From Sulfurirhabdus autotrophica (GTDB lineage: Bacteria > Pseudomonadota > Gammaproteobacteria > Burkholderiales > SMCO01), in contig NZ_SMCO01000005.1 in the NCBI RefSeq assembly GCF_004346685.1, forward strand, positions 62,001-126,000: DNA of 64,000 bases. Reading direction: 5' to 3'. This document shows positions 1 to 64,000 of the stretch, in pieces. The translations under genes were made by a program, and so were the position numbers. The notes beneath the pieces are model-generated. The model was given only the letters and a program-made list of their open reading frames with translations, did no database searches and had not been told where the DNA came from. Numbering within the stretch: position 1 is the stretch's first letter; every line of letters begins with the position of its first letter.

Positions 1-589
1 GTAATTCGTTGGCTACTCGCTTACGCTCAGCTTCCATACGACGATACACCGAATCACTGACTTCCTGAGGCAAATCTACCCGCTTAAGTCGCACGTCAAT
101 CACCTGAACGCCAATTTTACTTGCATCCTGATTGGCTTTTGTACGCAATATTTCCATAATCTGGTCACGTTCACCTGAGACGACATCGTGTACCGTACGT
201 TTACCAAATTCTGCACGCAGACCGTCATTCACGGTTTGCATCAATCGGGTTTGCGCCCGCATCTCATCTCCGCCTACGCTGACATAGTATTGCTTCACAT
301 CAACAATACGCCACTTGACGAACGAATCAACCAACACATTCTTCTTTTCAGAAGTAATGAAACGCTCTGGTTCTCCGGTGTCGATTGTTAAAATGCGAGT
401 ATCAAAATAGCGCACATTCTGAATAAGCGGTATTTTGAAATACAGGCCAGGCTGCTTCTTGACAGCAACCACTTCACCCAATTGAAATATGATTGCATTT
501 TGCCGTTGATCTACGGTAAACATTGCCAGGCTCAATACAACCAGAACCAGGATTATCCCGATCAAAATAGTGCCTAAGTTCTTCATCAT
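1..589 (-). CDS. hflC: HflC, FtsH-protease modulator (C-terminus cut by window edge)
   Basis: Band 7/SPFH protein that with HflK forms the large membrane complex around the FtsH protease. Reading the minus strand from the ATG at 589 gives 196 codons without a stop. There is an N-terminal membrane segment (about residues 5-23), then FTVDQRQNAIIFQLGEV and the SPFH core including a typical VDVRLKRVDLP-like stretch. The ATG overlaps the hflK stop as ATGA, the usual translational coupling of hflKC. A second ATG follows at once (586). The last third of the protein lies outside the window. Confidence 0.95.
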   Translation of the reverse strand, partial: MMKNLGTILIGIILVLVVLSLAMFTVDQRQNAIIFQLGEVVAVKKQPGLYFKIPLIQNVRYFDTRILTIDTGEPERFITSEKKNVLVDSFVKWRIVDVKQYYVSVGGDEMRAQTRLMQTVNDGLRAEFGKRTVHDVVSGERDQIMEILRTKANQDASKIGVQVIDVRLKRVDLPQEVSDSVYRRMEAERKRVANEL

Positions 590-1782
590 GGACGCTGCTC
601 CCGATCACGGCTTCGGAAAGCATCTCGAGAACGCCATGTATTGTCATTCACAGGGGTTGTCGCTGGCTCAGAGACAGCGGGTTTAGCCGCTGCACTTTCC
701 TGTACAGCAGGAGTCCCTGTAGATTGAATCAATTTATCCAGTGGTAAATACAATAAATTGGATCCACCTGACTTCTGATCAACCAGCACTTTGCTTGTGT
801 TTGATAACATCTGCTCTACAGTATCCAAATAAATACGATCACGGGTAACGCCAGGGGCTTTGTTATATTCAAAGAGAACCTGTTTAAAACGACTTGCCTC
901 ACCTTCCGCGTTTGCTATCACACGCTGCTTATAGCCTTCTGATTCCTGAGCTAAACGGGATGCTGCTCCACGCGCTCTTGGTATCACGTCGTTCGCATAA
1001 GCCTGACCTTCACTTTTCAACCGTTCACGATCCTGGCCCGCTTTAACCGCATCATCAAATGACGCCTGAACCTGCTCGGGTGGTTGCGCATTCTGCATGG
1101 TTACTTTACTGATGCTGATACCCGTTTTATATCGATCCAGAATATCCTGAACCAACTTGGCAGCTTTAGCTGCAACTTCTGCACGCCCTTCGTAAAGTAC
1201 GAAATCCATTTTATTCTTACCGACGATTTCACGAACAGCTGTTTCTGCTGCCTGCAACACTGCATCATCTGGAGATCGATTAAAAAACAGGTATTCTTCA
1301 GGGTTTTTAAGTATGTACTGTACAGCGAACTGAATATCAATGATGTTTTCATCATCAGTCAGCATTAGCGATTCTTTTGGCACTTTGTTTTTCACAGTGC
1401 TGCGGTACCCTACTTCAACAGTACGCACCTGTTCCACGTTGACAATTTCTCTGCTCTCAATAGGGTAGGGTAAATGCCAGCGAGGTCCAGACTGAGTAGT
1501 TTCCAGAAACTTGCCAAAACGAAGAACGACACCCCGTTCACCCGCATTAACAATATAAAAACCACTTGCAATCCAAACGAGCAACAGCAATACGATAATA
1601 AACCCAGCACCACCAACGGTGTTGAATTCAGGCGTACCTTTCCCTGTTCCACCGCCGCCACTGCCATTACCTTTTCCACCAAGAAGCGAATTCAGCTTCT
1701 GATTAAATTTACGCCACAATTCATCTAGGTCGGGTGGCCCGTCGTTACCTTTTTTACCCCATTGGGGTTCATTCGATGACAT
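586..1782 (-). CDS. hflK: HflK, FtsH-protease modulator
   Basis: Partner of HflC in the membrane complex that restrains FtsH proteolysis. The 398 residues show the HflK order: a polar N-terminus beginning with EPQWGKKG, a Gly/Ser-rich linker (about 35-50), one membrane helix (about 60-79), then the band 7/SPFH domain starting with NAGERGVVLRFGK, and a polar low-complexity tail. It is transcribed after hflX with a 25-base gap and runs into hflC with a 4-base overlap, so hflX-hflK-hflC is probably one operon behind hfq. Confidence 0.97.
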   Translation of the reverse strand: MSSNEPQWGKKGNDGPPDLDELWRKFNQKLNSLLGGKGNGSGGGGTGKGTPEFNTVGGAGFIIVLLLLVWIASGFYIVNAGERGVVLRFGKFLETTQSGPRWHLPYPIESREIVNVEQVRTVEVGYRSTVKNKVPKESLMLTDDENIIDIQFAVQYILKNPEEYLFFNRSPDDAVLQAAETAVREIVGKNKMDFVLYEGRAEVAAKAAKLVQDILDRYKTGISISKVTMQNAQPPEQVQASFDDAVKAGQDRERLKSEGQAYANDVIPRARGAASRLAQESEGYKQRVIANAEGEASRFKQVLFEYNKAPGVTRDRIYLDTVEQMLSNTSKVLVDQKSGGSNLLYLPLDKLIQSTGTPAVQESAAAKPAVSEPATTPVNDNTWRSRDAFRSRDREQRP

Positions 1783-1807
1783 TTTTTTCCATTATATTAT
1801 TCATGAT

Positions 1808-2950
1808 TCATTTATTAACAACCAAAGGCTCATGCTGTTCCAAACTTTCTTTATCAGCATAAAGCCTTGAACTGTATTCAGAGAGCGCCTGCCGGAGATA
1901 ATCAACCCCATCTCCATTTATTGCACTTAATCTGACTCGGATAATTCTATCATACTCATCTCGTTCCAAACCGGGACTAAGACCCTTTACGTCAATTTTA
2001 TTCATCACCAGTATCTGTGGAATAGAGTCTGCACTGATCTCATGCAAGACTTTATTCACTTCGTAAATTTGATCGTCCTTGTTAGGACTGCTGCAATCAA
2101 CGATATGCAAAAGCAAATCAGCCTGAACAGTCTCTTCCAGTGTTGCACGAAACGCATCAACCAACGTATGCGGTAAATTTTTGATAAAACCGACGGTATC
2201 TGACAAAACAATTTGCCCTGTACCTTCGATAAATATCTTTCTGGTTGTTGTATCCAATGTTGCAAAGAGTTGATTTGCCGCATAGGCATTGGCGCGGGTC
2301 AACCGATTGAACAATGTTGATTTACCAGCGTTAGTATAGCCCACCAACGATATTGATATGACGTTGGCCCGACTTCTTGCCCGACGCTGAATATCGCGCT
2401 GTTGCTTGAGTTTTCCTAATTTTTCCTTAAGAACCTTTACCCTTTTCCCCAGTAAACGACGGTCCGTTTCCAACTGTGTTTCACCTGGCCCGCGTAAGCC
2501 AATACCACCCTTTTGCCGCTCCAGATGTGTCCAACCCCGTACCAAACGTGTAGAAAGATGCTCTAACTGAGCCAACTCGACTTGCAGCTTCCCTTCATGA
2601 CTGCGCGCACGCTGGGCAAAAATATCCAGAATTAAACTGGTTCTATCTATGACCCGGCAACTCAGTTTACGTTCAAGATTGCGTTCCTGGCCTGGGGAGA
2701 GTTCATGATTAAATATCACAAGAGGCGCTTCAGACTGACTTACTACCACAGCGATTTCTTCTACCTTACCACTACCAGCAAACAATGCTGGATCTGGCCG
2801 GGCCCGCTTTCCCTCAACAATGGAAAGCACTTTGAAATTTGCACTTTCTGCAAGCTGCTTCAATTCTTCCAGGCTCTCTTCATAATCCGGCCTGCCAAAA
2901 TCCAGACTTACCAGAACTGCGGTTTCACCGCTTTCTGGACGCTCAAACAT
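1808..2950 (-). CDS. hflX: HflX, ribosome-associated GTPase
   Basis: Ribosome-splitting/rescue GTPase of the OBG-HflX family. The N-terminal half holds the glycine-rich HflX motif (GGIGLRGPGETQLETDRR) and a basic helix; the G domain begins near residue 203 with GYTNAGKST, followed by DTVGFIKNLPH and NKID. Length (380) is in the short normal range. The start codon shares one base with the hfq stop (TAATG), so the two are translationally coupled, as in the widespread hfq-hflX-hflKC operon. Confidence 0.97.
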   Translation of the reverse strand: MFERPESGETAVLVSLDFGRPDYEESLEELKQLAESANFKVLSIVEGKRARPDPALFAGSGKVEEIAVVVSQSEAPLVIFNHELSPGQERNLERKLSCRVIDRTSLILDIFAQRARSHEGKLQVELAQLEHLSTRLVRGWTHLERQKGGIGLRGPGETQLETDRRLLGKRVKVLKEKLGKLKQQRDIQRRARSRANVISISLVGYTNAGKSTLFNRLTRANAYAANQLFATLDTTTRKIFIEGTGQIVLSDTVGFIKNLPHTLVDAFRATLEETVQADLLLHIVDCSSPNKDDQIYEVNKVLHEISADSIPQILVMNKIDVKGLSPGLERDEYDRIIRVRLSAINGDGVDYLRQALSEYSSRLYADKESLEQHEPLVVNK

Positions 2951-3186
2951 TAAGAATCCGTATTCTCACTTGAAAGGTTCACAGGTCGCGAAGGCACAAT
3001 CGTTGAAATGGCGTGTTTATAAACCATTTGGGTAACTGCGTTTTTCAGCAGTACAACATACTGATCAAATGACTCTACCTGGCCTTGCAATTTGATACCG
3101 TTCACCAAATAGATCGAGACAGGGACATGCTCTTTACGCAAGACATTCAAAAATGGGTCTTGCAACATTTGCCCTTTTGCACTCAT
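2950..3186 (-). CDS. hfq: Hfq, RNA chaperone
   Basis: Sm-like hexameric RNA chaperone that helps small RNAs pair with mRNAs. The 78 residues start with the family signature [20 protein letters not shown], carry the Sm1 strand ([10 protein letters not shown]) and the Sm2 motif VYKHAIST. A clear GGAGAA ribosome binding site lies just upstream of the ATG. First gene of the hfq-hflX-hflK-hflC run, preceded by a 279-base AT-rich gap that must contain its promoter; I saw no promoter strong enough to list. Confidence 0.98.
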
Positions 3187-3465
3187 GGTTTCTCCATTGT
3201 TTTTTTCTAATTAAATACTTTACTTGATTTTTTATGTAAATGCCATCTAAGAAAAACCCTAGTGACCCATGCCTAGATGTGTTTAAGCTACCATAGAATA
3301 TAAAACAATCCGAATTTTGTCATTCTAGATGACTTTAAAATAATATCTATTTTTAAACGTGGGGATTAACCAGTTAAATTCAAGCCCACAATCACAATTT
3401 CTTTATTCATAATGGGTTGCAACTCGTAATTTTAACTTGCAGCAACACCACATTAACAAACTACT

Positions 3466-4866
3466 TTATTTTTTCCCATAAAGTTTTCTACCACGCATGC
3501 GTTTGCGATGTGCTGTTTTTTCTTCAGCATCAGTCAAAGGTGCTCTCGCTCTCCCTTCAAATGGGTTTGCACCTTGCTTGAATTGAACTCTCAGGGGCGT
3601 GCCTTGAAGTTCAAAAGCTTCACGAAATATTCTTTCAAGATACCGTTTATAACTAGCGGGGACTTTATCCACAGCACTGCCATGAACAATAATCAAAGGA
3701 GGATTACTCCCCCCCTGATGGGCATAACGCATTTTTGCTCGGAAAGCACCCACTTTGGGAGTTTGATGCTGGGTGGTTGCATCAATCAAAATACGGGTCA
3801 GCCGTGGTGTGGGCATCTTGCACATGGCGGCTGCGTAGGCGGTGTCAATCGATTTAAATATTTCTGCGATGCCAGTACCTTGCAATGCAGAAATATAATG
3901 AAACTTTGCAAAATCAAGGAAGCCAAGTCTGCGATCAATTGCGCTTTTAATCGTTTCGCGCTGATATTGATCCAATCCATCCCACTTATTCACTGCAACC
4001 ACGAGCGCCCGACCACTTTCCACTATAAATCCTGCTATGTGTGCATCTTGCTCAGAAATTTCTTCATGGGCATCCAACACAAGCACGACTACATTTGCAT
4101 CTTCTACAGCCTGTAGCGTTTTGATAACGGAAAATTTCTCAACCGCTTCAAAAACCTTCCCGCGTCTGCGAACGCCCGCAGTATCAATAATGGTATATCG
4201 TTTGTCATTACGTTCAAAATCTATATATATACTGTCGCGCGTAGTACCTGGCTGATCAAAAGCGATCACGCGGTCTTCGCCTAATATGCGATTTACCAGT
4301 GTGGACTTTCCCGCATTAGGCCTCCCTACCAAAGCGATCTTTGGATGTTTTTCCTTTTCTTCATCTTCTTCTTCAGGAAAGTCTTCCAGCATCAGCTCAA
4401 CTAATTCACGAACCCCTTCCCCATGCGCTGAAGAAATGGCCAACGGCACACCCAATCCTAATTCAAAAAATTCGGCAGTGATTACTGCACGTTGCATTCC
4501 TTCTGATTTATTGACGGCAAGAAATAGTGGCCGGCCTGTTTTACGTAGTTTATCCGCTATCAATTTATCTTGAGCAGTTAAACCATCGCGTGCATCAACC
4601 AAAAACACAATTACATCAGCCTCATCAACTGCCTGTAATGTTTGCTTGGCCATTTCATGAAAAATACCCTCTTTCGCCACTGGCTCAAAACCGCCAGTAT
4701 CAACAACCAGATAAGGCTTTGTTCCAATTTTTCCATGCCCATAATGACGATCACGGGTCAAACCCGGAAAATCAGCAACCAAGGCATCACGCGTTTTGGT
4801 TAAACGATTAAAGAGTGTAGATTTTCCAACGTTAGGTCTTCCGACGATGACGATTGTGGGTTTCAT
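3466..4866 (-). CDS. der: Der (EngA), double-domain ribosome assembly GTPase
   Basis: Essential GTPase for 50S subunit maturation, with two consecutive G domains followed by a KH-like domain. The first G1 motif GRPNVGKST is at residues 8-16 and the second, GRPNAGKST, near residue 181. The matching switch motifs DTGGF and [10 protein letters not shown] are present. An acidic linker ([10 protein letters not shown]) joins the domains. The C-terminus is basic ([14 protein letters not shown]), as usual. Length 466 is normal. It follows bamB on the same strand after about 100 bases. Confidence 0.98.
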
Positions 4867-4901
4867 AATATTTTGTATTTACCGCAAATTAAAACGCAAA
4901 A

Positions 4902-4927
4902 GATGCATCAATGAATTTTGATACATC
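4902..4927 (-). terminator. Imperfect hairpin between bamB and der
   Basis: GATGCATCAA and TTGATACATC pair with one mismatch around a 6-base loop in the 104-base gap between the bamB stop and the der start. On the minus strand the stem is followed by TTTTGCGTTTT. It could be a weak terminator or an intercistronic RNA-stability hairpin; the poor U-tract keeps confidence low. Confidence 0.3.
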
Positions 4928-4970
4928 TCCATTGCGACAACTCGACATCCTGTTAGATCAATAGATTACT

Positions 4971-6128
4971 TTACTGAATAGTAAACGCATGCAAACCGCC
5001 GCTACGCGTTTGCACCACAAAACCATTTTCAAGGGCGACTGGCTGGCTACCAATTGAACTTCCATCCGTTGCAGCTCTCGCCGCAAAAGAACCATCTTCA
5101 ATCAACATCAGGTGCACATAACCTTCTACATCACCAACAACAACATACCCACGTCTGACTACAGGTGCACTCAACTTTCTGGCAAACAGCTTATCCTGCT
5201 TCCATACGCTACTGCCACTCGTTTTATCCAAAGCCACGACCGCGCCTTTATCATCACTGATATAGACATTACGTTGATCCATTGCCATTCCGGCAATACT
5301 TGAAATATCTCTGGCCCAAATCGGGTTACCTGACTGAGTTTCAAAACAGGCGACACGCCCTTGATAAGCAACAGCACAGACCTCACGTGTGTCGACTACC
5401 GGCAGACTGGTAATATCTGCAATGCGTTCCAGTTCGGTAGCGCCTTTAGGCAATGCGACAGTTGCTTCCCAGCCTACATTTCCATTTATCAAGTTTAGCC
5501 CGACTAATTTACCACCTGCAAATCCAGCAAACACGGCACCATGAGTCACAACAACACCTACATTACTGCGCACTGTCAAAGCAGGCGTAGCGCGTTGATA
5601 TACCCATTTACGCTTACCATCTTTCGCATCCAGACCAAATATCTTTCCATCTCCGGTGCGAATAACCACCACGCCATCTTCTGTTTGCGGAGCACTCAGC
5701 ACTTCACTGGATAATTGTGACTGCCATAATAATTTACCATCATCAGAGTAGCTCAAGACTTCTCCCTTACCGGTGCCGACAAAGACCATACCATCGCCAG
5801 CTCCCACACCACCTGAAAGCTTTTTACCCGTTTCAACACGCCAAGACTGCTTGCCTGAATCCGCATCGTAGCGGGAAAGATAGCCATCATGGCTAGCCGC
5901 ATAAACGCTTCCTTTCATGTTTGCCGGTGTAAATACATAGTCTCCGGCACTGCCTGCACTTTCACGCCAAAGCGGTTTGAGCACCGCAGTTTGCTTGAAC
6001 TCGACTAAAGGAGCAGGCTTTTCACTATTGTCTTTACCGCTAAACCAACTAGCGCAACCTGATAACTGGCTGGTTAACAAGAGTACAATCAAACCGCCAA
6101 TAAAGTTAATCTTCTTTTTTTCCATCAT
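4971..6128 (-). CDS. bamB: BamB, outer-membrane assembly lipoprotein
   Basis: Lipoprotein component of the BAM complex that folds beta-barrel proteins into the outer membrane. There is a signal peptide with lipobox LSGC (Cys25). After it come repeated PQQ-like beta-propeller blades, each with a YxLdxxxGkxxW-type pattern (for example ALDKTSGSSVWKQD and SRYDADSGKQSW). Length 385 is typical. The start overlaps the end of the upstream yfgM-like gene by ATGA; bamB following yfgM and preceding der is the classical order. Confidence 0.96.
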   Translation of the reverse strand: MMEKKKINFIGGLIVLLLTSQLSGCASWFSGKDNSEKPAPLVEFKQTAVLKPLWRESAGSAGDYVFTPANMKGSVYAASHDGYLSRYDADSGKQSWRVETGKKLSGGVGAGDGMVFVGTGKGEVLSYSDDGKLLWQSQLSSEVLSAPQTEDGVVVIRTGDGKIFGLDAKDGKRKWVYQRATPALTVRSNVGVVVTHGAVFAGFAGGKLVGLNLINGNVGWEATVALPKGATELERIADITSLPVVDTREVCAVAYQGRVACFETQSGNPIWARDISSIAGMAMDQRNVYISDDKGAVVALDKTSGSSVWKQDKLFARKLSAPVVRRGYVVVGDVEGYVHLMLIEDGSFAARAATDGSSIGSQPVALENGFVVQTRSGGLHAFTIQ

Positions 6129-6757
6129 TTAGCCTCCCCTAAGCTATCCAATTTAATTTGGATATACTTGCGAAACGGACTTTTTTCATCAGTTTTTTGA
6201 ATGGCCTCACTGTAAGCCTTACGCGCTTCTTCTGCTTTGCCCTGGGCAACCATCACATCTCCCAGAAGATCAGCATACAAACCGTCATAGGTATCTTCAT
6301 GCTTTGTATTTAGTAGTTTAATGGACTCAACAAAATTCTTTTCATCCAGCAAAATACCTGCCAGGCGCAATCTGGCCATGTCCAGCACCGGCGCTTCCTT
6401 TGAATGACTTACTACCCATTCCAGCTGCGCTTTTGCGCTTTTTGCATCACCAGACTCGTAATTGGCGCGCGCACTGATTAATGCAGCTCGAGCTGCATAA
6501 GGCGTGCTTGCGTATTTTTCTATCAATTGACCCGCTGCATCACGAATTTTCTTGGTATCTTTAGCCTGTTCTGCATTTTCTAGTTGGCTATACATCGCTG
6601 CAGCCTGACGCGCCTGATTACTTTGATAAACTCTCCAACCCTGTATACCAGCAACAGTCACTATAAACACGCTAACTGCCATAATGACGGTTTTACCATT
6701 CTGCTTCCACCACGCCTTTAGTGCGTCAACTTGTTCTTGTTCTTCCAGATCGATCAT
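6125..6757 (-). CDS. yfgM: YfgM-like TPR membrane protein (SecYEG-associated)
   Basis: Tetratricopeptide protein anchored by one N-terminal helix, related to YfgM, the ancillary SecYEG/periplasmic-chaperone network factor of E. coli. It opens with MIDLEEQEQVDALKAWWKQN, then a membrane segment (about 23-42), then helical TPR-like repeats in the periplasm (210 residues, normal length). It lies between hisS and bamB, the order known for this family. Function in this organism is inferred from family and position. Confidence 0.9.
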   Translation of the reverse strand: MIDLEEQEQVDALKAWWKQNGKTVIMAVSVFIVTVAGIQGWRVYQSNQARQAAAMYSQLENAEQAKDTKKIRDAAGQLIEKYASTPYAARAALISARANYESGDAKSAKAQLEWVVSHSKEAPVLDMARLRLAGILLDEKNFVESIKLLNTKHEDTYDGLYADLLGDVMVAQGKAEEARKAYSEAIQKTDEKSPFRKYIQIKLDSLGEAK

Positions 6758-6772
6758 GCTTATTCCTTAGAT

Positions 6773-8050
6773 TTATCGTTTTGCGTCTATTTTGCTTTTT
6801 ATCATATCAGCAGCTTCACTGACTCCCATACGCGCCTGCTCACCTAACTCGCGCAATGGTTTGACACTTAATTCACTGGCGCTGGCTTCATCATCACCAA
6901 TAATGATTGCGTAATGGGCGCCATTTGCATCTGCTTTTTTCATCTGGGATTTAAAACTGCCACCCCCGCAATGAAGCACCACATGCAATCCTGCATCACG
7001 TAACTGCTCGCTAACCTGTAGTGCTATTTTATCTGCTGCTTCCCCCTGATGGATCAAATAAGCATCGGGGACTTTTAGTGGCACGCTCAATGCAGATTCT
7101 TCCATCAATGCCAGTAACCGCTCAACGCCCATTGCAAATCCACAGGCTGGTGCCGGTTTGCCACCTATCTGTTCAATCAGGCCATCATAACGTCCACCTG
7201 CGCAGACTGTACCTTGTGCGCCTAATCGGGTTGTTACCCATTCAAAAACGGTGTAATTGTAATAATCCAGCCCACGCACTAATCGTGTGTTGATTTCATA
7301 AGGAACATCGGCACTACGCAGAAGCACTTGCACCCCCTCAAAATGTTTGAGAGAGGCTTCATCCAGTTCATCCAGCAACTTTGGTGCTGCATCGATTAAA
7401 GCCTGCATTGCAGGGTTTTTACTATCCAGTATCCGCAATGGATTAGAATGTAAGCGACGGCGGGCATCTTCGTCCAACAAATTCTCGTGCGCAGTAAAGT
7501 ATTGAATCAACTTTGTGCGATGAAGCGCGCGCGAACCAGCGCTGCCTAATGTATTGATCTGAAGTGATACATCCTGCAAGCCGAGCTTTTTCCATAATCG
7601 GGCGCACATAATGATTTGTTCAGCGTCTATATCAGGTCCGGAATAACCCAGCGATTCCACACCTACCTGATGAAATTGACGATAACGGCCCTTTTGTGGA
7701 CGCTCATGACGAAACATAGGACCACTGTAAAAAAGGCGTTGCGGTCCATTATAGAGAAGGTTGTGTTGAATTACTGCACGAACACAGGCAGCCGTACCTT
7801 CAGGCCGCAACGTCAGGCTTTCACCATTGAGAGCATCAATAAAAGTGTACATTTCCTTTTCAACGATATCGGTTACTTCCCCGATAGCACGTTTGAACAG
7901 AGCTGTCTGCTCTACAATAGGCATACGAATATTACGATAACCATAGCTATGCAGCCAGTCACGTACTGTTTCTTCAAAAAATTCCCATAAATGGGCTTGA
8001 TCCGGCAGGATATCGTTCATCCCCCGGATGGCTTGTATCGTATTGCTCAT
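6773..8050 (-). CDS. hisS: Histidyl-tRNA synthetase
   Basis: Class II aminoacyl-tRNA synthetase charging tRNA-His. The N-terminus carries [10 protein letters not shown], motif 2 is seen in [12 protein letters not shown] with the following [22 protein letters not shown], the histidine-specific motif is [15 protein letters not shown], and motif 3 is [15 protein letters not shown]-terminal anticodon-binding domain completes the 425 residues. It precedes yfgM by 15 bases, probably in one transcript with ispG upstream. Confidence 0.98.
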
Positions 8051-8086
8051 GAAATATCAGTCATAAATATAGGCTAGCTGACAGAA

Positions 8087-9211
8087 TTAACTGACAGCTT
8101 TAATCGATATTGTTTTCCCTGAAGAAGGAGGAGCTTCCTTCATCCGGGCGATTTTTGCACGCACCTGGCGCTCAAGCTCATCAACCAATTCTTCTTCTTT
8201 TACCTTATGACTTGGCTTGCCATCCATATACATCAAGTTAGGGGATCCACCCGCAATCCCCAGATGCGCTTCTTTCGCTTCTCCCGGACCATTCACTACA
8301 CAACCGATCACGGCCACATCAATGTGTTCCGTTATATCTTCCAGGCGAGCTTCCAGCGCATTTACAGTTTTGATTACATCAAATTCCTGCCGTGAGCAAG
8401 AAGGACACGCAATGATATTCACACCTTTGTTTCGTAAATGCAGGCTTTTCAGAATATCAAATCCGACCTTTACTTCTTCTATAGGATCTGCCGCCAAGGA
8501 AACCCGGATAGTATCGCCTATACCTTGCGCCAACAACATACTCAGCCCAATGGCCGATTTAACAGCACCTGAACGAAAACCTCCCGCTTCAGTGATACCC
8601 AAATGGAGCGGCTGATCTATCTGACTGGCGAGCAGCTTATACGCTTCCACTGCCATAAACACTTCCGATGCTTTTACGCTGACTTTGAAGTCATGGAAAT
8701 CCAGTTTATAGAGATACTCAATGTGGCGCATAGCAGAATCCACCAAGGCTTGGGGCGTGGGTTCTCCATACTTTTTTTGCAGATCCTTTTCCAGTGATCC
8801 AGCGTTAACTCCAATGCGTATAGGGATCCCATGATCCTTAGCAGATTGCACAACTGCACGCACCCTGTCTTCACGCCCAATGTTACCCGGATTGATACGC
8901 AGGCAGTCCGCCCCCAATTCAGCAACACGCAATGCAATTTTATAATCAAAATGAATGTCTGTTACTAATGGCACAGGCGAACGTTTCTTTATTTCACCGA
9001 AAGCTTCAGCCGCTTCCATCGAGGGAACAGAAACGCGTACAATATCAGCACCAATCTTGGCTGCCCGTTCTATCTGAGCCAACGTGGCTTCTACATCACA
9101 AGTTTCTGTGTTGGTCATCGTCTGAACCGAAATCGGCGCATCTCCACCGATAAGTACATTTCCTACCTTAATCTGGCGACTTTTGCGTCTTGGGATTTCT
9201 ACATGGAACAT
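8087..9211 (-). CDS. ispG: IspG (GcpE), HMBPP synthase
   Basis: 4Fe-4S enzyme of the MEP isoprenoid pathway converting methylerythritol cyclodiphosphate to HMBPP. An N-terminal TIM-barrel-like part ([20 protein letters not shown]) is followed by the cluster cysteines in [11 protein letters not shown] and in [11 protein letters not shown]. At 374 residues it has the compact length seen in E. coli, without the insert found in plant-type forms. Gaps of 36 bases to hisS and 21 bases to the upstream rodZ-like gene suggest an operon. Confidence 0.97.
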
Positions 9212-9232
9212 GAGTAAAGTCTCTGGAATCGA

Positions 9233-10114
9233 TTACTGAAGAGTCAAACGCGCCACGCTGACTTTAATAAAAGGGGTTAAATCCACCTGCTTCCCATTAT
9301 AAGTCATTCTTACATTAGCAGCATTTCCGACTACGATTGTGAAAGGTGGCATACCTTTCACTAACTGTTCACTCCCTGCGGCATTTAGCTGGGAAAAAAT
9401 GCTTTTTCCACTTTTATCCTGAATTTCTACCCACGCATCACTATTAAAAGCCATTTTAATAGTACGCTCGCCTGGCGCTAAAGTTTCTTCAGCAGGTACA
9501 CTTGGCGCGGCCTCTTTAGGCAACTCAGCTGCCGGTTCAACAACACTTTCATTTCCCGGCTTGGCAAGCGGTAGCGTTACCTGCGTATCCGATATAGCGG
9601 GCGGCAACGTTACTTTCGGCAATGCAGACGGAGTTACGACCGTATTTACACTCCCCTTTCCCGATTTTAATTGCTGAGGTTGAGAATTTAGCAACTCGTA
9701 AACCAGCAGAGGCGCACCGACTACAAGCAACAGAATTGCGAGCGACATCCAGAGCCACATTTTTTTGTGGCCAGATGAAATTTCAATACCCGCATTGGAT
9801 GAAGAAATAGGAGGAGCAGACGCGTGCGCGATATCTACTTGTAGCGAAGCAAGCATCGGCTCAGGATCTAATTGCAGCAATCGAGCATAATTCCGGATAA
9901 AACCTTTCACAAAAGTGATGCCTGGAAGCTTCTCATGTTCGTCAGCTTCCATCGCCTCAACCTGCCGAACACCCAGCTTCAAACTACGTGCCACATCTGC
10001 GATGTGCAACCCTTGTGTCTGACGGGCTCTTAAAAGAATTTGTCCAATAGTAAGTGCAGCACTGTACTTTTCATTAGAGGGCACCTCGCCCTCCAACTTT
10101 ATTTCTTCACTCAT
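9233..10114 (-). CDS. rodZ: RodZ-like cell-shape protein (HTH-TM-DUF4115)
   Basis: Cytoskeletal adaptor that links MreB to the membrane. An N-terminal HTH_25 domain (about 22-88, with GQILLRARQTQGLHIADVAR) is followed by a membrane helix (about 118-138), a Pro/Thr/Ala-rich periplasmic linker, and a C-terminal DUF4115 domain (about 212-293, with WVEIQDKSGKSIFSQL). Overlaps the end of pilF by ATGA. The pilF-rodZ-ispG-hisS order is the conserved proteobacterial one, so the RodZ call rests on both architecture and position. Confidence 0.92.
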   Translation of the reverse strand: MSEEIKLEGEVPSNEKYSAALTIGQILLRARQTQGLHIADVARSLKLGVRQVEAMEADEHEKLPGITFVKGFIRNYARLLQLDPEPMLASLQVDIAHASAPPISSSNAGIEISSGHKKMWLWMSLAILLLVVGAPLLVYELLNSQPQQLKSGKGSVNTVVTPSALPKVTLPPAISDTQVTLPLAKPGNESVVEPAAELPKEAAPSVPAEETLAPGERTIKMAFNSDAWVEIQDKSGKSIFSQLNAAGSEQLVKGMPPFTIVVGNAANVRMTYNGKQVDLTPFIKVSVARLTLQ

Positions 10115-10908
10115 TCGTAATGTCCGCTCACCAAAGCCTGCGCCTGAGGAGAAGAAGGGAACTTTCTTCTCAGCTGCAATCCATAGCTCGATTCGGAATT
10201 TCTATCACCCAGTTTTCGTGCTACCCGCAAACTCAGCCACAAACTTTCTGCCGAGTCCTGCAAATCCTGCGAGAACTGAGATAAATAAGCTTTTGCTTCA
10301 ATATATTGCCCACGAGAATAACTGATATTAGCCAACTCATAAAGGGCCTGGGCATTCTGAGGCTGACGCTTGATAACCTTAAGAAAAAAATCTTCAGCAC
10401 CTGCCATATCTTTTTTCTTTACAAGACAAAGACCCGCATTCAAATAAGATTTTTCCGGAGTCTGGTAAAGGGGATTTTTCACTGCGCTCATAAAATGCTT
10501 AATGGATTCATCTACCCGGTTTCGCTGACACAAAAACCAACCATAATTATTATGGGCATCTGAGTCATTCGGATTAAGATTCAAAGCTTTTTCAAAATTC
10601 CGGACTGCCAAATCATCCTCATGCAACTCCATATGAACCAAACCCAGTATGTTGTAGCTGGCACCATAACTCGGGTCAGAACTAATTGCATCATTCAACT
10701 CGGCTATTGCGACCCCATATTGACCGCGACTATAATAATTGGCACCTAATTCAGCATGAATCACTGCACGACCTCGTGCGTCCACTTGCTCTTGTGTTTT
10801 CGGCTGGGCTTGCTGCCCTGCACATCCGCTTAGCAATAATAACAATGCTACTATTGCAAAACTCTTAATACGACACCCCGCAGTTTTTGTTTCAAGCATG
10901 TGATGCAT
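10111..10908 (-). CDS. pilF: PilF/PilW, type IV pilus secretin pilotin
   Basis: TPR lipoprotein needed for assembly or stability of the PilQ secretin and of type IV pili. A signal peptide ends in lipobox LSGC (Cys29), and about six TPR units follow (for example [20 protein letters not shown]). Length 265 fits. The start codon lies inside the last codons of rlmN (17-base overlap); a second ATG three codons on is also possible. No other pilus gene is in the window; this gene is usually separate from the pil clusters. Confidence 0.93.
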
Positions 10909-11989
10909 TAGGGTTCTCCATTTTTTTTAGTATACGTTTGGTTTTATCCTGCACTTTTCCAACTAGCTGACCGCAAGCTGCATCAATATCATCCCCGCGT
11001 GTTTTACGCGTCGTTGTAATCAAACCGGCCTGCATCAAAATATCCCGAAAGCGACGAATAACATCACCGCGTGATCGTTGATAACCGGAGTCCGGAAAAG
11101 GATTAAAAGGAATCAGATTAAACTTGCAAGGAATATCCTGGACAAGATTAACCAACTCATGTGCATGAGCTTCGCTATCATTAATGCCATCCAGCATTAC
11201 ATATTCGAAGGTTATAAAATCTCTTGGCGCATCAACCACATAACGCTTACAAGCCGCCATTAACTCTTGCAATGGGTATTTTTTATTAATAGGGACCAGT
11301 TCATCACGCAATGCGTCATTAGGCGCATGCAATGATACTGCCAATGCGACTGGACACTGTTCACGCAGCCTTTCCATCGCAGGTAAAACCCCGGAAGTAC
11401 TGACTGTCACGCGACGGCGAGACATGCCAAAAGCATGGTCGTCCAGCATAATGTTCAGTGCTGTCACCACGTTATCAAAATTGAGTAAAGGTTCTCCCAT
11501 ACCCATCATGACAACATTACTGATGATTCGTTCACCTTTAGGATCACGGCCAAGCGACTTGTTAGCCCACCATAGTTGACCTATAATTTCAGCAACACTC
11601 AGGTTACGATTAAATCCTTGTCTGCCCGTGGAACAAAAAGAACATTCCAGCGCGCAACCAACCTGACTTGAAATGCACAATGTACCCCGATTATCTTCAG
11701 GGATAAAAACCGCCTCAATGCTGTTGCCTGCCCCCACTTCCAGCAACCACTTTCGTGTGCCGTCTTCAGAAACCTGCTCTAGCATCAAACGTGGCGGTTC
11801 TACTACAGCAATACCACCCAATTTCTCTCTTAAACTTTTAGCGATATCAGTCATCTTAGCAAAATCACTTTCACCAAAATGATGGATCCAGCGAAACAGT
11901 TGCTTCGCACGAAAAGGCTTCTCACCGATTTCCTCAAAAAATTCAGTGAGCTGTTCCAGATCAAAATTGAGAAGATTTATCAACTTCAA
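10892..11989 (-). CDS. rlmN: RlmN, 23S rRNA/tRNA m2A methyltransferase
   Basis: Radical-SAM enzyme that methylates C2 of A2503 in 23S rRNA and A37 in some tRNAs. The cluster motif is CALECSFCS near residue 111, followed by GMGEPLLN, and the catalytic cysteine is expected in the C-terminal DAACGQL stretch. Length 365 is normal. It follows ndk by 3 bases, and pilF starts within its end, giving the classical ndk-rlmN-pilF run. Confidence 0.97.
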
Positions 11990-11992
11990 ACC

Positions 11993-12418
11993 TTAGCGAG
12001 AATATACATTCATTGCCGGGAAAAAGTAGGCAACTTCAATAGCCGCGGTTTCTGGCGCATCAGATCCATGTACAGCGTTTGCATCAATACTGTCAGCAAA
12101 ATCTGCACGAATAGTCCCTTTTTCAGCCTTCTTAGGATCAGTTGCACCCATCAGCTCACGATTTTTGGCGATAGCGCCTTCACCTTCAAGCACTTGAACC
12201 ATAACAGGGCCGGAAATCATGAAATCCACCAAGTCTTTAAAGAAAGGACGCTCGCGATGAACCGCGTAAAAACCTTCTGCTTCTGCACGTGATAAATGCA
12301 TCATACGAGAAGCAACGATCTTCAGACCATTGCTTTCAAAACGGGAATAAATCTTGCCGATTACGTTTTTTGCTACGGCATCGGGTTTGATAATCGACAA
12401 GGCGCGTTCTACAGCCAT
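11993..12418 (-). CDS. ndk: Nucleoside diphosphate kinase
   Basis: Transfers the gamma-phosphate between nucleoside triphosphates through a phosphohistidine. The 141 residues start with [15 protein letters not shown] and contain the active-site [12 protein letters not shown], with the catalytic His in NAVHGSD. This is the first gene of the long minus-strand block. The 200-base gap to the divergent SPOR gene should hold its promoter. Confidence 0.98.
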
Positions 12419-12619
12419 TTATATTCTCCAAAAGTTGACTAAAACAATAATAAAGCTAACTTATTAAAATACCACGTTAAACGAATGAAATAAACCTTTT
12501 TCGGCGATATCAAAGACTTCTATTTCTGTCTAGCGGCTGTATGTCTGTTACAGGCTTGAATTTCATGCTAGCATGATCGCGCGCGCAATTTGGCTAATAG
12601 AACAAAGAGGATAAAGCCG

Positions 12620-13312
12620 ATGCTGGAACATAACGCCATTATCAACGAAGAGCAAAACGATTTAAAGAAAAGGGCTACTCGCCGACTGATCGTTGCTGTT
12701 TCATTAGTTTTAGCTGCGGTAGCTATTTTGACGGTTTTGAGCAAACAAAAGCCATCCAGGCCTGTTGCCCAGGAATTACCATCAACTACCGTTCAATTAA
12801 CCCCTCAACCCGCGGTTGAACCTCCACCAGCGATAGAGACATCACCTGCCCCTGCTCCTGAGCCTGAATCCAAACCAGTAGAAACGCCCTCTGCTGCTGC
12901 ACCAGCAAGCCCGCCAGAAACACCACCTCCTCCGCAGGTTTCAGCGCAACCAGAAATTCAACATTCTCAGCCTGCTTCTACTTCACAAAAGCGACCGGCT
13001 CAACCCCAGCCAGCTTTGACAATTGAATCGGCACAAAAAACGGCTATTCCGCACGCTGAAAAACCTGTACCAGCACCTGCTCCAAAAACCCAGACCGTCA
13101 CCACAGGTCCGAAAACATTTGTTCTCCAGTTAGGCGTGTTTTCCAACCCCGCCAATGCTATTCAGTTACAGGAAAAGTTAGCGCAACATGGCATTCAGTC
13201 ATACACTGAAACCAGGGTACATGTAGGGCCGTTTAAAGATAAGGCTGAGGCTGACAAGGCCATGGAGAAAATCCGTACTTTAGGCATTGGCGCAGTTGTC
13301 GTGCAACATTAA
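12620..13312 (+). CDS. SPOR-domain membrane protein (DedD-like)
   Basis: Probable cell-division or cell-wall protein binding denuded peptidoglycan. A short cytoplasmic part rich in charged residues precedes a membrane helix (about 25-42, RRLIVAVSLVLAAVAILTVL), then a long Pro/Ala-rich spacer (about 50-165) and a C-terminal SPOR domain (about 168-230, FVLQLGVFSNPANA ... VHVGPFKDKAEADKA). I chose the ATG at 12620 because AGAGGA stands 8 bases before it; an in-frame TTG at 12590 has no such site. DedD is the closest family by layout, but other SPOR proteins look alike. Expressed divergently from ndk. Confidence 0.85.
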   Translation: MLEHNAIINEEQNDLKKRATRRLIVAVSLVLAAVAILTVLSKQKPSRPVAQELPSTTVQLTPQPAVEPPPAIETSPAPAPEPESKPVETPSAAAPASPPETPPPPQVSAQPEIQHSQPASTSQKRPAQPQPALTIESAQKTAIPHAEKPVPAPAPKTQTVTTGPKTFVLQLGVFSNPANAIQLQEKLAQHGIQSYTETRVHVGPFKDKAEADKAMEKIRTLGIGAVVVQH

Positions 13313-13436
13313 CAATTTATTGGATAAATAATTCCACAATGCCCGCTTTTTTCTTACTAGCAAATAAGCAACTTGTCGATATAATTGAATTTTGCAAAAA
13401 CGGTCCTATGCATTGTTACATGACAGGTTTTTCAAC

Positions 13437-14147
13437 ATGACGCAAGAAACAGTGATATCAGTATCTCTTAAGGCTTATTTGCAGTTACTGAAAAAAAATG
13501 AAATCAAAAAATCCGATGTTGCCCGTAGCGAACATTTTGCCAGGCTGATCATTTCTAAACTTGGCGAGCAAACAATCACCTCAGTTGCCTACCGAAATGC
13601 TGTCAATTTAATGCTGAATTCCATCCCGGATATGTATCGCTCACACGCTTCTACAGTTGCACGCGAGCTTTTTCCGTTTCTGACATCTGATTTTAAATCG
13701 GTGGCACTATTAATGAGCACGGGAAATTACCGTGGCATCCGCGAGAACTGCGAGGTATTGTTTGATTGCAATATCAAAAGCATTGACGAGATGTTGAAAA
13801 TTACTGAAGTGGCTATTCTTTCAGAACGCGAATCTGCGATACATAGCAGATATTTGTCTTACCTGAGTACACTTGGCATTGCCCAACAGGCCATCCACAC
13901 ACGAGCGAGACTTTCAAAAGCGGTAATGTATCTTACTCGAAATATCGACCTCGACAACAAGAGCTATAGTGCACTTTTGGATAGTATGTTGCCATTATTC
14001 AGCCTGGAAGAAACCAAGAAGTATCTCGTCTCCATTGCCCGAGAATTTTACTTTTTTTTAAATGAAGATATAAACGCACCTGCCCAGGCAGCTGCCAGCT
14101 TTGAAAAATCAAACACCACCATATCCAAGCAACCTCAGCAAAGTTAG
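13437..14147 (+). CDS. Unrecognised 236-residue protein
   Basis: I do not recognise a family. It is a soluble, mostly helical protein with no signal peptide or membrane segment. The middle contains SHASTVARELFPFLTSDFKSV and a run of charged helices, and the last 25 residues are Ala/Ser/Gln-rich and look disordered. The ATG at 13437 follows ACAGG by about 10 bases; an in-frame TTG at 13392 would add 15 residues. It sits 124 bases behind the SPOR gene on the same strand and ends 1 base before the converging dctM stop. Codon use looks ordinary, so I regard it as real. Confidence 0.6.
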   Translation: MTQETVISVSLKAYLQLLKKNEIKKSDVARSEHFARLIISKLGEQTITSVAYRNAVNLMLNSIPDMYRSHASTVARELFPFLTSDFKSVALLMSTGNYRGIRENCEVLFDCNIKSIDEMLKITEVAILSERESAIHSRYLSYLSTLGIAQQAIHTRARLSKAVMYLTRNIDLDNKSYSALLDSMLPLFSLEETKKYLVSIAREFYFFLNEDINAPAQAAASFEKSNTTISKQPQQS

Positions 14148-14148
14148 C

Positions 14149-15435
14149 TTACTTTCCCCCATACATTAAATTCGGCAACCATAAAGAAAGCTGGGGTATG
14201 TAGGTTACTAGTAACAAGACCGCCGTCACCACCAAAATCCATGGTGATGCCGCTTTGGTAACATCTGTCAGCCCCATTTTGGCCAAGCCACTTGCAACGT
14301 AAAGATTCAATCCAACAGGTGGTGTAATCATGCCCAACTCCATATTGATTGTCATGATGATACCAAGATGGATCGGGTCGATTCCCAGCTTGATTGCCAC
14401 TGGCAAAAATAAAGGCGCAAGAATCAAAATAATTGACGATGGCTCCATGAAGTCACCGGCAAAGAATAACAGCACGTTAACAAAAAGCAGGAACATCCAA
14501 GGGGTAAGCCCTTGCTCGATAATCCATTGAGCGAGCGATTGAGGAATATTTTCCGTCGTCAGTAGAAAAGAAAACAACATGGCATTGGTGATTATGTAGA
14601 GCAGCATTGCACTCATATTCGCCGATTCCAGCAATACCTTTGGCACTCGCTTCAAAGGAAGATCGCCATAAACAAATACCGCTATCACAAAGGCATAAAC
14701 AGCACTTACGGCTGCGGCTTCTGTCGGCGTAAATATGCCGCCATAAATACCGCCTATGACAATAACCACCAACAACAATCCCCATACGGAATCACGAAAA
14801 GATTGCCAAACTTCCTTGAATGAAGCTCTTTCCATGGTAGGAAACCCTTTCGCTCTGGCCACGGCATAGGTCACACCGAGCAAAGCAAACATCATGATCA
14901 TTGCTGGCACGATCCCTGCAATAAACAATTTACCAATACTTTCCGAAGTGCTCACACCATAAATCACCATCACAATAGATGGCGGCACTAGAATTCCCAG
15001 ACCGCCTGAAGTAGATACCACACCTACTGCAAATTTTTTGGTATAACCATGCTTGACCATGGCTGGCAACATGATGGAACCGATAGCGACGACGGTTGCC
15101 GGACTTGAGCCGCTAATGGCAGCAAAAAATGCACATGACAATACCGCTGCCATGGCTAATCCTCCACGCATCCAGCCCACTAGCGAGATCGCAAAGCGTA
15201 CAATGCGGGTTGCTATCCCCCCTGATGTAAGAAAGGTCCCGGATAGAATGAAAAATGGAATGGCCATGATGGAAAAACTGTCTAAACCGGTAAACAGCTT
15301 TTGGGAAATAATTTCAACAGGAATAGTGGAAACCGTGAACAGGAAGACCAGCACTGCCATGCCCAGCGCAATGGAAATAGGCGTACCGGTGAGGAGCATC
15401 ACAAAAAGCAGAATAAATATGATTGCGCCTGTCAT
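14149..15435 (-). CDS. dctM: TRAP transporter large membrane subunit, DctM family
   Basis: The ion-coupled permease of a tripartite ATP-independent periplasmic transporter. The 428 residues form about 12 hydrophobic helices, starting MTGAIIFILLFVMLLTGTPI and with the family stretches GDFMEPSSIILILAPLFLP and ELGMITPPVGLNLYV. The start overlaps the dctQ stop by ATGA. Substrate cannot be told from this subunit; dicarboxylates or other organic acids are typical of the family. Confidence 0.96.
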   Translation of the reverse strand: MTGAIIFILLFVMLLTGTPISIALGMAVLVFLFTVSTIPVEIISQKLFTGLDSFSIMAIPFFILSGTFLTSGGIATRIVRFAISLVGWMRGGLAMAAVLSCAFFAAISGSSPATVVAIGSIMLPAMVKHGYTKKFAVGVVSTSGGLGILVPPSIVMVIYGVSTSESIGKLFIAGIVPAMIMMFALLGVTYAVARAKGFPTMERASFKEVWQSFRDSVWGLLLVVIVIGGIYGGIFTPTEAAAVSAVYAFVIAVFVYGDLPLKRVPKVLLESANMSAMLLYIITNAMLFSFLLTTENIPQSLAQWIIEQGLTPWMFLLFVNVLLFFAGDFMEPSSIILILAPLFLPVAIKLGIDPIHLGIIMTINMELGMITPPVGLNLYVASGLAKMGLTDVTKAASPWILVVTAVLLLVTYIPQLSLWLPNLMYGGK

Positions 15436-15935
15436 TCCGGATGCTCAGTTCCGTAATGATGCATTGGCAACTGGTTTGTCCTGCGAAATTGCACCAAAAC
15501 TTGGATAAACCGAAAAGACATGAGGGAGGAACCAAGAGGAACACCAAGATAAATGATCCACATGGGCCAGTCAAGATCAGGGGAAGTCTGGCCAGTACTA
15601 CGCATGAAAAGCACAAATTTCACGCCTAGCAAGGCCACCACTGCAGTAAAAAAAGCCCCCAGTGACAACCCCAGAAATGTAAAAAATCTTTGCCTGGATG
15701 GGCTGAGCTTTCTTACCAGCACATCCACCCCGACGTGAATTCCGGTACGCACACCATAGGCGGCACCAAACTTGGCCATCCAGATAAATAGATAAATGGT
15801 CAATTCCTGGGCCCAGGGTATACCTGCACCAGTGGTATAACGCAAAGCCACGGCGATGAAGGTTATAATTGTAGCCAGCCCCATAAAAGTGGCAATCAGC
15901 CACTCTTCGAGGTGATCCAGCAATCGGCTGAACAT
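15432..15935 (-). CDS. dctQ: TRAP transporter small membrane subunit, DctQ family
   Basis: Four-helix partner of the DctM permease. The 167 residues contain the DctQ hallmark VFVDVL-like stretch (here RTGIHVGVDVLVRKLS) and the conserved WAQELTIYLFIWMAKFGAAYG helix region. It is only 4 bases downstream of dctP and overlaps dctM by 4 bases, so the three subunits form one translationally linked operon, dctP-dctQ-dctM. Confidence 0.94.
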   Translation of the reverse strand: MFSRLLDHLEEWLIATFMGLATIITFIAVALRYTTGAGIPWAQELTIYLFIWMAKFGAAYGVRTGIHVGVDVLVRKLSPSRQRFFTFLGLSLGAFFTAVVALLGVKFVLFMRSTGQTSPDLDWPMWIIYLGVPLGSSLMSFRFIQVLVQFRRTNQLPMHHYGTEHPE

Positions 15936-15939
15936 TGCC

Positions 15940-16959
15940 TTACTTTTTGCCGGCTTTTTCTTTCTCTACTTGCGCCGCAATTGCGTAAATTGCCTGGATT
16001 GTGTCTTTACCAATGACACTTTCAAACTCGCGGTGAACCGGTAACAAGGCTTTTTGCCAGATGACGCGATCTTTAAAAGGCAGTACATAAACCTCAGTTG
16101 TTCCTGCTGCACGCACCTTGGTCAGCGCTTCTTCATTTTCCTGTTTTGCTATTTCGCGTTCGTACTCAGTGGCATCTTTCATGGCTTGAGCCACTATCTT
16201 GCGTGTATCGCCAGGCAGTCCATCCCAGAATTTTTTGTTCACAATCACTGCATATCCCAAATACCCATGGTCAGAAATAGTCAGGTGCTTTTGAACTTCA
16301 TTCATCTTTTGGGTATAGAAGTTTGAATTGGGATTTTCAGTTCCATCCACCACGCCTTGTTGAAGGGCTGTATAAACTTCGCTGAACGCCATAACTTGAG
16401 GGTTGGCACCAAGTGCTTTCATTTCAGCATCCAATACTTTGGATGACTGAATACGCATTTTCAAACCCTTAAAATCTTCAACGTTACGCAACGGACGGTT
16501 TGCACTCATTTGCTTGAATCCATTATCCCAAAAAGATAAACCGACTATCCCCTTGGAATCCAGCTTGCCCATGAGACTTTTGCCAATCTCACCATCCATG
16601 ACGCGATAGAGCGTTTCTTTATTTGGGAATATGTATGGTAAATCAAACACTTCAAATTCACGTGCGCCAATTGGCCCAAATTTTGAGAGTGAAGGGGCTA
16701 ACATCTGTACAGCACCAATCTGGAGCGCTTCCATTTCTTCACGATCTTTATACAATTGACTGTTTGGATAAATTTCGACCTTAACATTCCCACTCGTCCG
16801 TTCTTCGACAAGTTGTTTAAACTTTTCTGCAGCCTTTCCCTTCGGTGTATTGGGCGCAACTACATGGCTGAATTTGATTATGATTGGGTCAGCGGCAGAA
16901 ACCAGACTGGTAAAGCCAAATGCAAACATCAATGTTACGATAGATATAAGTGAACGCAT
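15940..16959 (-). CDS. dctP: TRAP transporter substrate-binding protein, DctP family
   Basis: Periplasmic solute receptor that delivers substrate to DctQM. A signal peptide ends with SLVSAA-DP, followed by IIIKFSHVVAPNTPKGKAAEKF, the family's first strand. The conserved selectivity-filter arginine lies in LKMRIQSSKVLDAEM, and the DGTENPNSNFYTQ stretch matches DctP-type C4-dicarboxylate receptors. A strong GGAGGAAAT ribosome binding site precedes the ATG. The ligand is inferred to be a dicarboxylate-like acid only. The gene lies 73 bases behind tilS on the same strand. Confidence 0.94.
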   Translation of the reverse strand: MRSLISIVTLMFAFGFTSLVSAADPIIIKFSHVVAPNTPKGKAAEKFKQLVEERTSGNVKVEIYPNSQLYKDREEMEALQIGAVQMLAPSLSKFGPIGAREFEVFDLPYIFPNKETLYRVMDGEIGKSLMGKLDSKGIVGLSFWDNGFKQMSANRPLRNVEDFKGLKMRIQSSKVLDAEMKALGANPQVMAFSEVYTALQQGVVDGTENPNSNFYTQKMNEVQKHLTISDHGYLGYAVIVNKKFWDGLPGDTRKIVAQAMKDATEYEREIAKQENEEALTKVRAAGTTEVYVLPFKDRVIWQKALLPVHREFESVIGKDTIQAIYAIAAQVEKEKAGKK

Positions 16960-17032
16960 TATTTCCTCCGAATTATTAATGTTATGAAGAACCCAAGCTT
17001 TCGAATGTAAAGTTTACCGGGCATGCCTGAAA

Positions 17033-18376
17033 CTAATTTTTTAATTTAACAATAAGCCCCGGCTCACCATCCTGTGCCTGATAAGAACAGTCTACCCCAA
17101 ATTCTGCTGCCCAAACCAGATTTTCACCACTATACATTAACGGTTGCGCCTCTCTTTTCCAAGGCGGGATCTGCTTCTCTTGATACAAATTTTTTAATGT
17201 CCTCCTTGGCCTGAGACAATCCGGACGTAAACGCTCGCCGCCACGTCTCAAGCGAATCAACACGTTGTCGCTAAGCAGCTTGTCCATACTAATTCCCTGC
17301 CCAACTACTTTCTCAAAAATTAATGTCCCTGCTATCCCACTCAACTTTAATTCAGATTCCCCTTGCCATGTCCAGCAAAGCTCCACCTGACCTTTTTTGG
17401 TTTTCTGACAAACATAAGCCTGATTCTTAAAACGACGAATCTCATTGTCACCCAAAACAATACGCACATTGGCATCCTTCGCCGCATCTAGCAATTGCCG
17501 CAGCATTTCGCTCAGACGATCGGCACTAGGCATGGAAATACCCATGCAACCCAGAAAGTAGCGCAACACATTTTTGGCTCGAACATTACTCAAGTCACGC
17601 ACGCTTTCCAATTGCAGCCTGCCTTCCACAATGGAATGTTGCGCATCGATTGCGGCAAGATCATCCAGCAATTCGGATGCCTCAGCAAAATGTTGACTGA
17701 ATCTTAAAAAGGTTTGGCGGTAAGCTGGGAAACGTTGCTCAAAAACAGGAAAAACTTTATGACGCAAAAAATTACGATCAAACGCAACATTTTCATTGCT
17801 CTCATCTTCTACCCACCGCAAATGATGCAGTTCGGCATAAGATTCAATTTCCTTGCGGGTGGATTTGAGCAAAGGGCGCAAAATGGTTGCACCACTTTTG
17901 CAGACTCTGGCAACTGGCATAGCACTTGAACCTTTCATTCCTGTGCCTCGCAACAACTGCAGCAGCAATGTTTCTGCTTGATCATCCAGATGTTGAGCCA
18001 ACACTACGAAATCAACATCCTGCTTGAAATACTCTGCATATCGCGCCTCTCGTGCAACGGCTTCAAGGCTACACCCACTTTCCCTATTTAAATCAACGGG
18101 AACCAGCTGCAAAGGTACCTGATAGTGGTTGCATAACTGTTGGCAGAATGTGGCCCAATTTGATGCAAAAGGGCTTAATTGATGGTTGATGTGAACAGCG
18201 GAAAGTTGAAAATCCAAGGATGACTGTAATTGAGACAGGATATCCAGCAGAACAACTGAATCAATCCCGCCACTCAGGCCAAGCACGAGGCGATGCCCTG
18301 GATTGACCCATGACTCTAGAATACTTTTAACATTGGGAGGAAGATCACTTAACAGCTGTTTCTTTGAACTTGCCAT
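17033..18376 (-). CDS. tilS: tRNA(Ile)-lysidine synthase
   Basis: Converts C34 of the CAU-anticodon tRNA-Ile to lysidine, changing it from Met to Ile decoding. The PP-loop motif [14 protein letters not shown] is near residues 34-47, followed by [15 protein letters not shown]; the TilS-specific C-terminal domain is present ([15 protein letters not shown]). Length 447 is usual. Its ATG lies 32 bases inside the end of accA; accA-tilS is the common betaproteobacterial order and here the overlap suggests coupling. Confidence 0.96.
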
Positions 18377-19313
18377 AGCCCATTAATCGTTCAAAACGCG
18401 ATTTTAGCAGCGAATCAGTCGTTTGATCCTGAACTTGCCGCAAACTTTCCAGCAAGGATTTTTTCAGAGACTGCATCATGGCAGCCGCATCTCGGTGTGC
18501 ACCACCGAGAGGTTCATTAATGATTTTATCTACCAAACCAAGCGTTTTCAGTCTATTTGCGGTAATGCCCAAAGTTTCAGCAGCATCGGGAGCCTTATCT
18601 GCACTCTTCCACAAGATAGACGCACATCCTTCTGGAGAAATGACCGAATAGGTAGAATATTGCAGAATTTGAGTGACATCGCCCACACCGATCGCCAAGG
18701 CGCCACCAGACCCGCCCTCTCCGATAATGGTGCAAATAACGGGGACGCGCAATTCCGCCATAACGTAAAGATTGCGTGCTATCGCTTCTGATTGCCCACG
18801 TTCTTCTGCACCGATACCTGGATAGGCCCCGGGCGTGTCGATTAACGTTACCACCGGAATCCCGAATTTCTCTGCCAGACGCATCAAGCGCAATGCTTTA
18901 CGATAGCCTTCAGGGCGAGGCATACCAAAGTTACGATAAATTTTTTCCTTGGTGTCACGACCTTTCTGGTGTCCAATCACCATCACGGACTGACCATTCA
19001 AACGTGCCAGACCACCAACTATAGCCGGGTCATCTGAATAGGCGCGATCTCCGTGCAATTCTTCAAAATCTGTGAATATATTCTGAAGATAATCCAGCGT
19101 ATAGGGACGCTGAGGATGCCGTGCAACCTGCGAAATTTGCCAAGGTGACAATTTGGCATAAATATCTTTGGTTAAGCTCTGGCTCTTCTTCTGTAACCGA
19201 TTGATTTCTTCGGATATATCCAATGCCGAATCGTCCTGAACATAGCGAAGTTCTTCGATCTTCGTCTCAAGTTCTGCAATCGGCTGCTCAAAATCCAGAA
19301 AAGTGGTCTTCAT
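18345..19313 (-). CDS. accA: Acetyl-CoA carboxylase carboxyltransferase alpha subunit
   Basis: Part of the heterotetrameric carboxyltransferase that makes malonyl-CoA for fatty-acid synthesis. The 322 residues begin [20 protein letters not shown], contain [11 protein letters not shown], the [20 protein letters not shown] stretch and the oxyanion-hole region [16 protein letters not shown]. It overlaps tilS by 32 bases. No strong ribosome binding site is seen before the ATG. Confidence 0.98.
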
Positions 19314-19742
19314 AAGGTATTACTTTTTGCACAATCCGAAAAACGCCAATGATACAACATTTCTTCATACAACCACAAAATAGCCATCAAGTTGTCTCAA
19401 TGGACGAGCAAATTTCCGCTCAGCATTCTTTACGAATAATCAGTGTATTTCTTGCAGTTCCATGACGTAAAAGCAAAATTTACATAGCAGTTCATCTGAG
19501 TTAGCTGGTTATCAATCGAATTCAATTTATTATCGTTTGAAGGTGTGCTACATTCAAAAATAATGTTGGATAGATGAGAACACACACTCACGATGCTTCA
19601 ATCAAAAAAGAATGATCAAATATACTCAATTGGCGTAATGAACATTTTCCCCTCCACATTATGCTAACCGTTCAATTCTTTTTGACCTACACTATCGTTT
19701 CAAATAGCTTCAGCAGTTATTCCGCAAACTTGTCAGCGATGC
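19314..19742. other. 429-base divergent intergenic region
   Basis: Gap between accA (minus) and the BarA-like gene (plus). It is AT-rich, with no ORF that has a convincing ribosome binding site and no hairpin I would defend. A TTGACC at 19682-19687 is followed 17 bases later by a poor -10 (TAGCTT), so the plus-strand promoter stays unassigned. Confidence 0.5.
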
Positions 19743-21314
19743 ATGGCAATGCCAACTGAAAGCTCCCTGACTAAGGCCCAAAAGCATCAGAACCTGGCTA
19801 CCAAACTCTTTTTATTTCAAATTCCATTTATTGCATTACTCTTTTTGGTCACGATTGCAAGTTTGGGATGGACTACGCATCATTTTATTATTGAAGAAGA
19901 ACTCACAGAACGTGCAATACAATTGGCGCCTGGCTTAAGCCAATTTGCCGCCAACCTTACTTTATCCGAACGCAGTGAGAAAGCTGTAGACACACAACAA
20001 TACGGGCGCAATATAACGGATATACTTTATTATCGTTATTACAATGCAAAAGACCTGGGACTGCTTGGGCAATATGTCAAAGAAACGACAGTACGATTAC
20101 CCGCTCTCCCTGCCAACCAGATTACCCAGCTAAAGCAAAGTCATTCAGAATATCTGTTGCTTACTACGCACACTATAGGTTTTGTCACCTCTATCCGTGT
20201 GTTAGCACCAGTATTGCCTCATGACAAAATAATCTCGAATACAAGCAAATTACCAAAAAAGAACTCGGAAGTAATCGGCTATATTGAATTTGCCATGGAT
20301 CTCGCCCCGGCAAGAAAACACCTCTTCAAATCTATTCTTCCTGTTGCGGTTTTACTGTTGGTGATTCTAATCAGTTTTGTGATAGTGAGCCGCCGATATA
20401 TTCACAATACGCTGATCTGTATGCTACAAACACAAGTACCATTACAGCGTAGTGAAATTAAAGATATTCATGTTTCAGATCAAATCCTACCAGATAAAAC
20501 AGCGCAGCTTAATCCACACAAAAATGTCTTTCTGGCGCGTATCCTGATCGCGGATGACAACGAAATCAATCGCAAACTTGCTGTCATTCTGCTCAACCAT
20601 ATTGGCGCAAATATAGATCAGGCAGAAAACGGATTGGAAGCAGTTACCGCTTGCAAGCATAACAACTATGATCTCATCTTGATGGATATACAAATGCCAG
20701 TGCTGGATGGAATAGAAGCGACAAAACAAATCAGGTTATTACAGCAAGGTACAAAAAAAATACCTATCATTGCTTTAACCGCCAGTGCGCTGCACGGCGA
20801 CAAAGAACACTATATTGCTTCAGGGATGGATGATTACCTGGCAAAGCCCCTTACCGAAATATCCCTGAAAGGGATTTTGGCCAAATGGTGCCCTGCGGCT
20901 TTCCCGGATCTTCATCCTGTCACTCAAACTGAAATAACCACACCAAACAATGCCGAGATGACTTTGGGCCTGCCAGTACTAGACCCCAAACAGGGGATTG
21001 CGCTTGCATTTGGTCAGGTTGATACATGGAAAACCGTGTTGGAAATGCTGCTTAAAAGTTTACCCACGCTGCTTAATGATATGGAACGGTCTTTTGATGC
21101 AAAACGCCTGGATGAAATGCAGCAATATGTTCACAAACTCCACGGCTCTTCTAGTTACTGCGGCACCCCGGCGCTTCAATACGCGTCAAAACTACTGGAA
21201 ATCGCCTGCGAGAGCAGTAACATTGATGACATTGCTGCACAGCTTGCACAAGTAAAGATAGAAATGGTGGCGTTGGCAAACCTGATTGAACTGAAAGGCA
21301 TACCTGCAGAATAA
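19743..21314 (+). CDS. BarA-like membrane protein with receiver and HPt domains but no kinase core
   Basis: The layout is two membrane helices (about 22-42 and 197-216) around a periplasmic sensor loop, a receiver domain (about 265-385; acidic pair DDNE, phospho-acceptor Asp315 in LMDIQMP, Lys in AKPL) and a C-terminal HPt domain (about 420-523) with the phospho-His expected at His464 in VHKLHGSSSYCG. HAMP, HisKA and HATPase domains, which BarA/GacS-type kinases carry between TM2 and the receiver, are absent: only about 48 residues separate TM2 from the receiver. The reading frame is continuous, so this is not a visible frameshift. It probably works as a phosphotransfer intermediate needing another kinase. 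Confidence 0.85.
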   Translation: MAMPTESSLTKAQKHQNLATKLFLFQIPFIALLFLVTIASLGWTTHHFIIEEELTERAIQLAPGLSQFAANLTLSERSEKAVDTQQYGRNITDILYYRYYNAKDLGLLGQYVKETTVRLPALPANQITQLKQSHSEYLLLTTHTIGFVTSIRVLAPVLPHDKIISNTSKLPKKNSEVIGYIEFAMDLAPARKHLFKSILPVAVLLLVILISFVIVSRRYIHNTLICMLQTQVPLQRSEIKDIHVSDQILPDKTAQLNPHKNVFLARILIADDNEINRKLAVILLNHIGANIDQAENGLEAVTACKHNNYDLILMDIQMPVLDGIEATKQIRLLQQGTKKIPIIALTASALHGDKEHYIASGMDDYLAKPLTEISLKGILAKWCPAAFPDLHPVTQTEITTPNNAEMTLGLPVLDPKQGIALAFGQVDTWKTVLEMLLKSLPTLLNDMERSFDAKRLDEMQQYVHKLHGSSSYCGTPALQYASKLLEIACESSNIDDIAAQLAQVKIEMVALANLIELKGIPAE

Positions 21315-21316
21315 GC

Positions 21317-21721
21317 CTATGGCTTATCTTTTGGGAAATCCTGTGCTGTACGCTTGATGTTGTTGAGCGTATTTATTACGCTTGCGGAGTTGAAAGGCTT
21401 GACGATAAATTCGTGAGCCCCCAGAGACATTGCCGTATGGACGTGATCTGGCGTAGAAGAAACACTCACCATAACAACTGTTATCTGCGGATGGTTTTGC
21501 CTGATCTTTTTCAACACTTCAATACCGTCTATATTGGGCATATTGATGTCCAGAAAAACAACATCCGGCAGAAGCCTAGCGCAATGTGTCAGCGTTGTTT
21601 CACCATCATCCGCTTCGCCAACCACCTCGTGATCATACTGCTTCAGCAGTAATCTCAATAAATGACGGGTAATTCCATCATCATCGGCAATAAGTATCCT
21701 GTAACGCTGTTTTTCTTCCAT
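21317..21721 (-). CDS. CheY-like single-domain response regulator
   Basis: A lone receiver domain of 134 residues with the acidic pocket DDDG, phospho-acceptor Asp in VVFLDINMPNIDG, the switch Ser/Thr in VMVSVSSTPD and the conserved Lys in IVKPFNS. No output domain. An ATG at 21736 would add five residues, but the candidate promoter at 21746-21775 places transcription start only about 3 bases before it, so I prefer the ATG at 21721. It converges on the BarA-like gene with 2 bases between stops; partners are not known. Confidence 0.85.
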   Translation of the reverse strand: MEEKQRYRILIADDDGITRHLLRLLLKQYDHEVVGEADDGETTLTHCARLLPDVVFLDINMPNIDGIEVLKKIRQNHPQITVVMVSVSSTPDHVHTAMSLGAHEFIVKPFNSASVINTLNNIKRTAQDFPKDKP

Positions 21722-21745
21722 AGTTTTTTCTAACATATTGATGAC

Positions 21746-21775
21746 ATTATAACAATTGTGCAGATCATGTGCCAG
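21746..21775 (-). promoter_or_regulatory. Candidate sigma-70 promoter of the CheY-like gene
   Basis: On the minus strand CTGGCA (4 of 6 to the -35 consensus) is followed after 18 bases by a perfect TATAAT. Predicted transcription start is close to 21739, just before the coding region. Confidence 0.45.
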
Positions 21776-21935
21776 TTTGAGTAAAAATTCAAGCCAATTT
21801 TATCAAAACTTACTGCAACATTTTAAATCATTACCTCAGGAAAACGTCTATGATAAAAACAATCATCTCCAATTAATAACACTAAAAATATTTTAGGTAG
21901 CATTCAATTAATAATAGTAAATGAGGAATGTATCC

Positions 21936-24365
21936 GTGTCTAAACACCCACCTCTTCCGCCTCAAGCATTATTTCAGCGTTGCAACCCGGATGATTTTGA
22001 TTTCACTACCACAGCAGATTTGAATGATCTGACTGAAATTATTGGCCAAACGCGGGCTTTTGATGCCATTAAATTTGGTACCAGCATACGACGCGATGGC
22101 TATAATTTATTTGTGCTTGGCCCGCCTGGTATGGGAAAACATACGTTGGTACGACAATTCCTTGAAAATAAAGCGCATGATGAATCCGCCCCTTCAGATT
22201 TATGCTACGTAAACAATTTTCAACAACCGCACAAACCCAAAGCACTCCTGCTGCCGCCTGGCAGAGGCACCAGCTTGCGCAAGGATATGCAACAACTGAT
22301 AGATGAACTTCGCATTGCTATACCTGCGGCTTTCGAGAGTGATGAGTACAGATCCAAGACTGAAACAATTCAGGAGGAATTGAACGAACGACAGGAAAGC
22401 GCTTTCCAGATTTTAACCGAAGATGCGGAGAAACAAAGCATAGCCTTTCTCAAAACACCGGGGGGATTTGCTTTTGCGCCTACTCACGATGACAAGGTTA
22501 TCGAACCAGAAGAGTATGAAAAATTGCCTGAAAATGAGAAAGAGCGCATTGAAAAGTTGGTTGACGAATTGCAGGATCGACTGCAAAAGGTGATCCGTCA
22601 GATCCCACAATGGCGTAAGGAAAAACGAGAAAAAATAAAAAAACTGAATAAGGAGATCACCTTACTTGCGGTTGGCAACCTGATCTCAGACATCAGGCAC
22701 TGTTATACCGATTTCCCCTCTATTCTGGCTTATCTGGAAGAGGTTCAGCAAGATGTTATTGATAACGTTGATGATTTTCGCAAAAAAGAAGAAACTCCTA
22801 CTGCAGGTACGGACAGCTTAAATCTGGAAAATGCTTTCCGTCGCTATCAGGTCAATATTCTGGTAGATCATAGCGAGCAAAAAGGCGCGCCTATTATTTA
22901 CGATGACCACCCAATGTACAGCAATCTGGTTGGCCGAGTGGAGCATATTGCCCAGATGGGCGCACTAGTAACGGATTTTATGCTAATCAAACCCGGTTCG
23001 CTCCATCAGGCCAATGGTGGTTATTTGCTAGTGGATGTACTCAAGATCTTAGCTCAGCCATTTGGCTGGGAAGGACTGAAACGCGCCCTCAATTCCCGCG
23101 AAATTCGCATTGAGTCACTAGGGCAGATGCTCAGCCTGGTCAGCACTGTATCGCTGGAACCTGAACCCGTTCCTTTGGATTTAAAAATCATCCTGTTCGG
23201 CGACCGCCTTTTCTATTATTTACTGTATGAAAACGACCCTGAATTTAGTGAACTTTTCAAAGTTGCCGCAGATTTTGAAGACAGTATCGACCGTAATCAG
23301 GAGACAAATAATTTGTATGCCCAGCTAATTGGTTCCCTGACACGCAAAGAGAAACTTATCCCTTTTGATCGTTACGCGGTTGCTCGCATCATTGAGCAAT
23401 GTTCACGGGTAGTTGGCGACTCAGAAAAATTGTCTACCCATATGCAAAGTCTGGTGGACTTACTGCGCGAATCTGAGTATTGGGCCCAACAAGCCGGGAA
23501 AAAATCAGTGGATGCCTCAGATATTCAACAAGCAATCGACACTCAAATTCACCGTGCTGACCGACTCAGACAAAACATGTATGAACAAATTATCCGCGGT
23601 ACCGTGCTGATTGATACATCAGGCGAAACTGTGGGACAAGTAAACGGGCTTGCCGTCATTGAATTAGGCAATTTCGCATTTGCACAGCCTGCTCGCATTA
23701 CCGCTACAACAAGGTTGGGAGAAGGAGAGTTAATCAACATTGAGCGTGAAGTAGAATTATCCGGTTCAATACATTCAAAGGGGGTATTAATCCTTTCCTC
23801 GTTCCTGGCCGAGCGATTTGCCAAAAACCACCCCCTTTCGCTGACTGCTACGCTTACTTTTGAGCAATCTTACGGCATGATTGAAGGCGACAGTGCATCT
23901 GTTGCGGAATTATGTGCTTTGCTTTCCAGCCTTTCCAATGTGCCGATCAAACAGTCACTGGCAGTTACTGGTTCAATCAATCAACTTGGGCAAGTGCAGA
24001 CAATTGGGGGTGTCAACGAAAAGATAGAAGGATTTTTTGATATTTGTAAGGCACGGGGGCTCACAGGTGAGCAAGGCGTGCTGATTCCTGCAACCAATGT
24101 AAAACACCTGATGCTGCGCCAGGATATTGTTACCGCAGTATCAACAGGGCAATTTCACGTTTATTCAATAGAAAATGCAGATCAGGCAATAGAATTACTG
24201 ACAGGAATGCCTGCAGGTGTGTCAGACGCACAGGGTAAGCTGCCGCCTGAAAGCATTAACTATCTGGTTGCTACCAGGCTGCATGAATTATTTTCCATAC
24301 GTGAATCAACCTCCAGAAATAAATCCAGCTCGCCCCCCAGAAATAAAAAGTATGGTCGGCGTTAA
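21936..24365 (+). CDS. LonB-like ATP-dependent protease (AAA + Lon proteolytic domain)
   Basis: A Lon-family protease of the form found in many proteobacteria beside the classical Lon. It has an N-terminal P-loop (LFVLGPPGMGKHTLVRQF), a long helical insert rich in Glu/Lys (about 130-260), AAA parts, and a C-terminal Lon serine-lysine protease domain with GDSASVAELCALLSSLSNVP (catalytic Ser) and the downstream Lys in GGVNEKIEGF. I prefer GTG 21936 because TGAGGAA stands 7 bases before it; the ATG at 21921 (five residues longer) has no such site. 809 residues. A UspA-type gene follows after 7 bases. Confidence 0.92.
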   Translation: MSKHPPLPPQALFQRCNPDDFDFTTTADLNDLTEIIGQTRAFDAIKFGTSIRRDGYNLFVLGPPGMGKHTLVRQFLENKAHDESAPSDLCYVNNFQQPHKPKALLLPPGRGTSLRKDMQQLIDELRIAIPAAFESDEYRSKTETIQEELNERQESAFQILTEDAEKQSIAFLKTPGGFAFAPTHDDKVIEPEEYEKLPENEKERIEKLVDELQDRLQKVIRQIPQWRKEKREKIKKLNKEITLLAVGNLISDIRHCYTDFPSILAYLEEVQQDVIDNVDDFRKKEETPTAGTDSLNLENAFRRYQVNILVDHSEQKGAPIIYDDHPMYSNLVGRVEHIAQMGALVTDFMLIKPGSLHQANGGYLLVDVLKILAQPFGWEGLKRALNSREIRIESLGQMLSLVSTVSLEPEPVPLDLKIILFGDRLFYYLLYENDPEFSELFKVAADFEDSIDRNQETNNLYAQLIGSLTRKEKLIPFDRYAVARIIEQCSRVVGDSEKLSTHMQSLVDLLRESEYWAQQAGKKSVDASDIQQAIDTQIHRADRLRQNMYEQIIRGTVLIDTSGETVGQVNGLAVIELGNFAFAQPARITATTRLGEGELINIEREVELSGSIHSKGVLILSSFLAERFAKNHPLSLTATLTFEQSYGMIEGDSASVAELCALLSSLSNVPIKQSLAVTGSINQLGQVQTIGGVNEKIEGFFDICKARGLTGEQGVLIPATNVKHLMLRQDIVTAVSTGQFHVYSIENADQAIELLTGMPAGVSDAQGKLPPESINYLVATRLHELFSIRESTSRNKSSSPPRNKKYGRR

Positions 24366-24372
24366 AGAAGTT

Positions 24373-25143
24373 ATGGCAAGCAAACGTATTCTGCTCTCAT
24401 TAGAGAACTCCAGGCTGGGTGATATGGCGCTTGATGCTGCTGCAGGACTGGCAACCGAGTTGCAAGCTCAGCTACAAGGACTTTTTGTTGAAGATATCAA
24501 TTTACTGAACCTGGCTGGATTGCCTTTTGCCAGAGAAGTAGGCCATGCATCGGCAACCGAACGCCGAATTTTGCTCTCTGATATCGAGCGATCACTAAAA
24601 GCAGGAGCGATGCACGCTCAGCAACTGCTCGCTAAAACAGCAGAACGCTTGCAATTGCAATGGTCTTTTAAAGTGGTTCGCGGCCAACTTATTGCAGACG
24701 TATTATCAATGGCAAATGAAGCAGATTTAATCATTTTTGGTCAAATGAAAACAATCCAAAATGAGTCACCCATCCTCCCCTTAAAACAACATATTCAACA
24801 GGCACTGGTTGTATTCGATGGCTCGCCTGCTTCACAGCATGCTTTAATGACAGCGCTCCTCGTGGCACGTTTGAACGCAACCACGTTATCTGTATTAGTC
24901 GAAAGTAACACAACTGAATCTAAAAACGCATTACGCGAAATCGCCACATCAAAACTGACAACATACTTGTCAAAAACACGTTTTTTTTACACCCAGACAC
25001 CGCATTTAACCCATAAAATTCAAGCATTGCTTAAAGAGAAAAAAGGGATTCTGGTGATCGGAAAAACTCACCACCAGTTTTCATATAAAGCACTGCTACA
25101 ATTGCTTGGAAGCATTAACTGCCCTGTGATTCTGGCAACTTGA
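24373..25143 (+). CDS. Universal stress protein-like protein
   Basis: 256 residues from the ATG at 24373, 7 bases after the protease stop. The first half opens MASKRILLSLENSRLGDMAL and has a Rossmann-like UspA pattern ending near ADLIIFGQM; the second half repeats it weakly, starting QALVVFDGSPASQHAL and ending INCPVILAT, so this is a tandem UspA-like protein. The nucleotide-binding glycine motif is poorly kept. Coupling to a LonB-like protease suggests a stress-linked operon, which is inference. The gene converges on the kinase gene with a 3-base gap. Confidence 0.78.
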   Translation: MASKRILLSLENSRLGDMALDAAAGLATELQAQLQGLFVEDINLLNLAGLPFAREVGHASATERRILLSDIERSLKAGAMHAQQLLAKTAERLQLQWSFKVVRGQLIADVLSMANEADLIIFGQMKTIQNESPILPLKQHIQQALVVFDGSPASQHALMTALLVARLNATTLSVLVESNTTESKNALREIATSKLTTYLSKTRFFYTQTPHLTHKIQALLKEKKGILVIGKTHHQFSYKALLQLLGSINCPVILAT

Positions 25144-25146
25144 GTT

Positions 25147-27591
25147 TTACAATTTCTGCTTAATAGCCAGAACCGCCTGATTGCGTAACGTTTTCAGAAG
25201 GTTGAGTTCTTCCGGCTGTATTTTAAGCGCACCTGAATGAATATTATCTGCATACAGCAATCCAACTGCGGATTTTTTAATCATTACCGGGAACAGTATA
25301 AATGAATGGGCACCGACATTTTTACGATACCAGTCAGGAATCCTGGATTTAATATTTTCCGCATCAATATCAGCAATCAAAATATCCAGCCCCTGATTGA
25401 GAGAAACATGAAACACATCTGGCGAATACTCTAAAGAAAATTTAAAGCTCTTAAGCACTTGGTCAATATCGTCGCCGAACCCGAAACGACCATTCATCGT
25501 GTTATGCTTCCCTTCCTTGATACACATCAGCACGCGCGAAAACTTCATCCCTCTGTACATGGTTTCAAGAATCATGCGAAGTAGATCATTTAGCGCGTAA
25601 TCATCAACTAAAGTATTGGTAATATCCTGAATGCCGGCAGCAAGGACATTTTGCGCAGCTTTGCGCGCACTTTCGGCAGAATCAATATCCTTTGGTCCAG
25701 CAGGCTCGGGAGAGTGCAAAACCGTGTCTTGCAGTGCTGCATCCCCTAGTTCTGAGCCACCTTCACTTTCGTTCGCGCTGCTATTTTGCATTTCTGACTT
25801 GGTTATATCAGCGATTCCCGACCACTGACTAATTTTTTTCATGAATCCGCTTTGACGCGTATCCAGTTCTAAAATACTGGTTTCTCGCAAAAATTCACGC
25901 ATGGCATCACCAATTGCCAGCGCCAGCTGTTTATCCGATAGCGCAATACCCTCGCCATATCGGGCACTTAATGCTTTCAACTGTGCGCCTTTTTCCTCAA
26001 CAGGCGTGTTTGAAGCAATCTGACACAATTCGCTAGCAAGCCCTGAGAGAAGACGGAGTTTCTCTCCTTCTGTCTGTGGTTTATGAATTTTGGTTTCGGT
26101 GATTTCACGCATACTGGAAATGATTTTTTCGGGAAAGTTCCACGCCTTGGCAATGCCTATACCCAAGTCTTCATAAGTCACGCCTAAAATTGAAACAGAA
26201 GCATGACGCTCTGTTGTACCACCTTGCTGAAGCAATTTTTTGATTTCAACCGTTTCTTCATGAAAATAAAATGTTGCAAGCAATTTGCCCAGATTATGGA
26301 ACATAGAGCAAATAAATGCTTCTTCCACGTCTTTTACATTACTTTTAGGCGCTAATCCCCTCGCTATTACGCCACCGAATAATGTAGCTAAAATTTCGTC
26401 TTTAAGTTGAGCTGCTTGCGGTTTATTTTGCAGGTGTTCCAGCAGGACTAACGTTACCGCAATATTTCGTACAGTATCAAACCCTAATATCACCACAGCA
26501 CGGGATACTGTGCTGATTGACCCTCCAAATTGGCCATAATAGGCAGCATTGACCAATTTCAAGAGCTTATTAGTCAGTGCAAAGTCTTTTAGTATCACGT
26601 TGGAGAGTGCAGATACGCTTTCATTGTCTGATGCGGCAATTTTATTAATTGCGCTAATAGCTTGAGAAATTGCTGGGAAATCACTTTTATGACGCATCCG
26701 CCGTAGCAGAAACTCCATCGTGCTTTGCGTCCCTTCTTTTCCATTATTCGATGAAATATCGCTAACCGGATTAAGATACCCTTCCAAAGCGGCAATCATG
26801 TTTTCCGCTTTCAAAAAACGATCTGCCGGGTCTTTTGACAGGGCCTTCAAGACGATATTATCAAGCCGTTCATCAACATCATTATCTATTATTGAAGGCG
26901 GGCTAAATGACTGATGCTGGATTTTATCCAGCACTTCTTGAACTGTAGAGGCCTGTATTGGATTGCGTCCAATCAGCATCTCATACAATATCATTCCAAC
27001 TGAAAATATATCTGTTTGCGGGCCAACAGTACCGCTGGAAATATATTCAGGCGCCATATACAGCGGCGTGCCTTTAAACTCAGGTGATGCTACCTTCTCC
27101 GAAGCAATATTACTGGCAATACCGAAATCCATTATTCTGGGGATATCGTTACCGCCCATCATGATATTAGCCGGCTTAAGATCACGATGAACAACCTGTT
27201 TTCGATGGGCGTAGGCGATGCCTTCCAGTATTTGCAAGGCAATTTCAACTGCCTTGACTGGCGGAATTGCACCTTTGGATTTTAAACGCTGCGCCAGCGT
27301 CATCCCTTCAACGTATTCGAAAATCAGATAGGGCTGCCCCTTGTGCTCGCCTGCATCGTACAAGGCAGCTATATTCGGATGTTGCATCTGGCTGACTATT
27401 CTGGCCTCATCCAGCAACACCTTCAGTTGAGATTCTTTGCTTTTGGCTGCATTCAAATGAAGCGTTTTTATGGCAACAAGACGTTGTAAATGGGGGTCTT
27501 TGGCAAGATAGACTGTTCCTTGTGCCCCCTTACCCAGGGTTTTCAGAACACGAAATCTGCCAATGTCATTTGCAGTTGGGATTTGACTCAA
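25147..27591 (-). CDS. Ser/Thr protein kinase fused to HDOD and GAF domains
   Basis: The 814 residues contain an N-terminal Hanks-type kinase (about 11-275: GKGAQGTVYLA loop, Lys42, catalytic HRDLKPAN at 135-142, DFG at 155-157), a central HDOD domain (about 300-500: PAISQAISAINKIAASDN, LLKLVNAAYYG, AVVILGFDTV), a Ser/Glu-rich linker and a C-terminal GAF-like domain (about 655-814). Kinase residues are intact, so it should be active. HDOD domains often recruit regulators in c-di-GMP and stress signalling; the GAF may sense a ligand. No membrane segment is seen. It lies 267 bases behind the repeat-AsmA gene on the same strand. Confidence 0.9.
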   Translation of the reverse strand: MSQIPTANDIGRFRVLKTLGKGAQGTVYLAKDPHLQRLVAIKTLHLNAAKSKESQLKVLLDEARIVSQMQHPNIAALYDAGEHKGQPYLIFEYVEGMTLAQRLKSKGAIPPVKAVEIALQILEGIAYAHRKQVVHRDLKPANIMMGGNDIPRIMDFGIASNIASEKVASPEFKGTPLYMAPEYISSGTVGPQTDIFSVGMILYEMLIGRNPIQASTVQEVLDKIQHQSFSPPSIIDNDVDERLDNIVLKALSKDPADRFLKAENMIAALEGYLNPVSDISSNNGKEGTQSTMEFLLRRMRHKSDFPAISQAISAINKIAASDNESVSALSNVILKDFALTNKLLKLVNAAYYGQFGGSISTVSRAVVILGFDTVRNIAVTLVLLEHLQNKPQAAQLKDEILATLFGGVIARGLAPKSNVKDVEEAFICSMFHNLGKLLATFYFHEETVEIKKLLQQGGTTERHASVSILGVTYEDLGIGIAKAWNFPEKIISSMREITETKIHKPQTEGEKLRLLSGLASELCQIASNTPVEEKGAQLKALSARYGEGIALSDKQLALAIGDAMREFLRETSILELDTRQSGFMKKISQWSGIADITKSEMQNSSANESEGGSELGDAALQDTVLHSPEPAGPKDIDSAESARKAAQNVLAAGIQDITNTLVDDYALNDLLRMILETMYRGMKFSRVLMCIKEGKHNTMNGRFGFGDDIDQVLKSFKFSLEYSPDVFHVSLNQGLDILIADIDAENIKSRIPDWYRKNVGAHSFILFPVMIKKSAVGLLYADNIHSGALKIQPEELNLLKTLRNQAVLAIKQKL

Positions 27592-27858
27592 GCAACAGCC
27601 TCTTAAAGTTACACTTTCAGGATGATTTTTCCATGTGAGAGAGACCTACACAAATCAGAAAATCGTATACCCAGCCTAGGATACAGAAAGTTCACCGTTT
27701 GGTAAATTCATGCAGATTCTCTGCTACTTAAAACTGATGAAATTTTTGCAGCAATGAAGCTGCATAGGGGATAACGATGACAAAAAAACTGACATTACAG
27801 ACGGCTCTTTATACTTCATAAGTCAGTTCCATGGCTAAACAGACTCAACTTCTAAAAC

Positions 27859-30800
27859 CTAGTTTTCATGGTGCAAGGACAATTCATTGAGTTTACCTGA
27901 AACGGAAAAATGCGCTTTAACCAAGGTTGAAGAAGAGCGCAATTCAGCATTGATTCGGCCGGAGACTTGTTTATCCTCAACCAAATCAGCATATCCATTC
28001 GCGTTCATCAAGCCAGCTTCCATTTTCAACTGTTTATACTGATAACGATCCTTCATAAGCGTAAATTTGCCAGACAGTTTTTCAAAATTTGTCTGCCCGC
28101 CACCACTGATATCATTTTTAGGGGACTGTATCCCCCCCACAAGATTAAAATTACCCAAAACACCTCTCTCAATAGTGAAATCACCTTTTAATTGGGGCGC
28201 TTCAAACAACTTTGCAAGCTCATTATTTTGCATGGAATAATCCGCATTGACACTCAATTTTCCCTGAAGAGATATTTCACGGGTAAACAAAGTGGCCAGC
28301 GGGGCCAAATCAAGCCCTGATGCACTGTAATCACCAGAAAAATGCCAGATCTTCCCCCATTCCAGCTTCGCATTACCTTTTGCGGATCCACCATATAAGC
28401 GTGCATCAATTTCTGTTACTTGCAACGTATTATTTGTTGCAACCGCCTTTCCGCTCACATCATTAAACATAAACGCAGGCCCAAAAGGTAACTGCCAGTT
28501 TTTTCCTGAAAAATCGATATCATAGGTTTCGTCATGAGCCAGAATATTCCCGGAAAATTTAGCATCTGCGCTTTTAACAAATGCCCCTTGCAACATCCCG
28601 GTTTTTGGGTTTAATTTTATTTCTGCATCGAACAGAGGCAATTTGAAATCTCTGACACCAATATTTACCCCTTTGAGACTGACTCGATTGACCGGTATTG
28701 AAAGCTGATTTTCTATTTTTAGCCAATGCGACACGCGTCCCAGAGCATCCTGATCAAATGTCAGAGATTCTCCTTCAATTAGTTTGATGACTTTCCTGTC
28801 TTCAAACAGCGATAACATATCCGGCATGACCCGGATAGTACCAATTTTCACATCACGCATGGCACCAACTGAAACACCCTCAAACTTCAAGTGCGGAGAA
28901 GGCCAGAGCGATGCGCGAATGGTTGAAATGGAAACAGGTTCATGCACCCGGTCAGATACCATTTGTTCAAAAGCAGGCGAGTAGAAATTTAGCGGAACCA
29001 AATGTAACAGCACCAGAACAAGCAGAATCAACCCAATTGCTGTTCCGAGTACATATTTCACGCCCGTAACAAATTGCTTTAGCAATTTAGCCGGTGAAAC
29101 AAAATTTTTGCTTTTTTTCCCTTTTGCTTCCTTGTTTTTAAAATCTGCCTGAGCTTTCGCCCGGGCCTCAGCCTGCAGCCTTTCCTCTGCATCAATATCC
29201 TTTTCTAGTTTTAAACTCGCTTCCGCCTGCAACCTCGCTTCAGACTCACTTCGTGCCAGCAACTCAGCTTCTTCGCGCGCTTCCCTTTCAGCCTCCGCTT
29301 TTGCATGCGCAACCACGTTTGCTGCTTCGATAGCCTTTGCTTCTGCTTCAGCTTTTATTCTTTCTGCTTCTTGAGCTTTAGCGCCTGCCTCAGCATCTCT
29401 CAATGCTTTAGCTTCCTCTTCTGCCCTCTCTAATGCTTTCTCCGCTTCCTGAGCATGCATTTCAGCGGCTTCACGTTCTTCCTGTTCAGCTTCTACAATT
29501 GCATTTCTCTCAGCCTCTTCCCTTGCTTTGGCTTCAGCTGCAACCCTTGCTGCTGCTTCTACTTGTGCAAACTCTTCCGCTTGTTTTCGTGCAATTTCTT
29601 CAGCTTCAACTTTTGCCTGTATTTCTGCTTCAGCCCGTGCCAGTGCTTCTGCTGCCTCTCTGGCACGCACCTCGGCTGCTTCTTGCGCTTTCCTTTCTGC
29701 TTCTACCCTCTCTTGCTCTTCAGCTTCTTTTCGGGCTTTCTCTTCCGCCTCAGCTTTAGCTTGCCTTTCTGCTTCTTCACGCGCTAACCGCTCAGCTTCC
29801 AGCCTTGCTTTTTCTTCTGCTTCAGCCTGTGCTTTGACTTCTGCTGCTTGCCTGGCAAGTTCCTCTGCCTGCGCGCGTTCATCAGCTTCCTTCCGCGCCT
29901 TTTCTTCAGCCTCAGCTTTAGCTTGCCTTTCTGCTTCTTCACGCGCTAACCGCTCAGCTTCCAGCCTTGCTTTTTCTTCTGCTTCAGCCTGTGCTTTAGC
30001 TTCTGCTGCTTGCCTGGCAAGTTCTTCTGCCCGTGCACGTTCTTCAGCTTCCATCCGGGCTTTTTCTTCCGCCGCAGCTTTAGCTTGTCTTTCGGTTTCA
30101 TCTCGCGCTAACCGCTCAGCCTCCAGCCTTGCTTTTTCATCTGCCTCAGCCTTTGCTTTGGCTTCAGCTGCTTTTCTAGCCATTTCTTCTGCCAGCGCAC
30201 GTTCCTCAGCTTCCTTCCTGGCTTTTTCTTCCGCCGCAGCTTTAGCTTGTCTTTCGGTTTCATCTCGCGCTAACCGCTCAGCCTCCAGCCTTGCTTTTTC
30301 ATCTGCCTCAGCCTTTGCTTTGGCTTCAGCTGCTTTTCTAGCCATTTCTTCTGCCAGCGCACGTTCCTCAGCTTCTTTCCGCGCCTTTTCTTCTGCCTCA
30401 GCTTTAGCTTGCCTTTCTGCTTCCGCTATAGCTATGGCTTCAGCAGCTTCTTTGGCACGTTGTTCAGCAGCTTCCTGGGCTTTTCTTTCTGCCTCAACTC
30501 TCGCTTTTTCTTCGGCTTTAAGTTTAGCTTGCCTTTCAGCCTCAGCCTTTGCTATTGCTTCAGCTAACTCTCGAGCATGCTGCTCAGCAATTTCCCTTTC
30601 TTTTTGCTCAGCGGCTTCTTTTCTGGCTTTCTCTTGAGCTTCTGCCAGGGCTTTTGCTTCAGCCTCCTCTCTAGCTCTAGCCTCTAATCGTTTAGAAAGC
30701 CTGAGTTCTGCCATTTTTTGGTCTTCTTCTTCCTCCTGGGCTTTCTGTTCAGCTTCTGCTTTTGCAATTGCTTCTTCTCTGGCTTTTCTTTCAAACACTT

Positions 30801-31497
30801 CTTTTACTTTTGCTCTTGCCCTGGCCTCTGCCATTGCACGCTTATCAAATTCCTGCCTTACTTTTTCTGCTGCTTCGGCCTTCGCTTTATTTTCCTTTTC
30901 TGTTTGAGCTTGTGCCAGCAACTTTACCCGAATCGCTGCTTCTTCCCGCGCTTTCGCATCAGCCTCTGCTTTTGCTTTTATTTCCCTCTCATTCTGAGCT
31001 CGTGCTTCAGCCTCTGCTTTGCTCCTTCTTTCCAATTCCCCTTTTATTACTGCCTCAGATTCCTTAAGCGCTCTATTGCTCTCTGCAAGTTTGACTTCGC
31101 TTTCCAATTCAGCGGTCAACTCAGACAATTCACTTTCCCAAGCACGCTTATCATCCAGCAGTTTATTTCGTTGTCCCACGGCTGCCTGAGCATCTAAAAA
31201 CGCCTGAGTATTTGCCTCTGAAACCATAATAGTGGCAGATGAGCCAAAGTCATTTCCAAATTGGGTGAGTTGCTCTCGGACTAATATTTTAATAAATTTT
31301 TCTGCAAGTAATGAATTCAATGCGTTATTCAGTTTTACTTCTGATAACTTTTCGGAACGGGCTAATATTTCAGCTACTGACGTTTTTCCATCCACCAGCT
31401 GCAATACACGCACGAGATCTCGATGAAGATGTCTGGATTTACCAGTCAGTTCCATCACTCCTTTTGCGGTTTTAGCGTAAATCGTTGTCCAGTCCAT
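27859..31497 (-). CDS. 1212-residue protein: winged-helix-like N-terminus, long charged helix, membrane anchor, AsmA-like C-terminus
   Basis: Residues 1-95 form a small helical domain (VMELTGKSRHLHRDLVRVLQ, LVDGKTSVAEILARSEKL) like the helix-turn-helix of regulators with variable output. Residues about 110-790 are almost only Ala, Glu, Lys, Arg and Gln and must form a very long single helix or coiled coil. A membrane helix lies near 805-830, and the last ~380 residues resemble the AsmA family (VHEPVSISTIRASLWPSPHL; SGKAVATNNTLQVTEIDARLYGGSAKG). The long part is predicted in the cytoplasm and the AsmA part in the periplasm. The central DNA holds 162-bp repeats. Function unknown; its neighbour is the Ser/Thr kinase fusion. 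Confidence 0.85.
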   Translation of the reverse strand: MDWTTIYAKTAKGVMELTGKSRHLHRDLVRVLQLVDGKTSVAEILARSEKLSEVKLNNALNSLLAEKFIKILVREQLTQFGNDFGSSATIMVSEANTQAFLDAQAAVGQRNKLLDDKRAWESELSELTAELESEVKLAESNRALKESEAVIKGELERRSKAEAEARAQNEREIKAKAEADAKAREEAAIRVKLLAQAQTEKENKAKAEAAEKVRQEFDKRAMAEARARAKVKEVFERKAREEAIAKAEAEQKAQEEEEDQKMAELRLSKRLEARAREEAEAKALAEAQEKARKEAAEQKEREIAEQHARELAEAIAKAEAERQAKLKAEEKARVEAERKAQEAAEQRAKEAAEAIAIAEAERQAKAEAEEKARKEAEERALAEEMARKAAEAKAKAEADEKARLEAERLARDETERQAKAAAEEKARKEAEERALAEEMARKAAEAKAKAEADEKARLEAERLARDETERQAKAAAEEKARMEAEERARAEELARQAAEAKAQAEAEEKARLEAERLAREEAERQAKAEAEEKARKEADERAQAEELARQAAEVKAQAEAEEKARLEAERLAREEAERQAKAEAEEKARKEAEEQERVEAERKAQEAAEVRAREAAEALARAEAEIQAKVEAEEIARKQAEEFAQVEAAARVAAEAKAREEAERNAIVEAEQEEREAAEMHAQEAEKALERAEEEAKALRDAEAGAKAQEAERIKAEAEAKAIEAANVVAHAKAEAEREAREEAELLARSESEARLQAEASLKLEKDIDAEERLQAEARAKAQADFKNKEAKGKKSKNFVSPAKLLKQFVTGVKYVLGTAIGLILLVLVLLHLVPLNFYSPAFEQMVSDRVHEPVSISTIRASLWPSPHLKFEGVSVGAMRDVKIGTIRVMPDMLSLFEDRKVIKLIEGESLTFDQDALGRVSHWLKIENQLSIPVNRVSLKGVNIGVRDFKLPLFDAEIKLNPKTGMLQGAFVKSADAKFSGNILAHDETYDIDFSGKNWQLPFGPAFMFNDVSGKAVATNNTLQVTEIDARLYGGSAKGNAKLEWGKIWHFSGDYSASGLDLAPLATLFTREISLQGKLSVNADYSMQNNELAKLFEAPQLKGDFTIERGVLGNFNLVGGIQSPKNDISGGGQTNFEKLSGKFTLMKDRYQYKQLKMEAGLMNANGYADLVEDKQVSGRINAELRSSSTLVKAHFSVSGKLNELSLHHEN
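29763..30410 (-). repeat. Four tandem 162-bp repeat units inside the repeat-AsmA gene
   Basis: Units begin at 29763, 29925, 30087 and 30249, exactly 162 bp apart (54 codons), and the pattern continues in degraded form on both sides. Each encodes a 54-residue block with the motif AERLARxExERQAKAxAEEK. The units at 30087 and 30249 are identical over roughly the first 130 bases, a recent duplication, while the others differ at many third positions. 54 residues equal 15 turns of a plain alpha helix. Confidence 0.92.
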
Positions 31498-32173
31498 TTT
31501 CGTCCATTATATTGACTACTTTATTAACAATTTTTTCTTGCATAAAGTAAATTTAACGATAGTTCGCTCCGAGAACAAGCATTAACTCATTAAATACAGC
31601 CTAATCAGATAATATCAAATATAGAAATGTCAATAATTACAACAATGTAATTAATCCAGAATGTATTTTTATTTTGTGAGATATCTTTTCTGCACTGCTA
31701 TTTAAAGTACCCTAACTTACCGAATATGCATATCCAAAACACTTAAAATATATAAAAAACTTATCTTTTTAAAAGCATCGCAAGTCACCAAGAATAAAAA
31801 TACCAGATTATGAGTTTAATTAAAGCCATCTTAAAGCGTCAATCAACTGCTGATAGCTTCAAAGAAATCAAATATTCAATGATTAACCTTAACTCATTCA
31901 AATAATTGTTCTTTTAAACCAATTGTTCGTATTTTAATGTGGCTTAATTTTTCTTGATAAAGATGGAACAATATATTTTCATTCTGTCAACTTTATCAAC
32001 ACACTTTTTTCACTCAATCAGTCGGCTAAATCACCCGTAAATATGAAAAACCACACATTCATGAAAACTTATTTTATAAATAATTTCAAATGGTTACAAA
32101 AAAGACTGCATTTTAAGCAACGGGAAAAATCGTAATGTGACAATAGAGTTACTTAACCTATTACGAATATATG

Positions 32174-32203
32174 CACAGAGTTATCCACAGATCCTGTGGA
32201 AAA
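32174..32203 (+). promoter_or_regulatory. Paired, inverted DnaA boxes (copy 1)
   Basis: CACAGAGTTATCCACAG is followed by ATCC and TGTGGAAAA. It contains the DnaA box TTATCCACA at 32181-32189 and, inverted, TTTTCCACA at 32195-32203 read from the minus strand; both fit TTWTNCACA. A second copy at 40715-40744 is identical at 27 of 30 positions. Binding by DnaA is inferred from the motif only. Confidence 0.55.
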
Positions 32204-32319
32204 ATGAATTTTTTGTATTTGTACAAGTAAGTTATAGCATTTTCAAGAGAACTTACAGCAGCAATGTACGCCAACTAAAGCAGGTAAATTTGCACATCAT
32301 TAGCTAGCAGATAAAAACC

Positions 32320-32333
32320 CTGATTTAAATCAA
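32320..32333. promoter_or_regulatory. FNR/Anr-like palindrome
   Basis: CTGATTTAAATCAA matches TTGAT-N4-ATCAA at 9 of 10 fixed positions. It lies about 260 bases beyond the end of the aldolase gene and 820 bases upstream of the repeat-AsmA start, so no target gene is obvious; a chance match in AT-rich DNA is possible. Confidence 0.25.
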
Positions 32334-32596
32334 TCTACTCATAACTTTTTTGTTCTAATTTATTCCTGCTGCTTTGTTTACTCAAAGTAATTTTTCAAAT
32401 TTTTTTTGAGACACAATTATAAAAATATGAATGCAATATTGACACTTTGATTCTCTATGGCACGCTAATTCTGCGCCTCGCCGTCTCAGCGATGAAAGAA
32501 GTAACATGCTAATTTGTAAAAATTCAACAACAAGGAAGACATATCAAGTCAGCCGAAATTGATTGCTAATCAGGAATACCATTCCTGCCAATAGCC

Positions 32597-33244
32597 TTAG
32601 TCAGGTATTGAGGGTTGACCATATTGCTTAAATTTTTCCAGAATGATGTCCATTTCTTCATCTGAAAGCACAATCGGTTCACCAATCTGCAACACACGCC
32701 AATACTGCTCGCATAAAGATTCCACTTCGACTGTCAGGCCTAGTGTGCGCATTAGCGTACTCCCTACAACAATCATTCCATGATTTCCCAACAGGCAAGC
32801 CTTGCGACCTTCCAGCGCTTTTAAGGCATGATCAGAAAGTTGCTGGGTACCAAAGGTAGCGTAAGGTGAGCATCGAATTGTTTTACCCCCAGCTGCTGCA
32901 ATCATGTAATGAAACGCGGGGATTTCCTTACCCATGCAGGCAAGTGTTGTAGCAAAAGTAGAATGGGTATGCACAATAGCATTGACATCTTTCCTGGCAG
33001 CGAAAATATCCCGATGAAAACGCCACTCACTGGAAGGACGGCGATCGCCCTCCCAGTTCCCCTCAAAATCCATTAATACTATATCTTCAGGCGTCATTTC
33101 TTCTGCCGACATCCCGGTTGGCGTCACCAGAAACCGATCTTCATAACGTGCACCCACATTACCTGAAGCGCCACGATTCAGGCCAAGACGCGCTAAATCC
33201 AGCGAGGTTTCCACCATCTGCTGCCTTAGTGTAAATTCATTCAT
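32597..33244 (-). CDS. Class II aldolase, probable 5-methylthioribulose-1-phosphate aldolase (Ald2-like)
   Basis: A zinc-dependent class II aldolase/adducin-family enzyme of 215 residues close to L-fuculose-phosphate aldolase: [22 protein letters not shown], metal ligands HTHSTF and later GNHGM, and the HYMIAAAGG stretch. The ATG at 33244 overlaps the mtnA stop (ATGA), so it is the coupled partner of MtnA. The mtnA-aldolase pair is the signature of the DHAP shunt, which splits methylthioribulose 1-phosphate to DHAP and methylthioacetaldehyde. The alternative, the dehydratase MtnB, is a longer-route enzyme; none of mtnC/D/E is nearby. Substrate is inference. Confidence 0.8.
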
Positions 33245-34332
33245 GCCATTTGCTCCGGATAAAGCCCCAACAATCCATCTTTTGAAGCAGCGCATACTCC
33301 GCGTTCAGTTATCAGCCCCGTCACCAGCCTGGCAGGCGTGACATCAAATGCGTAATTAGCTACCTGACAGTCCACTGGTGCGATATTCACCACCACAACC
33401 TTACCCGTAGCATCTAGCCCGCTAATGTGAGAAACCTCTGCACCATCGCGTTGTTCTATCGGAATTTCTGTCACACCATTTTGAATACGCCAATCAATCG
33501 TGGGTGCGGGTAAGGCAACATAAAAAGGCACATTGTTATCATTGGCCGCCAAAGCTTTAAGATATGTACCGATTTTATTGCATACATCGCCCTGGGCTGT
33601 CGTGCGATCAGTACCCACAATGACCATATCCACTTGCCCATGTTGCATCAAGTGCCCACCAACGTTATCTACAATCAAGGTATGCTGCACACCGTGCTGC
33701 TGTAACTCCCAGGCAGTAAGACTTGCCCCCTGATTACGCGGTCTGGTTTCATCCACCCAGACGTGCACAGGGATGCCCGCATCATGTGCAGCGTAAATCG
33801 GCGCCAATGCAGTACCCCAGTCTACTGTTGCCAACCAACCCGCATTGCAGTGAGTCAGAATATTGACCGGATTACGTTTTTTCTCCCATAAAGCGCGAAT
33901 AATCGGCAGTCCATTTACCCCGATTGATCGATTAATTTCCACATCTTCGTCCGCAATCAATTTTGCTTCCTGCCAAGCAATTTTAACGCGATCAATATCT
34001 GATGCAGCAGAAAGCACCGATTGCATCCGCTCCAGTGCCCAACGCAAATTGACAGCTGTAGGACGGGTTGCCAGCAACACATCACAAGCGGCTTTCAGCC
34101 CAAAGTCAGAAGCATTTTCCTGCATAGCCAATGCCACGCCAAAAGCTGCCGTCGCCCCTATCAATGGCGCACCGCGCACCTGCATTGTGCTGATTGCTTG
34201 GGCCGCACTTGATAAATCAGTAAGCTGGATCACGGAAAAATCATGCGGGAGTCGAGTCTGATCGATGATGTTCACCGAACTGCCATCCTGCTCTGGCCAG
34301 ATTGCGCGATAAGAAATACCGTTTATATTCAT
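33241..34332 (-). CDS. mtnA: S-methyl-5-thioribose-1-phosphate isomerase
   Basis: Isomerises methylthioribose 1-phosphate to the ribulose form in methylthioadenosine (or 5'-deoxyadenosine) salvage. Related to eIF2B subunits. Family marks: [17 protein letters not shown], catalytic Cys in [10 protein letters not shown], and catalytic Asp in [19 protein letters not shown]. The 363 residues are normal. No phosphorylase (mtnP) is in this window, so the preceding step is encoded elsewhere. Just before the ATG there is no clear Shine-Dalgarno site. Confidence 0.96.
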
Positions 34333-34540
34333 GAGAAGAGATAAATAGTTGTCAGAACAACCATTATCCCGGAATTCGGGTTGGAGAGCATGATTCCATG
34401 ATTAGAATCAGCATTGGGAGGCTCAAAGGTGCCATCTGCTGACGGTCGAGGTGTAGAATATCTTGCTTGAAAGCAGACGGCCATGACCAGTAAGAATCGG
34501 CCAATTAGGGATTCTCAGCCTCACATGAGCAATAATAAAT

Positions 34541-34568
34541 GGGGGGCTAATAGCCAACAATCCCCCCC
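34541..34568 (-). terminator. Candidate terminator of the SnoaL-kinase gene
   Basis: GGGGGG and CCCCCC arms enclose a second small stem (GGCTATTAGCC on the minus strand), 15 bases after the stop codon of the upstream gene. The following bases (ATTTATTATT) are U-rich but not a clean U-tract. Confidence 0.4.
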
Positions 34569-34583
34569 AATTCAGCCAGTCAA

Positions 34584-35456
34584 TTAGTACAGGATAGTGT
34601 TAAACCCTTCCTCTGGAGAAGGAGGAACAAAATATTTTGTAATTTGCTCATATTCAGCATCACTTGTTTTAAATTGATGTACTCCATCTATATTACGCAA
34701 ACGTAAACGCTCTTTGCATATTTCATCAGTGCAATTCAGATAATGTAGTTGATGAGCTGCACCAGTTTGCTTGATTATATTCAACATCCATTTCCTTGTA
34801 TTTGGAGTATTGGCTGGGAAGTCCAGTACAACTGAAATGCCGGACTTTAACAATGATTCGATGTGACGGCTTACCGCATTTCGAAAAAGACCAGTACAAC
34901 GCACATAATCTGAAATGTTTTTTATCTGATCAGGATAAAGATTAGCAAGCCATTCGTCTTCGCTAATTAATATCGTTCTTATATTTTTAGAAAGTTTTTC
35001 CGCGAGAGTCGTCTTCCCTGATGCAATTTTCCCGCAGAGAAGATGTAGAGTTGGATTATTGCTCGATGCCAGCAGTTCTGTGCCGTAGGAGTTATCTATT
35101 ATACATTTCCATTCACCGTTCCTGTTTTTCTTGAAGATGTAGGTCGCATTTCGCTCCATCGAAAATTGAGAATCGGTTTTTTGATTAGCATTGAGAATTG
35201 TCCTCGCAAGGACAAGAGCCGTATCACCAGACTCAATAACATGCATTTCACCTTGTTCCACAACGAGGCTATGGTTGAAATATTCGGCAATAGCGACAAA
35301 TGCTTTTTGAATTTGCTCTTTCCCCACGGCATTCAAACCCGGTTTTATGACAAGAGTTGCATCATCCGAGTAAAAATTTATCAGATCATTAAAGTTTTCG
35401 CAGTTGATGGCGGCATCAGCTCTTTCAATGTAGTGCCTGAGAACATGCGTGGTCAT
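34584..35456 (-). CDS. SnoaL-like domain fused to a P-loop (zeta-toxin-type) kinase domain
   Basis: Residues 1-125 look like a SnoaL/NTF2-like fold (RHYIERADAAINCENFNDLI, FYSDDATLVIKPG, WKCIIDNSYG), and residues 136-290 form an AAA_33/predicted-kinase P-loop domain with Walker A GKIASGKTT at 142-150 and LISEDEWLANLYPDQ, which in this class binds the phosphoacceptor. No membrane segment. Substrate unknown; relatives phosphorylate small molecules or antibiotics. AGGAG stands 6 bases before the ATG. The transcript starts behind an attenuator-like leader (35499-35651). Confidence 0.8.
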   Translation of the reverse strand: MTTHVLRHYIERADAAINCENFNDLINFYSDDATLVIKPGLNAVGKEQIQKAFVAIAEYFNHSLVVEQGEMHVIESGDTALVLARTILNANQKTDSQFSMERNATYIFKKNRNGEWKCIIDNSYGTELLASSNNPTLHLLCGKIASGKTTLAEKLSKNIRTILISEDEWLANLYPDQIKNISDYVRCTGLFRNAVSRHIESLLKSGISVVLDFPANTPNTRKWMLNIIKQTGAAHQLHYLNCTDEICKERLRLRNIDGVHQFKTSDAEYEQITKYFVPPSPEEGFNTILY

Positions 35457-35483
35457 TGTTTTCTCCTAGTCGTAATTAAATTT

Positions 35484-35516
35484 CCAGGAGGCGGAAACAA
35501 AAAACCCGCCTCCTGG
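35484..35516. repeat. 11-bp perfect inverted repeat overlapping the leader terminator
   Basis: CCAGGAGGCGG and CCGCCTCCTGG are separated by 11 bases. The second copy shares bases with the 3' half of the terminator stem at 35503-35524, so the two structures exclude each other. The repeat ends 27 bases before the start codon of the SnoaL-kinase gene on the minus strand. Confidence 0.6.
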
Positions 35517-35524
35517 GGCGGGTT
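35499..35524 (-). terminator. Intrinsic terminator in the leader of the SnoaL-kinase gene (attenuator candidate)
   Basis: On the minus strand AACCCGCC pairs perfectly with GGCGGGTT around a 6-base loop, followed by a run of Ts (TTTTTT). It lies between the promoter at 35623-35651 and the gene starting at 35456, so transcription must read through it. Confidence 0.75.
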
Positions 35525-35547
35525 GCTTAGCTAAATCAAGACGCAAA

Positions 35548-35613
35548 TTAACCCACCATTCTCCGAAGAATGGTGATAATAATCAGCGAGTGAGAAAAAT
35601 AGTTGCTAAACAT
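35548..35613 (-). CDS. Possible 21-residue leader peptide with an Ile/Thr run
   Basis: A 22-codon ORF starts at ATG 35613, contains the run LIIITI (codons CTG ATT ATT ATC ACC ATT) and stops with TAA 24 bases before the terminator stem. The run overlaps the 5' arm of the hairpin at 35554-35575, the arrangement of amino-acid attenuators. Against it: no Shine-Dalgarno site, and the ATG would lie about 5 bases from the predicted transcript start, so it would be nearly leaderless. Confidence 0.35.
   Translation of the reverse strand: MFSNYFSHSLIIITILRRMVG
35554..35575 (-). promoter_or_regulatory. Perfect 9-bp hairpin in the leader
   Basis: CACCATTCT and AGAATGGTG flank the tetraloop TCGG (minus strand). 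It sits 29 bases before the terminator stem and overlaps the 3' half of the short leader ORF, so it would be the pause hairpin of an attenuator. Confidence 0.5.
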
Positions 35614-35622
35614 GATGTTTAA

Positions 35623-35651
35623 ATTATGCTTTCGAAATGTAAATGAGTCAA
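35623..35651 (-). promoter_or_regulatory. Strong sigma-70 promoter candidate
   Basis: TTGACT, 17-base spacer, CATAAT on the minus strand (5/6 at each hexamer). It faces the leader and the SnoaL-kinase gene, with the start of transcription expected near 35616. Confidence 0.65.
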
Positions 35652-35856
35652 TCCTGATTTGAGTATTGATATAAATTACAATGTCTGCATTGGGTTGGAG
35701 CAATTAGTCTCGCTAAATTGGCTGCCGGATAGCGGACGGTCGCAAATGACTCCAAAGGGTCGAACAGAGTCAATAAATCACAACAACAATCACTACTCAT
35801 CACCACAGTATCTAAAAACACCCTACCTTAAACAAAAATATTGGTAAACTGTGAGA

Positions 35857-36423
35857 ATGACTGAATCCAATACAAATAACACTACTGCTAACAGTGAAAT
35901 CGCCACGCTCGGCGGTGGTTGCTTCTGGTGTCTGGAAGCCGTTTTCGACAAGTTGAATGGTGTAACCAGTGTGGAGTCTGGCTATACTGGCGGGCAAACA
36001 ACCAACCCCACTTATGCAGACATTTGCACTGGCACTACAGGCCATGCTGAAGTTGTACGAATTAACTTTAACCCAAGCGTTATTTCTTTCAGGGAAATTC
36101 TGGATGTATTTTTTACGATCCATGACCCCACTACGCTTAATCGCCAGGGCAATGACAGAGGAACGCAATACCGGTCTGTGATTTATTACCATTCTACCGA
36201 ACAGAAAGAAACTGCTGAAAAGGTAGTAGCAGAACTTAATCAGGCAAACGAATGGGGGTCCCCTTTGGTGACCGAGGTGATGCCCGAAGTCACTTACTAC
36301 CCGGCCGAAGATTATCATCAGGAATATTTTGAACATCACCCCAACCAACCATACTGCATGGCGGTTGTGGCACCCAAGGTTGCAAAAGCCAACGAAAAAT
36401 TTGCAAAAAAACTAAAACGTTAA
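35857..36423 (+). CDS. msrA: Peptide-methionine (S)-S-oxide reductase
   Basis: Repairs oxidised methionine. The catalytic motif GGGCFWCLEAVF with the nucleophilic Cys is near residue 24, and the family stretches SGYTGGQTTNPTY, TGHAEVV and PAEDYHQEYFEHHPNQPYC follow; the latter carries a Cys as possible resolving residue. The ATG at 35857 is preferred over a GTG at 35851. No clear ribosome binding site. No signal peptide, so cytoplasmic. 188 residues. Confidence 0.96.
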   Translation: MTESNTNNTTANSEIATLGGGCFWCLEAVFDKLNGVTSVESGYTGGQTTNPTYADICTGTTGHAEVVRINFNPSVISFREILDVFFTIHDPTTLNRQGNDRGTQYRSVIYYHSTEQKETAEKVVAELNQANEWGSPLVTEVMPEVTYYPAEDYHQEYFEHHPNQPYCMAVVAPKVAKANEKFAKKLKR

Positions 36424-36490
36424 ATCTGATTTTGCTATGGCTTCTCTCATCGCCAATCATGGTACGAACTAAATAAGTTTCACAAAAATT

Positions 36491-37375
36491 ATGCGCAACT
36501 TTTTTCATACCAGTTTGCTGGGCATTCTCTTTTCTCTTACCCCCCTTTCAGGCCATGCAGCACTGGCTGGCGATTCTCTACCGGCCAAAGCCATCATCCT
36601 TGCAGCAGGTGATGTAGCTCAATGCGCTACAACTGGCGCAATGCAAACGGCGGCTTTAATTCAGACATTACCAGGTACGGTTTTAGCTTTAGGTGACCTG
36701 GCTTACCCAAAAGGCTCGAATGACAACTTCTCGCAATGTTACGAACCTTACTGGGGGAAATTTAAGGCCAGGACATTACCTGCACCGGGTAACCATGAAT
36801 ACCTGACACCTGACGCATCCGGCTATTTTGAATACTTTGGCGAACGTGCGGGAAAGAACCATACGGGCTATTACAGTATCAATATCGGCCAATGGCATAT
36901 TGTGTCACTGAATAGCAATATCGATTCCGGCCCCGATTCCATTCAGGCAAAATGGCTGCAAAACGATCTTGTGAATAACCGTAACACTTGCATTCTGGCT
37001 TTCTGGCACCACCCAAGATTCAGTTCAGGTAAACATGGCAACAGTATCCACATGTCTACACTATGGAGCATCTTGTATGATCATCATGCGAGTATTGTGC
37101 TTGCAGGTCATGACCATCATTATGAACGCTTTGCACCTCTCAATAAGGCAGGCCAGCGTGATGAAAAGCATGGCATACGCTCTTTTGTTGTGGGTACAGG
37201 CGGGGCAAAACTTTACGAAATTGAATCCCCAGAACCTGGTAGTGAAGCAAGATACAACGGTTCATGGGGCATCCTGCAACTGACTCTCAATACGGATAGT
37301 TATGGCTGGCAATATATTCCTGTTGGGGACAGTCAATTTCAAGACAGCGGCACTGGTCGTTGCGTTACCCAATAA
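36491..37375 (+). CDS. Secreted metallophosphoesterase (purple acid phosphatase-like)
   Basis: Calcineurin-like hydrolase exported by a signal peptide (about 1-23, ending GHAALA). Metal ligands and motifs in order: AAGDVAQC (in place of GD-x-Q), ALGDLAYPKGS, PGNHEYLT, LAFWHHPRFSSG, and LAGHDHHYERF. The 294 residues match the compact single-domain form. Substrate is probably a phosphomonoester, unknown in detail. A small gene follows after 15 bases. Confidence 0.9.
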   Translation: MRNFFHTSLLGILFSLTPLSGHAALAGDSLPAKAIILAAGDVAQCATTGAMQTAALIQTLPGTVLALGDLAYPKGSNDNFSQCYEPYWGKFKARTLPAPGNHEYLTPDASGYFEYFGERAGKNHTGYYSINIGQWHIVSLNSNIDSGPDSIQAKWLQNDLVNNRNTCILAFWHHPRFSSGKHGNSIHMSTLWSILYDHHASIVLAGHDHHYERFAPLNKAGQRDEKHGIRSFVVGTGGAKLYEIESPEPGSEARYNGSWGILQLTLNTDSYGWQYIPVGDSQFQDSGTGRCVTQ

Positions 37376-37390
37376 GCTGGAGCGTTAATT

Positions 37391-37642
37391 ATGAAAGGTT
37401 TTCATCTTGAAGAATCAAGCAGTGTGGGTGAGCGGTTTGCCCTTGTCTATGCGCCGCGCAGACAGCGCAAACGATTCCCTGAAAACTGTGTGCAGGTAGT
37501 AGAGTCCGAGGAAGCCGCATTGAGTGGCGCAAACCAGGAAAAAGACTTGTTTCCCGCTCGCGTTGCCGGGCCATCACGCTCTTCAGAAGGATTCAGACTC
37601 TATTATCTTGTTCGCTGGCTGGATATTCAGACCGAAGACTAG
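37391..37642 (+). CDS. Small hypothetical protein (83 residues)
   Basis: GGAG stands 8 bases before the ATG, directly behind the phosphoesterase gene. The protein is polar and basic-acidic mixed (YAPRRQRKRFPENCVQVVES) and ends in an aromatic stretch (FRLYYLVRWLDIQTED). I recognise no family. It converges with the ROK kinase gene 9 bases beyond its stop. Confidence 0.55.
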   Translation: MKGFHLEESSSVGERFALVYAPRRQRKRFPENCVQVVESEEAALSGANQEKDLFPARVAGPSRSSEGFRLYYLVRWLDIQTED

Positions 37643-37651
37643 ATTAAACTG

Positions 37652-38569
37652 CTATTCGTTCCACAACCAGGCGGCACCGCGCACACCGCTTGAGTCACCA
37701 TGTTTATTCTTTAATAATTTGGTATCAACTCGATCAGAAAATACATATTGGGGTAACAAGCGAGGCACATTATCAAATAATCGATCGATATTAGACATAC
37801 CACCCCCGAGCACGATCACATCCGGGTCCAGAATATTAATGACTTGAGCGAGTGAACGCGCCAGCCGATCTTCGTATTGTTTAAGCGTTTGTTCGCACAA
37901 AGCGTCACCAGCCAACGCACGTTCAACTATCGTTTCAGAATTTAAATTTTTACCCGTCACAATCAAGTGCTGTCTGGCCATTCCCGGCCCGGATAGAAAC
38001 GTTTCGATACACCCTTGCTTGCCACAATAGCAATCCGCTCCAGGCAACTCTGTTTCGTTCGGCCAAGGCAGAGGGTTATGCCCCCATTCCCCGGCTATCG
38101 CATTGGGGCCAGTCAGAACATGGCCATTCACCACTACACCCCCACCCGTACCAGTACCAATGATGACGCCAAACACCACTGACTCTCCCTCCCCGGCACC
38201 ATCAGTGGCCTCAGAAAGTGCAAAACAATTGGCATCATTACTGATACGCACAGGGCGCGCTAACAAAGTTTCCAGATCTTTGAGCAAAGGCTTTCCGTTC
38301 AGATGCACCGAATTGGAATTTTTCAGCATTCCAGTGGATTTTGAAATAGCGCCCGGCGTACCGATACCCACAGTAACCGGCAGTTCAAACTCCCTTTCAG
38401 CTGACTGCACCAAGCCCAAAATAGCTTGCAATGTCGCCGCATAATCTCCTTGAGGCGTAGAGACACGTCGACGCAATAACTCACTGCCGTCTGAATCCAG
38501 CGCTATGATTTCAATTTTCGTTCCGCCGAGATCAATGCCCAGCCTGATTGGAATAGATTTTAATGACAT
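37652..38569 (-). CDS. mak: ROK-family sugar kinase (fructokinase/Mak-like)
   Basis: ATP-dependent hexokinase of the ROK family. N-terminal phosphate loop GIDLGGTKIEIIAL, catalytic Asp in ISNDANCFALSEA, and the ROK zinc motif GADCYCGKQGCIETFLSGPG. The last stretch closely resembles E. coli Mak (fructokinase); glucokinase activity is also possible. 305 residues, normal. It stands alone, opposite a DUF2288 gene. Confidence 0.88.
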   Translation of the reverse strand: MSLKSIPIRLGIDLGGTKIEIIALDSDGSELLRRRVSTPQGDYAATLQAILGLVQSAEREFELPVTVGIGTPGAISKSTGMLKNSNSVHLNGKPLLKDLETLLARPVRISNDANCFALSEATDGAGEGESVVFGVIIGTGTGGGVVVNGHVLTGPNAIAGEWGHNPLPWPNETELPGADCYCGKQGCIETFLSGPGMARQHLIVTGKNLNSETIVERALAGDALCEQTLKQYEDRLARSLAQVINILDPDVIVLGGGMSNIDRLFDNVPRLLPQYVFSDRVDTKLLKNKHGDSSGVRGAAWLWNE

Positions 38570-38653
38570 TCAGCAATATTACACTGCTTGCAGAAGTTGC
38601 AAAACGCCCATTTCAAGTTCATTATTCGTGGTTTTTTCAATGGTATTACCAAC

Positions 38654-38956
38654 ATGACAAAAGATACTGAAGTCATGCGCGCAGCTTTGAACGGTGAAAC
38701 TGCCCGCATTGCTTGGAGTGAACTCCAAACCCTCTTTGCAAGAGGCTTGGTAGTGCAGGTTGATGCTTCCCTTGATTTACTTGATGTCGCCGTGAAGATG
38801 GCACTGGATGACAAAATTGCCATAGCATCCTGGATGGAAAATAAACAGGTTGGTAAAGTCAGCGATGATACTGCACAGGCTTGGTTTGAACGTAACCCGG
38901 AATTATGGAGCGTAGTTATCGCTCCATGGGTGCTGGTTCAGGAAAAAACATATTAA
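38654..38956 (+). CDS. DUF2288-family protein
   Basis: About 100 residues from the ATG at 38654: a conserved small protein of proteobacteria (ARIAWSELQTLFARGLVVQVDASLDLLDVA, APWVLVQEKTY). Function unknown; no signal peptide, no membrane segment. The longer open frame from 38588 starts with a leader that looks uncoded, so I use the internal ATG. Confidence 0.78.
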   Translation: MTKDTEVMRAALNGETARIAWSELQTLFARGLVVQVDASLDLLDVAVKMALDDKIAIASWMENKQVGKVSDDTAQAWFERNPELWSVVIAPWVLVQEKTY

Positions 38957-39066
38957 AACCAAAAAACTGCCCATTGCTGTTCTTAGCCAAATTCAGGGGT
39001 TTCATATAGCACTAGATTTATCTGTCTGTTAAACCATAATGATGTAAGGTTACAGAGAGGTCAGCC

Positions 39067-39453
39067 ATGTTGCGTACCCGGCTTGTATTCATATTATTTC
39101 TATTTTTTTCTGCTCTGTCGTTTTCCGCGATGTCAGAGGTCATTGAAACTGCGCCTGCTCCACAAACAACCATCAGCACACCGCCACCCATCACACCACC
39201 CTCTGCACCAGAACAGGCAACCCCTGTTCCTTTCACGGCAAGCAGAGGGCAGCTTTTGTACGAACTCCAGTGTGTATCATGCCATGAAAGCATGCTACAC
39301 ATTCGCAGCAATCGCCGAGTTACTTCACTCAGCGAATTACGGAGGCAAGTTGAGCATTGGTCAGACGTTTTGAAACCCACATGGTCAGTTGAAGACATTG
39401 ACGATGTCACACGTTATCTCAATACGCGTTTTTACAAACTGGAAATAAAATAG
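39067..39453 (+). CDS. Small periplasmic c-type cytochrome
   Basis: Secreted single-haem cytochrome: signal peptide (about 1-20), a Pro/Thr-rich spacer (30-58), then the haem site CVSCHES and a helical C-terminus with HWSDVLKPTWSVEDIDDVTRYLN. The sixth ligand is unclear; Met68 just after the haem site or another residue is possible. 128 residues. Probably an electron carrier, partner unknown. Confidence 0.82.
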   Translation: MLRTRLVFILFLFFSALSFSAMSEVIETAPAPQTTISTPPPITPPSAPEQATPVPFTASRGQLLYELQCVSCHESMLHIRSNRRVTSLSELRRQVEHWSDVLKPTWSVEDIDDVTRYLNTRFYKLEIK

Positions 39454-39628
39454 TTTCTCAGCAACCTTTTACTGAACCAGAGTGAATAACTATTTCCCCT
39501 TGCATGGCTATCACTCCCTGAATTTTATTCAAGACTAATATTGGGGTGGTTGTATTTATGCTCTGCTCCAGGCATTAATTCAATTTTCGATTATAAATTT
39601 CACTATCACGACTTTTAAGGGGAATGCG

Positions 39629-39823
39629 ATGGAAGCCTGCTACAAAGTAGTAGTCAGATTCAAAGAACAAACAGAAACTGAGCTACCTACGAGCATTACC
39701 TATGAAGTGATGGCCAAAGACCCCGCAGAAGCAGAAGACTTGGCGATTAAACTACATAGGAAAGAATGGGAAAAAACACATACTTTTGATTGCATCAAAA
39801 CAGTGTTTCCCTGTGCCGGGTAA
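39629..39823 (+). CDS. Small hypothetical protein (64 residues)
   Basis: AAGGGGA stands 6 bases before the ATG, a strong ribosome binding site. The acidic protein (YKVVVRFKEQTETELPTSIT, MAKDPAEAEDLAIKLHRKEW) resembles a small single-domain fold. Family not recognised. Confidence 0.7.
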   Translation: MEACYKVVVRFKEQTETELPTSITYEVMAKDPAEAEDLAIKLHRKEWEKTHTFDCIKTVFPCAG

Positions 39824-39867
39824 ATGAGCGGCGAGGTGCTGTAAGTAAACCAACCCACAGCTTCAGC

Positions 39868-40425
39868 CTACTCAAATGACTCGTATCGTACAGCTTTTAT
39901 TTCCAGATGCTGGTCACCACCAGGCGTTTTAACCATCACCTCGTCTCCCTCCCTGGATTTCAACAACGCCTTAGCCATAGGAGATATCCAGCTGATATGT
40001 CCGCGACTGGTATCGGTTTCGTCTACTCCGACAATCCGAAAAACATGTTCTGCGCCATTTTCATCTTCTACTACAACCGTTGCACCAAAGAAAACCTGAT
40101 CGCAATCTTCACGAGATGCGGGATCGACAATCTCGGCTGCTTCCATGCGTTTGGTCAAAAACCGAATACGCTTATCGATTTCTCGCAACCTTTTTTTTCC
40201 ATAGATATAGTCAGCATTTTCTGAACGATCGCCATTGGATGCGGCCCAAGCAATCACTTTAGTGAGTTCTGGCCTCTCGTCATTTAATAAATGAAGCGCT
40301 TCGTTCTTTAAACAGGCATACCCATGGGGTGTAATATAATTTTTATGGACTGCCGGAGTTGGCTGCACTTCTTCAAGCTCATCTTCTGGCAAATCATCCG
40401 ACTCTTTAATAAACGCTTTGTTCAT
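39868..40425 (-). CDS. greB: Transcript cleavage factor GreB
   Basis: Reactivates backtracked RNA polymerase. N-terminal coiled coil (YGKKRLREIDKRIRFLTKRME) and C-terminal FKBP-like domain with ISWISPMAKALLKSREGDEVMVKTPGG. Acidic tip residues in NGDRSENADYIYG are present. The N-terminal extension before YITPHGY is acidic (DDLPEDELEEVQPTP), about 25 residues longer than E. coli GreB. 185 residues. Confidence 0.95.
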   Translation of the reverse strand: MNKAFIKESDDLPEDELEEVQPTPAVHKNYITPHGYACLKNEALHLLNDERPELTKVIAWAASNGDRSENADYIYGKKRLREIDKRIRFLTKRMEAAEIVDPASREDCDQVFFGATVVVEDENGAEHVFRIVGVDETDTSRGHISWISPMAKALLKSREGDEVMVKTPGGDQHLEIKAVRYESFE

Positions 40426-40714
40426 GCCTTACCTTGCAATACTGTCTTTAATGACCAAATTTTAAACCAGAAGTTCATAGGGAGTGCAATTTCAGATGGA
40501 TTGCGATATCAGAAGCAGAATGGGTTGTCAAACTTGCACACAGCTATTTTATGACTCAGGAGATTCTAAATGACTGAATTTACTTGAATCCCCTTTATGT
40601 CAACATGTTTATAATTTTGTTATTTATCATCATGTTGCACATTGCCCTAAAACCAAGCAATTTAGAAAAACATCAATTGCGTCAGTCATATTACACAATA
40701 GCTACCAAAGAATA

Positions 40715-40744
40715 CACAGAGTTATCCACAGGTTTTGTGGAAAA
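40715..40744 (+). promoter_or_regulatory. Paired, inverted DnaA boxes (copy 2)
   Basis: CACAGAGTTATCCACAG, then GTTT, then TGTGGAAAA; TTATCCACA at 40722-40730 and inverted TTTTCCACA at 40736-40744, with the same 23-bp overall span as copy 1. Confidence 0.55.
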
Positions 40745-40843
40745 GATTAATTTTGTTTGATAGACAAATGACTTAGCGAAAAAAATCAAATCAGCACAAC
40801 ACTTAATTTACAACTATAGCCGATATTTTATTAATTCAAAATA

Positions 40844-40876
40844 AAAAAGACAGTCGTCCGCAAACGCTGTCTTTTT
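40844..40876. terminator. Bidirectional rho-independent terminator
   Basis: AAAAAGACAG pairs with CTGTCTTTTT, and the interior CGT/ACG extends the stem. A/T runs on both sides make it work in either direction. It lies 93 bases behind the stop of the 32-residue ORF on the minus strand, the likely source of transcription. Confidence 0.8.
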
Positions 40877-40969
40877 AAACCATCACGAACATTAAGCCAA
40901 GCTAGAAATGCATCTGTTCATTAAATACTTAGCCACCATCGCTTCATTAAAATGGCAAATTACATTTAA

Positions 40970-41068
40970 TCAAGACAACACAACACTAAAAAAACTGATA
41001 TAAGCCCATACAATTAATCCGACTACGATAGTTAATGGCAAATTCTCTTTAGAAAAAAGCAAATTCAT
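40970..41068 (-). CDS. 32-residue single-helix membrane protein
   Basis: ATG at 41068 with GAGGAG placed 6 bases before it, an ideal ribosome binding site. The peptide has a short polar start (MNLLFSKEN) and one hydrophobic helix with Trp (VVGLIVWAYISFFSVVLS). A terminator follows at 40844-40876. It resembles the small subunits that stabilise membrane complexes (such as CydX or CcoM-like), but no such complex is adjacent, and I cannot assign one. Confidence 0.6.
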   Translation of the reverse strand: MNLLFSKENLPLTIVVGLIVWAYISFFSVVLS

Positions 41069-41236
41069 TTTTCACTCCTCATAAAGTTAAAATGTAAAAT
41101 CAAATCATTTTTCGATCACAATTCGTAAAGCCAAAGAGCTCAATCACGAATTAAGGATAATTTTATCCTTTTATTAATTATCTGTAAAGAGTGGATTGTT
41201 AAACCGCTAATAAAATGATTAGCCAAGGAATTTTAA

Positions 41237-41854
41237 ATGCAACCCGACTATTGGGAACAAGCCATAAACGCTATTTCAGTACGCGACCCAGTACTGAAAA
41301 ATTTAATTCACGCCTATTCCGGATCTATCTTAAACAGCAGAGGCGATGCTTTTTCAACACTGGCAAGATCCATCGTCGGCCAGCAAATCTCTGTCAAAGC
41401 GGCTGAAAGTGTTTGGCAAAAACTCCTATCCCATGTTCAGATAACCTCCCCCATCAGCATTCATAACGCCGAACCCAATGCGCTCAGAGCATGTGGCTTA
41501 TCTTCCAGAAAAGTCAGCTACCTGAAAGATTTATCCCGCAGCTTCATGAGCGGAGAACTCAATCCTGAAAAACTGGTTACCCTAGAAGATGATCTGCTGG
41601 TTGTTGAGCTAGTCAAAGTGAATGGTATTGGCCGATGGACAGCCGAAATGTTCATGATTTTCTTTTTGATGCGTCCAAACGTACTTCCACTTGACGATAT
41701 CGGATTGCAACGTGCCATGTCACAGCTTTACAATCAGAAACAACCCTTGACCAAACAGGAAATGCGGAAAATTGCTCAAAGCTGGGAACCCTGGCGATCC
41801 GTTGCCACTTGGTATTTATGGCGAAGTCTTGACCCGGTTCCAGTCGAATACTAG
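41237..41854 (+). CDS. DNA-3-methyladenine glycosylase II (AlkA-type HhH-GPD)
   Basis: Base-excision repair glycosylase of the HhH-GPD superfamily. Core stretches STLARSIVGQQISVKAAESVW and the helix-hairpin-helix LVKVNGIGRWTAEMFMIFFL, followed by the catalytic Asp in LPLDDIGLQRAM. At 205 residues it lacks the N-terminal beta domain of E. coli AlkA, as is usual in betaproteobacteria. No Cys cluster, so not an EndoIII/MutY type. Confidence 0.93.
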   Translation: MQPDYWEQAINAISVRDPVLKNLIHAYSGSILNSRGDAFSTLARSIVGQQISVKAAESVWQKLLSHVQITSPISIHNAEPNALRACGLSSRKVSYLKDLSRSFMSGELNPEKLVTLEDDLLVVELVKVNGIGRWTAEMFMIFFLMRPNVLPLDDIGLQRAMSQLYNQKQPLTKQEMRKIAQSWEPWRSVATWYLWRSLDPVPVEY

Positions 41855-41959
41855 TAGCCTTTCAGGTTATCGATATTCATGAGCATTTTACTAAAATTAC
41901 TTTATTTATCGTAAAGTTATGTTATATTGGACATAAGTATTTTGCAGGAGGTGGTTCCC

Positions 41960-42166
41960 ATGGACAACTCAACTATTTCAAACGCTTCAAGTTTGCTATT
42001 TGATCAAGCAACCGCTACAGATTCAGGTACGGCCGTCTTGAAAAAAGCATTTGCCATGCAAGCTCAAAATGCCACTGCATTGACCAACCCACCCCCCCAA
42101 GCAGAAAAAAATACAGCTGCCAATTTGCCTCCCCATCTTGGGCAAACAATCAATACAACGGCCTGA
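41960..42166 (+). CDS. YjfB-like putative motility protein
   Basis: 68 residues behind a strong GGAGGT site (41946-41951). The pattern matches the YjfB family: SGTAVLKKAFAMQAQNATAL in the middle and the C-terminal PHLGQTINTTA. The family is linked to motility by naming only; no flagellar gene is in the window. The in-frame ATG at 41927 is too far upstream to be used. A terminator follows 4 bases after the stop. Confidence 0.75.
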   Translation: MDNSTISNASSLLFDQATATDSGTAVLKKAFAMQAQNATALTNPPPQAEKNTAANLPPHLGQTINTTA

Positions 42167-42169
42167 ATC

Positions 42170-42204
42170 TGTATAGCTACCTTTCAGGTAACTATACATT
42201 TTTT
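42170..42204 (+). terminator. Rho-independent terminator of the YjfB-like gene
   Basis: TGTATAG and CTATACA enclose a second stem TACCT/AGGTA with a TTC loop; six Ts follow. Confidence 0.85.
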
Positions 42205-42299
42205 CACCTAATCCTCTGCAGCTTTCAGTCGATAAGACTCAGTTCCAGTATCAACAAAACCCAAATTAAACAGATTCTGAAAACATAGTCTGCCAATCG

Positions 42300-43763
42300 C
42301 TACTTATCCAGCTCCTCAGCCCAGATGATTGCCTGCACATGAGCGTGATTCACTGTGTCCGCATCAAAATGGCAAGCCGCTGCATAATGTTCTATTAGCT
42401 GATCATTACCTTCTTCACATGCGGAAGCCAGCTCTAAAAACGGCGCATAGCCCCCTTTCCGGTTGACCAGCGCATCTACTACTTTTTCCGGCAGGTTCAA
42501 ATGACTAATCGCTTGTTCCATTGGGACATTTAACAAGGCATCAAGCATCGAAAAGATGCCTACAATAAAAAGTCCTTCTACTTCTGAAGGCGCAAGCTTC
42601 ATTTCCCCCAAAGACTCTATCAGCCGTGCTCGCACCATTGCATTTTTCAACAAGGGGTGACTACGCGCTTCAATTTTGCCGCTTGTAAACAGCAGCAGAG
42701 TCAGCCAGCGATACAATTGATCATAACCGAGTACTGCCAAAGCGTGCGCAATTGAACTAACTTTCTGCACCATGCCGCATCCTGGTGAATTAATGTATCT
42801 GAGCAATTTATAGGATAGTGAAACATCCAGCTTAAACACTTTTTCCAAGTCATGAATTTCAGCATGTTTAGTCACCATGTTAAGCAACTCAATCACTCGC
42901 AATCGATCATTATTCAGTCTTGGCGGCTTATTAGGCTGAAGTTTGGTGAAGTAATAACCCTGAAAAAAATCAAAAGACAAGCTGCGACAAGCGTCAAATA
43001 CATCATCTGTTTCAACGTTTTTTGCAATTAATAGAGGAGAAACCTTTTCTCGCAGGCTTTTCATCTGTTCGCGCAGCGAAATAGCATCCATCCCGGACAC
43101 GTCAATTCGTACATACTTGGCAAGACGGTAAAAAGGAGCAAATACGGGTGAATAAATAAAATCATCCACCGCAACCTGAAAGCCCGCGGTAATTAAATTT
43201 TTCATGCACAACAACTGATCTTCGATATGTTCCGGTGCAATTTTCAGTGCCAGCACCACCCCTCTGCTAGGTACTTCTTCCAGCAGCGCATCAGGTATAC
43301 AGGCATATGACAACCCTGCAAAAACGGATTTTTGGCCGATTGAATGCGCCAATTCCATGCTGCCCAACCCTCGCAACAACATATCGTCATATAGACGTGA
43401 AATAGCCGTATTTTGTTGAAACGCCTGATTTGCATCTTTGTTGCGCAAGATCAGCTCATAACCCACAACATGCTGGTACTTATCCAAAACCGGTTGCCTG
43501 CCTAAAATTCGCTGGCGTAATTGCTGTCCGCCAGAGGATTTTCCGTGGGTATCTATTTCCAGCACACTGGTTACAATCGTATCAGCTGTATTTTTATGGG
43601 TATCGACAACCCTGTCAGCCTGTGTGGAAGGCTGGTTAGAGACCGGTTTCTCCGCGTCGATTAATAACCCTTCAAGGTGGCTTTCTTCCTCCTCATGGTC
43701 AATCGACTGCTTAACAGATGTTGATTTCTTTCCCTTGCGGAAATTCATCAATTTTGAAAACAT
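42300..43763 (-). CDS. EAL-HDOD signalling protein (YuxH/CdgJ-like)
   Basis: After a polar ~85-residue N-terminus comes an EAL-like domain (about 88-290) whose EAL signature is replaced by GYELILR and whose DDFGTG loop reads VDDFIYSPV, so phosphodiesterase activity is unlikely. An HDOD domain follows (about 290-470: VFKLDVSLSYKLLRYINSPG, ALAVLGYDQLYRWLTLLLF). This combination is a known family acting in motility and c-di-GMP pathways by protein contact. 487 residues. Stands alone. Confidence 0.92.
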   Translation of the reverse strand: MFSKLMNFRKGKKSTSVKQSIDHEEEESHLEGLLIDAEKPVSNQPSTQADRVVDTHKNTADTIVTSVLEIDTHGKSSGGQQLRQRILGRQPVLDKYQHVVGYELILRNKDANQAFQQNTAISRLYDDMLLRGLGSMELAHSIGQKSVFAGLSYACIPDALLEEVPSRGVVLALKIAPEHIEDQLLCMKNLITAGFQVAVDDFIYSPVFAPFYRLAKYVRIDVSGMDAISLREQMKSLREKVSPLLIAKNVETDDVFDACRSLSFDFFQGYYFTKLQPNKPPRLNNDRLRVIELLNMVTKHAEIHDLEKVFKLDVSLSYKLLRYINSPGCGMVQKVSSIAHALAVLGYDQLYRWLTLLLFTSGKIEARSHPLLKNAMVRARLIESLGEMKLAPSEVEGLFIVGIFSMLDALLNVPMEQAISHLNLPEKVVDALVNRKGGYAPFLELASACEEGNDQLIEHYAAACHFDADTVNHAHVQAIIWAEELDK

Positions 43764-43842
43764 TTACCTTTCCCGGAGATTGTGCGAACCCACAAGTTAA
43801 TATTTGGAACAGAAACACTAAACAAGCTTGCTCCTGAAGGGA

Positions 43843-43870
43843 TATAATCTATCATTAGATAACGATTATA
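43843..43870. promoter_or_regulatory. 28-bp palindrome upstream of the DUF302-SHOCT genes
   Basis: TATAATC and GATTATA arms with inner TATC/GATA. The left arm contains TATAAT, so a protein bound there would cover a -10 element; no good -35 is seen. Operator role is inferred. Confidence 0.35.
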
Positions 43871-43945
43871 TGGCTATCTTCTCAGCTTATCCATTCAATA
43901 GCGCTAATATTGACTACCTTTTTGTTTAATTTGGAGATTTAATTT

Positions 43946-44335
43946 ATGTACGGATTCAGCACCCAACTCAACATGCCATTTGACGCTGCAGTAGAAAAAA
44001 CCATCGATGCTTTAAAGACTGAAGGCTTTGGTGTACTGACTGACATCGATGTAAAAGCCACTTTAAAAACAAAGCTTAACATTGACAAACGCCCCTACCG
44101 CATTCTTGGTGCCTGCAATCCCCCTTTAGCTAATCGCGCAATTGATGCTGAAGCAGACATTGGCCTACTGTTGCCTTGTAACGTAGTAGTGCGTGAAGAA
44201 GCGGACGGAAAAATCACGGTTTCTTTCCTGGACCCTGATGTAATGGTGCAACTGATCGACAACCCTGAGATCCTGGCAGTTGCAAAAGATGCAAAAGCTC
44301 GTCTTATGCGTGTTAAAGACAGCATCAGCGCTTAA
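43946..44335 (+). CDS. DUF302-family protein
   Basis: 129 residues, one DUF302 fold: [35 protein letters not shown] ends with the typical [13 protein letters not shown] and [10 protein letters not shown], and Pro/Cys residues keep the family spacing. The family is soluble and of unknown biochemical function; it often sits next to heavy-metal or sulfur genes. Followed after 24 bases by a SHOCT gene, likely co-transcribed. TTGGAGA precedes the ATG. Confidence 0.92.
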
Positions 44336-44359
44336 TCGGGTTTAAAAGGGAACATAGAG

Positions 44360-44623
44360 ATGTACGGGTGGGATCATGGTGGCTGGATGTTTGGTGGCAG
44401 CGGCGGCTGGATGTTTTTTGGCTGGCTGTGGATGGCACTGGTCTGGCTGATCCCGGTCCTGCTACTCTTTGCGCTTGTCAAATATCTGTTTAGCGTCAGG
44501 CCTGGCAACGAAAATAAGTCTTTAGACCGGACTGCATTGAACATACTGGATGAAAAGTATGCTCGTGGAGAACTCACTCGCGAGGAATACCTGCAAAAAC
44601 GAAACGATCTAAAAATGCCCTGA
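44360..44623 (+). CDS. SHOCT-domain small membrane protein
   Basis: 87 residues: a Gly/Trp/Met-rich start (WDHGGWMFGGSGGWMFFGW), one membrane helix (about 24-45), and a C-terminal SHOCT motif (LNILDEKYARGELTREEYLQ). Such proteins bind partners or oligomerise through SHOCT; partner unknown. AAAGGGAAC precedes the ATG. Pairing with DUF302 is common. Confidence 0.88.
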   Translation: MYGWDHGGWMFGGSGGWMFFGWLWMALVWLIPVLLLFALVKYLFSVRPGNENKSLDRTALNILDEKYARGELTREEYLQKRNDLKMP

Positions 44624-44814
44624 AACTTACAAGGGTAATTGTACGGCTGGAAATCATAGGTAATTGCCAGCAGTCAATATGTGCAAAAGCCATACTGGCC
44701 CTGTATTTCTGATAACTTTGTATCACTGCAATTCAATGATCGTATTTCTCAGCTTCTTGCGAAAACTCATTACACGCTGGTTACGTATTTCTTGGTTCAC
44801 GTTACAATGGCAGT

Positions 44815-45513
44815 ATGATTCCGTGGCTTGACACACAAACCCCATTCCCCCCTGTTGCGCTTGCACTAAGCGATCCTAATGGCCTTCTCGCTGCAGGTGC
44901 GAATTTATCGCCAGAGCGATTGATCGAAGCATACAAACAGGGGATATTCCCCTGGTTCAACGAAGGTGATCCCATTTTGTGGTGGAGTCCTGACCCACGT
45001 ATGGTGCTGTTCCCGGACGAACTCAAAATTTCCCGCTCACTTCGCAAAACCTTAAAGAAACAACCTTACGAAATTCGTGTCGATACGGCTTTCAAGGAAG
45101 TCATGCAAGGCTGCGCAGCACCGCGAAACGCTCAGGCTGGCACATGGATAAGCCCGCGTATGATCGCAGCTTATACACGCCTCCATGAACTTGGCATTGC
45201 ACATTCTGTCGAAGCATGGAGTGATGATCAATTAGTCGGGGGGCTGTACGGCATGGCAATTGGCAAAATGTTTTATGGCGAATCCATGTTTTCCCGGTTT
45301 ACAGATGCTTCCAAAATTCCATTTGCACATCTGGTCAAACAATTAAAGCGCTGGGGATTCGGCATGATAGACTGCCAAATGAATACCCCTCACCTGGCTT
45401 CTCTGGGTGCACGTGAAATCTCGCGTGACGAATTTAGTCATAAGCTTTCCAACTTGATAGCTCAACCTGAAATTATTGGCTTCTGGCAGTTTGATCATGA
45501 CTTATTTGAATGA
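44815..45513 (+). CDS. aat: Leucyl/phenylalanyl-tRNA--protein transferase
   Basis: Adds Leu or Phe from aminoacyl-tRNA to N-terminal Arg/Lys, marking proteins for ClpAP (N-degron pathway). Family stretches: [44 protein letters not shown] and [21 protein letters not shown]. 232 residues. It overlaps bpt by 17 bases. Confidence 0.97.
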
Positions 45514-46228
45514 ATTTTCACTGCGTAATCTGCAGTTCTATATCACTTCACCTCATTCGTGCAGCTATCTTGAGGGTAAGCAAGCTCGCTCGCAAGTAGC
45601 GGTTCCCAATCATCTGATCGACACTCAGGTTTACAGTGAATTGATCAAGCTGGGTTTTCGTCGAAGCGGTTTATACACCTACCGCCCTCATTGCGATAAA
45701 TGCCGGGCTTGCGTGCCAGTCCGGCTCATTGCTGATCAGTTTGTGCCTAATCGTACTCAAAGACGCACGGCAAAACGTTTAAAACATCTAACGGCAGAGT
45801 TTTGCAATCTTGAATTCAATGCTGAACATTACCAGCTCTATCGCAAATATCAAGCAAGCCGCCATGCAGGTGGGGGGATGGATCAGGATAATCGTGAACA
45901 GTTCACTAATTTTTTGCTGCAAAGCAATATAGACACGATGCTGGTTGCTTTCCGCGAAGCCGGGGAGCTCCGCATGGTTAGCCTGATTGACCGATTGGGC
46001 GATGGATTGTCTTCCGTTTACACATTCTTTGACCCCGATCTGACTCAGGCCAGTTTTGGTACTTACAATATTCTGTGGCAGGCTGAATTGTGCAATAAAC
46101 TCGGCTTACCCTATGTTTACCTGGGATACTGGATTGCTGAAAGCCGAAAAATGTCCTACAAGATTAATTTTCAGCCACTGGAAGGATACAGAAATGGCGA
46201 CTGGCATCTCCTCCCCCCGCAAACTTGA
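45497..46228 (+). CDS. bpt: Aspartate/glutamate leucyltransferase (Bpt)
   Basis: Adds Leu to N-terminal Asp/Glu; related to eukaryotic arginyltransferase Ate1. The N-terminus carries the family's cysteines ([24 protein letters not shown]), and the C-terminal half has [22 protein letters not shown]. 243 residues from the ATG at 45497, within the end of aat. The globin gene starts 35 bases before its stop. Confidence 0.95.
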
Positions 46229-46586
46229 ACCTCTGTGCGACAAAATCGGTCGTAAAAATGTTGAGGTGGTCATCCACGCGTTTTACGATAAGCTGCAGAC
46301 AAATCATGAACTCGCGACATTTTTCAACAGAATAACGAACATCTCTGCCCACAAAGCGCATGCGTCTGATTTCTGGTGGATAGCGATGGGCGGAAAAACC
46401 GACAATCATTGTACATTCGACATGATTGGGCGACACAAACCACTGGGCTTGAGTCATGATTCCCTCTCCTTATGGCTTGCATTATTTCACGAAACGCTGC
46501 TACAACACTTACCGCAGGAACTAGCTGAAAAATGGTGTCAAATGGCACAGGGGATTGGTAAAAATCTCTTCCATAATATTGTCTGA
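46194..46586 (+). CDS. Group III truncated haemoglobin
   Basis: 130-residue globin of the trHb3 type: [20 protein letters not shown] at the B/E region, [11 protein letters not shown] as the family's E-helix segment, and the proximal His in [26 protein letters not shown] stands 8 bases before the ATG at 46194. The start lies inside the last codons of bpt, so expression is coupled. Likely binds O2, NO or related ligands; such proteins are often misannotated as TatC-like. Confidence 0.85.
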
Positions 46587-46751
46587 TACAGTTGTTTTTA
46601 AACATGAAACCAACTTTTCTTTACATCTGTTTTGATTTATGCCAATGTATCTTAATAAATAATCGTTTGCGCAATGCAAACCTGTACACCATAACCAGCC
46701 ATTTATTTCACCTTTGTCGCTTAATTATGATGCTTAAATTGGTATAACCAC

Positions 46752-49115
46752 ATGCCCAATGCCTCAATCCTGATAGTAGAAGATGAATCACAAGTAGCTG
46801 AGCATCTGAAGCTTCAACTCACCGATTGTGGCTATCATGTTTTGGCTATAGCCAATAATGGAAAACAAGCTATTGAACTCGCTAAAGAATACTCGCCTGA
46901 TCTCGTCCTGATGGACATTGTTTTGCCGGGAAAATTGGATGGTATCGAAACAGCCCTTACGATACTCAAGAACCTGGATGTCCCTGTTATTTATCTTACC
47001 GCTTATGCAGACGAAGCATTTTTTCAGCGGGCCAAAGTTACAAAACCCTATGCATACCTACTCAAACCCAGCTCGCTGCGGGAGATTCAGCTCACCATCG
47101 AAATTGCTTTGGAACGTCACAGAGAAGAAAAATACGCTAAAAACGCGTTAGCAGAATCGGTTGTATCTCACTCTATTGAACGTAGAAAAGCCAATCAGGA
47201 AACAATCAACCTACTTGAAAGAATTACCGATGCGTTTGTATCGCTTGACAACAACTGGCACTACACCTATGTCAATAAAAAAGCCGCCCAGATGTTCGGA
47301 AAGCAACAGAACGAGATGATCGGAAAACACATCTGGACGGAATTTCCGGACGGTGTCGACCAACCTTTTTACCACGCCTATCACGAAGCTGTTAAAACAC
47401 AGATTCCAATCCAGTTGGAGGAATATTATGCCCCTTGGGGGGGCTGGTATGAAAATCGTGTTTATCCGTCACCAGAAGGTTTAAGCATTTTTTTTCAAGA
47501 CATCACTACGCGAAAGCAAACTGAACAAAAATTACTGGAAAGCGAGCGCAAGTTTCGCTCGCTGGCTGAAAGTGCTGCTGTAGGTATTTTTATTTATCAA
47601 AACAATCAATTCAGATATGTGAACCCACGGGCGGAAACACTCAGTGGTTACACCCACAATGAATTATTACGTATTGGTTTTATGGATATCATCCACCCGG
47701 ACTTCCAAAATGATATAAAAATGCGCATGATCAAGCGCATGCAAGGCTTAGAAGCCCATACCGCAGGTTATGAAACAAAAATCATCACTAAACAGGGCAA
47801 TTCCAAGTGGCTATACATCACCACGGCCACCATCGAATATGAAGGAAAAATGGCTGGTCTCGGTACCGCTTATGACATTACCGAGCAAAAACAGGCAGAA
47901 CAAGCATTACAGGAGAATGAACGATACAACAGAATGTTGTTCGAGAGCTCGCCCATCGGTTTAGCGTTATGCAAACTGGATGGCACTTTGGTAGATATCA
48001 ACCAGGCTTTTGCAGACATTCTGGGGCGCAGCATCGAAGATACTTTGCGATTAACTTACTGGGCAATCACGCCAGAAAAATATGCGAATCAAGAACAAGA
48101 GCAACTGGTTTCACTCAATGAAACAGGCAAATATGGGCCTTATGAAAAAGAATACATTCACCAGGATGGTCATCTGGTGCCTGTTTTACTCTCCGGGTTA
48201 TATGTCGAAAAAGGTGGGGAACGCTTCATCTGGTCCAGCGTTGAAAACATTACCAAACGAAAGCAGGCCGAAAATGCGCTTAATGAACTGAATATCAAAC
48301 TGGAACAACGTGTTGCAGAACGCACTGCCGAGATTGAAACAGCTAATGCACTATTGCAGTTTTCAAAAGAAAGCATTCGCAAGTTAAATATCGAACTGAC
48401 AAAGCGCGCTGAAGATCTGGAGGCATCCAATCAGGAAATGGAAGCTTTCAGTTATTCCGTTTCCCACGACCTGCGTGCACCTCTACGTGCTGTCCAGGGT
48501 TTTGCTCAAGCGTTACTGGAAGACTACGGCACAAAGCTTGATGCAACGGGGCAAGATTTTGCACAACGGATTATTGACGCCTCAAGCCGAATGGATTTAT
48601 TGATTCAGGACTTGCTAGCATATAGCCGCCTGAGTCGCATTGAGCTTATTGCAAAACCCATCGACCTCGTTAACGTTGTGGCTGAGGCCATCTCTCAGAT
48701 ACAAATTCAAATAAAAGAAAGCCACGCGCAGATTTCAGTGATCAAACCTATGCCTGCCGCATTTGGCAACCGGCAGACTTTAGTACAAGTCATCGCAAAT
48801 CTACTGTCCAATGCAATCAAATTTGTTTCTCCCGGCACTTCCCCGCAAATACGAGTATGGGCAGAAACCCGCTACCCGAATATACGAATATGGATAGAAG
48901 ACAACGGCATAGGGTTGCCCGCTGAACACATGGGACGTATTTTCCAGGTTTTTGAGCGACTTCATGGGATAGAAACCTACCCAGGCACTGGCATCGGGCT
49001 TGCCATCGTTAAAAAAGGAATGGAACGTATGGGGGGCTCATCTGGTGTAGAATCTGAAGTTGGTAAGGGTAGTCTTTTTTGGCTCGAGCTACCAATAAAG
49101 GAGGAAGCACAATGA
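46752..49115 (+). CDS. Hybrid histidine kinase: REC-PAS-PAS-PAS-HisKA-HATPase
   Basis: 787 residues without membrane helices. An N-terminal receiver (about 4-120, DLVLMDIVLPG), three PAS domains (about 150-515, each ending in an ITxRKQTEQ-like linker), a coiled coil, HisKA with phospho-His in SYSVSHDLRAPLRAVQGFA, and an HATPase with N-box NLLSNAIKFV, WIEDNGIGLP and GTGIGLAIVKKGMERMGG. The kinase part is of the phytochrome-like type that pairs with Rcp1 regulators, the very family that follows. Overlaps the next gene by ATGA. Confidence 0.93.
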   Translation: MPNASILIVEDESQVAEHLKLQLTDCGYHVLAIANNGKQAIELAKEYSPDLVLMDIVLPGKLDGIETALTILKNLDVPVIYLTAYADEAFFQRAKVTKPYAYLLKPSSLREIQLTIEIALERHREEKYAKNALAESVVSHSIERRKANQETINLLERITDAFVSLDNNWHYTYVNKKAAQMFGKQQNEMIGKHIWTEFPDGVDQPFYHAYHEAVKTQIPIQLEEYYAPWGGWYENRVYPSPEGLSIFFQDITTRKQTEQKLLESERKFRSLAESAAVGIFIYQNNQFRYVNPRAETLSGYTHNELLRIGFMDIIHPDFQNDIKMRMIKRMQGLEAHTAGYETKIITKQGNSKWLYITTATIEYEGKMAGLGTAYDITEQKQAEQALQENERYNRMLFESSPIGLALCKLDGTLVDINQAFADILGRSIEDTLRLTYWAITPEKYANQEQEQLVSLNETGKYGPYEKEYIHQDGHLVPVLLSGLYVEKGGERFIWSSVENITKRKQAENALNELNIKLEQRVAERTAEIETANALLQFSKESIRKLNIELTKRAEDLEASNQEMEAFSYSVSHDLRAPLRAVQGFAQALLEDYGTKLDATGQDFAQRIIDASSRMDLLIQDLLAYSRLSRIELIAKPIDLVNVVAEAISQIQIQIKESHAQISVIKPMPAAFGNRQTLVQVIANLLSNAIKFVSPGTSPQIRVWAETRYPNIRIWIEDNGIGLPAEHMGRIFQVFERLHGIETYPGTGIGLAIVKKGMERMGGSSGVESEVGKGSLFWLELPIKEEAQ

Positions 49116-49573
49116 ATGTAGCCCTGCCAACCTTACTACTCGTAGAAGATGACCCTAACGATGTAATGCTTTTCCGCCGCGCCATGGATAAATCAAAAAT
49201 GGCCAATCCACTCCAGTTAGCAAAGGATGGCGAAGAAGCTGTCGCCTATCTTTCCGGTGAAGGCCTTTACGCAGACCGGAATACATACCCTTTACCTGCG
49301 ATTATGTTGCTGGACCTGAAATTACCCCGAAAGTCCGGCCTGGAAGTCCTGGAGTGGTTGCGTGATCAACCCGGCATTAATCGCTTGCCGGTGGTTGTCA
49401 TGACCTCTTCCAAAGAAAGCACTGACGTCGGTCGCGCTTATGATCTCGGAGCCAATTCTTACCTGGTCAAGCCCGTTTCATTCGAAACCCTGCTGGAAAT
49501 GGTTAAAGTGCTCGGACTATATTGGTTTATACTGAATGAAAAACCAGATATCTCATTGCGAACAATGGAATAG
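49112..49573 (+). CDS. Rcp1-like single-domain response regulator
   Basis: 153-residue receiver of the type that follows phytochrome-like kinases: LLVEDDPNDVMLFRRAM, phospho-acceptor Asp in MLLDLKLPRKSGLEVLEWLR, VVMTSS and YLVKPVSFE. AGGAGG stands before the ATG, which overlaps the kinase stop. The most likely partner is the kinase just upstream. Confidence 0.92.
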   Translation: MNVALPTLLLVEDDPNDVMLFRRAMDKSKMANPLQLAKDGEEAVAYLSGEGLYADRNTYPLPAIMLLDLKLPRKSGLEVLEWLRDQPGINRLPVVVMTSSKESTDVGRAYDLGANSYLVKPVSFETLLEMVKVLGLYWFILNEKPDISLRTME

Positions 49574-52067
49574 TTTCTTGGAAAAATCAAACCCCACTTT
49601 AAAATGTCTGCTGATCGACGACAATCCTGACGATCGAGCACTCGCCATTCGTGAATTGCAGCGTGAATTTGCAAATTTACAGACAGTGTCCGCTACAGAT
49701 ATGCAAAGCTTTCAACATCAGATAGCATTAAATGATCTCGACCTCATTATTACCGACTATCACCTCCAATGGAGTGACGGTTTAACCATTCTGCGAATGG
49801 TCAAAGAAACACTACCTAATTGCCCAGTCATCATGTTTACAGGTACCGGCAGCGAAGAAATCGCTGTTGAAGCAATGAAAATTGGCCTTGATGATTATGT
49901 GCTAAAATCCCCCAAACATTATGCCTTGCTCACCTCCAGAGCGCGTTCCATACTGGAAAGCCGAAATCAAAAAACCCTATTGAAAATTGCTAAAAACGAG
50001 TTAATGGAAAGTGAAACTCAACTCCGAACAATTATTGAATCAGAACCGGAGTGTGTCAAAATCATTGGGTCAAATGGCCGTCTTAAATTCATGAATGCCT
50101 CCGGCTTAGCCATGATCGATGCCGACTCTCTGGCACAAGTTGTCGGTCAACGTATGGATTCCCTGATCCTGCCAGAATACCAGAAGGCATTTAACGACTT
50201 AACCAAACGCGTTCTTGAGGGGCATAAAGGGCTGCTTGAATTTGAAATAACTGGATTGAAAGGTCGGCATCGATGGTTGGAAACCCATGCTGCGCCTCTT
50301 GTCAGCCCAACAACAGGCAACACTTCACTACTGGCTATCACGCGTGATATTACAGAGCAAAAACTGGCAAAAAGCTCGCAAGAAAGACTGAATTCAATCA
50401 TTAATAGTACGACAGACTTTATCGGTCTTGCAGACAATTCGGGGCATATGCTTTATTGGAATCAGGCTGGCCGTGATGTATTGGGTATCAGTGCTGATCA
50501 AGATATCTCTCAAACCAGCATTACAGATATACTCCCGTCATGGGCTGCAGAGATAGTGCTTAAGACCGGCATCCCAACTGCTTCAACAGAAGGCGCCTGG
50601 AGCGGCGAATATGCCATATTTGATAAAAAGGGCACAGAGATACCCGTATCTTCCGTCATCATCGGACACAAAAAAATAGATGGCTCCATTGATTACTTTT
50701 CCGCCATCATGCGGGACATCAGCGAACGCACTCAACACAAAGCCATGCTGGACTATCTGGCAAACCATGACACACTGACAGGATTACCTAATCGCGCACT
50801 GTTTGTTGAACACATTAAACAGGAACTCCTTGACACAACAAACAGCAGCAAACTGATGGCGGTGATATTCATTAATCTTGGACGTTTCAAAGCTATTAAC
50901 GATGCACTTGGACATGACATTGGGGACCGTTTGCTACAGGTTGTAGCAGAGCGACTAAACATGAATTTGCGTCATGTTGACAGTATAGGCCGCATCGGCG
51001 GTGATGAATTTGCATTGGTATTACCTTTTATTGATCGCGCCTCAGAAATTACAGGGATGGCTGAAAAATTTCTGCACCTGTTTGACCATGCTTTTGTCAT
51101 TGAAAATCACGAGCTCTTCCTGAATGTAAATATTGGTATTGCTTTGTACCCTAATGATGCAGATAAAGCAGAAGATCTGATACAACAAGCTGCAATTGCA
51201 ATGGGCCGAGCAAAAGAACTGGGTATAAAGAATTCATATCAATTTTTTTCTCCCGAAATGAATGCATCCGCCATGCAACGGTTATCACTGGACAATGCAC
51301 TGCATCATGCGCTGGAAAGAAATGAATTCCTGCTTTTTTATCAGCCTCAAATAGATATCAGCAAGGGAACCATTGTCGGCATGGAAGCACTCATTCGATG
51401 GCAGCACCCGGAACATGGTTTGATTTCCCCGCTCAATTTTATTCCCCTGGCTGAAGAAACCGGATTGATTATTGAAATAGGCGAATGGGTAGTGCGTACC
51501 GCCTGCCTGCAAAATAAAGCCTGGCAAGATATGGGGTTACCCCATGTTCAGGTATCCGTCAATCTATCCGGCTTTCAGTTCACGCCAAATCTGGCACCCA
51601 GCATTTTGGCAATTCTGAAAGAATCTCGTCTCGATCCTCGCTATCTTGAGTTGGAAATCACTGAAAGCACTTTGATGCAGAATACAGAAGCTACACTGTC
51701 TACAATCAAACTGTTAAATGACGCTGGACTGAACTTTGCTATCGATGATTTTGGTACAGGATATTCAAGCTTGAGCTACCTGAAACGTTTTCCTATCAGC
51801 ACTTTGAAGATAGATCAATCATTTGTGCGTGATGTCACTACAGATCCCAGCGATGCCGCCCTCACAGGAGCGATCATTGCAATGGCACACAGTTTAAATA
51901 TTAATATTATTGCGGAAGGTGTTGAAACAATAGAGCAAATAGATTTTTTAACCAGACACCATTGCAATACAATGCAAGGTTACTATTTCAGCAAACCATT
52001 ACCTGCCGAGCAATTTTCACGTTTACTGGCCGAAGGCATTTCGCAAAAACAAATTCATACCCACTAA
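49536..52067 (+). CDS. REC-PAS-PAS-GGDEF-EAL c-di-GMP signalling protein
   Basis: 843 residues: a receiver (about 22-140, LIITDYHLQWSDG), two PAS domains (about 160-390), a GGDEF domain with the catalytic RIGGDEFALVLP and an EAL domain with GMEALIRWQHP and DDFGTGYSSLSYLKRFP, so both active sites look intact. ATG 49536 lies inside the preceding gene with no clear ribosome binding site; TTG 49578 is an alternative start. It is the third gene of the cassette and probably its output. Confidence 0.92.
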   Translation: MKNQISHCEQWNSFLEKSNPTLKCLLIDDNPDDRALAIRELQREFANLQTVSATDMQSFQHQIALNDLDLIITDYHLQWSDGLTILRMVKETLPNCPVIMFTGTGSEEIAVEAMKIGLDDYVLKSPKHYALLTSRARSILESRNQKTLLKIAKNELMESETQLRTIIESEPECVKIIGSNGRLKFMNASGLAMIDADSLAQVVGQRMDSLILPEYQKAFNDLTKRVLEGHKGLLEFEITGLKGRHRWLETHAAPLVSPTTGNTSLLAITRDITEQKLAKSSQERLNSIINSTTDFIGLADNSGHMLYWNQAGRDVLGISADQDISQTSITDILPSWAAEIVLKTGIPTASTEGAWSGEYAIFDKKGTEIPVSSVIIGHKKIDGSIDYFSAIMRDISERTQHKAMLDYLANHDTLTGLPNRALFVEHIKQELLDTTNSSKLMAVIFINLGRFKAINDALGHDIGDRLLQVVAERLNMNLRHVDSIGRIGGDEFALVLPFIDRASEITGMAEKFLHLFDHAFVIENHELFLNVNIGIALYPNDADKAEDLIQQAAIAMGRAKELGIKNSYQFFSPEMNASAMQRLSLDNALHHALERNEFLLFYQPQIDISKGTIVGMEALIRWQHPEHGLISPLNFIPLAEETGLIIEIGEWVVRTACLQNKAWQDMGLPHVQVSVNLSGFQFTPNLAPSILAILKESRLDPRYLELEITESTLMQNTEATLSTIKLLNDAGLNFAIDDFGTGYSSLSYLKRFPISTLKIDQSFVRDVTTDPSDAALTGAIIAMAHSLNINIIAEGVETIEQIDFLTRHHCNTMQGYYFSKPLPAEQFSRLLAEGISQKQIHTH

Positions 52068-52263
52068 GACCTTAATCTTGTAAACACCGATTAAGCTAAC
52101 TAAATATCAAAGTTTTTTGATCTCAAATTCGTCTACGCATACAATATGGTAAATGGCAGGAGCCGGAACTCACTTTGGTAACGCATCATATATTGGTGTT
52201 TTGCCCAACCAGTTACCACGCCGGATCTTCAATACGTTCAATTCCAGAAAAAAATAAATGTAA

Positions 52264-53058
52264 ATGCGACAATATCTCGACTTAATGCAACATGTGCTTT
52301 CTAACGGTCACATAAAAAGCGACCGAACTGGTACAGGAACAGTCAGCGTTTTTGGTTACCAGATGCGCTACGACCTGGCTCAAGGATTTCCACTGGTCAC
52401 CACCAAAAAATGCCACTTACGTTCAATCATTCATGAATTGTTATGGTTTTTGAAGGGCGATACCAACATCCAGTATCTGAAAGACAACAAAGTCACCATT
52501 TGGGACGAATGGGCTGACGATAAGGGTGACTTAGGCCCGGTTTATGGGTATCAATGGCGTTCATGGCCTACACCGGATGGCCGCCACATTGATCAGATAT
52601 CGCAAGTCATAGAGCAAATTAAAAGCACACCGGACTCTCGCCGCCTGATTGTTTCCGCCTGGAATGTCGGAGAAATCGAGAAAATGAAATTGCCGCCGTG
52701 CCACGCTTTTTTCCAGTTCTATGTGGCTGATGGCAAGCTTTCTTGTCAGTTGTATCAGCGCAGTGCCGATATTTTTCTGGGCGTACCTTTCAATATTGCT
52801 TCTTACGCATTACTGACCATGATGGTGGCACAAGTATGCAACCTCAAACTGGGAGATTTTGTGCATACACTGGGAGATGCGCATTTGTATATGAACCATA
52901 TGAATCAGACCCGCGAGCAGCTCTCCCGGGAACTACGCCCTTTGCCTTCAATGAAGCTTAACCCTGAAGTCAAAAACATTTTCGACTTTAAATTTGAAGA
53001 CTTTACGCTTGTAGGTTATGACCCTCATCCAGCCATTAAAGCACCCGTAGCCGTATGA
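52264..53058 (+). CDS. thyA: Thymidylate synthase
   Basis: Makes dTMP from dUMP with methylene-THF. 264 residues, the E. coli length, with the catalytic Cys in [12 protein letters not shown] and the folate/dUMP stretches [20 protein letters not shown] and [11 protein letters not shown]-like start. The stop overlaps the folA start by ATGA. Confidence 0.98.
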
Positions 53059-53555
53059 GCAAACCACGCATATCCATTATCGCTGCCTTGGCGAAAAATC
53101 GCACCATAGGCATAAATAACTCACTGCCATGGCGAATTCCCGGTGAGTTGAAGTACTTTAAAACAGTTACCATGGGTCACCATATTCTCATGGGGCGCAA
53201 AACGTTTGAATCCATCGGAAAGCCGCTACCTGGCCGCACTACTGTTATCATCACCCGCAACACGGCTTACCGTATTCCAGATTGCATCGTAACGAACACC
53301 CTTGATGCTGCCATTGCGGCAGGTGAGGAAGATGACGAAATTTTCTTTGTAGGCGGTGCAGAATTGTATGCTCAAGCGCTCCCGCTTGCAGATCGCTTAT
53401 ACCTCACCGAAATCCAGAAAGAATTTGCAGGGGATGCGCATTTCCCCTCATTTGACATCAACCAGTGGCATGAAATAAAACGTGAGAAACATTTACCCAC
53501 CGAACCCGATGGGCTTGAGTATCATTTTGTTATATACGAAAGAAACAAACTTTAA
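53055..53555 (+). CDS. folA: Dihydrofolate reductase
   Basis: Regenerates THF consumed by Thy[22 protein letters not shown] at the start, [37 protein letters not shown] and YLTEIQ. 166 residues. The thyA-folA overlap is the classical coupling. Confidence 0.97.
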
Positions 53556-53582
53556 ATTCAATTTGCAACCAAGGGAGTCACG

Positions 53583-54407
53583 ATGAAAAGCAACCGATTG
53601 CAACAGTGCCTGTTTGCGCTATTAACCTTAACAATGTCCACTTTTGCTGTCGCAAGCAATACCGAACTGACATGGTATGGCCATGCCGCTTTCAAAATCA
53701 AAACACCGTCAGGCAAAACGATTTTGATTGACCCATGGATTACCAACCCAGCAAACAAAAACGGCAAAGATGATCTTGCAAAAATTGACAAAGCCGACCT
53801 GATCCTCGTTACCCACGGTCATTCTGATCATGTGGGCAACAGTGCGGAAATTGCGAAAAAGACCGGTGCCAAACTGGTGACCACATTTGACCTGGGCAAA
53901 GCCTTAACCCAATACGGCGGATACCCTAAAGAACAAATGGGATTTGATACTCAGGGCAATTTTGGCGGCGAACTCACATTACTGGATGGCGAAGTAAAAA
54001 TTGCCTTTATCCCGGCCGTGCACAGTTCCAGCGTTGTTGCACCTGAAGGCAGCGCCGATAAAGATTTACATGATGGCGGCAATCCTGGCGGATTCCTGAT
54101 TACCATCAAAGGTGGCCCAAGCATTTACCATACCGGTGATACCGATGTATTTGGCGATATGGCTTTGATTCCTCAGTTTCACAAAGTAGACATCATGCTG
54201 GCCTGCATTGGTGACCATTTTACAATGGGCCCAGATCGTGCAGCAGAAGCCGCAAAATTGGTAAAGCCAGGCATGATTATCCCTATGCATTTTGGCACCT
54301 TCCCCGTATTGACAGGCACCCCGGACGCATTATCCAGCGCGCTCAAGAAACGTGGTGTAAGAAGCAAGCTGCGAACCATGAACATCGGTGAAACTATCAA
54401 GTTATAG
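53583..54407 (+). CDS. Exported UPF0173 metallo-hydrolase (MBL fold)
   Basis: Beta-lactamase-fold hydrolase. Metal ligands in VTHGHSDHVGN, IPAVHSSS, YHTGDTDVFG and PMHFGTFP. Unlike the usual cytoplasmic UPF0173 proteins, it carries a signal peptide (about 1-25, ending FAVAS), so it should act in the periplasm. 274 residues. Substrate unknown. Located 27 bases after folA. Confidence 0.88.
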   Translation: MKSNRLQQCLFALLTLTMSTFAVASNTELTWYGHAAFKIKTPSGKTILIDPWITNPANKNGKDDLAKIDKADLILVTHGHSDHVGNSAEIAKKTGAKLVTTFDLGKALTQYGGYPKEQMGFDTQGNFGGELTLLDGEVKIAFIPAVHSSSVVAPEGSADKDLHDGGNPGGFLITIKGGPSIYHTGDTDVFGDMALIPQFHKVDIMLACIGDHFTMGPDRAAEAAKLVKPGMIIPMHFGTFPVLTGTPDALSSALKKRGVRSKLRTMNIGETIKL

Positions 54408-54426
54408 CAGAAAACAAGAAAGCATA

Positions 54427-54816
54427 ATGAAAAAATTCCGCCAGTTAATACTTGTAGCCTTGCTTCCCCTGACCGGATGCAGTTCAACAGCCCTCCTGCT
54501 TGCTGGCGGGGCGGGTGTATTATTTTATGCAAAAGATGGCATAGTCTGGCGAACAGACAGCGAGCAGCTAAACAAAGAAACGTTTCGTATTACTGTTCGA
54601 AAAAACACCTTTCCTTATAACAATGGTGAAGGAGAGGCTGCAATCATATTTAAGCGGCGTGCTGAAGATATTACCTACGAACACGAATGTAACAGTTACA
54701 CCACCCTCTCATACACAGAATCCCTGGATTCAACCTCGCTTGTTAACCAGCGCATTTATGAAGGGGTAATCCGGTGTAACAAACCGCCACAGCAAAGCGC
54801 CCAAACTTTACCCTAG
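54427..54816 (+). CDS. Small lipoprotein
   Basis: 129 residues with a signal peptide and lipobox LTGC (MKKFRQLILVALLPLTGCSS). The mature part holds two cysteines (HECNSYT and VIRCNKPP) that could form a disulfide. Family not recognised. The ATG at 54427 follows AAGAAAG; the longer frame would start inside the preceding gene. Confidence 0.75.
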   Translation: MKKFRQLILVALLPLTGCSSTALLLAGGAGVLFYAKDGIVWRTDSEQLNKETFRITVRKNTFPYNNGEGEAAIIFKRRAEDITYEHECNSYTTLSYTESLDSTSLVNQRIYEGVIRCNKPPQQSAQTLP

Positions 54817-54889
54817 CCCCACGTAACGCATCTTGATTTAGTTTTGATTTAACTTGGTTAAGTACCCAACTGACAATCAAATGGCAGGC

Positions 54890-54922
54890 AAAAAAAATGG
54901 TGGAATTCTCCACCATTTTTTT
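54890..54922. terminator. Bidirectional terminator between convergent genes
   Basis: ATGGTGGA and TCCACCAT around ATTC, flanked by A and T runs of seven or eight bases, so it works in both directions. Confidence 0.9.
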
Positions 54923-54944
54923 ACAATCTAACAATCTTTCCCTA

Positions 54945-57191
54945 TTAATCCTGTCTGACACAATCCACATAATAACGTTTCTTGCCATTCATGCCTTCCT
55001 GAACCAGACCGTGAATATCCGTTTCGAAACCAGGAAATTGCTCATTAAAGTTACGGGCAAACTTGAGATAACGAACGATCGTCTCATTAAAACGTTCGCC
55101 AGGAATCAACAGTGGAATACCCGGAGGATAGGGCGTTAACAATACGCTGGTTACTCGTCCGGTCAAATCATCTATCTCAACACGATCAATTTCACGGTGA
55201 GCCATGCGAGAAAACGCGTCTGTCGGCTTCATCGCCGGCACCATATCAGACAAATACATCTCGGTGGTTAATCGGGCAATATCATTAGTTTTGTAAATAT
55301 CGTGGATACTGTCGCTTAACTCTTTCAATCCTACACGTTCATAGCGAGGATGTTTAGCCACAAAAGCAGGTAAAACCCGCCATAGCGGCTGATTTCGATC
55401 ATAATCATCCTTGAACTGCTGCAGTGCAGTCAACATCGTATTCCAGCGGCCTTTGGTAATACCGATGGTAAACATGATGAAAAATGAATAAAGACCGGTT
55501 TTTTCTACAATCACACCATGCTCAGCCAGATATTTGGTAACAATAGCTGCCGGAATACCTGAATCAGCAAAATCCCCATCTACATCCAGACCTGGTGTGA
55601 TAACAGTCGATTTAATCGGGTCCAGCATATTGAATCCGGGGGCAAGCTTACCAAATCCATGCCAACGATCACCCTCGTGTAACATCCAGTCATCCCGCTC
55701 TCCAATACCCTCTTCGGAGAGATGGTCAGGACCCCATACTTTAAACCACCAGGAACCATCAAACTCTGCTTCTACCTTGCGCATGGCTCGGCGGAAGTTC
55801 AGTGCTTCCAGAATAGACTCTTCCACCAAGGCGGTACCGCCAGGGGGTTCCATCATGGCTGCGGCCACATCGCAAGACGCAATAATCGCGTATTGCGGGC
55901 TGGTAGAGGTATGCATCAGGAAAGCTTCGTTGAAAACATCTCTGTCAAACTGCATGGTTTCAGAGTCTTGCACCAGAATTTGAGAAGCTTGAGATAATCC
56001 TGCAAGCATCTTGTGGGTAGACTGTGTCGCAAAAATTGTGGATTCTTTAGTACGCGGACGATCCTTTCCAATCGCGTGCATATTTTTATAATAGTCATGG
56101 AATGTGGCATGGGGTAACCAGGCTTCATCAAAATGCAGCGTGTCTATCTTGCCATCCAGCATTTCCTTCAGTGTTTCCACGTTATACAGCACGCCATCAT
56201 AAGTACTTTGGGTAATGGTCAATACTCGTGGCGGGCGCGTGCAATCACGGGCGAAAGGGTTGGCTGCAATTTTCTTCTGAATGTTTTCCCACTTGAATTC
56301 ATCCAGAGATATTGGCCCGATAATGCCGTAATGATTCCGTGTAGGCGTCAGGAAAACAGGTACTGCACCTGTCATAATGATCGCGTGCAAAATGGATTTA
56401 TGGCAGTTACGGTCAACCACCACGATATCGCCGGGTGCCACCGTAGAATGCCAGACTATTTTGTTGGACGTGGAAGTACCATTGGTAACAAAATACAAAT
56501 GGTCCGCATTGAAAATACGGGCAGCATTTCGCTCACTGGCTGCAACCGGGCCGGTATGATCCAGCAACTGACCCAGTTCATCCACAGCATTACATACGTC
56601 TGCGCGTAACATGTTTTCACCAAAAAACTGGTGAAACATTTGCCCGACCGGGCTTTTCAAAAATGCTACACCGCCTGAATGACCAGGACAATGCCAGGAA
56701 TAAGATCCGTCAGCTGCATAATGAGTCAACGCTCTGAAGAAAGGGGGCGCCAGTGAATCCAGATACGTCTTGGCTTCTCTTACCACGTATCGTGCAATGA
56801 ACTCAGGCGTATCTTCAAACATGTGAATGAAGCCATGCAACTCTTTCAATACATCATTGGGGATATGGCGTGAAGTTCGCGTCTCACCATACAAAAAGAT
56901 AGGAATTTCAGCGTTACGAAAACGAATTTCTTCCACGAAGGCACGAATTTGCGCGACCGCCTGCTCAGCAAGTTCGGGGGTTGAAAACTCCTCATCGTCT
57001 ATCGATAGTATAAACGTGGAAGCCCGACTCTGCTGCTGCGCAAACGAAGTCAAGTCGCCGTAACTGGTGGCGCCCAAAATTTCCATACCTTCGTCTTCGA
57101 GCGCTTTGGCCAACACACGAATACCAATTCCGCTTGCATTTTCGGAGCGGAAGTCCTCATCGATAATCACGACGGGAAAACGAAATTTCAT
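54945..57191 (-). CDS. Orn/Lys/Arg decarboxylase (PLP fold I)
   Basis: 748-residue PLP decarboxylase of the bacterial arginine/lysine/ornithine class: N-terminal response-regulator-like wing domain (VVIIDEDFRSENASGIGIRV), catalytic region SWHCPGHSGGVAFLKSP, the Asp in LHFDEAWLPHA and the PLP-lysine in QSTHKMLAGLSQAS. Substrate choice cannot be read with certainty. The family supplies polyamines or acid resistance. It lies about 100 bases downstream of dcd, a betaproteobacterial order. Confidence 0.9.
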   Translation of the reverse strand: MKFRFPVVIIDEDFRSENASGIGIRVLAKALEDEGMEILGATSYGDLTSFAQQQSRASTFILSIDDEEFSTPELAEQAVAQIRAFVEEIRFRNAEIPIFLYGETRTSRHIPNDVLKELHGFIHMFEDTPEFIARYVVREAKTYLDSLAPPFFRALTHYAADGSYSWHCPGHSGGVAFLKSPVGQMFHQFFGENMLRADVCNAVDELGQLLDHTGPVAASERNAARIFNADHLYFVTNGTSTSNKIVWHSTVAPGDIVVVDRNCHKSILHAIIMTGAVPVFLTPTRNHYGIIGPISLDEFKWENIQKKIAANPFARDCTRPPRVLTITQSTYDGVLYNVETLKEMLDGKIDTLHFDEAWLPHATFHDYYKNMHAIGKDRPRTKESTIFATQSTHKMLAGLSQASQILVQDSETMQFDRDVFNEAFLMHTSTSPQYAIIASCDVAAAMMEPPGGTALVEESILEALNFRRAMRKVEAEFDGSWWFKVWGPDHLSEEGIGERDDWMLHEGDRWHGFGKLAPGFNMLDPIKSTVITPGLDVDGDFADSGIPAAIVTKYLAEHGVIVEKTGLYSFFIMFTIGITKGRWNTMLTALQQFKDDYDRNQPLWRVLPAFVAKHPRYERVGLKELSDSIHDIYKTNDIARLTTEMYLSDMVPAMKPTDAFSRMAHREIDRVEIDDLTGRVTSVLLTPYPPGIPLLIPGERFNETIVRYLKFARNFNEQFPGFETDIHGLVQEGMNGKKRYYVDCVRQD

Positions 57192-57294
57192 GCCTTATTC
57201 CTATTCAACTTTGTATTATTCAACTTCATGCAATAACGCGACAAAAGTTCATTAGCCATCACATTACACGCTTTATATCAGCACTCAATACATT

Positions 57295-57861
57295 TTACAT
57301 CTTTGGCAATGTTACGCCGTGCTGCCCCTGATATTTACCGCCCCTATCTTTATAGGAGGTTTCGCATACTTCATCCGACTCAAAGAACAACACTTGTGCA
57401 ACGCCTTCATTTGCGTAAATCTTTGCAGGCAAAGGCGTGGTATTGGAAAACTCCAATGTCACATAACCTTCCCACTCAGGTTCAAAGGGTGTCACGTTTA
57501 CAATAATGCCACAACGTGCGTAGGTAGACTTACCCAGGCAAATTGTCAGCACACTACGCGGTATACGGAAATATTCCACCGTACGCGCTAACGCGAAAGA
57601 GTTAGGGGGAATAATGCAGTAATCTGCCACTACTTCGACAAACGAATTCGGGTCGAAGTTCTTTGGGTCAACAATTGTACTGTTGATATTCGTGAAAAGC
57701 TTAAATTCATTCGAACAGCGAATATCATAACCATAACTGGACGTACCATATGAAACGATTCGGCGACCGTCCACTTCCTTGACCTGGTTGGGCTCAAATG
57801 GGTCAATCATGCCATCACTTGCCGCCATGCGGCGTATCCATTTATCCGATTTAATACTCAT
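57295..57861 (-). CDS. dcd: dCTP deaminase
   Basis: Forms dUTP from dCTP to feed ThyA. 188 residues with [45 protein letters not shown] and [22 protein letters not shown], carrying the catalytic Glu. Normal length. Confidence 0.97.
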
Positions 57862-57880
57862 AGCGCCTGCTTCAATAGAA

Positions 57881-57935
57881 TACGGGGGATAAGCTACGGA
57901 TTTGATTACTCATTATCCATAACCTATCCCCCGTA
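57881..57935. repeat. Nested inverted repeat between apbC and dcd
   Basis: Perfect 11-bp arms TACGGGGGATA / TATCCCCCGTA enclose a second 7-bp stem (TACGGAT/ATCCATA, one mismatch) and a 13-base loop. No U-tract follows on the minus strand, so it is a processing or stability element rather than a terminator. Confidence 0.7.
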
Positions 57936-57942
57936 AAGATTA

Positions 57943-59031
57943 TTACGAGTTCTGAATCACAATATTCGGGAACTTGTTACTGTGATCAACTGATTGTTCA
58001 CCAATTTTCACTGCCACACGACGAGCGATTTCTCGGTAAATTTCACTGATGCGGCTTTCAGGGTTAGCCACAACCGTCGGCTTGCCTGAATCTGTCTGCT
58101 CACGGATCTGAATATCCAGCGGCAACGCACCCAAAAATTCCACATCGTAGTCTTTACACATCTTCGCACCGCCACCTTCACCAAAAATGTGCTCTTCATT
58201 ACCGCACTTGGAACAGATATGGATGCTCATGTTTTCAACGATACCAACAATAGGGATACCGACTTTTTCAAACATTTTTAGTCCCTTACGGGCATCCAGC
58301 AACGCGATATCCTGCGGTGTGGTCACAATCACGGCACCGGTAACAGGCACACGCTGAGCCAGCGTCAGCTGAATATCACCGGTACCAGGAGGCAAGTCCA
58401 CAACCAGATAGTCAAGATCACGCCATTTGGTGTCGTTCAGCAATTGCTCCAGCGCCTGGGTAACCATAGGACCACGCCAAACCATCGGGGTTTCAACATC
58501 GATCAGATAACCGATGGACATGGATTGAATACCATGGCCTTCCATAGGCTCAAGGCTTTTGCCATCTTTGGACTCTGGACGGCCTTCAATGCCCAGCATG
58601 GTAGGCTGGGAAGGACCATAAATGTCCGCATCCAGAATACCCACGCTTGCGCCTTCAGCAGCCAGCGCCAAAGCCAGGTTAACAGCAGTCGTGGATTTAC
58701 CCACGCCACCCTTGCCGGAGGCAACGGCAATCACGTTTTTCACGCCAGGAACCAGCTTTACGCCCTTCTGTACGCTATGTGAAACAATTTTGGAAGAAAT
58801 ATCCACAGCCACGCTACCAATACCTGCTATACCTTTCAGCTTGTCAGACACCTGTTTCTTGATGTCTTCCATGACGCTTTTCGCAGGGTAAGACAAAACG
58901 ATATCCAGGGATACATTGTTGCCATCCACCTTAATATTGCGAGCGGACTTGCTGGAGATAAAATCTTTGTGTGTATTGGGATCAATGATCTCTTTCAAAG
59001 CTGTTTGAACTTGTAGTTCGGAAATTGCCAT
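57943..59031 (-). CDS. apbC: Iron-sulfur cluster carrier protein ApbC/Mrp
   Basis: P-loop scaffold that delivers Fe-S clusters. An N-terminal MIP18-like domain (about 1-90), then the deviant Walker motif GKGGVGKSTTAVNLA, DADIYGPSQPTMLG and the cluster cysteines in CSKCGNEEHIFG. 362 residues. Divergent from metG, a widespread arrangement. Confidence 0.96.
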   Translation of the reverse strand: MAISELQVQTALKEIIDPNTHKDFISSKSARNIKVDGNNVSLDIVLSYPAKSVMEDIKKQVSDKLKGIAGIGSVAVDISSKIVSHSVQKGVKLVPGVKNVIAVASGKGGVGKSTTAVNLALALAAEGASVGILDADIYGPSQPTMLGIEGRPESKDGKSLEPMEGHGIQSMSIGYLIDVETPMVWRGPMVTQALEQLLNDTKWRDLDYLVVDLPPGTGDIQLTLAQRVPVTGAVIVTTPQDIALLDARKGLKMFEKVGIPIVGIVENMSIHICSKCGNEEHIFGEGGGAKMCKDYDVEFLGALPLDIQIREQTDSGKPTVVANPESRISEIYREIARRVAVKIGEQSVDHSNKFPNIVIQNS

Positions 59032-59260
59032 ACCAAAAACTCCTTAACCCATAAAACAGAAATCAAATATGCTAGTTTAAACAATATTTAGGCATACGCA
59101 TACTGTTTGTTTATGCGCATCCTACCTTGACTTTATCCCTATTTATATCATGGATTTGTGACAGAACACCGTACACTCGTTGTACGAAGAATGTTACATG
59201 TCTTTTAGGTTTGGCAGGGATTGCGCTAAAATAGATGTTTTTCCAAATGACCAAGCACCC

Positions 59261-61306
59261 ATGACACGCAAAATTCTGGTTACTTCAGCACTGCCCTACG
59301 CCAACGGCAGCATCCACCTAGGCCATCTGGTTGAATATATCCAGACTGATATATGGGTACGTTTCCAGAAAATGCAAGGGCATGAATGCCATTATGTCTG
59401 CGCGGATGACACCCACGGCACCCCCATCATGCTCCGTGCCCAGGCCGAAAACATCACCCCTGAAGCCTTGATTGATCGCGTACATGGCGAACACCTGGGA
59501 GATTTCACCGGCTTTCATATCAACTTTGACAGCTACTACTCGACCAATTCAGATGAAAACCACGAATTGGCTCAAGGCATTTATCGTAAGCTGCGTGAAG
59601 CTGATCTGATCGAAGTGCGCACAATCGAACAGTTGTACGATCCACAGAAGAATATGTTTCTGCCAGACCGATTTATTAAAGGTGAATGCCCGAAATGCCA
59701 TGCCAAGGATCAATATGGTGATTCCTGCGAATCCTGTGGGACCACTTATTCCCCTACGGATTTAATCAATCCTTATTCAGCCGTGTCTGGTGCTACGCCA
59801 ATCAAAAAAGAATCCGAACATTATTTCTTTAAGCTGGGTGCTTGCGAAGCATTCCTGAAAGAATGGACCCGTGCTGGGCATTTGCAGGAAGAAGCTGCCA
59901 ACAAAATGTCAGAATGGTTTGGCGCCGGCTTGCAGAATTGGGATATTTCACGCGATGCTCCCTATTTCGGTTTCGAAATTCCTGATGCACCGGGCAAGTA
60001 TTTCTACGTCTGGCTAGACGCCCCTGTAGGCTATATGGCCAGTTTCATGCATCTCGCCAAGAATACCGGTCTGAATTTCGATGATTTCTGGAAAGAAGGT
60101 GCAGACACCGAACTTTATCATTTTATCGGTAAAGACATTCTGTATTTCCATGCGCTGTTCTGGCCCGCCATGCTTAAATTTTCTGGCCACCGCACACCCA
60201 CAAATATTTTCGCCCATGGTTTTCTGACAGTGAACGGACTCAAAATGTCCAAATCCCGCGGTACATTTATAACGGCTGACAGTTATTTAAAGCAGGGGTT
60301 GAACCCAGAGTGGCTGCGCTACTATTTTGCCGCCAAGCTGAATTCGACCATGGAAGATATTGACCTCAATCTGGAAGATTTTACCGCCAGGGTTAATAGC
60401 GATCTGGTTGGCAAATACATCAACATCGCCAGTCGATCTGCCGGATTTATTGCAAAACGATTTGATGGAAAACTGAGTTCTGCTGAAGAAAATCCAGCCA
60501 TCAAAGAAATTCAGCTGGGAGCAGAATCCATTGCAACATCCTATGGCAACCGTGAATATGGCAAAGCATTGCGAGATATCATGTTGCTAACAGACAAAGC
60601 CAACCAGTTTGTCGATCAGGAAAAACCCTGGGAATTAGCCAAGCAGGAAGGACAGGAAGTCAGGCTACATCGTGTTTGCTCTGAAGCACTCAACATGTTC
60701 CGCTTGCTGACACTCTACTTGAAACCAGTTATCCCTCATCTAGCAGCACAAGTAGAAGCATTTTTAAAAATCGAACCCATGCAATGGCAGGATGCAAACA
60801 CACTGCTACCGGATGGCCACACTATTAATGCCTATAAGCACCTGATGACACGTGTCGATTCCAAGCAAATTGATGCCATGCTGGAAGCGAACAAACAGAG
60901 CCTGCAAACATCTGCTAAAGCCGAGCCACAATCACCTGCACGGCATGCAGAAAAACAGCAGCATGATATTCCCGCTATTGCCGAAACCATCAGCATTGAT
61001 GATTTCAGCAAAATTGATCTGCGCATTGCCAAAATTGTGCATGCAGAACATGTAGAAGGTGCAGAAAAGCTGTTAAAGCTGACCTTGGATATAGGCTCTG
61101 AGCAACGTACTGTATTTGCTGGTATCAAGTCAGCCTACGACCCAGAAAAATTGATCGGCAGACTTACTGTGATGGTTGCCAATCTTGCGCCACGCAAAAT
61201 GAAATTCGGGCTTTCTGAAGGTATGGTACTGGCTGCAGGGGATGGAAATGGACTATATATTCTGGGACCGGATGATGGGGCACAACCCGGTATGCGGGTG
61301 AAGTAA
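59261..61306 (+). CDS. metG: Methionyl-tRNA synthetase
   Basis: 681 residues: HLGH (the HIGH motif) in [12 protein letters not shown], zinc knuckle [28 protein letters not shown], and a C-terminal tRNA-binding EMAP-like domain (about 575-681, [20 protein letters not shown]). I use the ATG at 59261; an open frame reaches to 59180 but contains a -10-like TAAAAT and no conserved residues. A terminator follows the stop. Confidence 0.97.
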
Positions 61307-61337
61307 AAAAAACGGCAGCCGAAGCTGCCGTTTTTTT
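61307..61337. terminator. Bidirectional terminator after metG
   Basis: ACGGCAGC and GCTGCCGT around CGAA, with A and T runs on either side, between metG and the convergent DsrE-family gene. Confidence 0.92.
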
Positions 61338-61350
61338 ACACAACATTCAA

Positions 61351-61791
61351 TTATGGCTTGATATAAACATAGCCTTCAAAAGCCTGAAGCTTAGCCACTT
61401 CTGCTACGCCAGAAGGAACAATCACCATACCTGGCAACAGCTTGCTTTTATCCAGCTTTCTGGATGTCAGCGTGTTGGCGCATACGTCAAATTGCACGCC
61501 TTTTGCCTGCAACTGTTCCACGTTCACATTGTAAGGATTACCATCCTTATCTGCAGCACCTTCAAAAAGGAAATCCACCCCTTTGCTGTGTGTCACAAAA
61601 ACGAGTTTTGCATCTGGACTCGCATTCAGGTGATTCATAGCGTTTCTCATGGCACCTTTTGCGTCTGCACTGTCATTGACATGGTAAACCACTTTTTCCT
61701 GTTGTTTTGCACCACCTGTTGCGGCACAACCCGTCATACCTGCAAAACCTAACAATGCACCCAATAAAAGCAATATTTTGAACTGTTTCAT
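61351..61791 (-). CDS. DsrE-family lipoprotein
   Basis: 146 residues: signal peptide with lipobox MTGC (Cys22), then a DsrE/DsrF-like fold (KVVYHVNDSADAKGAMRNAMNHLNA-type start and KGVQFDVCANTL, with the family's conserved Cys). DsrE proteins handle persulfide sulfur in the cytoplasm; a lipidated form would face the periplasm. Role inferred from fold only. GGGGA ribosome binding site before the ATG. Confidence 0.85.
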   Translation of the reverse strand: MKQFKILLLLGALLGFAGMTGCAATGGAKQQEKVVYHVNDSADAKGAMRNAMNHLNASPDAKLVFVTHSKGVDFLFEGAADKDGNPYNVNVEQLQAKGVQFDVCANTLTSRKLDKSKLLPGMVIVPSGVAEVAKLQAFEGYVYIKP

Positions 61792-62136
61792 TTCTGTCCC
61801 CTATCTCTCGTAGTTATATATATAAAATTCACACAGCATACTTGCTGATGCCTACACATTGAAGGGTTTTAAATGTTTTGTAAATAGTCCGAAAATACCC
61901 AATATTAGCGTTACATCATATTGATTTATAGAGAAAATAAGACAAAAATGTATACATATCCAATCAAAGGTATTGAATTCAAATTTTTTCCTTTTACAAC
62001 AATTATGTAAACAATTTTACGACGGAAGAGGCGTGCCAATACAACAAATTCCAATTCATTACACTCTGGATCAACTATAATTTTAATGCCATTAAATTAG
62101 CCATTCTATTGCGTTTACATACTTCAGAGGGCACAC
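61792..62136. other. 345-base divergent intergenic region
   Basis: AT-rich, between the DsrE-family gene and acyP. A TATATATATA stretch stands about 20 bases before the DsrE ribosome binding site and may include its -10. No ORF, hairpin or RNA gene was found. Confidence 0.5.
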
Positions 62137-62412
62137 ATGGAGCATACCAAACATCTTCTGCTATTCGGCCGCGTTCAAGGTGTCTTTTTTCGGGAATCTT
62201 TTGCACAAAAAGCAGATGAACTGGGTATAACCGGATGGATACGCAATCTTAGCGATGGATCCCTTGAAGCCACCATTCAGGGAACCGAGGCAAATATTGA
62301 TGAGATGATTAAGTGGGCACGCTCTGGCCCGGAGCTTGCACAAGTGACTCGTATGGAAATAACAGAAGGCAGTGGTCAATTTAATGATTTCAATCGGTTA
62401 CAGACTTTGTAG
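62137..62412 (+). CDS. acyP: Acylphosphatase
   Basis: 91 residues with the catalytic Arg in LLFGRVQGVFFRESF and Asn in GWIRNLSDGSLEATIQG. Hydrolyses carboxyl-phosphate bonds in small molecules. AGAGGGCA precedes the ATG. Followed by a 312-base gap. Confidence 0.96.
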   Translation: MEHTKHLLLFGRVQGVFFRESFAQKADELGITGWIRNLSDGSLEATIQGTEANIDEMIKWARSGPELAQVTRMEITEGSGQFNDFNRLQTL

Positions 62413-62575
62413 TTACATGGCAATTATTTATTGAATTTGATCAGACGTTAGACCACCTCAATGTTTCATAGGTATATTTGTTAAACACCCCTGCAATTGT
62501 ACATTACATCCAGAACTTTCTCATACATCGCACGCCAGCATTTGCGTCTAATCCGTGTTAAATCATACTAATACA

Positions 62576-62604
62576 TTGACATTAATCCACATCAAAACTA
62601 GAAT
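62576..62604 (+). promoter_or_regulatory. Sigma-70 promoter of the acyl carrier protein gene
   Basis: TTGACA (perfect), 17-base spacer, TAGAAT (5/6). The spacer holds TTAATCCACATCAA, one mismatch from an FNR/Anr site. The rest of the 312-base gap from 62413 shows nothing else; the transcript leader would be about 114 bases. Confidence 0.7.
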
Positions 62605-62724
62605 TAGAAGCTTTTCAGAATAGTCTGATATTGCCGTGCAATTTCCCATTTACCCGGAAAGCATGCAAGCATTCATAAAAATTCAATCAATTCATATTGA
62701 AATAGAAGTTGCGGAGTATTCAAG

Positions 62725-62982
62725 ATGTCGCCAGCAGAGTTGGAAGTTGCCCAAATAATAGTCGAGGGACTTAATCTCGAAATAGATCACACAGAAATTG
62801 ATCCGGAACAGCCTATGTACCGAGAAGGTCTTGGGTTAGACTCTATTGACATGCTGGAATTGTCACTGGTCATATCCAAAAAATATGGATTTCAGATCAA
62901 ATCTGACGACCCTGACAATACAACCGTTTTTTCTTCCCTCAGAGCATTAACCCAGGCAATTGAAAAACGCCGTACCAAATAG
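62725..62982 (+). CDS. Acyl carrier protein
   Basis: 85 residues with the phosphopantetheine-binding Ser in GLGLDSIDMLELSLVI. It is unlike the housekeeping AcpP (which carries DSLD and is more acidic) and resembles carrier proteins of aryl-polyene or other secondary lipid clusters. GGAG stands 9 bases before the ATG. No ketosynthase is seen within the window; partners may lie elsewhere. Confidence 0.85.
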   Translation: MSPAELEVAQIIVEGLNLEIDHTEIDPEQPMYREGLGLDSIDMLELSLVISKKYGFQIKSDDPDNTTVFSSLRALTQAIEKRRTK

Positions 62983-63063
62983 GCTGCCATCTTAAAGATG
63001 CGCCAGCCAGCACACGAGTAAATCAAAGATGCTGGCCTTTCTCACCTTAAATCAAATAACAAC

Positions 63064-64000
63064 ATGAGTTCCAGCGCTGCCTCACTAGCTCAAACATCCG
63101 TACATCACACCGAGGCGCTACTTTTTTTTACGCTGTTGCAACTTGCTGTCATTGTCATTTTCAGCCGAATTGGCAATGAAGTGGCATCACGTTTTGCGCA
63201 ATCCAGGGTTGTGGGTGAAATCATTATTGGCATCCTGCTTGGCCCTTCATTGTTTGGCCTGCTTGCGCCAGATCTCTTTAATTATGTGTTTCATTCCAGC
63301 TCTCAGGAGCCCATTACCATGTTGAGTCAGATCGGGCTGATCTTACTCATGTTTCAAATCGGCCTGGAATTTGATTTTTCCCATCTGACCACTTCGAACA
63401 ATCGCAATGCTGTCATCCGTATTGCCGCTGCAGGACTTATTTTTCCTTTCGTCCTGGGTTTTATTTTTGGCTATTATTCAGCCCCCATACTTTCCCCTGG
63501 CGCTGCGCCGATGGCAACTGCACTATTCACTGCCACCGCATTCTCCATCACCGCGTTGCCCATTCTGGGGCGTATCATGATTGAATTCAACATGACACGA
63601 TTGCCACTCGGTGTCATTGCCATCAGCGCTGCGGCCATTAACGATGTCATTGGCTGGCTTTTACTGGCGATTGTCACGGCGCTCGCTGTTTCAAACTTCT
63701 CGATGGAAAATTTCTTCATTACGCTTGTTCAGTTAGTGATGTATATCGTCGTAAGCTGGTGGGTGGTGCGCCCGCTATTGCGCCGCGCCATCCGACATTC
63801 AGTTGTTACCGAACACCGTTTTTCTGCCAATTTGCTGGGCGTGATTATTGCAGCCATATTCTTGTCAGCCATGATGACCTATAAAATCGGCATTTTCGCC
63901 ATTTTTGGCGGTTTCATGATGGGGGTATTGCTCCATGATCAACTGGAAATCGTCAAAGCCTGGCGTAAAAAGGTGGGCGAATTCGTGACCGTTTTTTTTC
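63064..64000 (+). CDS. CPA2-family cation:proton antiporter (C-terminus cut)
   Basis: Kef/CPA2-type antiporter, open from ATG 63064 to the window end (312 codons). Hydrophobic helices with the family patterns EIIIGILLGPSLFGLL, LILLMFQIGLEFDF, FTATAFSITALPILGR and AAAINDVIGWLLLAIVTAL, with the Asp of the ion site. The ACP gene ends 82 bases upstream. Whether a TrkA-N domain follows cannot be seen. Confidence 0.92.
   Translation, partial: MSSSAASLAQTSVHHTEALLFFTLLQLAVIVIFSRIGNEVASRFAQSRVVGEIIIGILLGPSLFGLLAPDLFNYVFHSSSQEPITMLSQIGLILLMFQIGLEFDFSHLTTSNNRNAVIRIAAAGLIFPFVLGFIFGYYSAPILSPGAAPMATALFTATAFSITALPILGRIMIEFNMTRLPLGVIAISAAAINDVIGWLLLAIVTALAVSNFSMENFFITLVQLVMYIVVSWWVVRPLLRRAIRHSVVTEHRFSANLLGVIIAAIFLSAMMTYKIGIFAIFGGFMMGVLLHDQLEIVKAWRKKVGEFVTVFF

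Follow-up and report, generated by a model that had tools for sequence, protein, structure and literature searches.

The leader in front of a gene that fuses a SnoaL domain to a kinase domain in Sulfurirhabdus autotrophica is very probably an attenuator that acts in cis, works through the ribosome and senses charged tRNA-Ile. In the best reading, a shortage of isoleucine, or of its charged tRNA, turns the gene on, and the Rfam family that the leader matches, P9 (RF00624), would then be an isoleucine attenuator. The argument is drawn from sequence: an ordered set of segments, an isoleucine run, co-variation of three helices (1:2, 4:5 and 5:6), and related leaders found before ilvA. The window is the whole stretch of 64,000 nucleotides analysed (positions 62,001 to 126,000 of contig NZ_SMCO01000005.1), and its numbering is used throughout; the leader and its gene lie on the reverse strand.

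The promoter (35651-35623) consists of TTGACT (35651-35646) and CATAAT (35628-35623) separated by 17 nucleotides, matching the consensus at 10 of 12 positions. Nine nucleotides separate the -10 box from a near-leaderless ORF of 21 residues, MFSNYFSHSLIIITILRRMVG, which runs from an ATG at 35613 to a TAA at 35548 and has no Shine-Dalgarno sequence. Its codons 11, 12, 13 and 15 specify isoleucine; the control codons I-I-I-T-I (ATT ATT ATC ACC ATT, 35583-35569) overlap segment 1 (CACCATTCT, 35575-35567), the 5' arm of a perfect 9-bp hairpin completed by AGAATGGTG (35562-35554). This second arm, together with an antiterminator arm, GGTGGGTT (35557-35550), makes up segment 2 (35562-35550). Segment 3 (AACCCGCC, 35524-35517) pairs with GGCGGGTT (35510-35503) around a loop of 6 in an 8-bp intrinsic terminator ahead of the gene, and the latter arm with the U-tract forms segment 4 (35510-35499). 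Segment 3 can also pair with the antiterminator arm of segment 2, at 8 of 8 positions with one G-U. Segment 5 (CCGCCTCCTGG, 35494-35484) pairs over 11 bp with CCAGGAGGCGG (35516-35506), which covers the terminator loop and part of segment 4; alternatively, its portion 35490-35484 forms 7 bp with segment 6, CTAGGAG (35469-35463), the Shine-Dalgarno region of the controlled gene. That gene (35456-34584) encodes 290 residues, a YybH-like SnoaL domain followed by an AAA_33 P-loop kinase. Helices 1:2, 2:3 and 3:4 are mutually exclusive in the window, by pairing as well as by folding, and the anatomy so predicted is that of the classic ribosome-mediated attenuator.

The promoter, the 21-residue ORF with its LIIITI run, the hairpin over this run (35575-35554) and the terminator with U-tract (35524-35499) had all been named in the original prediction, and all are present. 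The 11-bp inverted repeat that it took to compete with the terminator is present too and overlaps the terminator 3' arm, but this repeat is the later helix 4:5; the decisive antiterminator would be 2:3, which the prediction had not named.

Could such an arrangement arise by chance? Bare consensus matches are not enriched in the region, with 6 promoter-like sequences against 8.9 expected and 6 terminator-like sequences against 4.6. The 159-nt transcript folds with an energy 5.0 standard deviations below that of dinucleotide shuffles, none of 200 being equally good. That the leader is no accident is best shown by homology. P9, listed by Rfam as 'Pseudomonas sRNA P9' and reportedly originating from one earlier paper, is the sole family matched at curated thresholds in the 64-kb window (35586-35501; 50.5 bits against a gathering score of 43, E 8.5e-08 for the whole window). 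A covariance model, R1, built from three loci of other genomes (L002, L003 and L004) with the window excluded, scores the leader at 65.1 bits (E 2.2e-13). All three source loci share promoter, ORF, hairpin and terminator with the window, ahead of a SnoaL gene in L002 and L003 and of a P-loop kinase gene in L004. Two other families were rejected for the window on their scores, Thr_leader (RF00506, 20.8 bits against a cut-off of 55) and Trp_leader (RF00513, 20.6 bits against 41). Elsewhere in the window, an ORF of 1212 residues (27859-31497) contains a very long Ala/Glu/Lys-rich repeat stretch.

P9 occurs once in the window's own genome, which was the only one with a match among the 60 genomes of a relatives sample. 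Within the class it exceeds the cut-off in 3 of 274 genomes and reaches E values up to 0.001 in 15 of 274; the weak matches L005-L017 are known by score alone. R1 matches 10 of 369 class genomes. We accepted as further R1-found members L022 (before SnoaL) and L028 (before GNAT, and the second leader in the genome of L004), and rejected the weak matches L023-L027, whose sequences look like ordinary terminators or, in L027, coding sequence. The P9 cut-off is reached by 12 of 20 loci scanned with Rfam, the P. aeruginosa leader scoring 89.8 bits, and is missed by L187, L189, L048, L044, L149, L028, L205 and L200. At a permissive threshold, applied to 15 loci, L187, L199, L200, L205 and L004 give P9 matches under the cut-off, L028 is fitted better by Trp_leader than by P9 (36.8 bits, also under the cut-off), and L189 and L149 have no Rfam match. 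R1 misses L187, L189, L199, L200 and L149, which were assigned to the family by anatomy, not score. These five leaders (Azotobacter, Pantoea and Phytobacter among them) have no U-tract and keep helix 3:4 and segment 5, as if their control were translational only.

The original prediction had turned to relatives for support, in the form of a conserved leader ORF with conserved codons, co-varying stems, alternative folds and a terminator kept in front of the same gene. The last is found in L106 (Sideroxydans), where the same SnoaL-AAA_33 fusion, 83% identical, follows the same leader with its terminator. For a wider view, species genomes were searched with a pattern made of the terminator and the segment 5 arm, from which the leader ORF was left out altogether, and at least 119 loci were found, three of those listed being the source loci of R1; viral contigs searched with the terminator pattern gave zero matches. 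A leader ORF of 16-30 residues with an isoleucine run accompanies 109 of the 119 loci listed (5 are cut off upstream and 5 lack one), and at least three isoleucines within 6 codons are found in 104 of the 114 that have enough upstream sequence, among the matches listed. The first 80 loci listed include 73 with a 16-30-codon ORF having at least two isoleucines in 6 codons (68 have at least three), 4 cut off upstream and 3 without a leader; by the same rule, the other 39 (L109-L147) comprise 36 with a leader, all with at least three isoleucines, 2 without and 1 cut off.

In 67 of the 73 leaders from the first 80 loci listed, 6-9 nt separate the best -10 box from the start codon, and in 69 the best-scoring -35 box is TTGACN. 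We also assembled 38 curated members, hand-picked from all classes with close duplicates removed by hand, most of them found by a pattern that required a U-tract. Their Shine-Dalgarno scores are low at the leader start (mean 2.6 of 6, 2/38 reaching 5) and high at the following gene (mean 4.8, 28/38 reaching 5). These low leader scores, together with the short distance from the -10 box, indicate that the leader ORF is usually near-leaderless. The missing Shine-Dalgarno sequence and near-leaderless start of the window ORF, correctly described at the outset, were then regarded as weak points; since such starts are usual in the family, they are not.

Is isoleucine the signal? In the curated members, isoleucine accounts for 21.5% of the leader residues that follow the start, threonine for 11.4%. 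At least two isoleucines in 6 codons are found in 38/38 members, and at least three in 35/38 in frame versus 1/38 in each of the other frames; L028 and L101 have merely two. The run sits in segment 1, so placed that a ribosome stalling on it would release segment 2, and in relatives the same type of leader stands ahead of threonine deaminase (ilvA), the first enzyme of isoleucine synthesis. The coupling to isoleucine/threonine supply or to ribosome stalling that had been suggested thus gains support from the isoleucine codons, the co-varying stems and the ilvA leaders, except that, of the two amino acids, isoleucine is the better conserved as the probable signal. A threonine attenuator, like that of the enterobacterial thr operon, is highly improbable. 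Threonine is the substrate of IlvA, has one codon in the window run and its share of leader residues is the one given above, but the Thr_leader score falls far short and several members have no threonine in the run (RIIIIP, QIILAIH, SIIRILH), while every curated member has at least two isoleucines in 6 codons.

Segments 2 and 3 pair at 6-8 of 8 positions in 38/38 curated members (in L049, the automatic choice of arms missed a conserved GGTGGG arm). The search pattern itself set segments 3 and 4, and co-variation covers the other helices, 1:2, 4:5 and 5:6. When cognate arms were compared with permuted ones in the 38 members, a test from which kinship among members is not fully removed, z was -4.3 for 1:2, -4.5 for 4:5 and -4.1 for 5:6 (0/2000 each). 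With 24 members, hand-thinned of close relatives, the values were -4.4 for 1:2 and -5.8 for 4:5 (0/5000 each), and -3.8 for 5:6 with overlapping bases removed (0/5000); excluding ilvA members, 5:6 gave -3.5 (2/5000). Whole arms of 4:5 are replaced in Pantoea (CCGGTAAGG/CCTTACCGG), Caballeronia (GCCCAGAAGG/CTTTCTGGGC), Rhizobium (GCGAG/CTCGC) and L022 (CCGCAA/TTGCGG).

Folding the window RNA yields alternatives. Once segment 1 is removed, the minimum-energy fold combines 2:3 (8 bp) with 4:5 (12 pairs) and leaves the Shine-Dalgarno sequence 0.83 free; with 3:4 forced, segment 5 covers the Shine-Dalgarno sequence, which is then 0.17 free. In 28/38 members, including L106, the closest relative, RNA that starts at segment 2 folds at equilibrium into 3:4 rather than 2:3, so that the switch must be kinetic there, with 2:3 forming first. 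Averaged over the 38 members, the Shine-Dalgarno sequence is 0.37 free with 2:3 taken as formed versus 0.24 with 3:4. It is freer with 2:3 in 32/38 members, by more than 0.2 in 10, and in none is it lower by more than 0.2; helix 4:5 has at least 6 pairs in 24/38, and in L106 the two states do not differ (0.21 versus 0.22). These values suggest that 5:6 acts as a second, translational lock, clear in the window and with mixed support across the family. As exposure differs in the window and some members only, we propose the lock for those and not for all. Control might instead be purely translational, with a weak terminator and a switch that consists of segment 5 covering the Shine-Dalgarno sequence, as the co-variation of 5:6 and the members devoid of a U-tract could suggest. 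We consider this quite unlikely, because terminator and U-tract are intact in the window and in the majority of the 38 curated members (the pattern behind most of them required a U-tract) and cover of the Shine-Dalgarno sequence is nearly equal between states in most members.

Returning to attenuation by charged tRNA-Ile, the switch could work as follows. RNA polymerase would start at or just upstream of the leader ATG. With ample Ile-tRNA, the ribosome would reach the stop codon and cover segment 2, 3:4 would form and transcription would terminate about 115 nt from the start. With scarce Ile-tRNA, the ribosome would stall on ATT ATT ATC (ACC) ATT in segment 1, allowing the 2:3 antiterminator to form and polymerase to proceed into the SnoaL-kinase gene; segment 4, freed by 2:3, would pair with segment 5. 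If the ribosome were absent, 1:2 and 3:4 would form and transcription would end. Readthrough transcripts with 3:4 could pair segment 5 with the Shine-Dalgarno sequence, the possible second lock. Leader translation, ribosome stalling, the isoleucine response and the order of folding are what we infer here.

The terminated product, an RNA of about 115 nt, might also be an independent trans-acting sRNA, as the Rfam name of P9 and its type 'Gene' imply, the following gene being incidental; a role in trans is reported, in the sections consulted of PMC7298713, for the leader peptide peTrpL. This is very unlikely for P9, since a same-strand ORF lies shortly downstream in nearly all of 86 loci scanned (none was detected automatically for L043, L045 and L087), and segment 5 lies past the terminator and co-varies with segment 4 and with the Shine-Dalgarno region of the gene, which would make no sense in a released sRNA.

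The genes behind related leaders are ilvA, SnoaL-ilvA, SnoaL, SnoaL with AAA_33, AAA_33 kinase, a second P-loop kinase and GNAT. An ilvA-like N-terminus follows the leader in most Pseudomonas, Paraburkholderia and Cupriavidus loci among the matches listed, and at least 38 ilvA-like ORFs form a single blastp cluster. Of four examples searched with Pfam, all have the PALP domain (L069, L191, L041 and L056), and the threonine dehydratase regulatory domain is present in the first two and absent from the last two. In Pseudomonas mandelii (L046, near 1816-1990), an insert of about 100 bases with a palindromic repeat lies between the leader terminator and ilvA. On the P. aeruginosa plasmid pZYPA1927, P9 (at the 89.8 bits already mentioned) stands before a SnoaL gene, annotated as SgcJ/EcaC family, that overlaps an ilvA annotated as threonine ammonia-lyase; the SnoaL protein is 50% identical to the SnoaL part of the window protein (H35). 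We take the P. aeruginosa SnoaL-ilvA pair behind P9 to be PA1325-PA1326. In the portions at hand of two papers, PA1325 and PA1326 ilvA2 are tabulated with similar values (PMC5150637) and PA1326 is called an IlvA paralogue (PMC9239102). Phages searched for the P. aeruginosa SnoaL protein gave zero matches. The window gene itself, SnoaL-AAA_33, is not an isoleucine-synthesis gene, ilvA being found behind relatives' leaders instead, and the ilvA of the window genome has no such leader; both points count against the isoleucine reading.

Azotobacter carries the unfused form of the window gene, SnoaL and AAA_33 following the leader as two overlapping genes, and plasmids of Rhizobium, Pantoea, Phytobacter, Caballeronia and Burkholderia have the leader before SnoaL or AAA_33 alone. 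Among plasmid homologues, 107 records matched, 25 were examined and 9 of these have the leader by eye. In Rhizobium brockwellii (L185, 814-1503), a gene annotated 'ATP-binding protein' ends at 1503, inside the SnoaL leader, whose P9 match begins at 1500. The second P-loop kinase stands behind the leader in at least 13 loci, mostly from marine genera, and the leader peptide ends in RIIIIP in 7 of the 13 listed. Also counting against that reading, most homologues of the controlled genes that were inspected lack the leader: besides the 9 of 25 on plasmids, it accompanies just 5 of 24 SnoaL/kinase homologues in the 369 class genomes and just 1 of 12 P-loop kinase homologues in class genomes. Kinase loci share no neighbours except between near-duplicate loci, among the 45 largest protein clusters listed, and no T-box or leader was seen by eye before YybH-like genes in one Enterococcus, one Weissella and one Priestia homologue. 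A SnoaL-cysM operon in a Klebsiella plasmid was rejected, the genes being convergent. A different shared element lies upstream of the AAA_33 kinase homologue in L201, L202 and L204 (Haematobacter, Rhizobium and Tistrella): by eye, a short ORF ending in RI..PA* and then a CCCGGCC/GGCCGGG hairpin. The Rhizobium copy of this element has a blast match in Methylobacterium (81% over about 113 nt). Leaderless AAA_33 homologues in L160, L162, L167 and L170 lie, again by eye, behind integron attC-like sequences, so that the kinase may travel as gene cassettes.

What might these proteins do? Residues 6-131 of the window protein match B. subtilis YybH (PDB 2gxf, E 1.9e-44; Foldseek rank 1) and residues 137-279 match AAA_33; the SgcJ/EcaC model TIGR02246 scores 27.7 bits, under its cut-off of 33.95. 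With a structure model of mean pLDDT 78, the top kinases in the fold search were polynucleotide kinases and PFKFB3, APS kinase and O-phosphoseryl-tRNA(Sec) kinase ranking below them. The second P-loop kinase (model pLDDT 75) resembles shikimate and adenylate kinases. Homoserine kinase was rejected as the identity of AAA_33 (NCBIfam NF040667, 17 bits against a cut-off of 197) and kept as a hint; that model is the Desulfovibrio homoserine kinase family, in the part of PMC5764234 available to us. Hints to the Thr-Ile route come from this weak match and the SnoaL-ilvA operon alone. As candidate reasons for placing kinases, SnoaL and GNAT under isoleucine control, we consider support of the pathway or defence against inhibitors of Ile-tRNA synthetase.

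Detoxification-type genes behind the leader (kinases, GNAT, SnoaL) could also suit a general sensor of ribosome stalling, in which any elongation inhibitor, such as chloramphenicol or a macrolide, induces a resistance-like gene and the isoleucine run is a legacy of an ilvA leader. Drug-responsive leaders of the stalling type are known, some kinase homologues lie beside the attC-like sites, and the two-isoleucine leaders of L028 and L101 weaken the argument from the run. Nevertheless, this explanation seems unlikely: isoleucine runs are kept or longer (IIIIP, IIIIIP, IIIII) before many non-ilvA genes despite diverged surroundings, whereas a freely inherited run would be expected to drift.

On the preferred reading, isoleucine attenuation, we tentatively raise a broader possibility, namely that this leader, as a portable switch for isoleucine starvation with two locks (2:3/3:4 on transcription, 4:5/5:6 on translation), has spread among unrelated stand-alone genes (AAA_33, P-loop kinase, SnoaL, GNAT) in alpha-, beta- and gammaproteobacteria. 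These genes might answer a failure of Ile-tRNA charging, either as an inducible defence, for instance against inhibitors of the mupirocin/thiomarinol kind, or by a Thr-to-Ile bypass with AAA_33 as a homoserine- or threonine-type kinase. Should the genes indeed respond to inhibitors of Ile-tRNA synthetase, a natural sensor of this class of drugs would be at hand in the leader. P9, listed only as a Pseudomonas sRNA, gains a testable function, the uncharacterised pair of SnoaL and AAA_33 kinase domains would be linked to isoleucine metabolism, and a single type of amino-acid attenuator is found before unrelated genes. Six alternating segments ending at the Shine-Dalgarno sequence would be an unusual coupling of transcription and translation.

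How does this leader compare with known systems? Ribosome-mediated amino-acid attenuators are well known from the ilvGMEDA, thrABC, trp and his leaders. Like these, the window leader has a leader peptide with control codons and the alternatives 1:2, 2:3 and 3:4; unlike them, its ORF is near-leaderless, segments 5 and 6 are added and reach the Shine-Dalgarno sequence, and the controlled gene is not known to make an amino acid. It shares with P9 the hairpin, the Ile-rich codons, the stop region and the terminator; Rfam lists a small RNA gene, whereas we read it as a leader, standing before SnoaL-ilvA, ilvA or kinase genes. Thr_leader and Trp_leader have the same general layout and give weak overlapping matches, but other codons and scores far under the cut-offs. 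The S. meliloti peptide peTrpL, as presented in the same sections of PMC7298713, is likewise an attenuator leader peptide tied to drug resistance genes, but acts in trans, while the window leader is read as cis-acting. The protein domains are like those of YybH (2gxf) and of AAA_33/PNK-like kinases, from which the window gene differs by its fusion and its isoleucine leader. We recognised no published description of this leader in the portions of the literature searched, although older comparative work on attenuators may already mention one for ilvA in Pseudomonas; the main text of PMC2965389 contains none of the terms ilvA, threonine and isoleucine. The switch is of a known kind; as far as these searches show, the novelty lies in equating P9 with it, in the unrelated genes that it appears to control and in segments 5 and 6.
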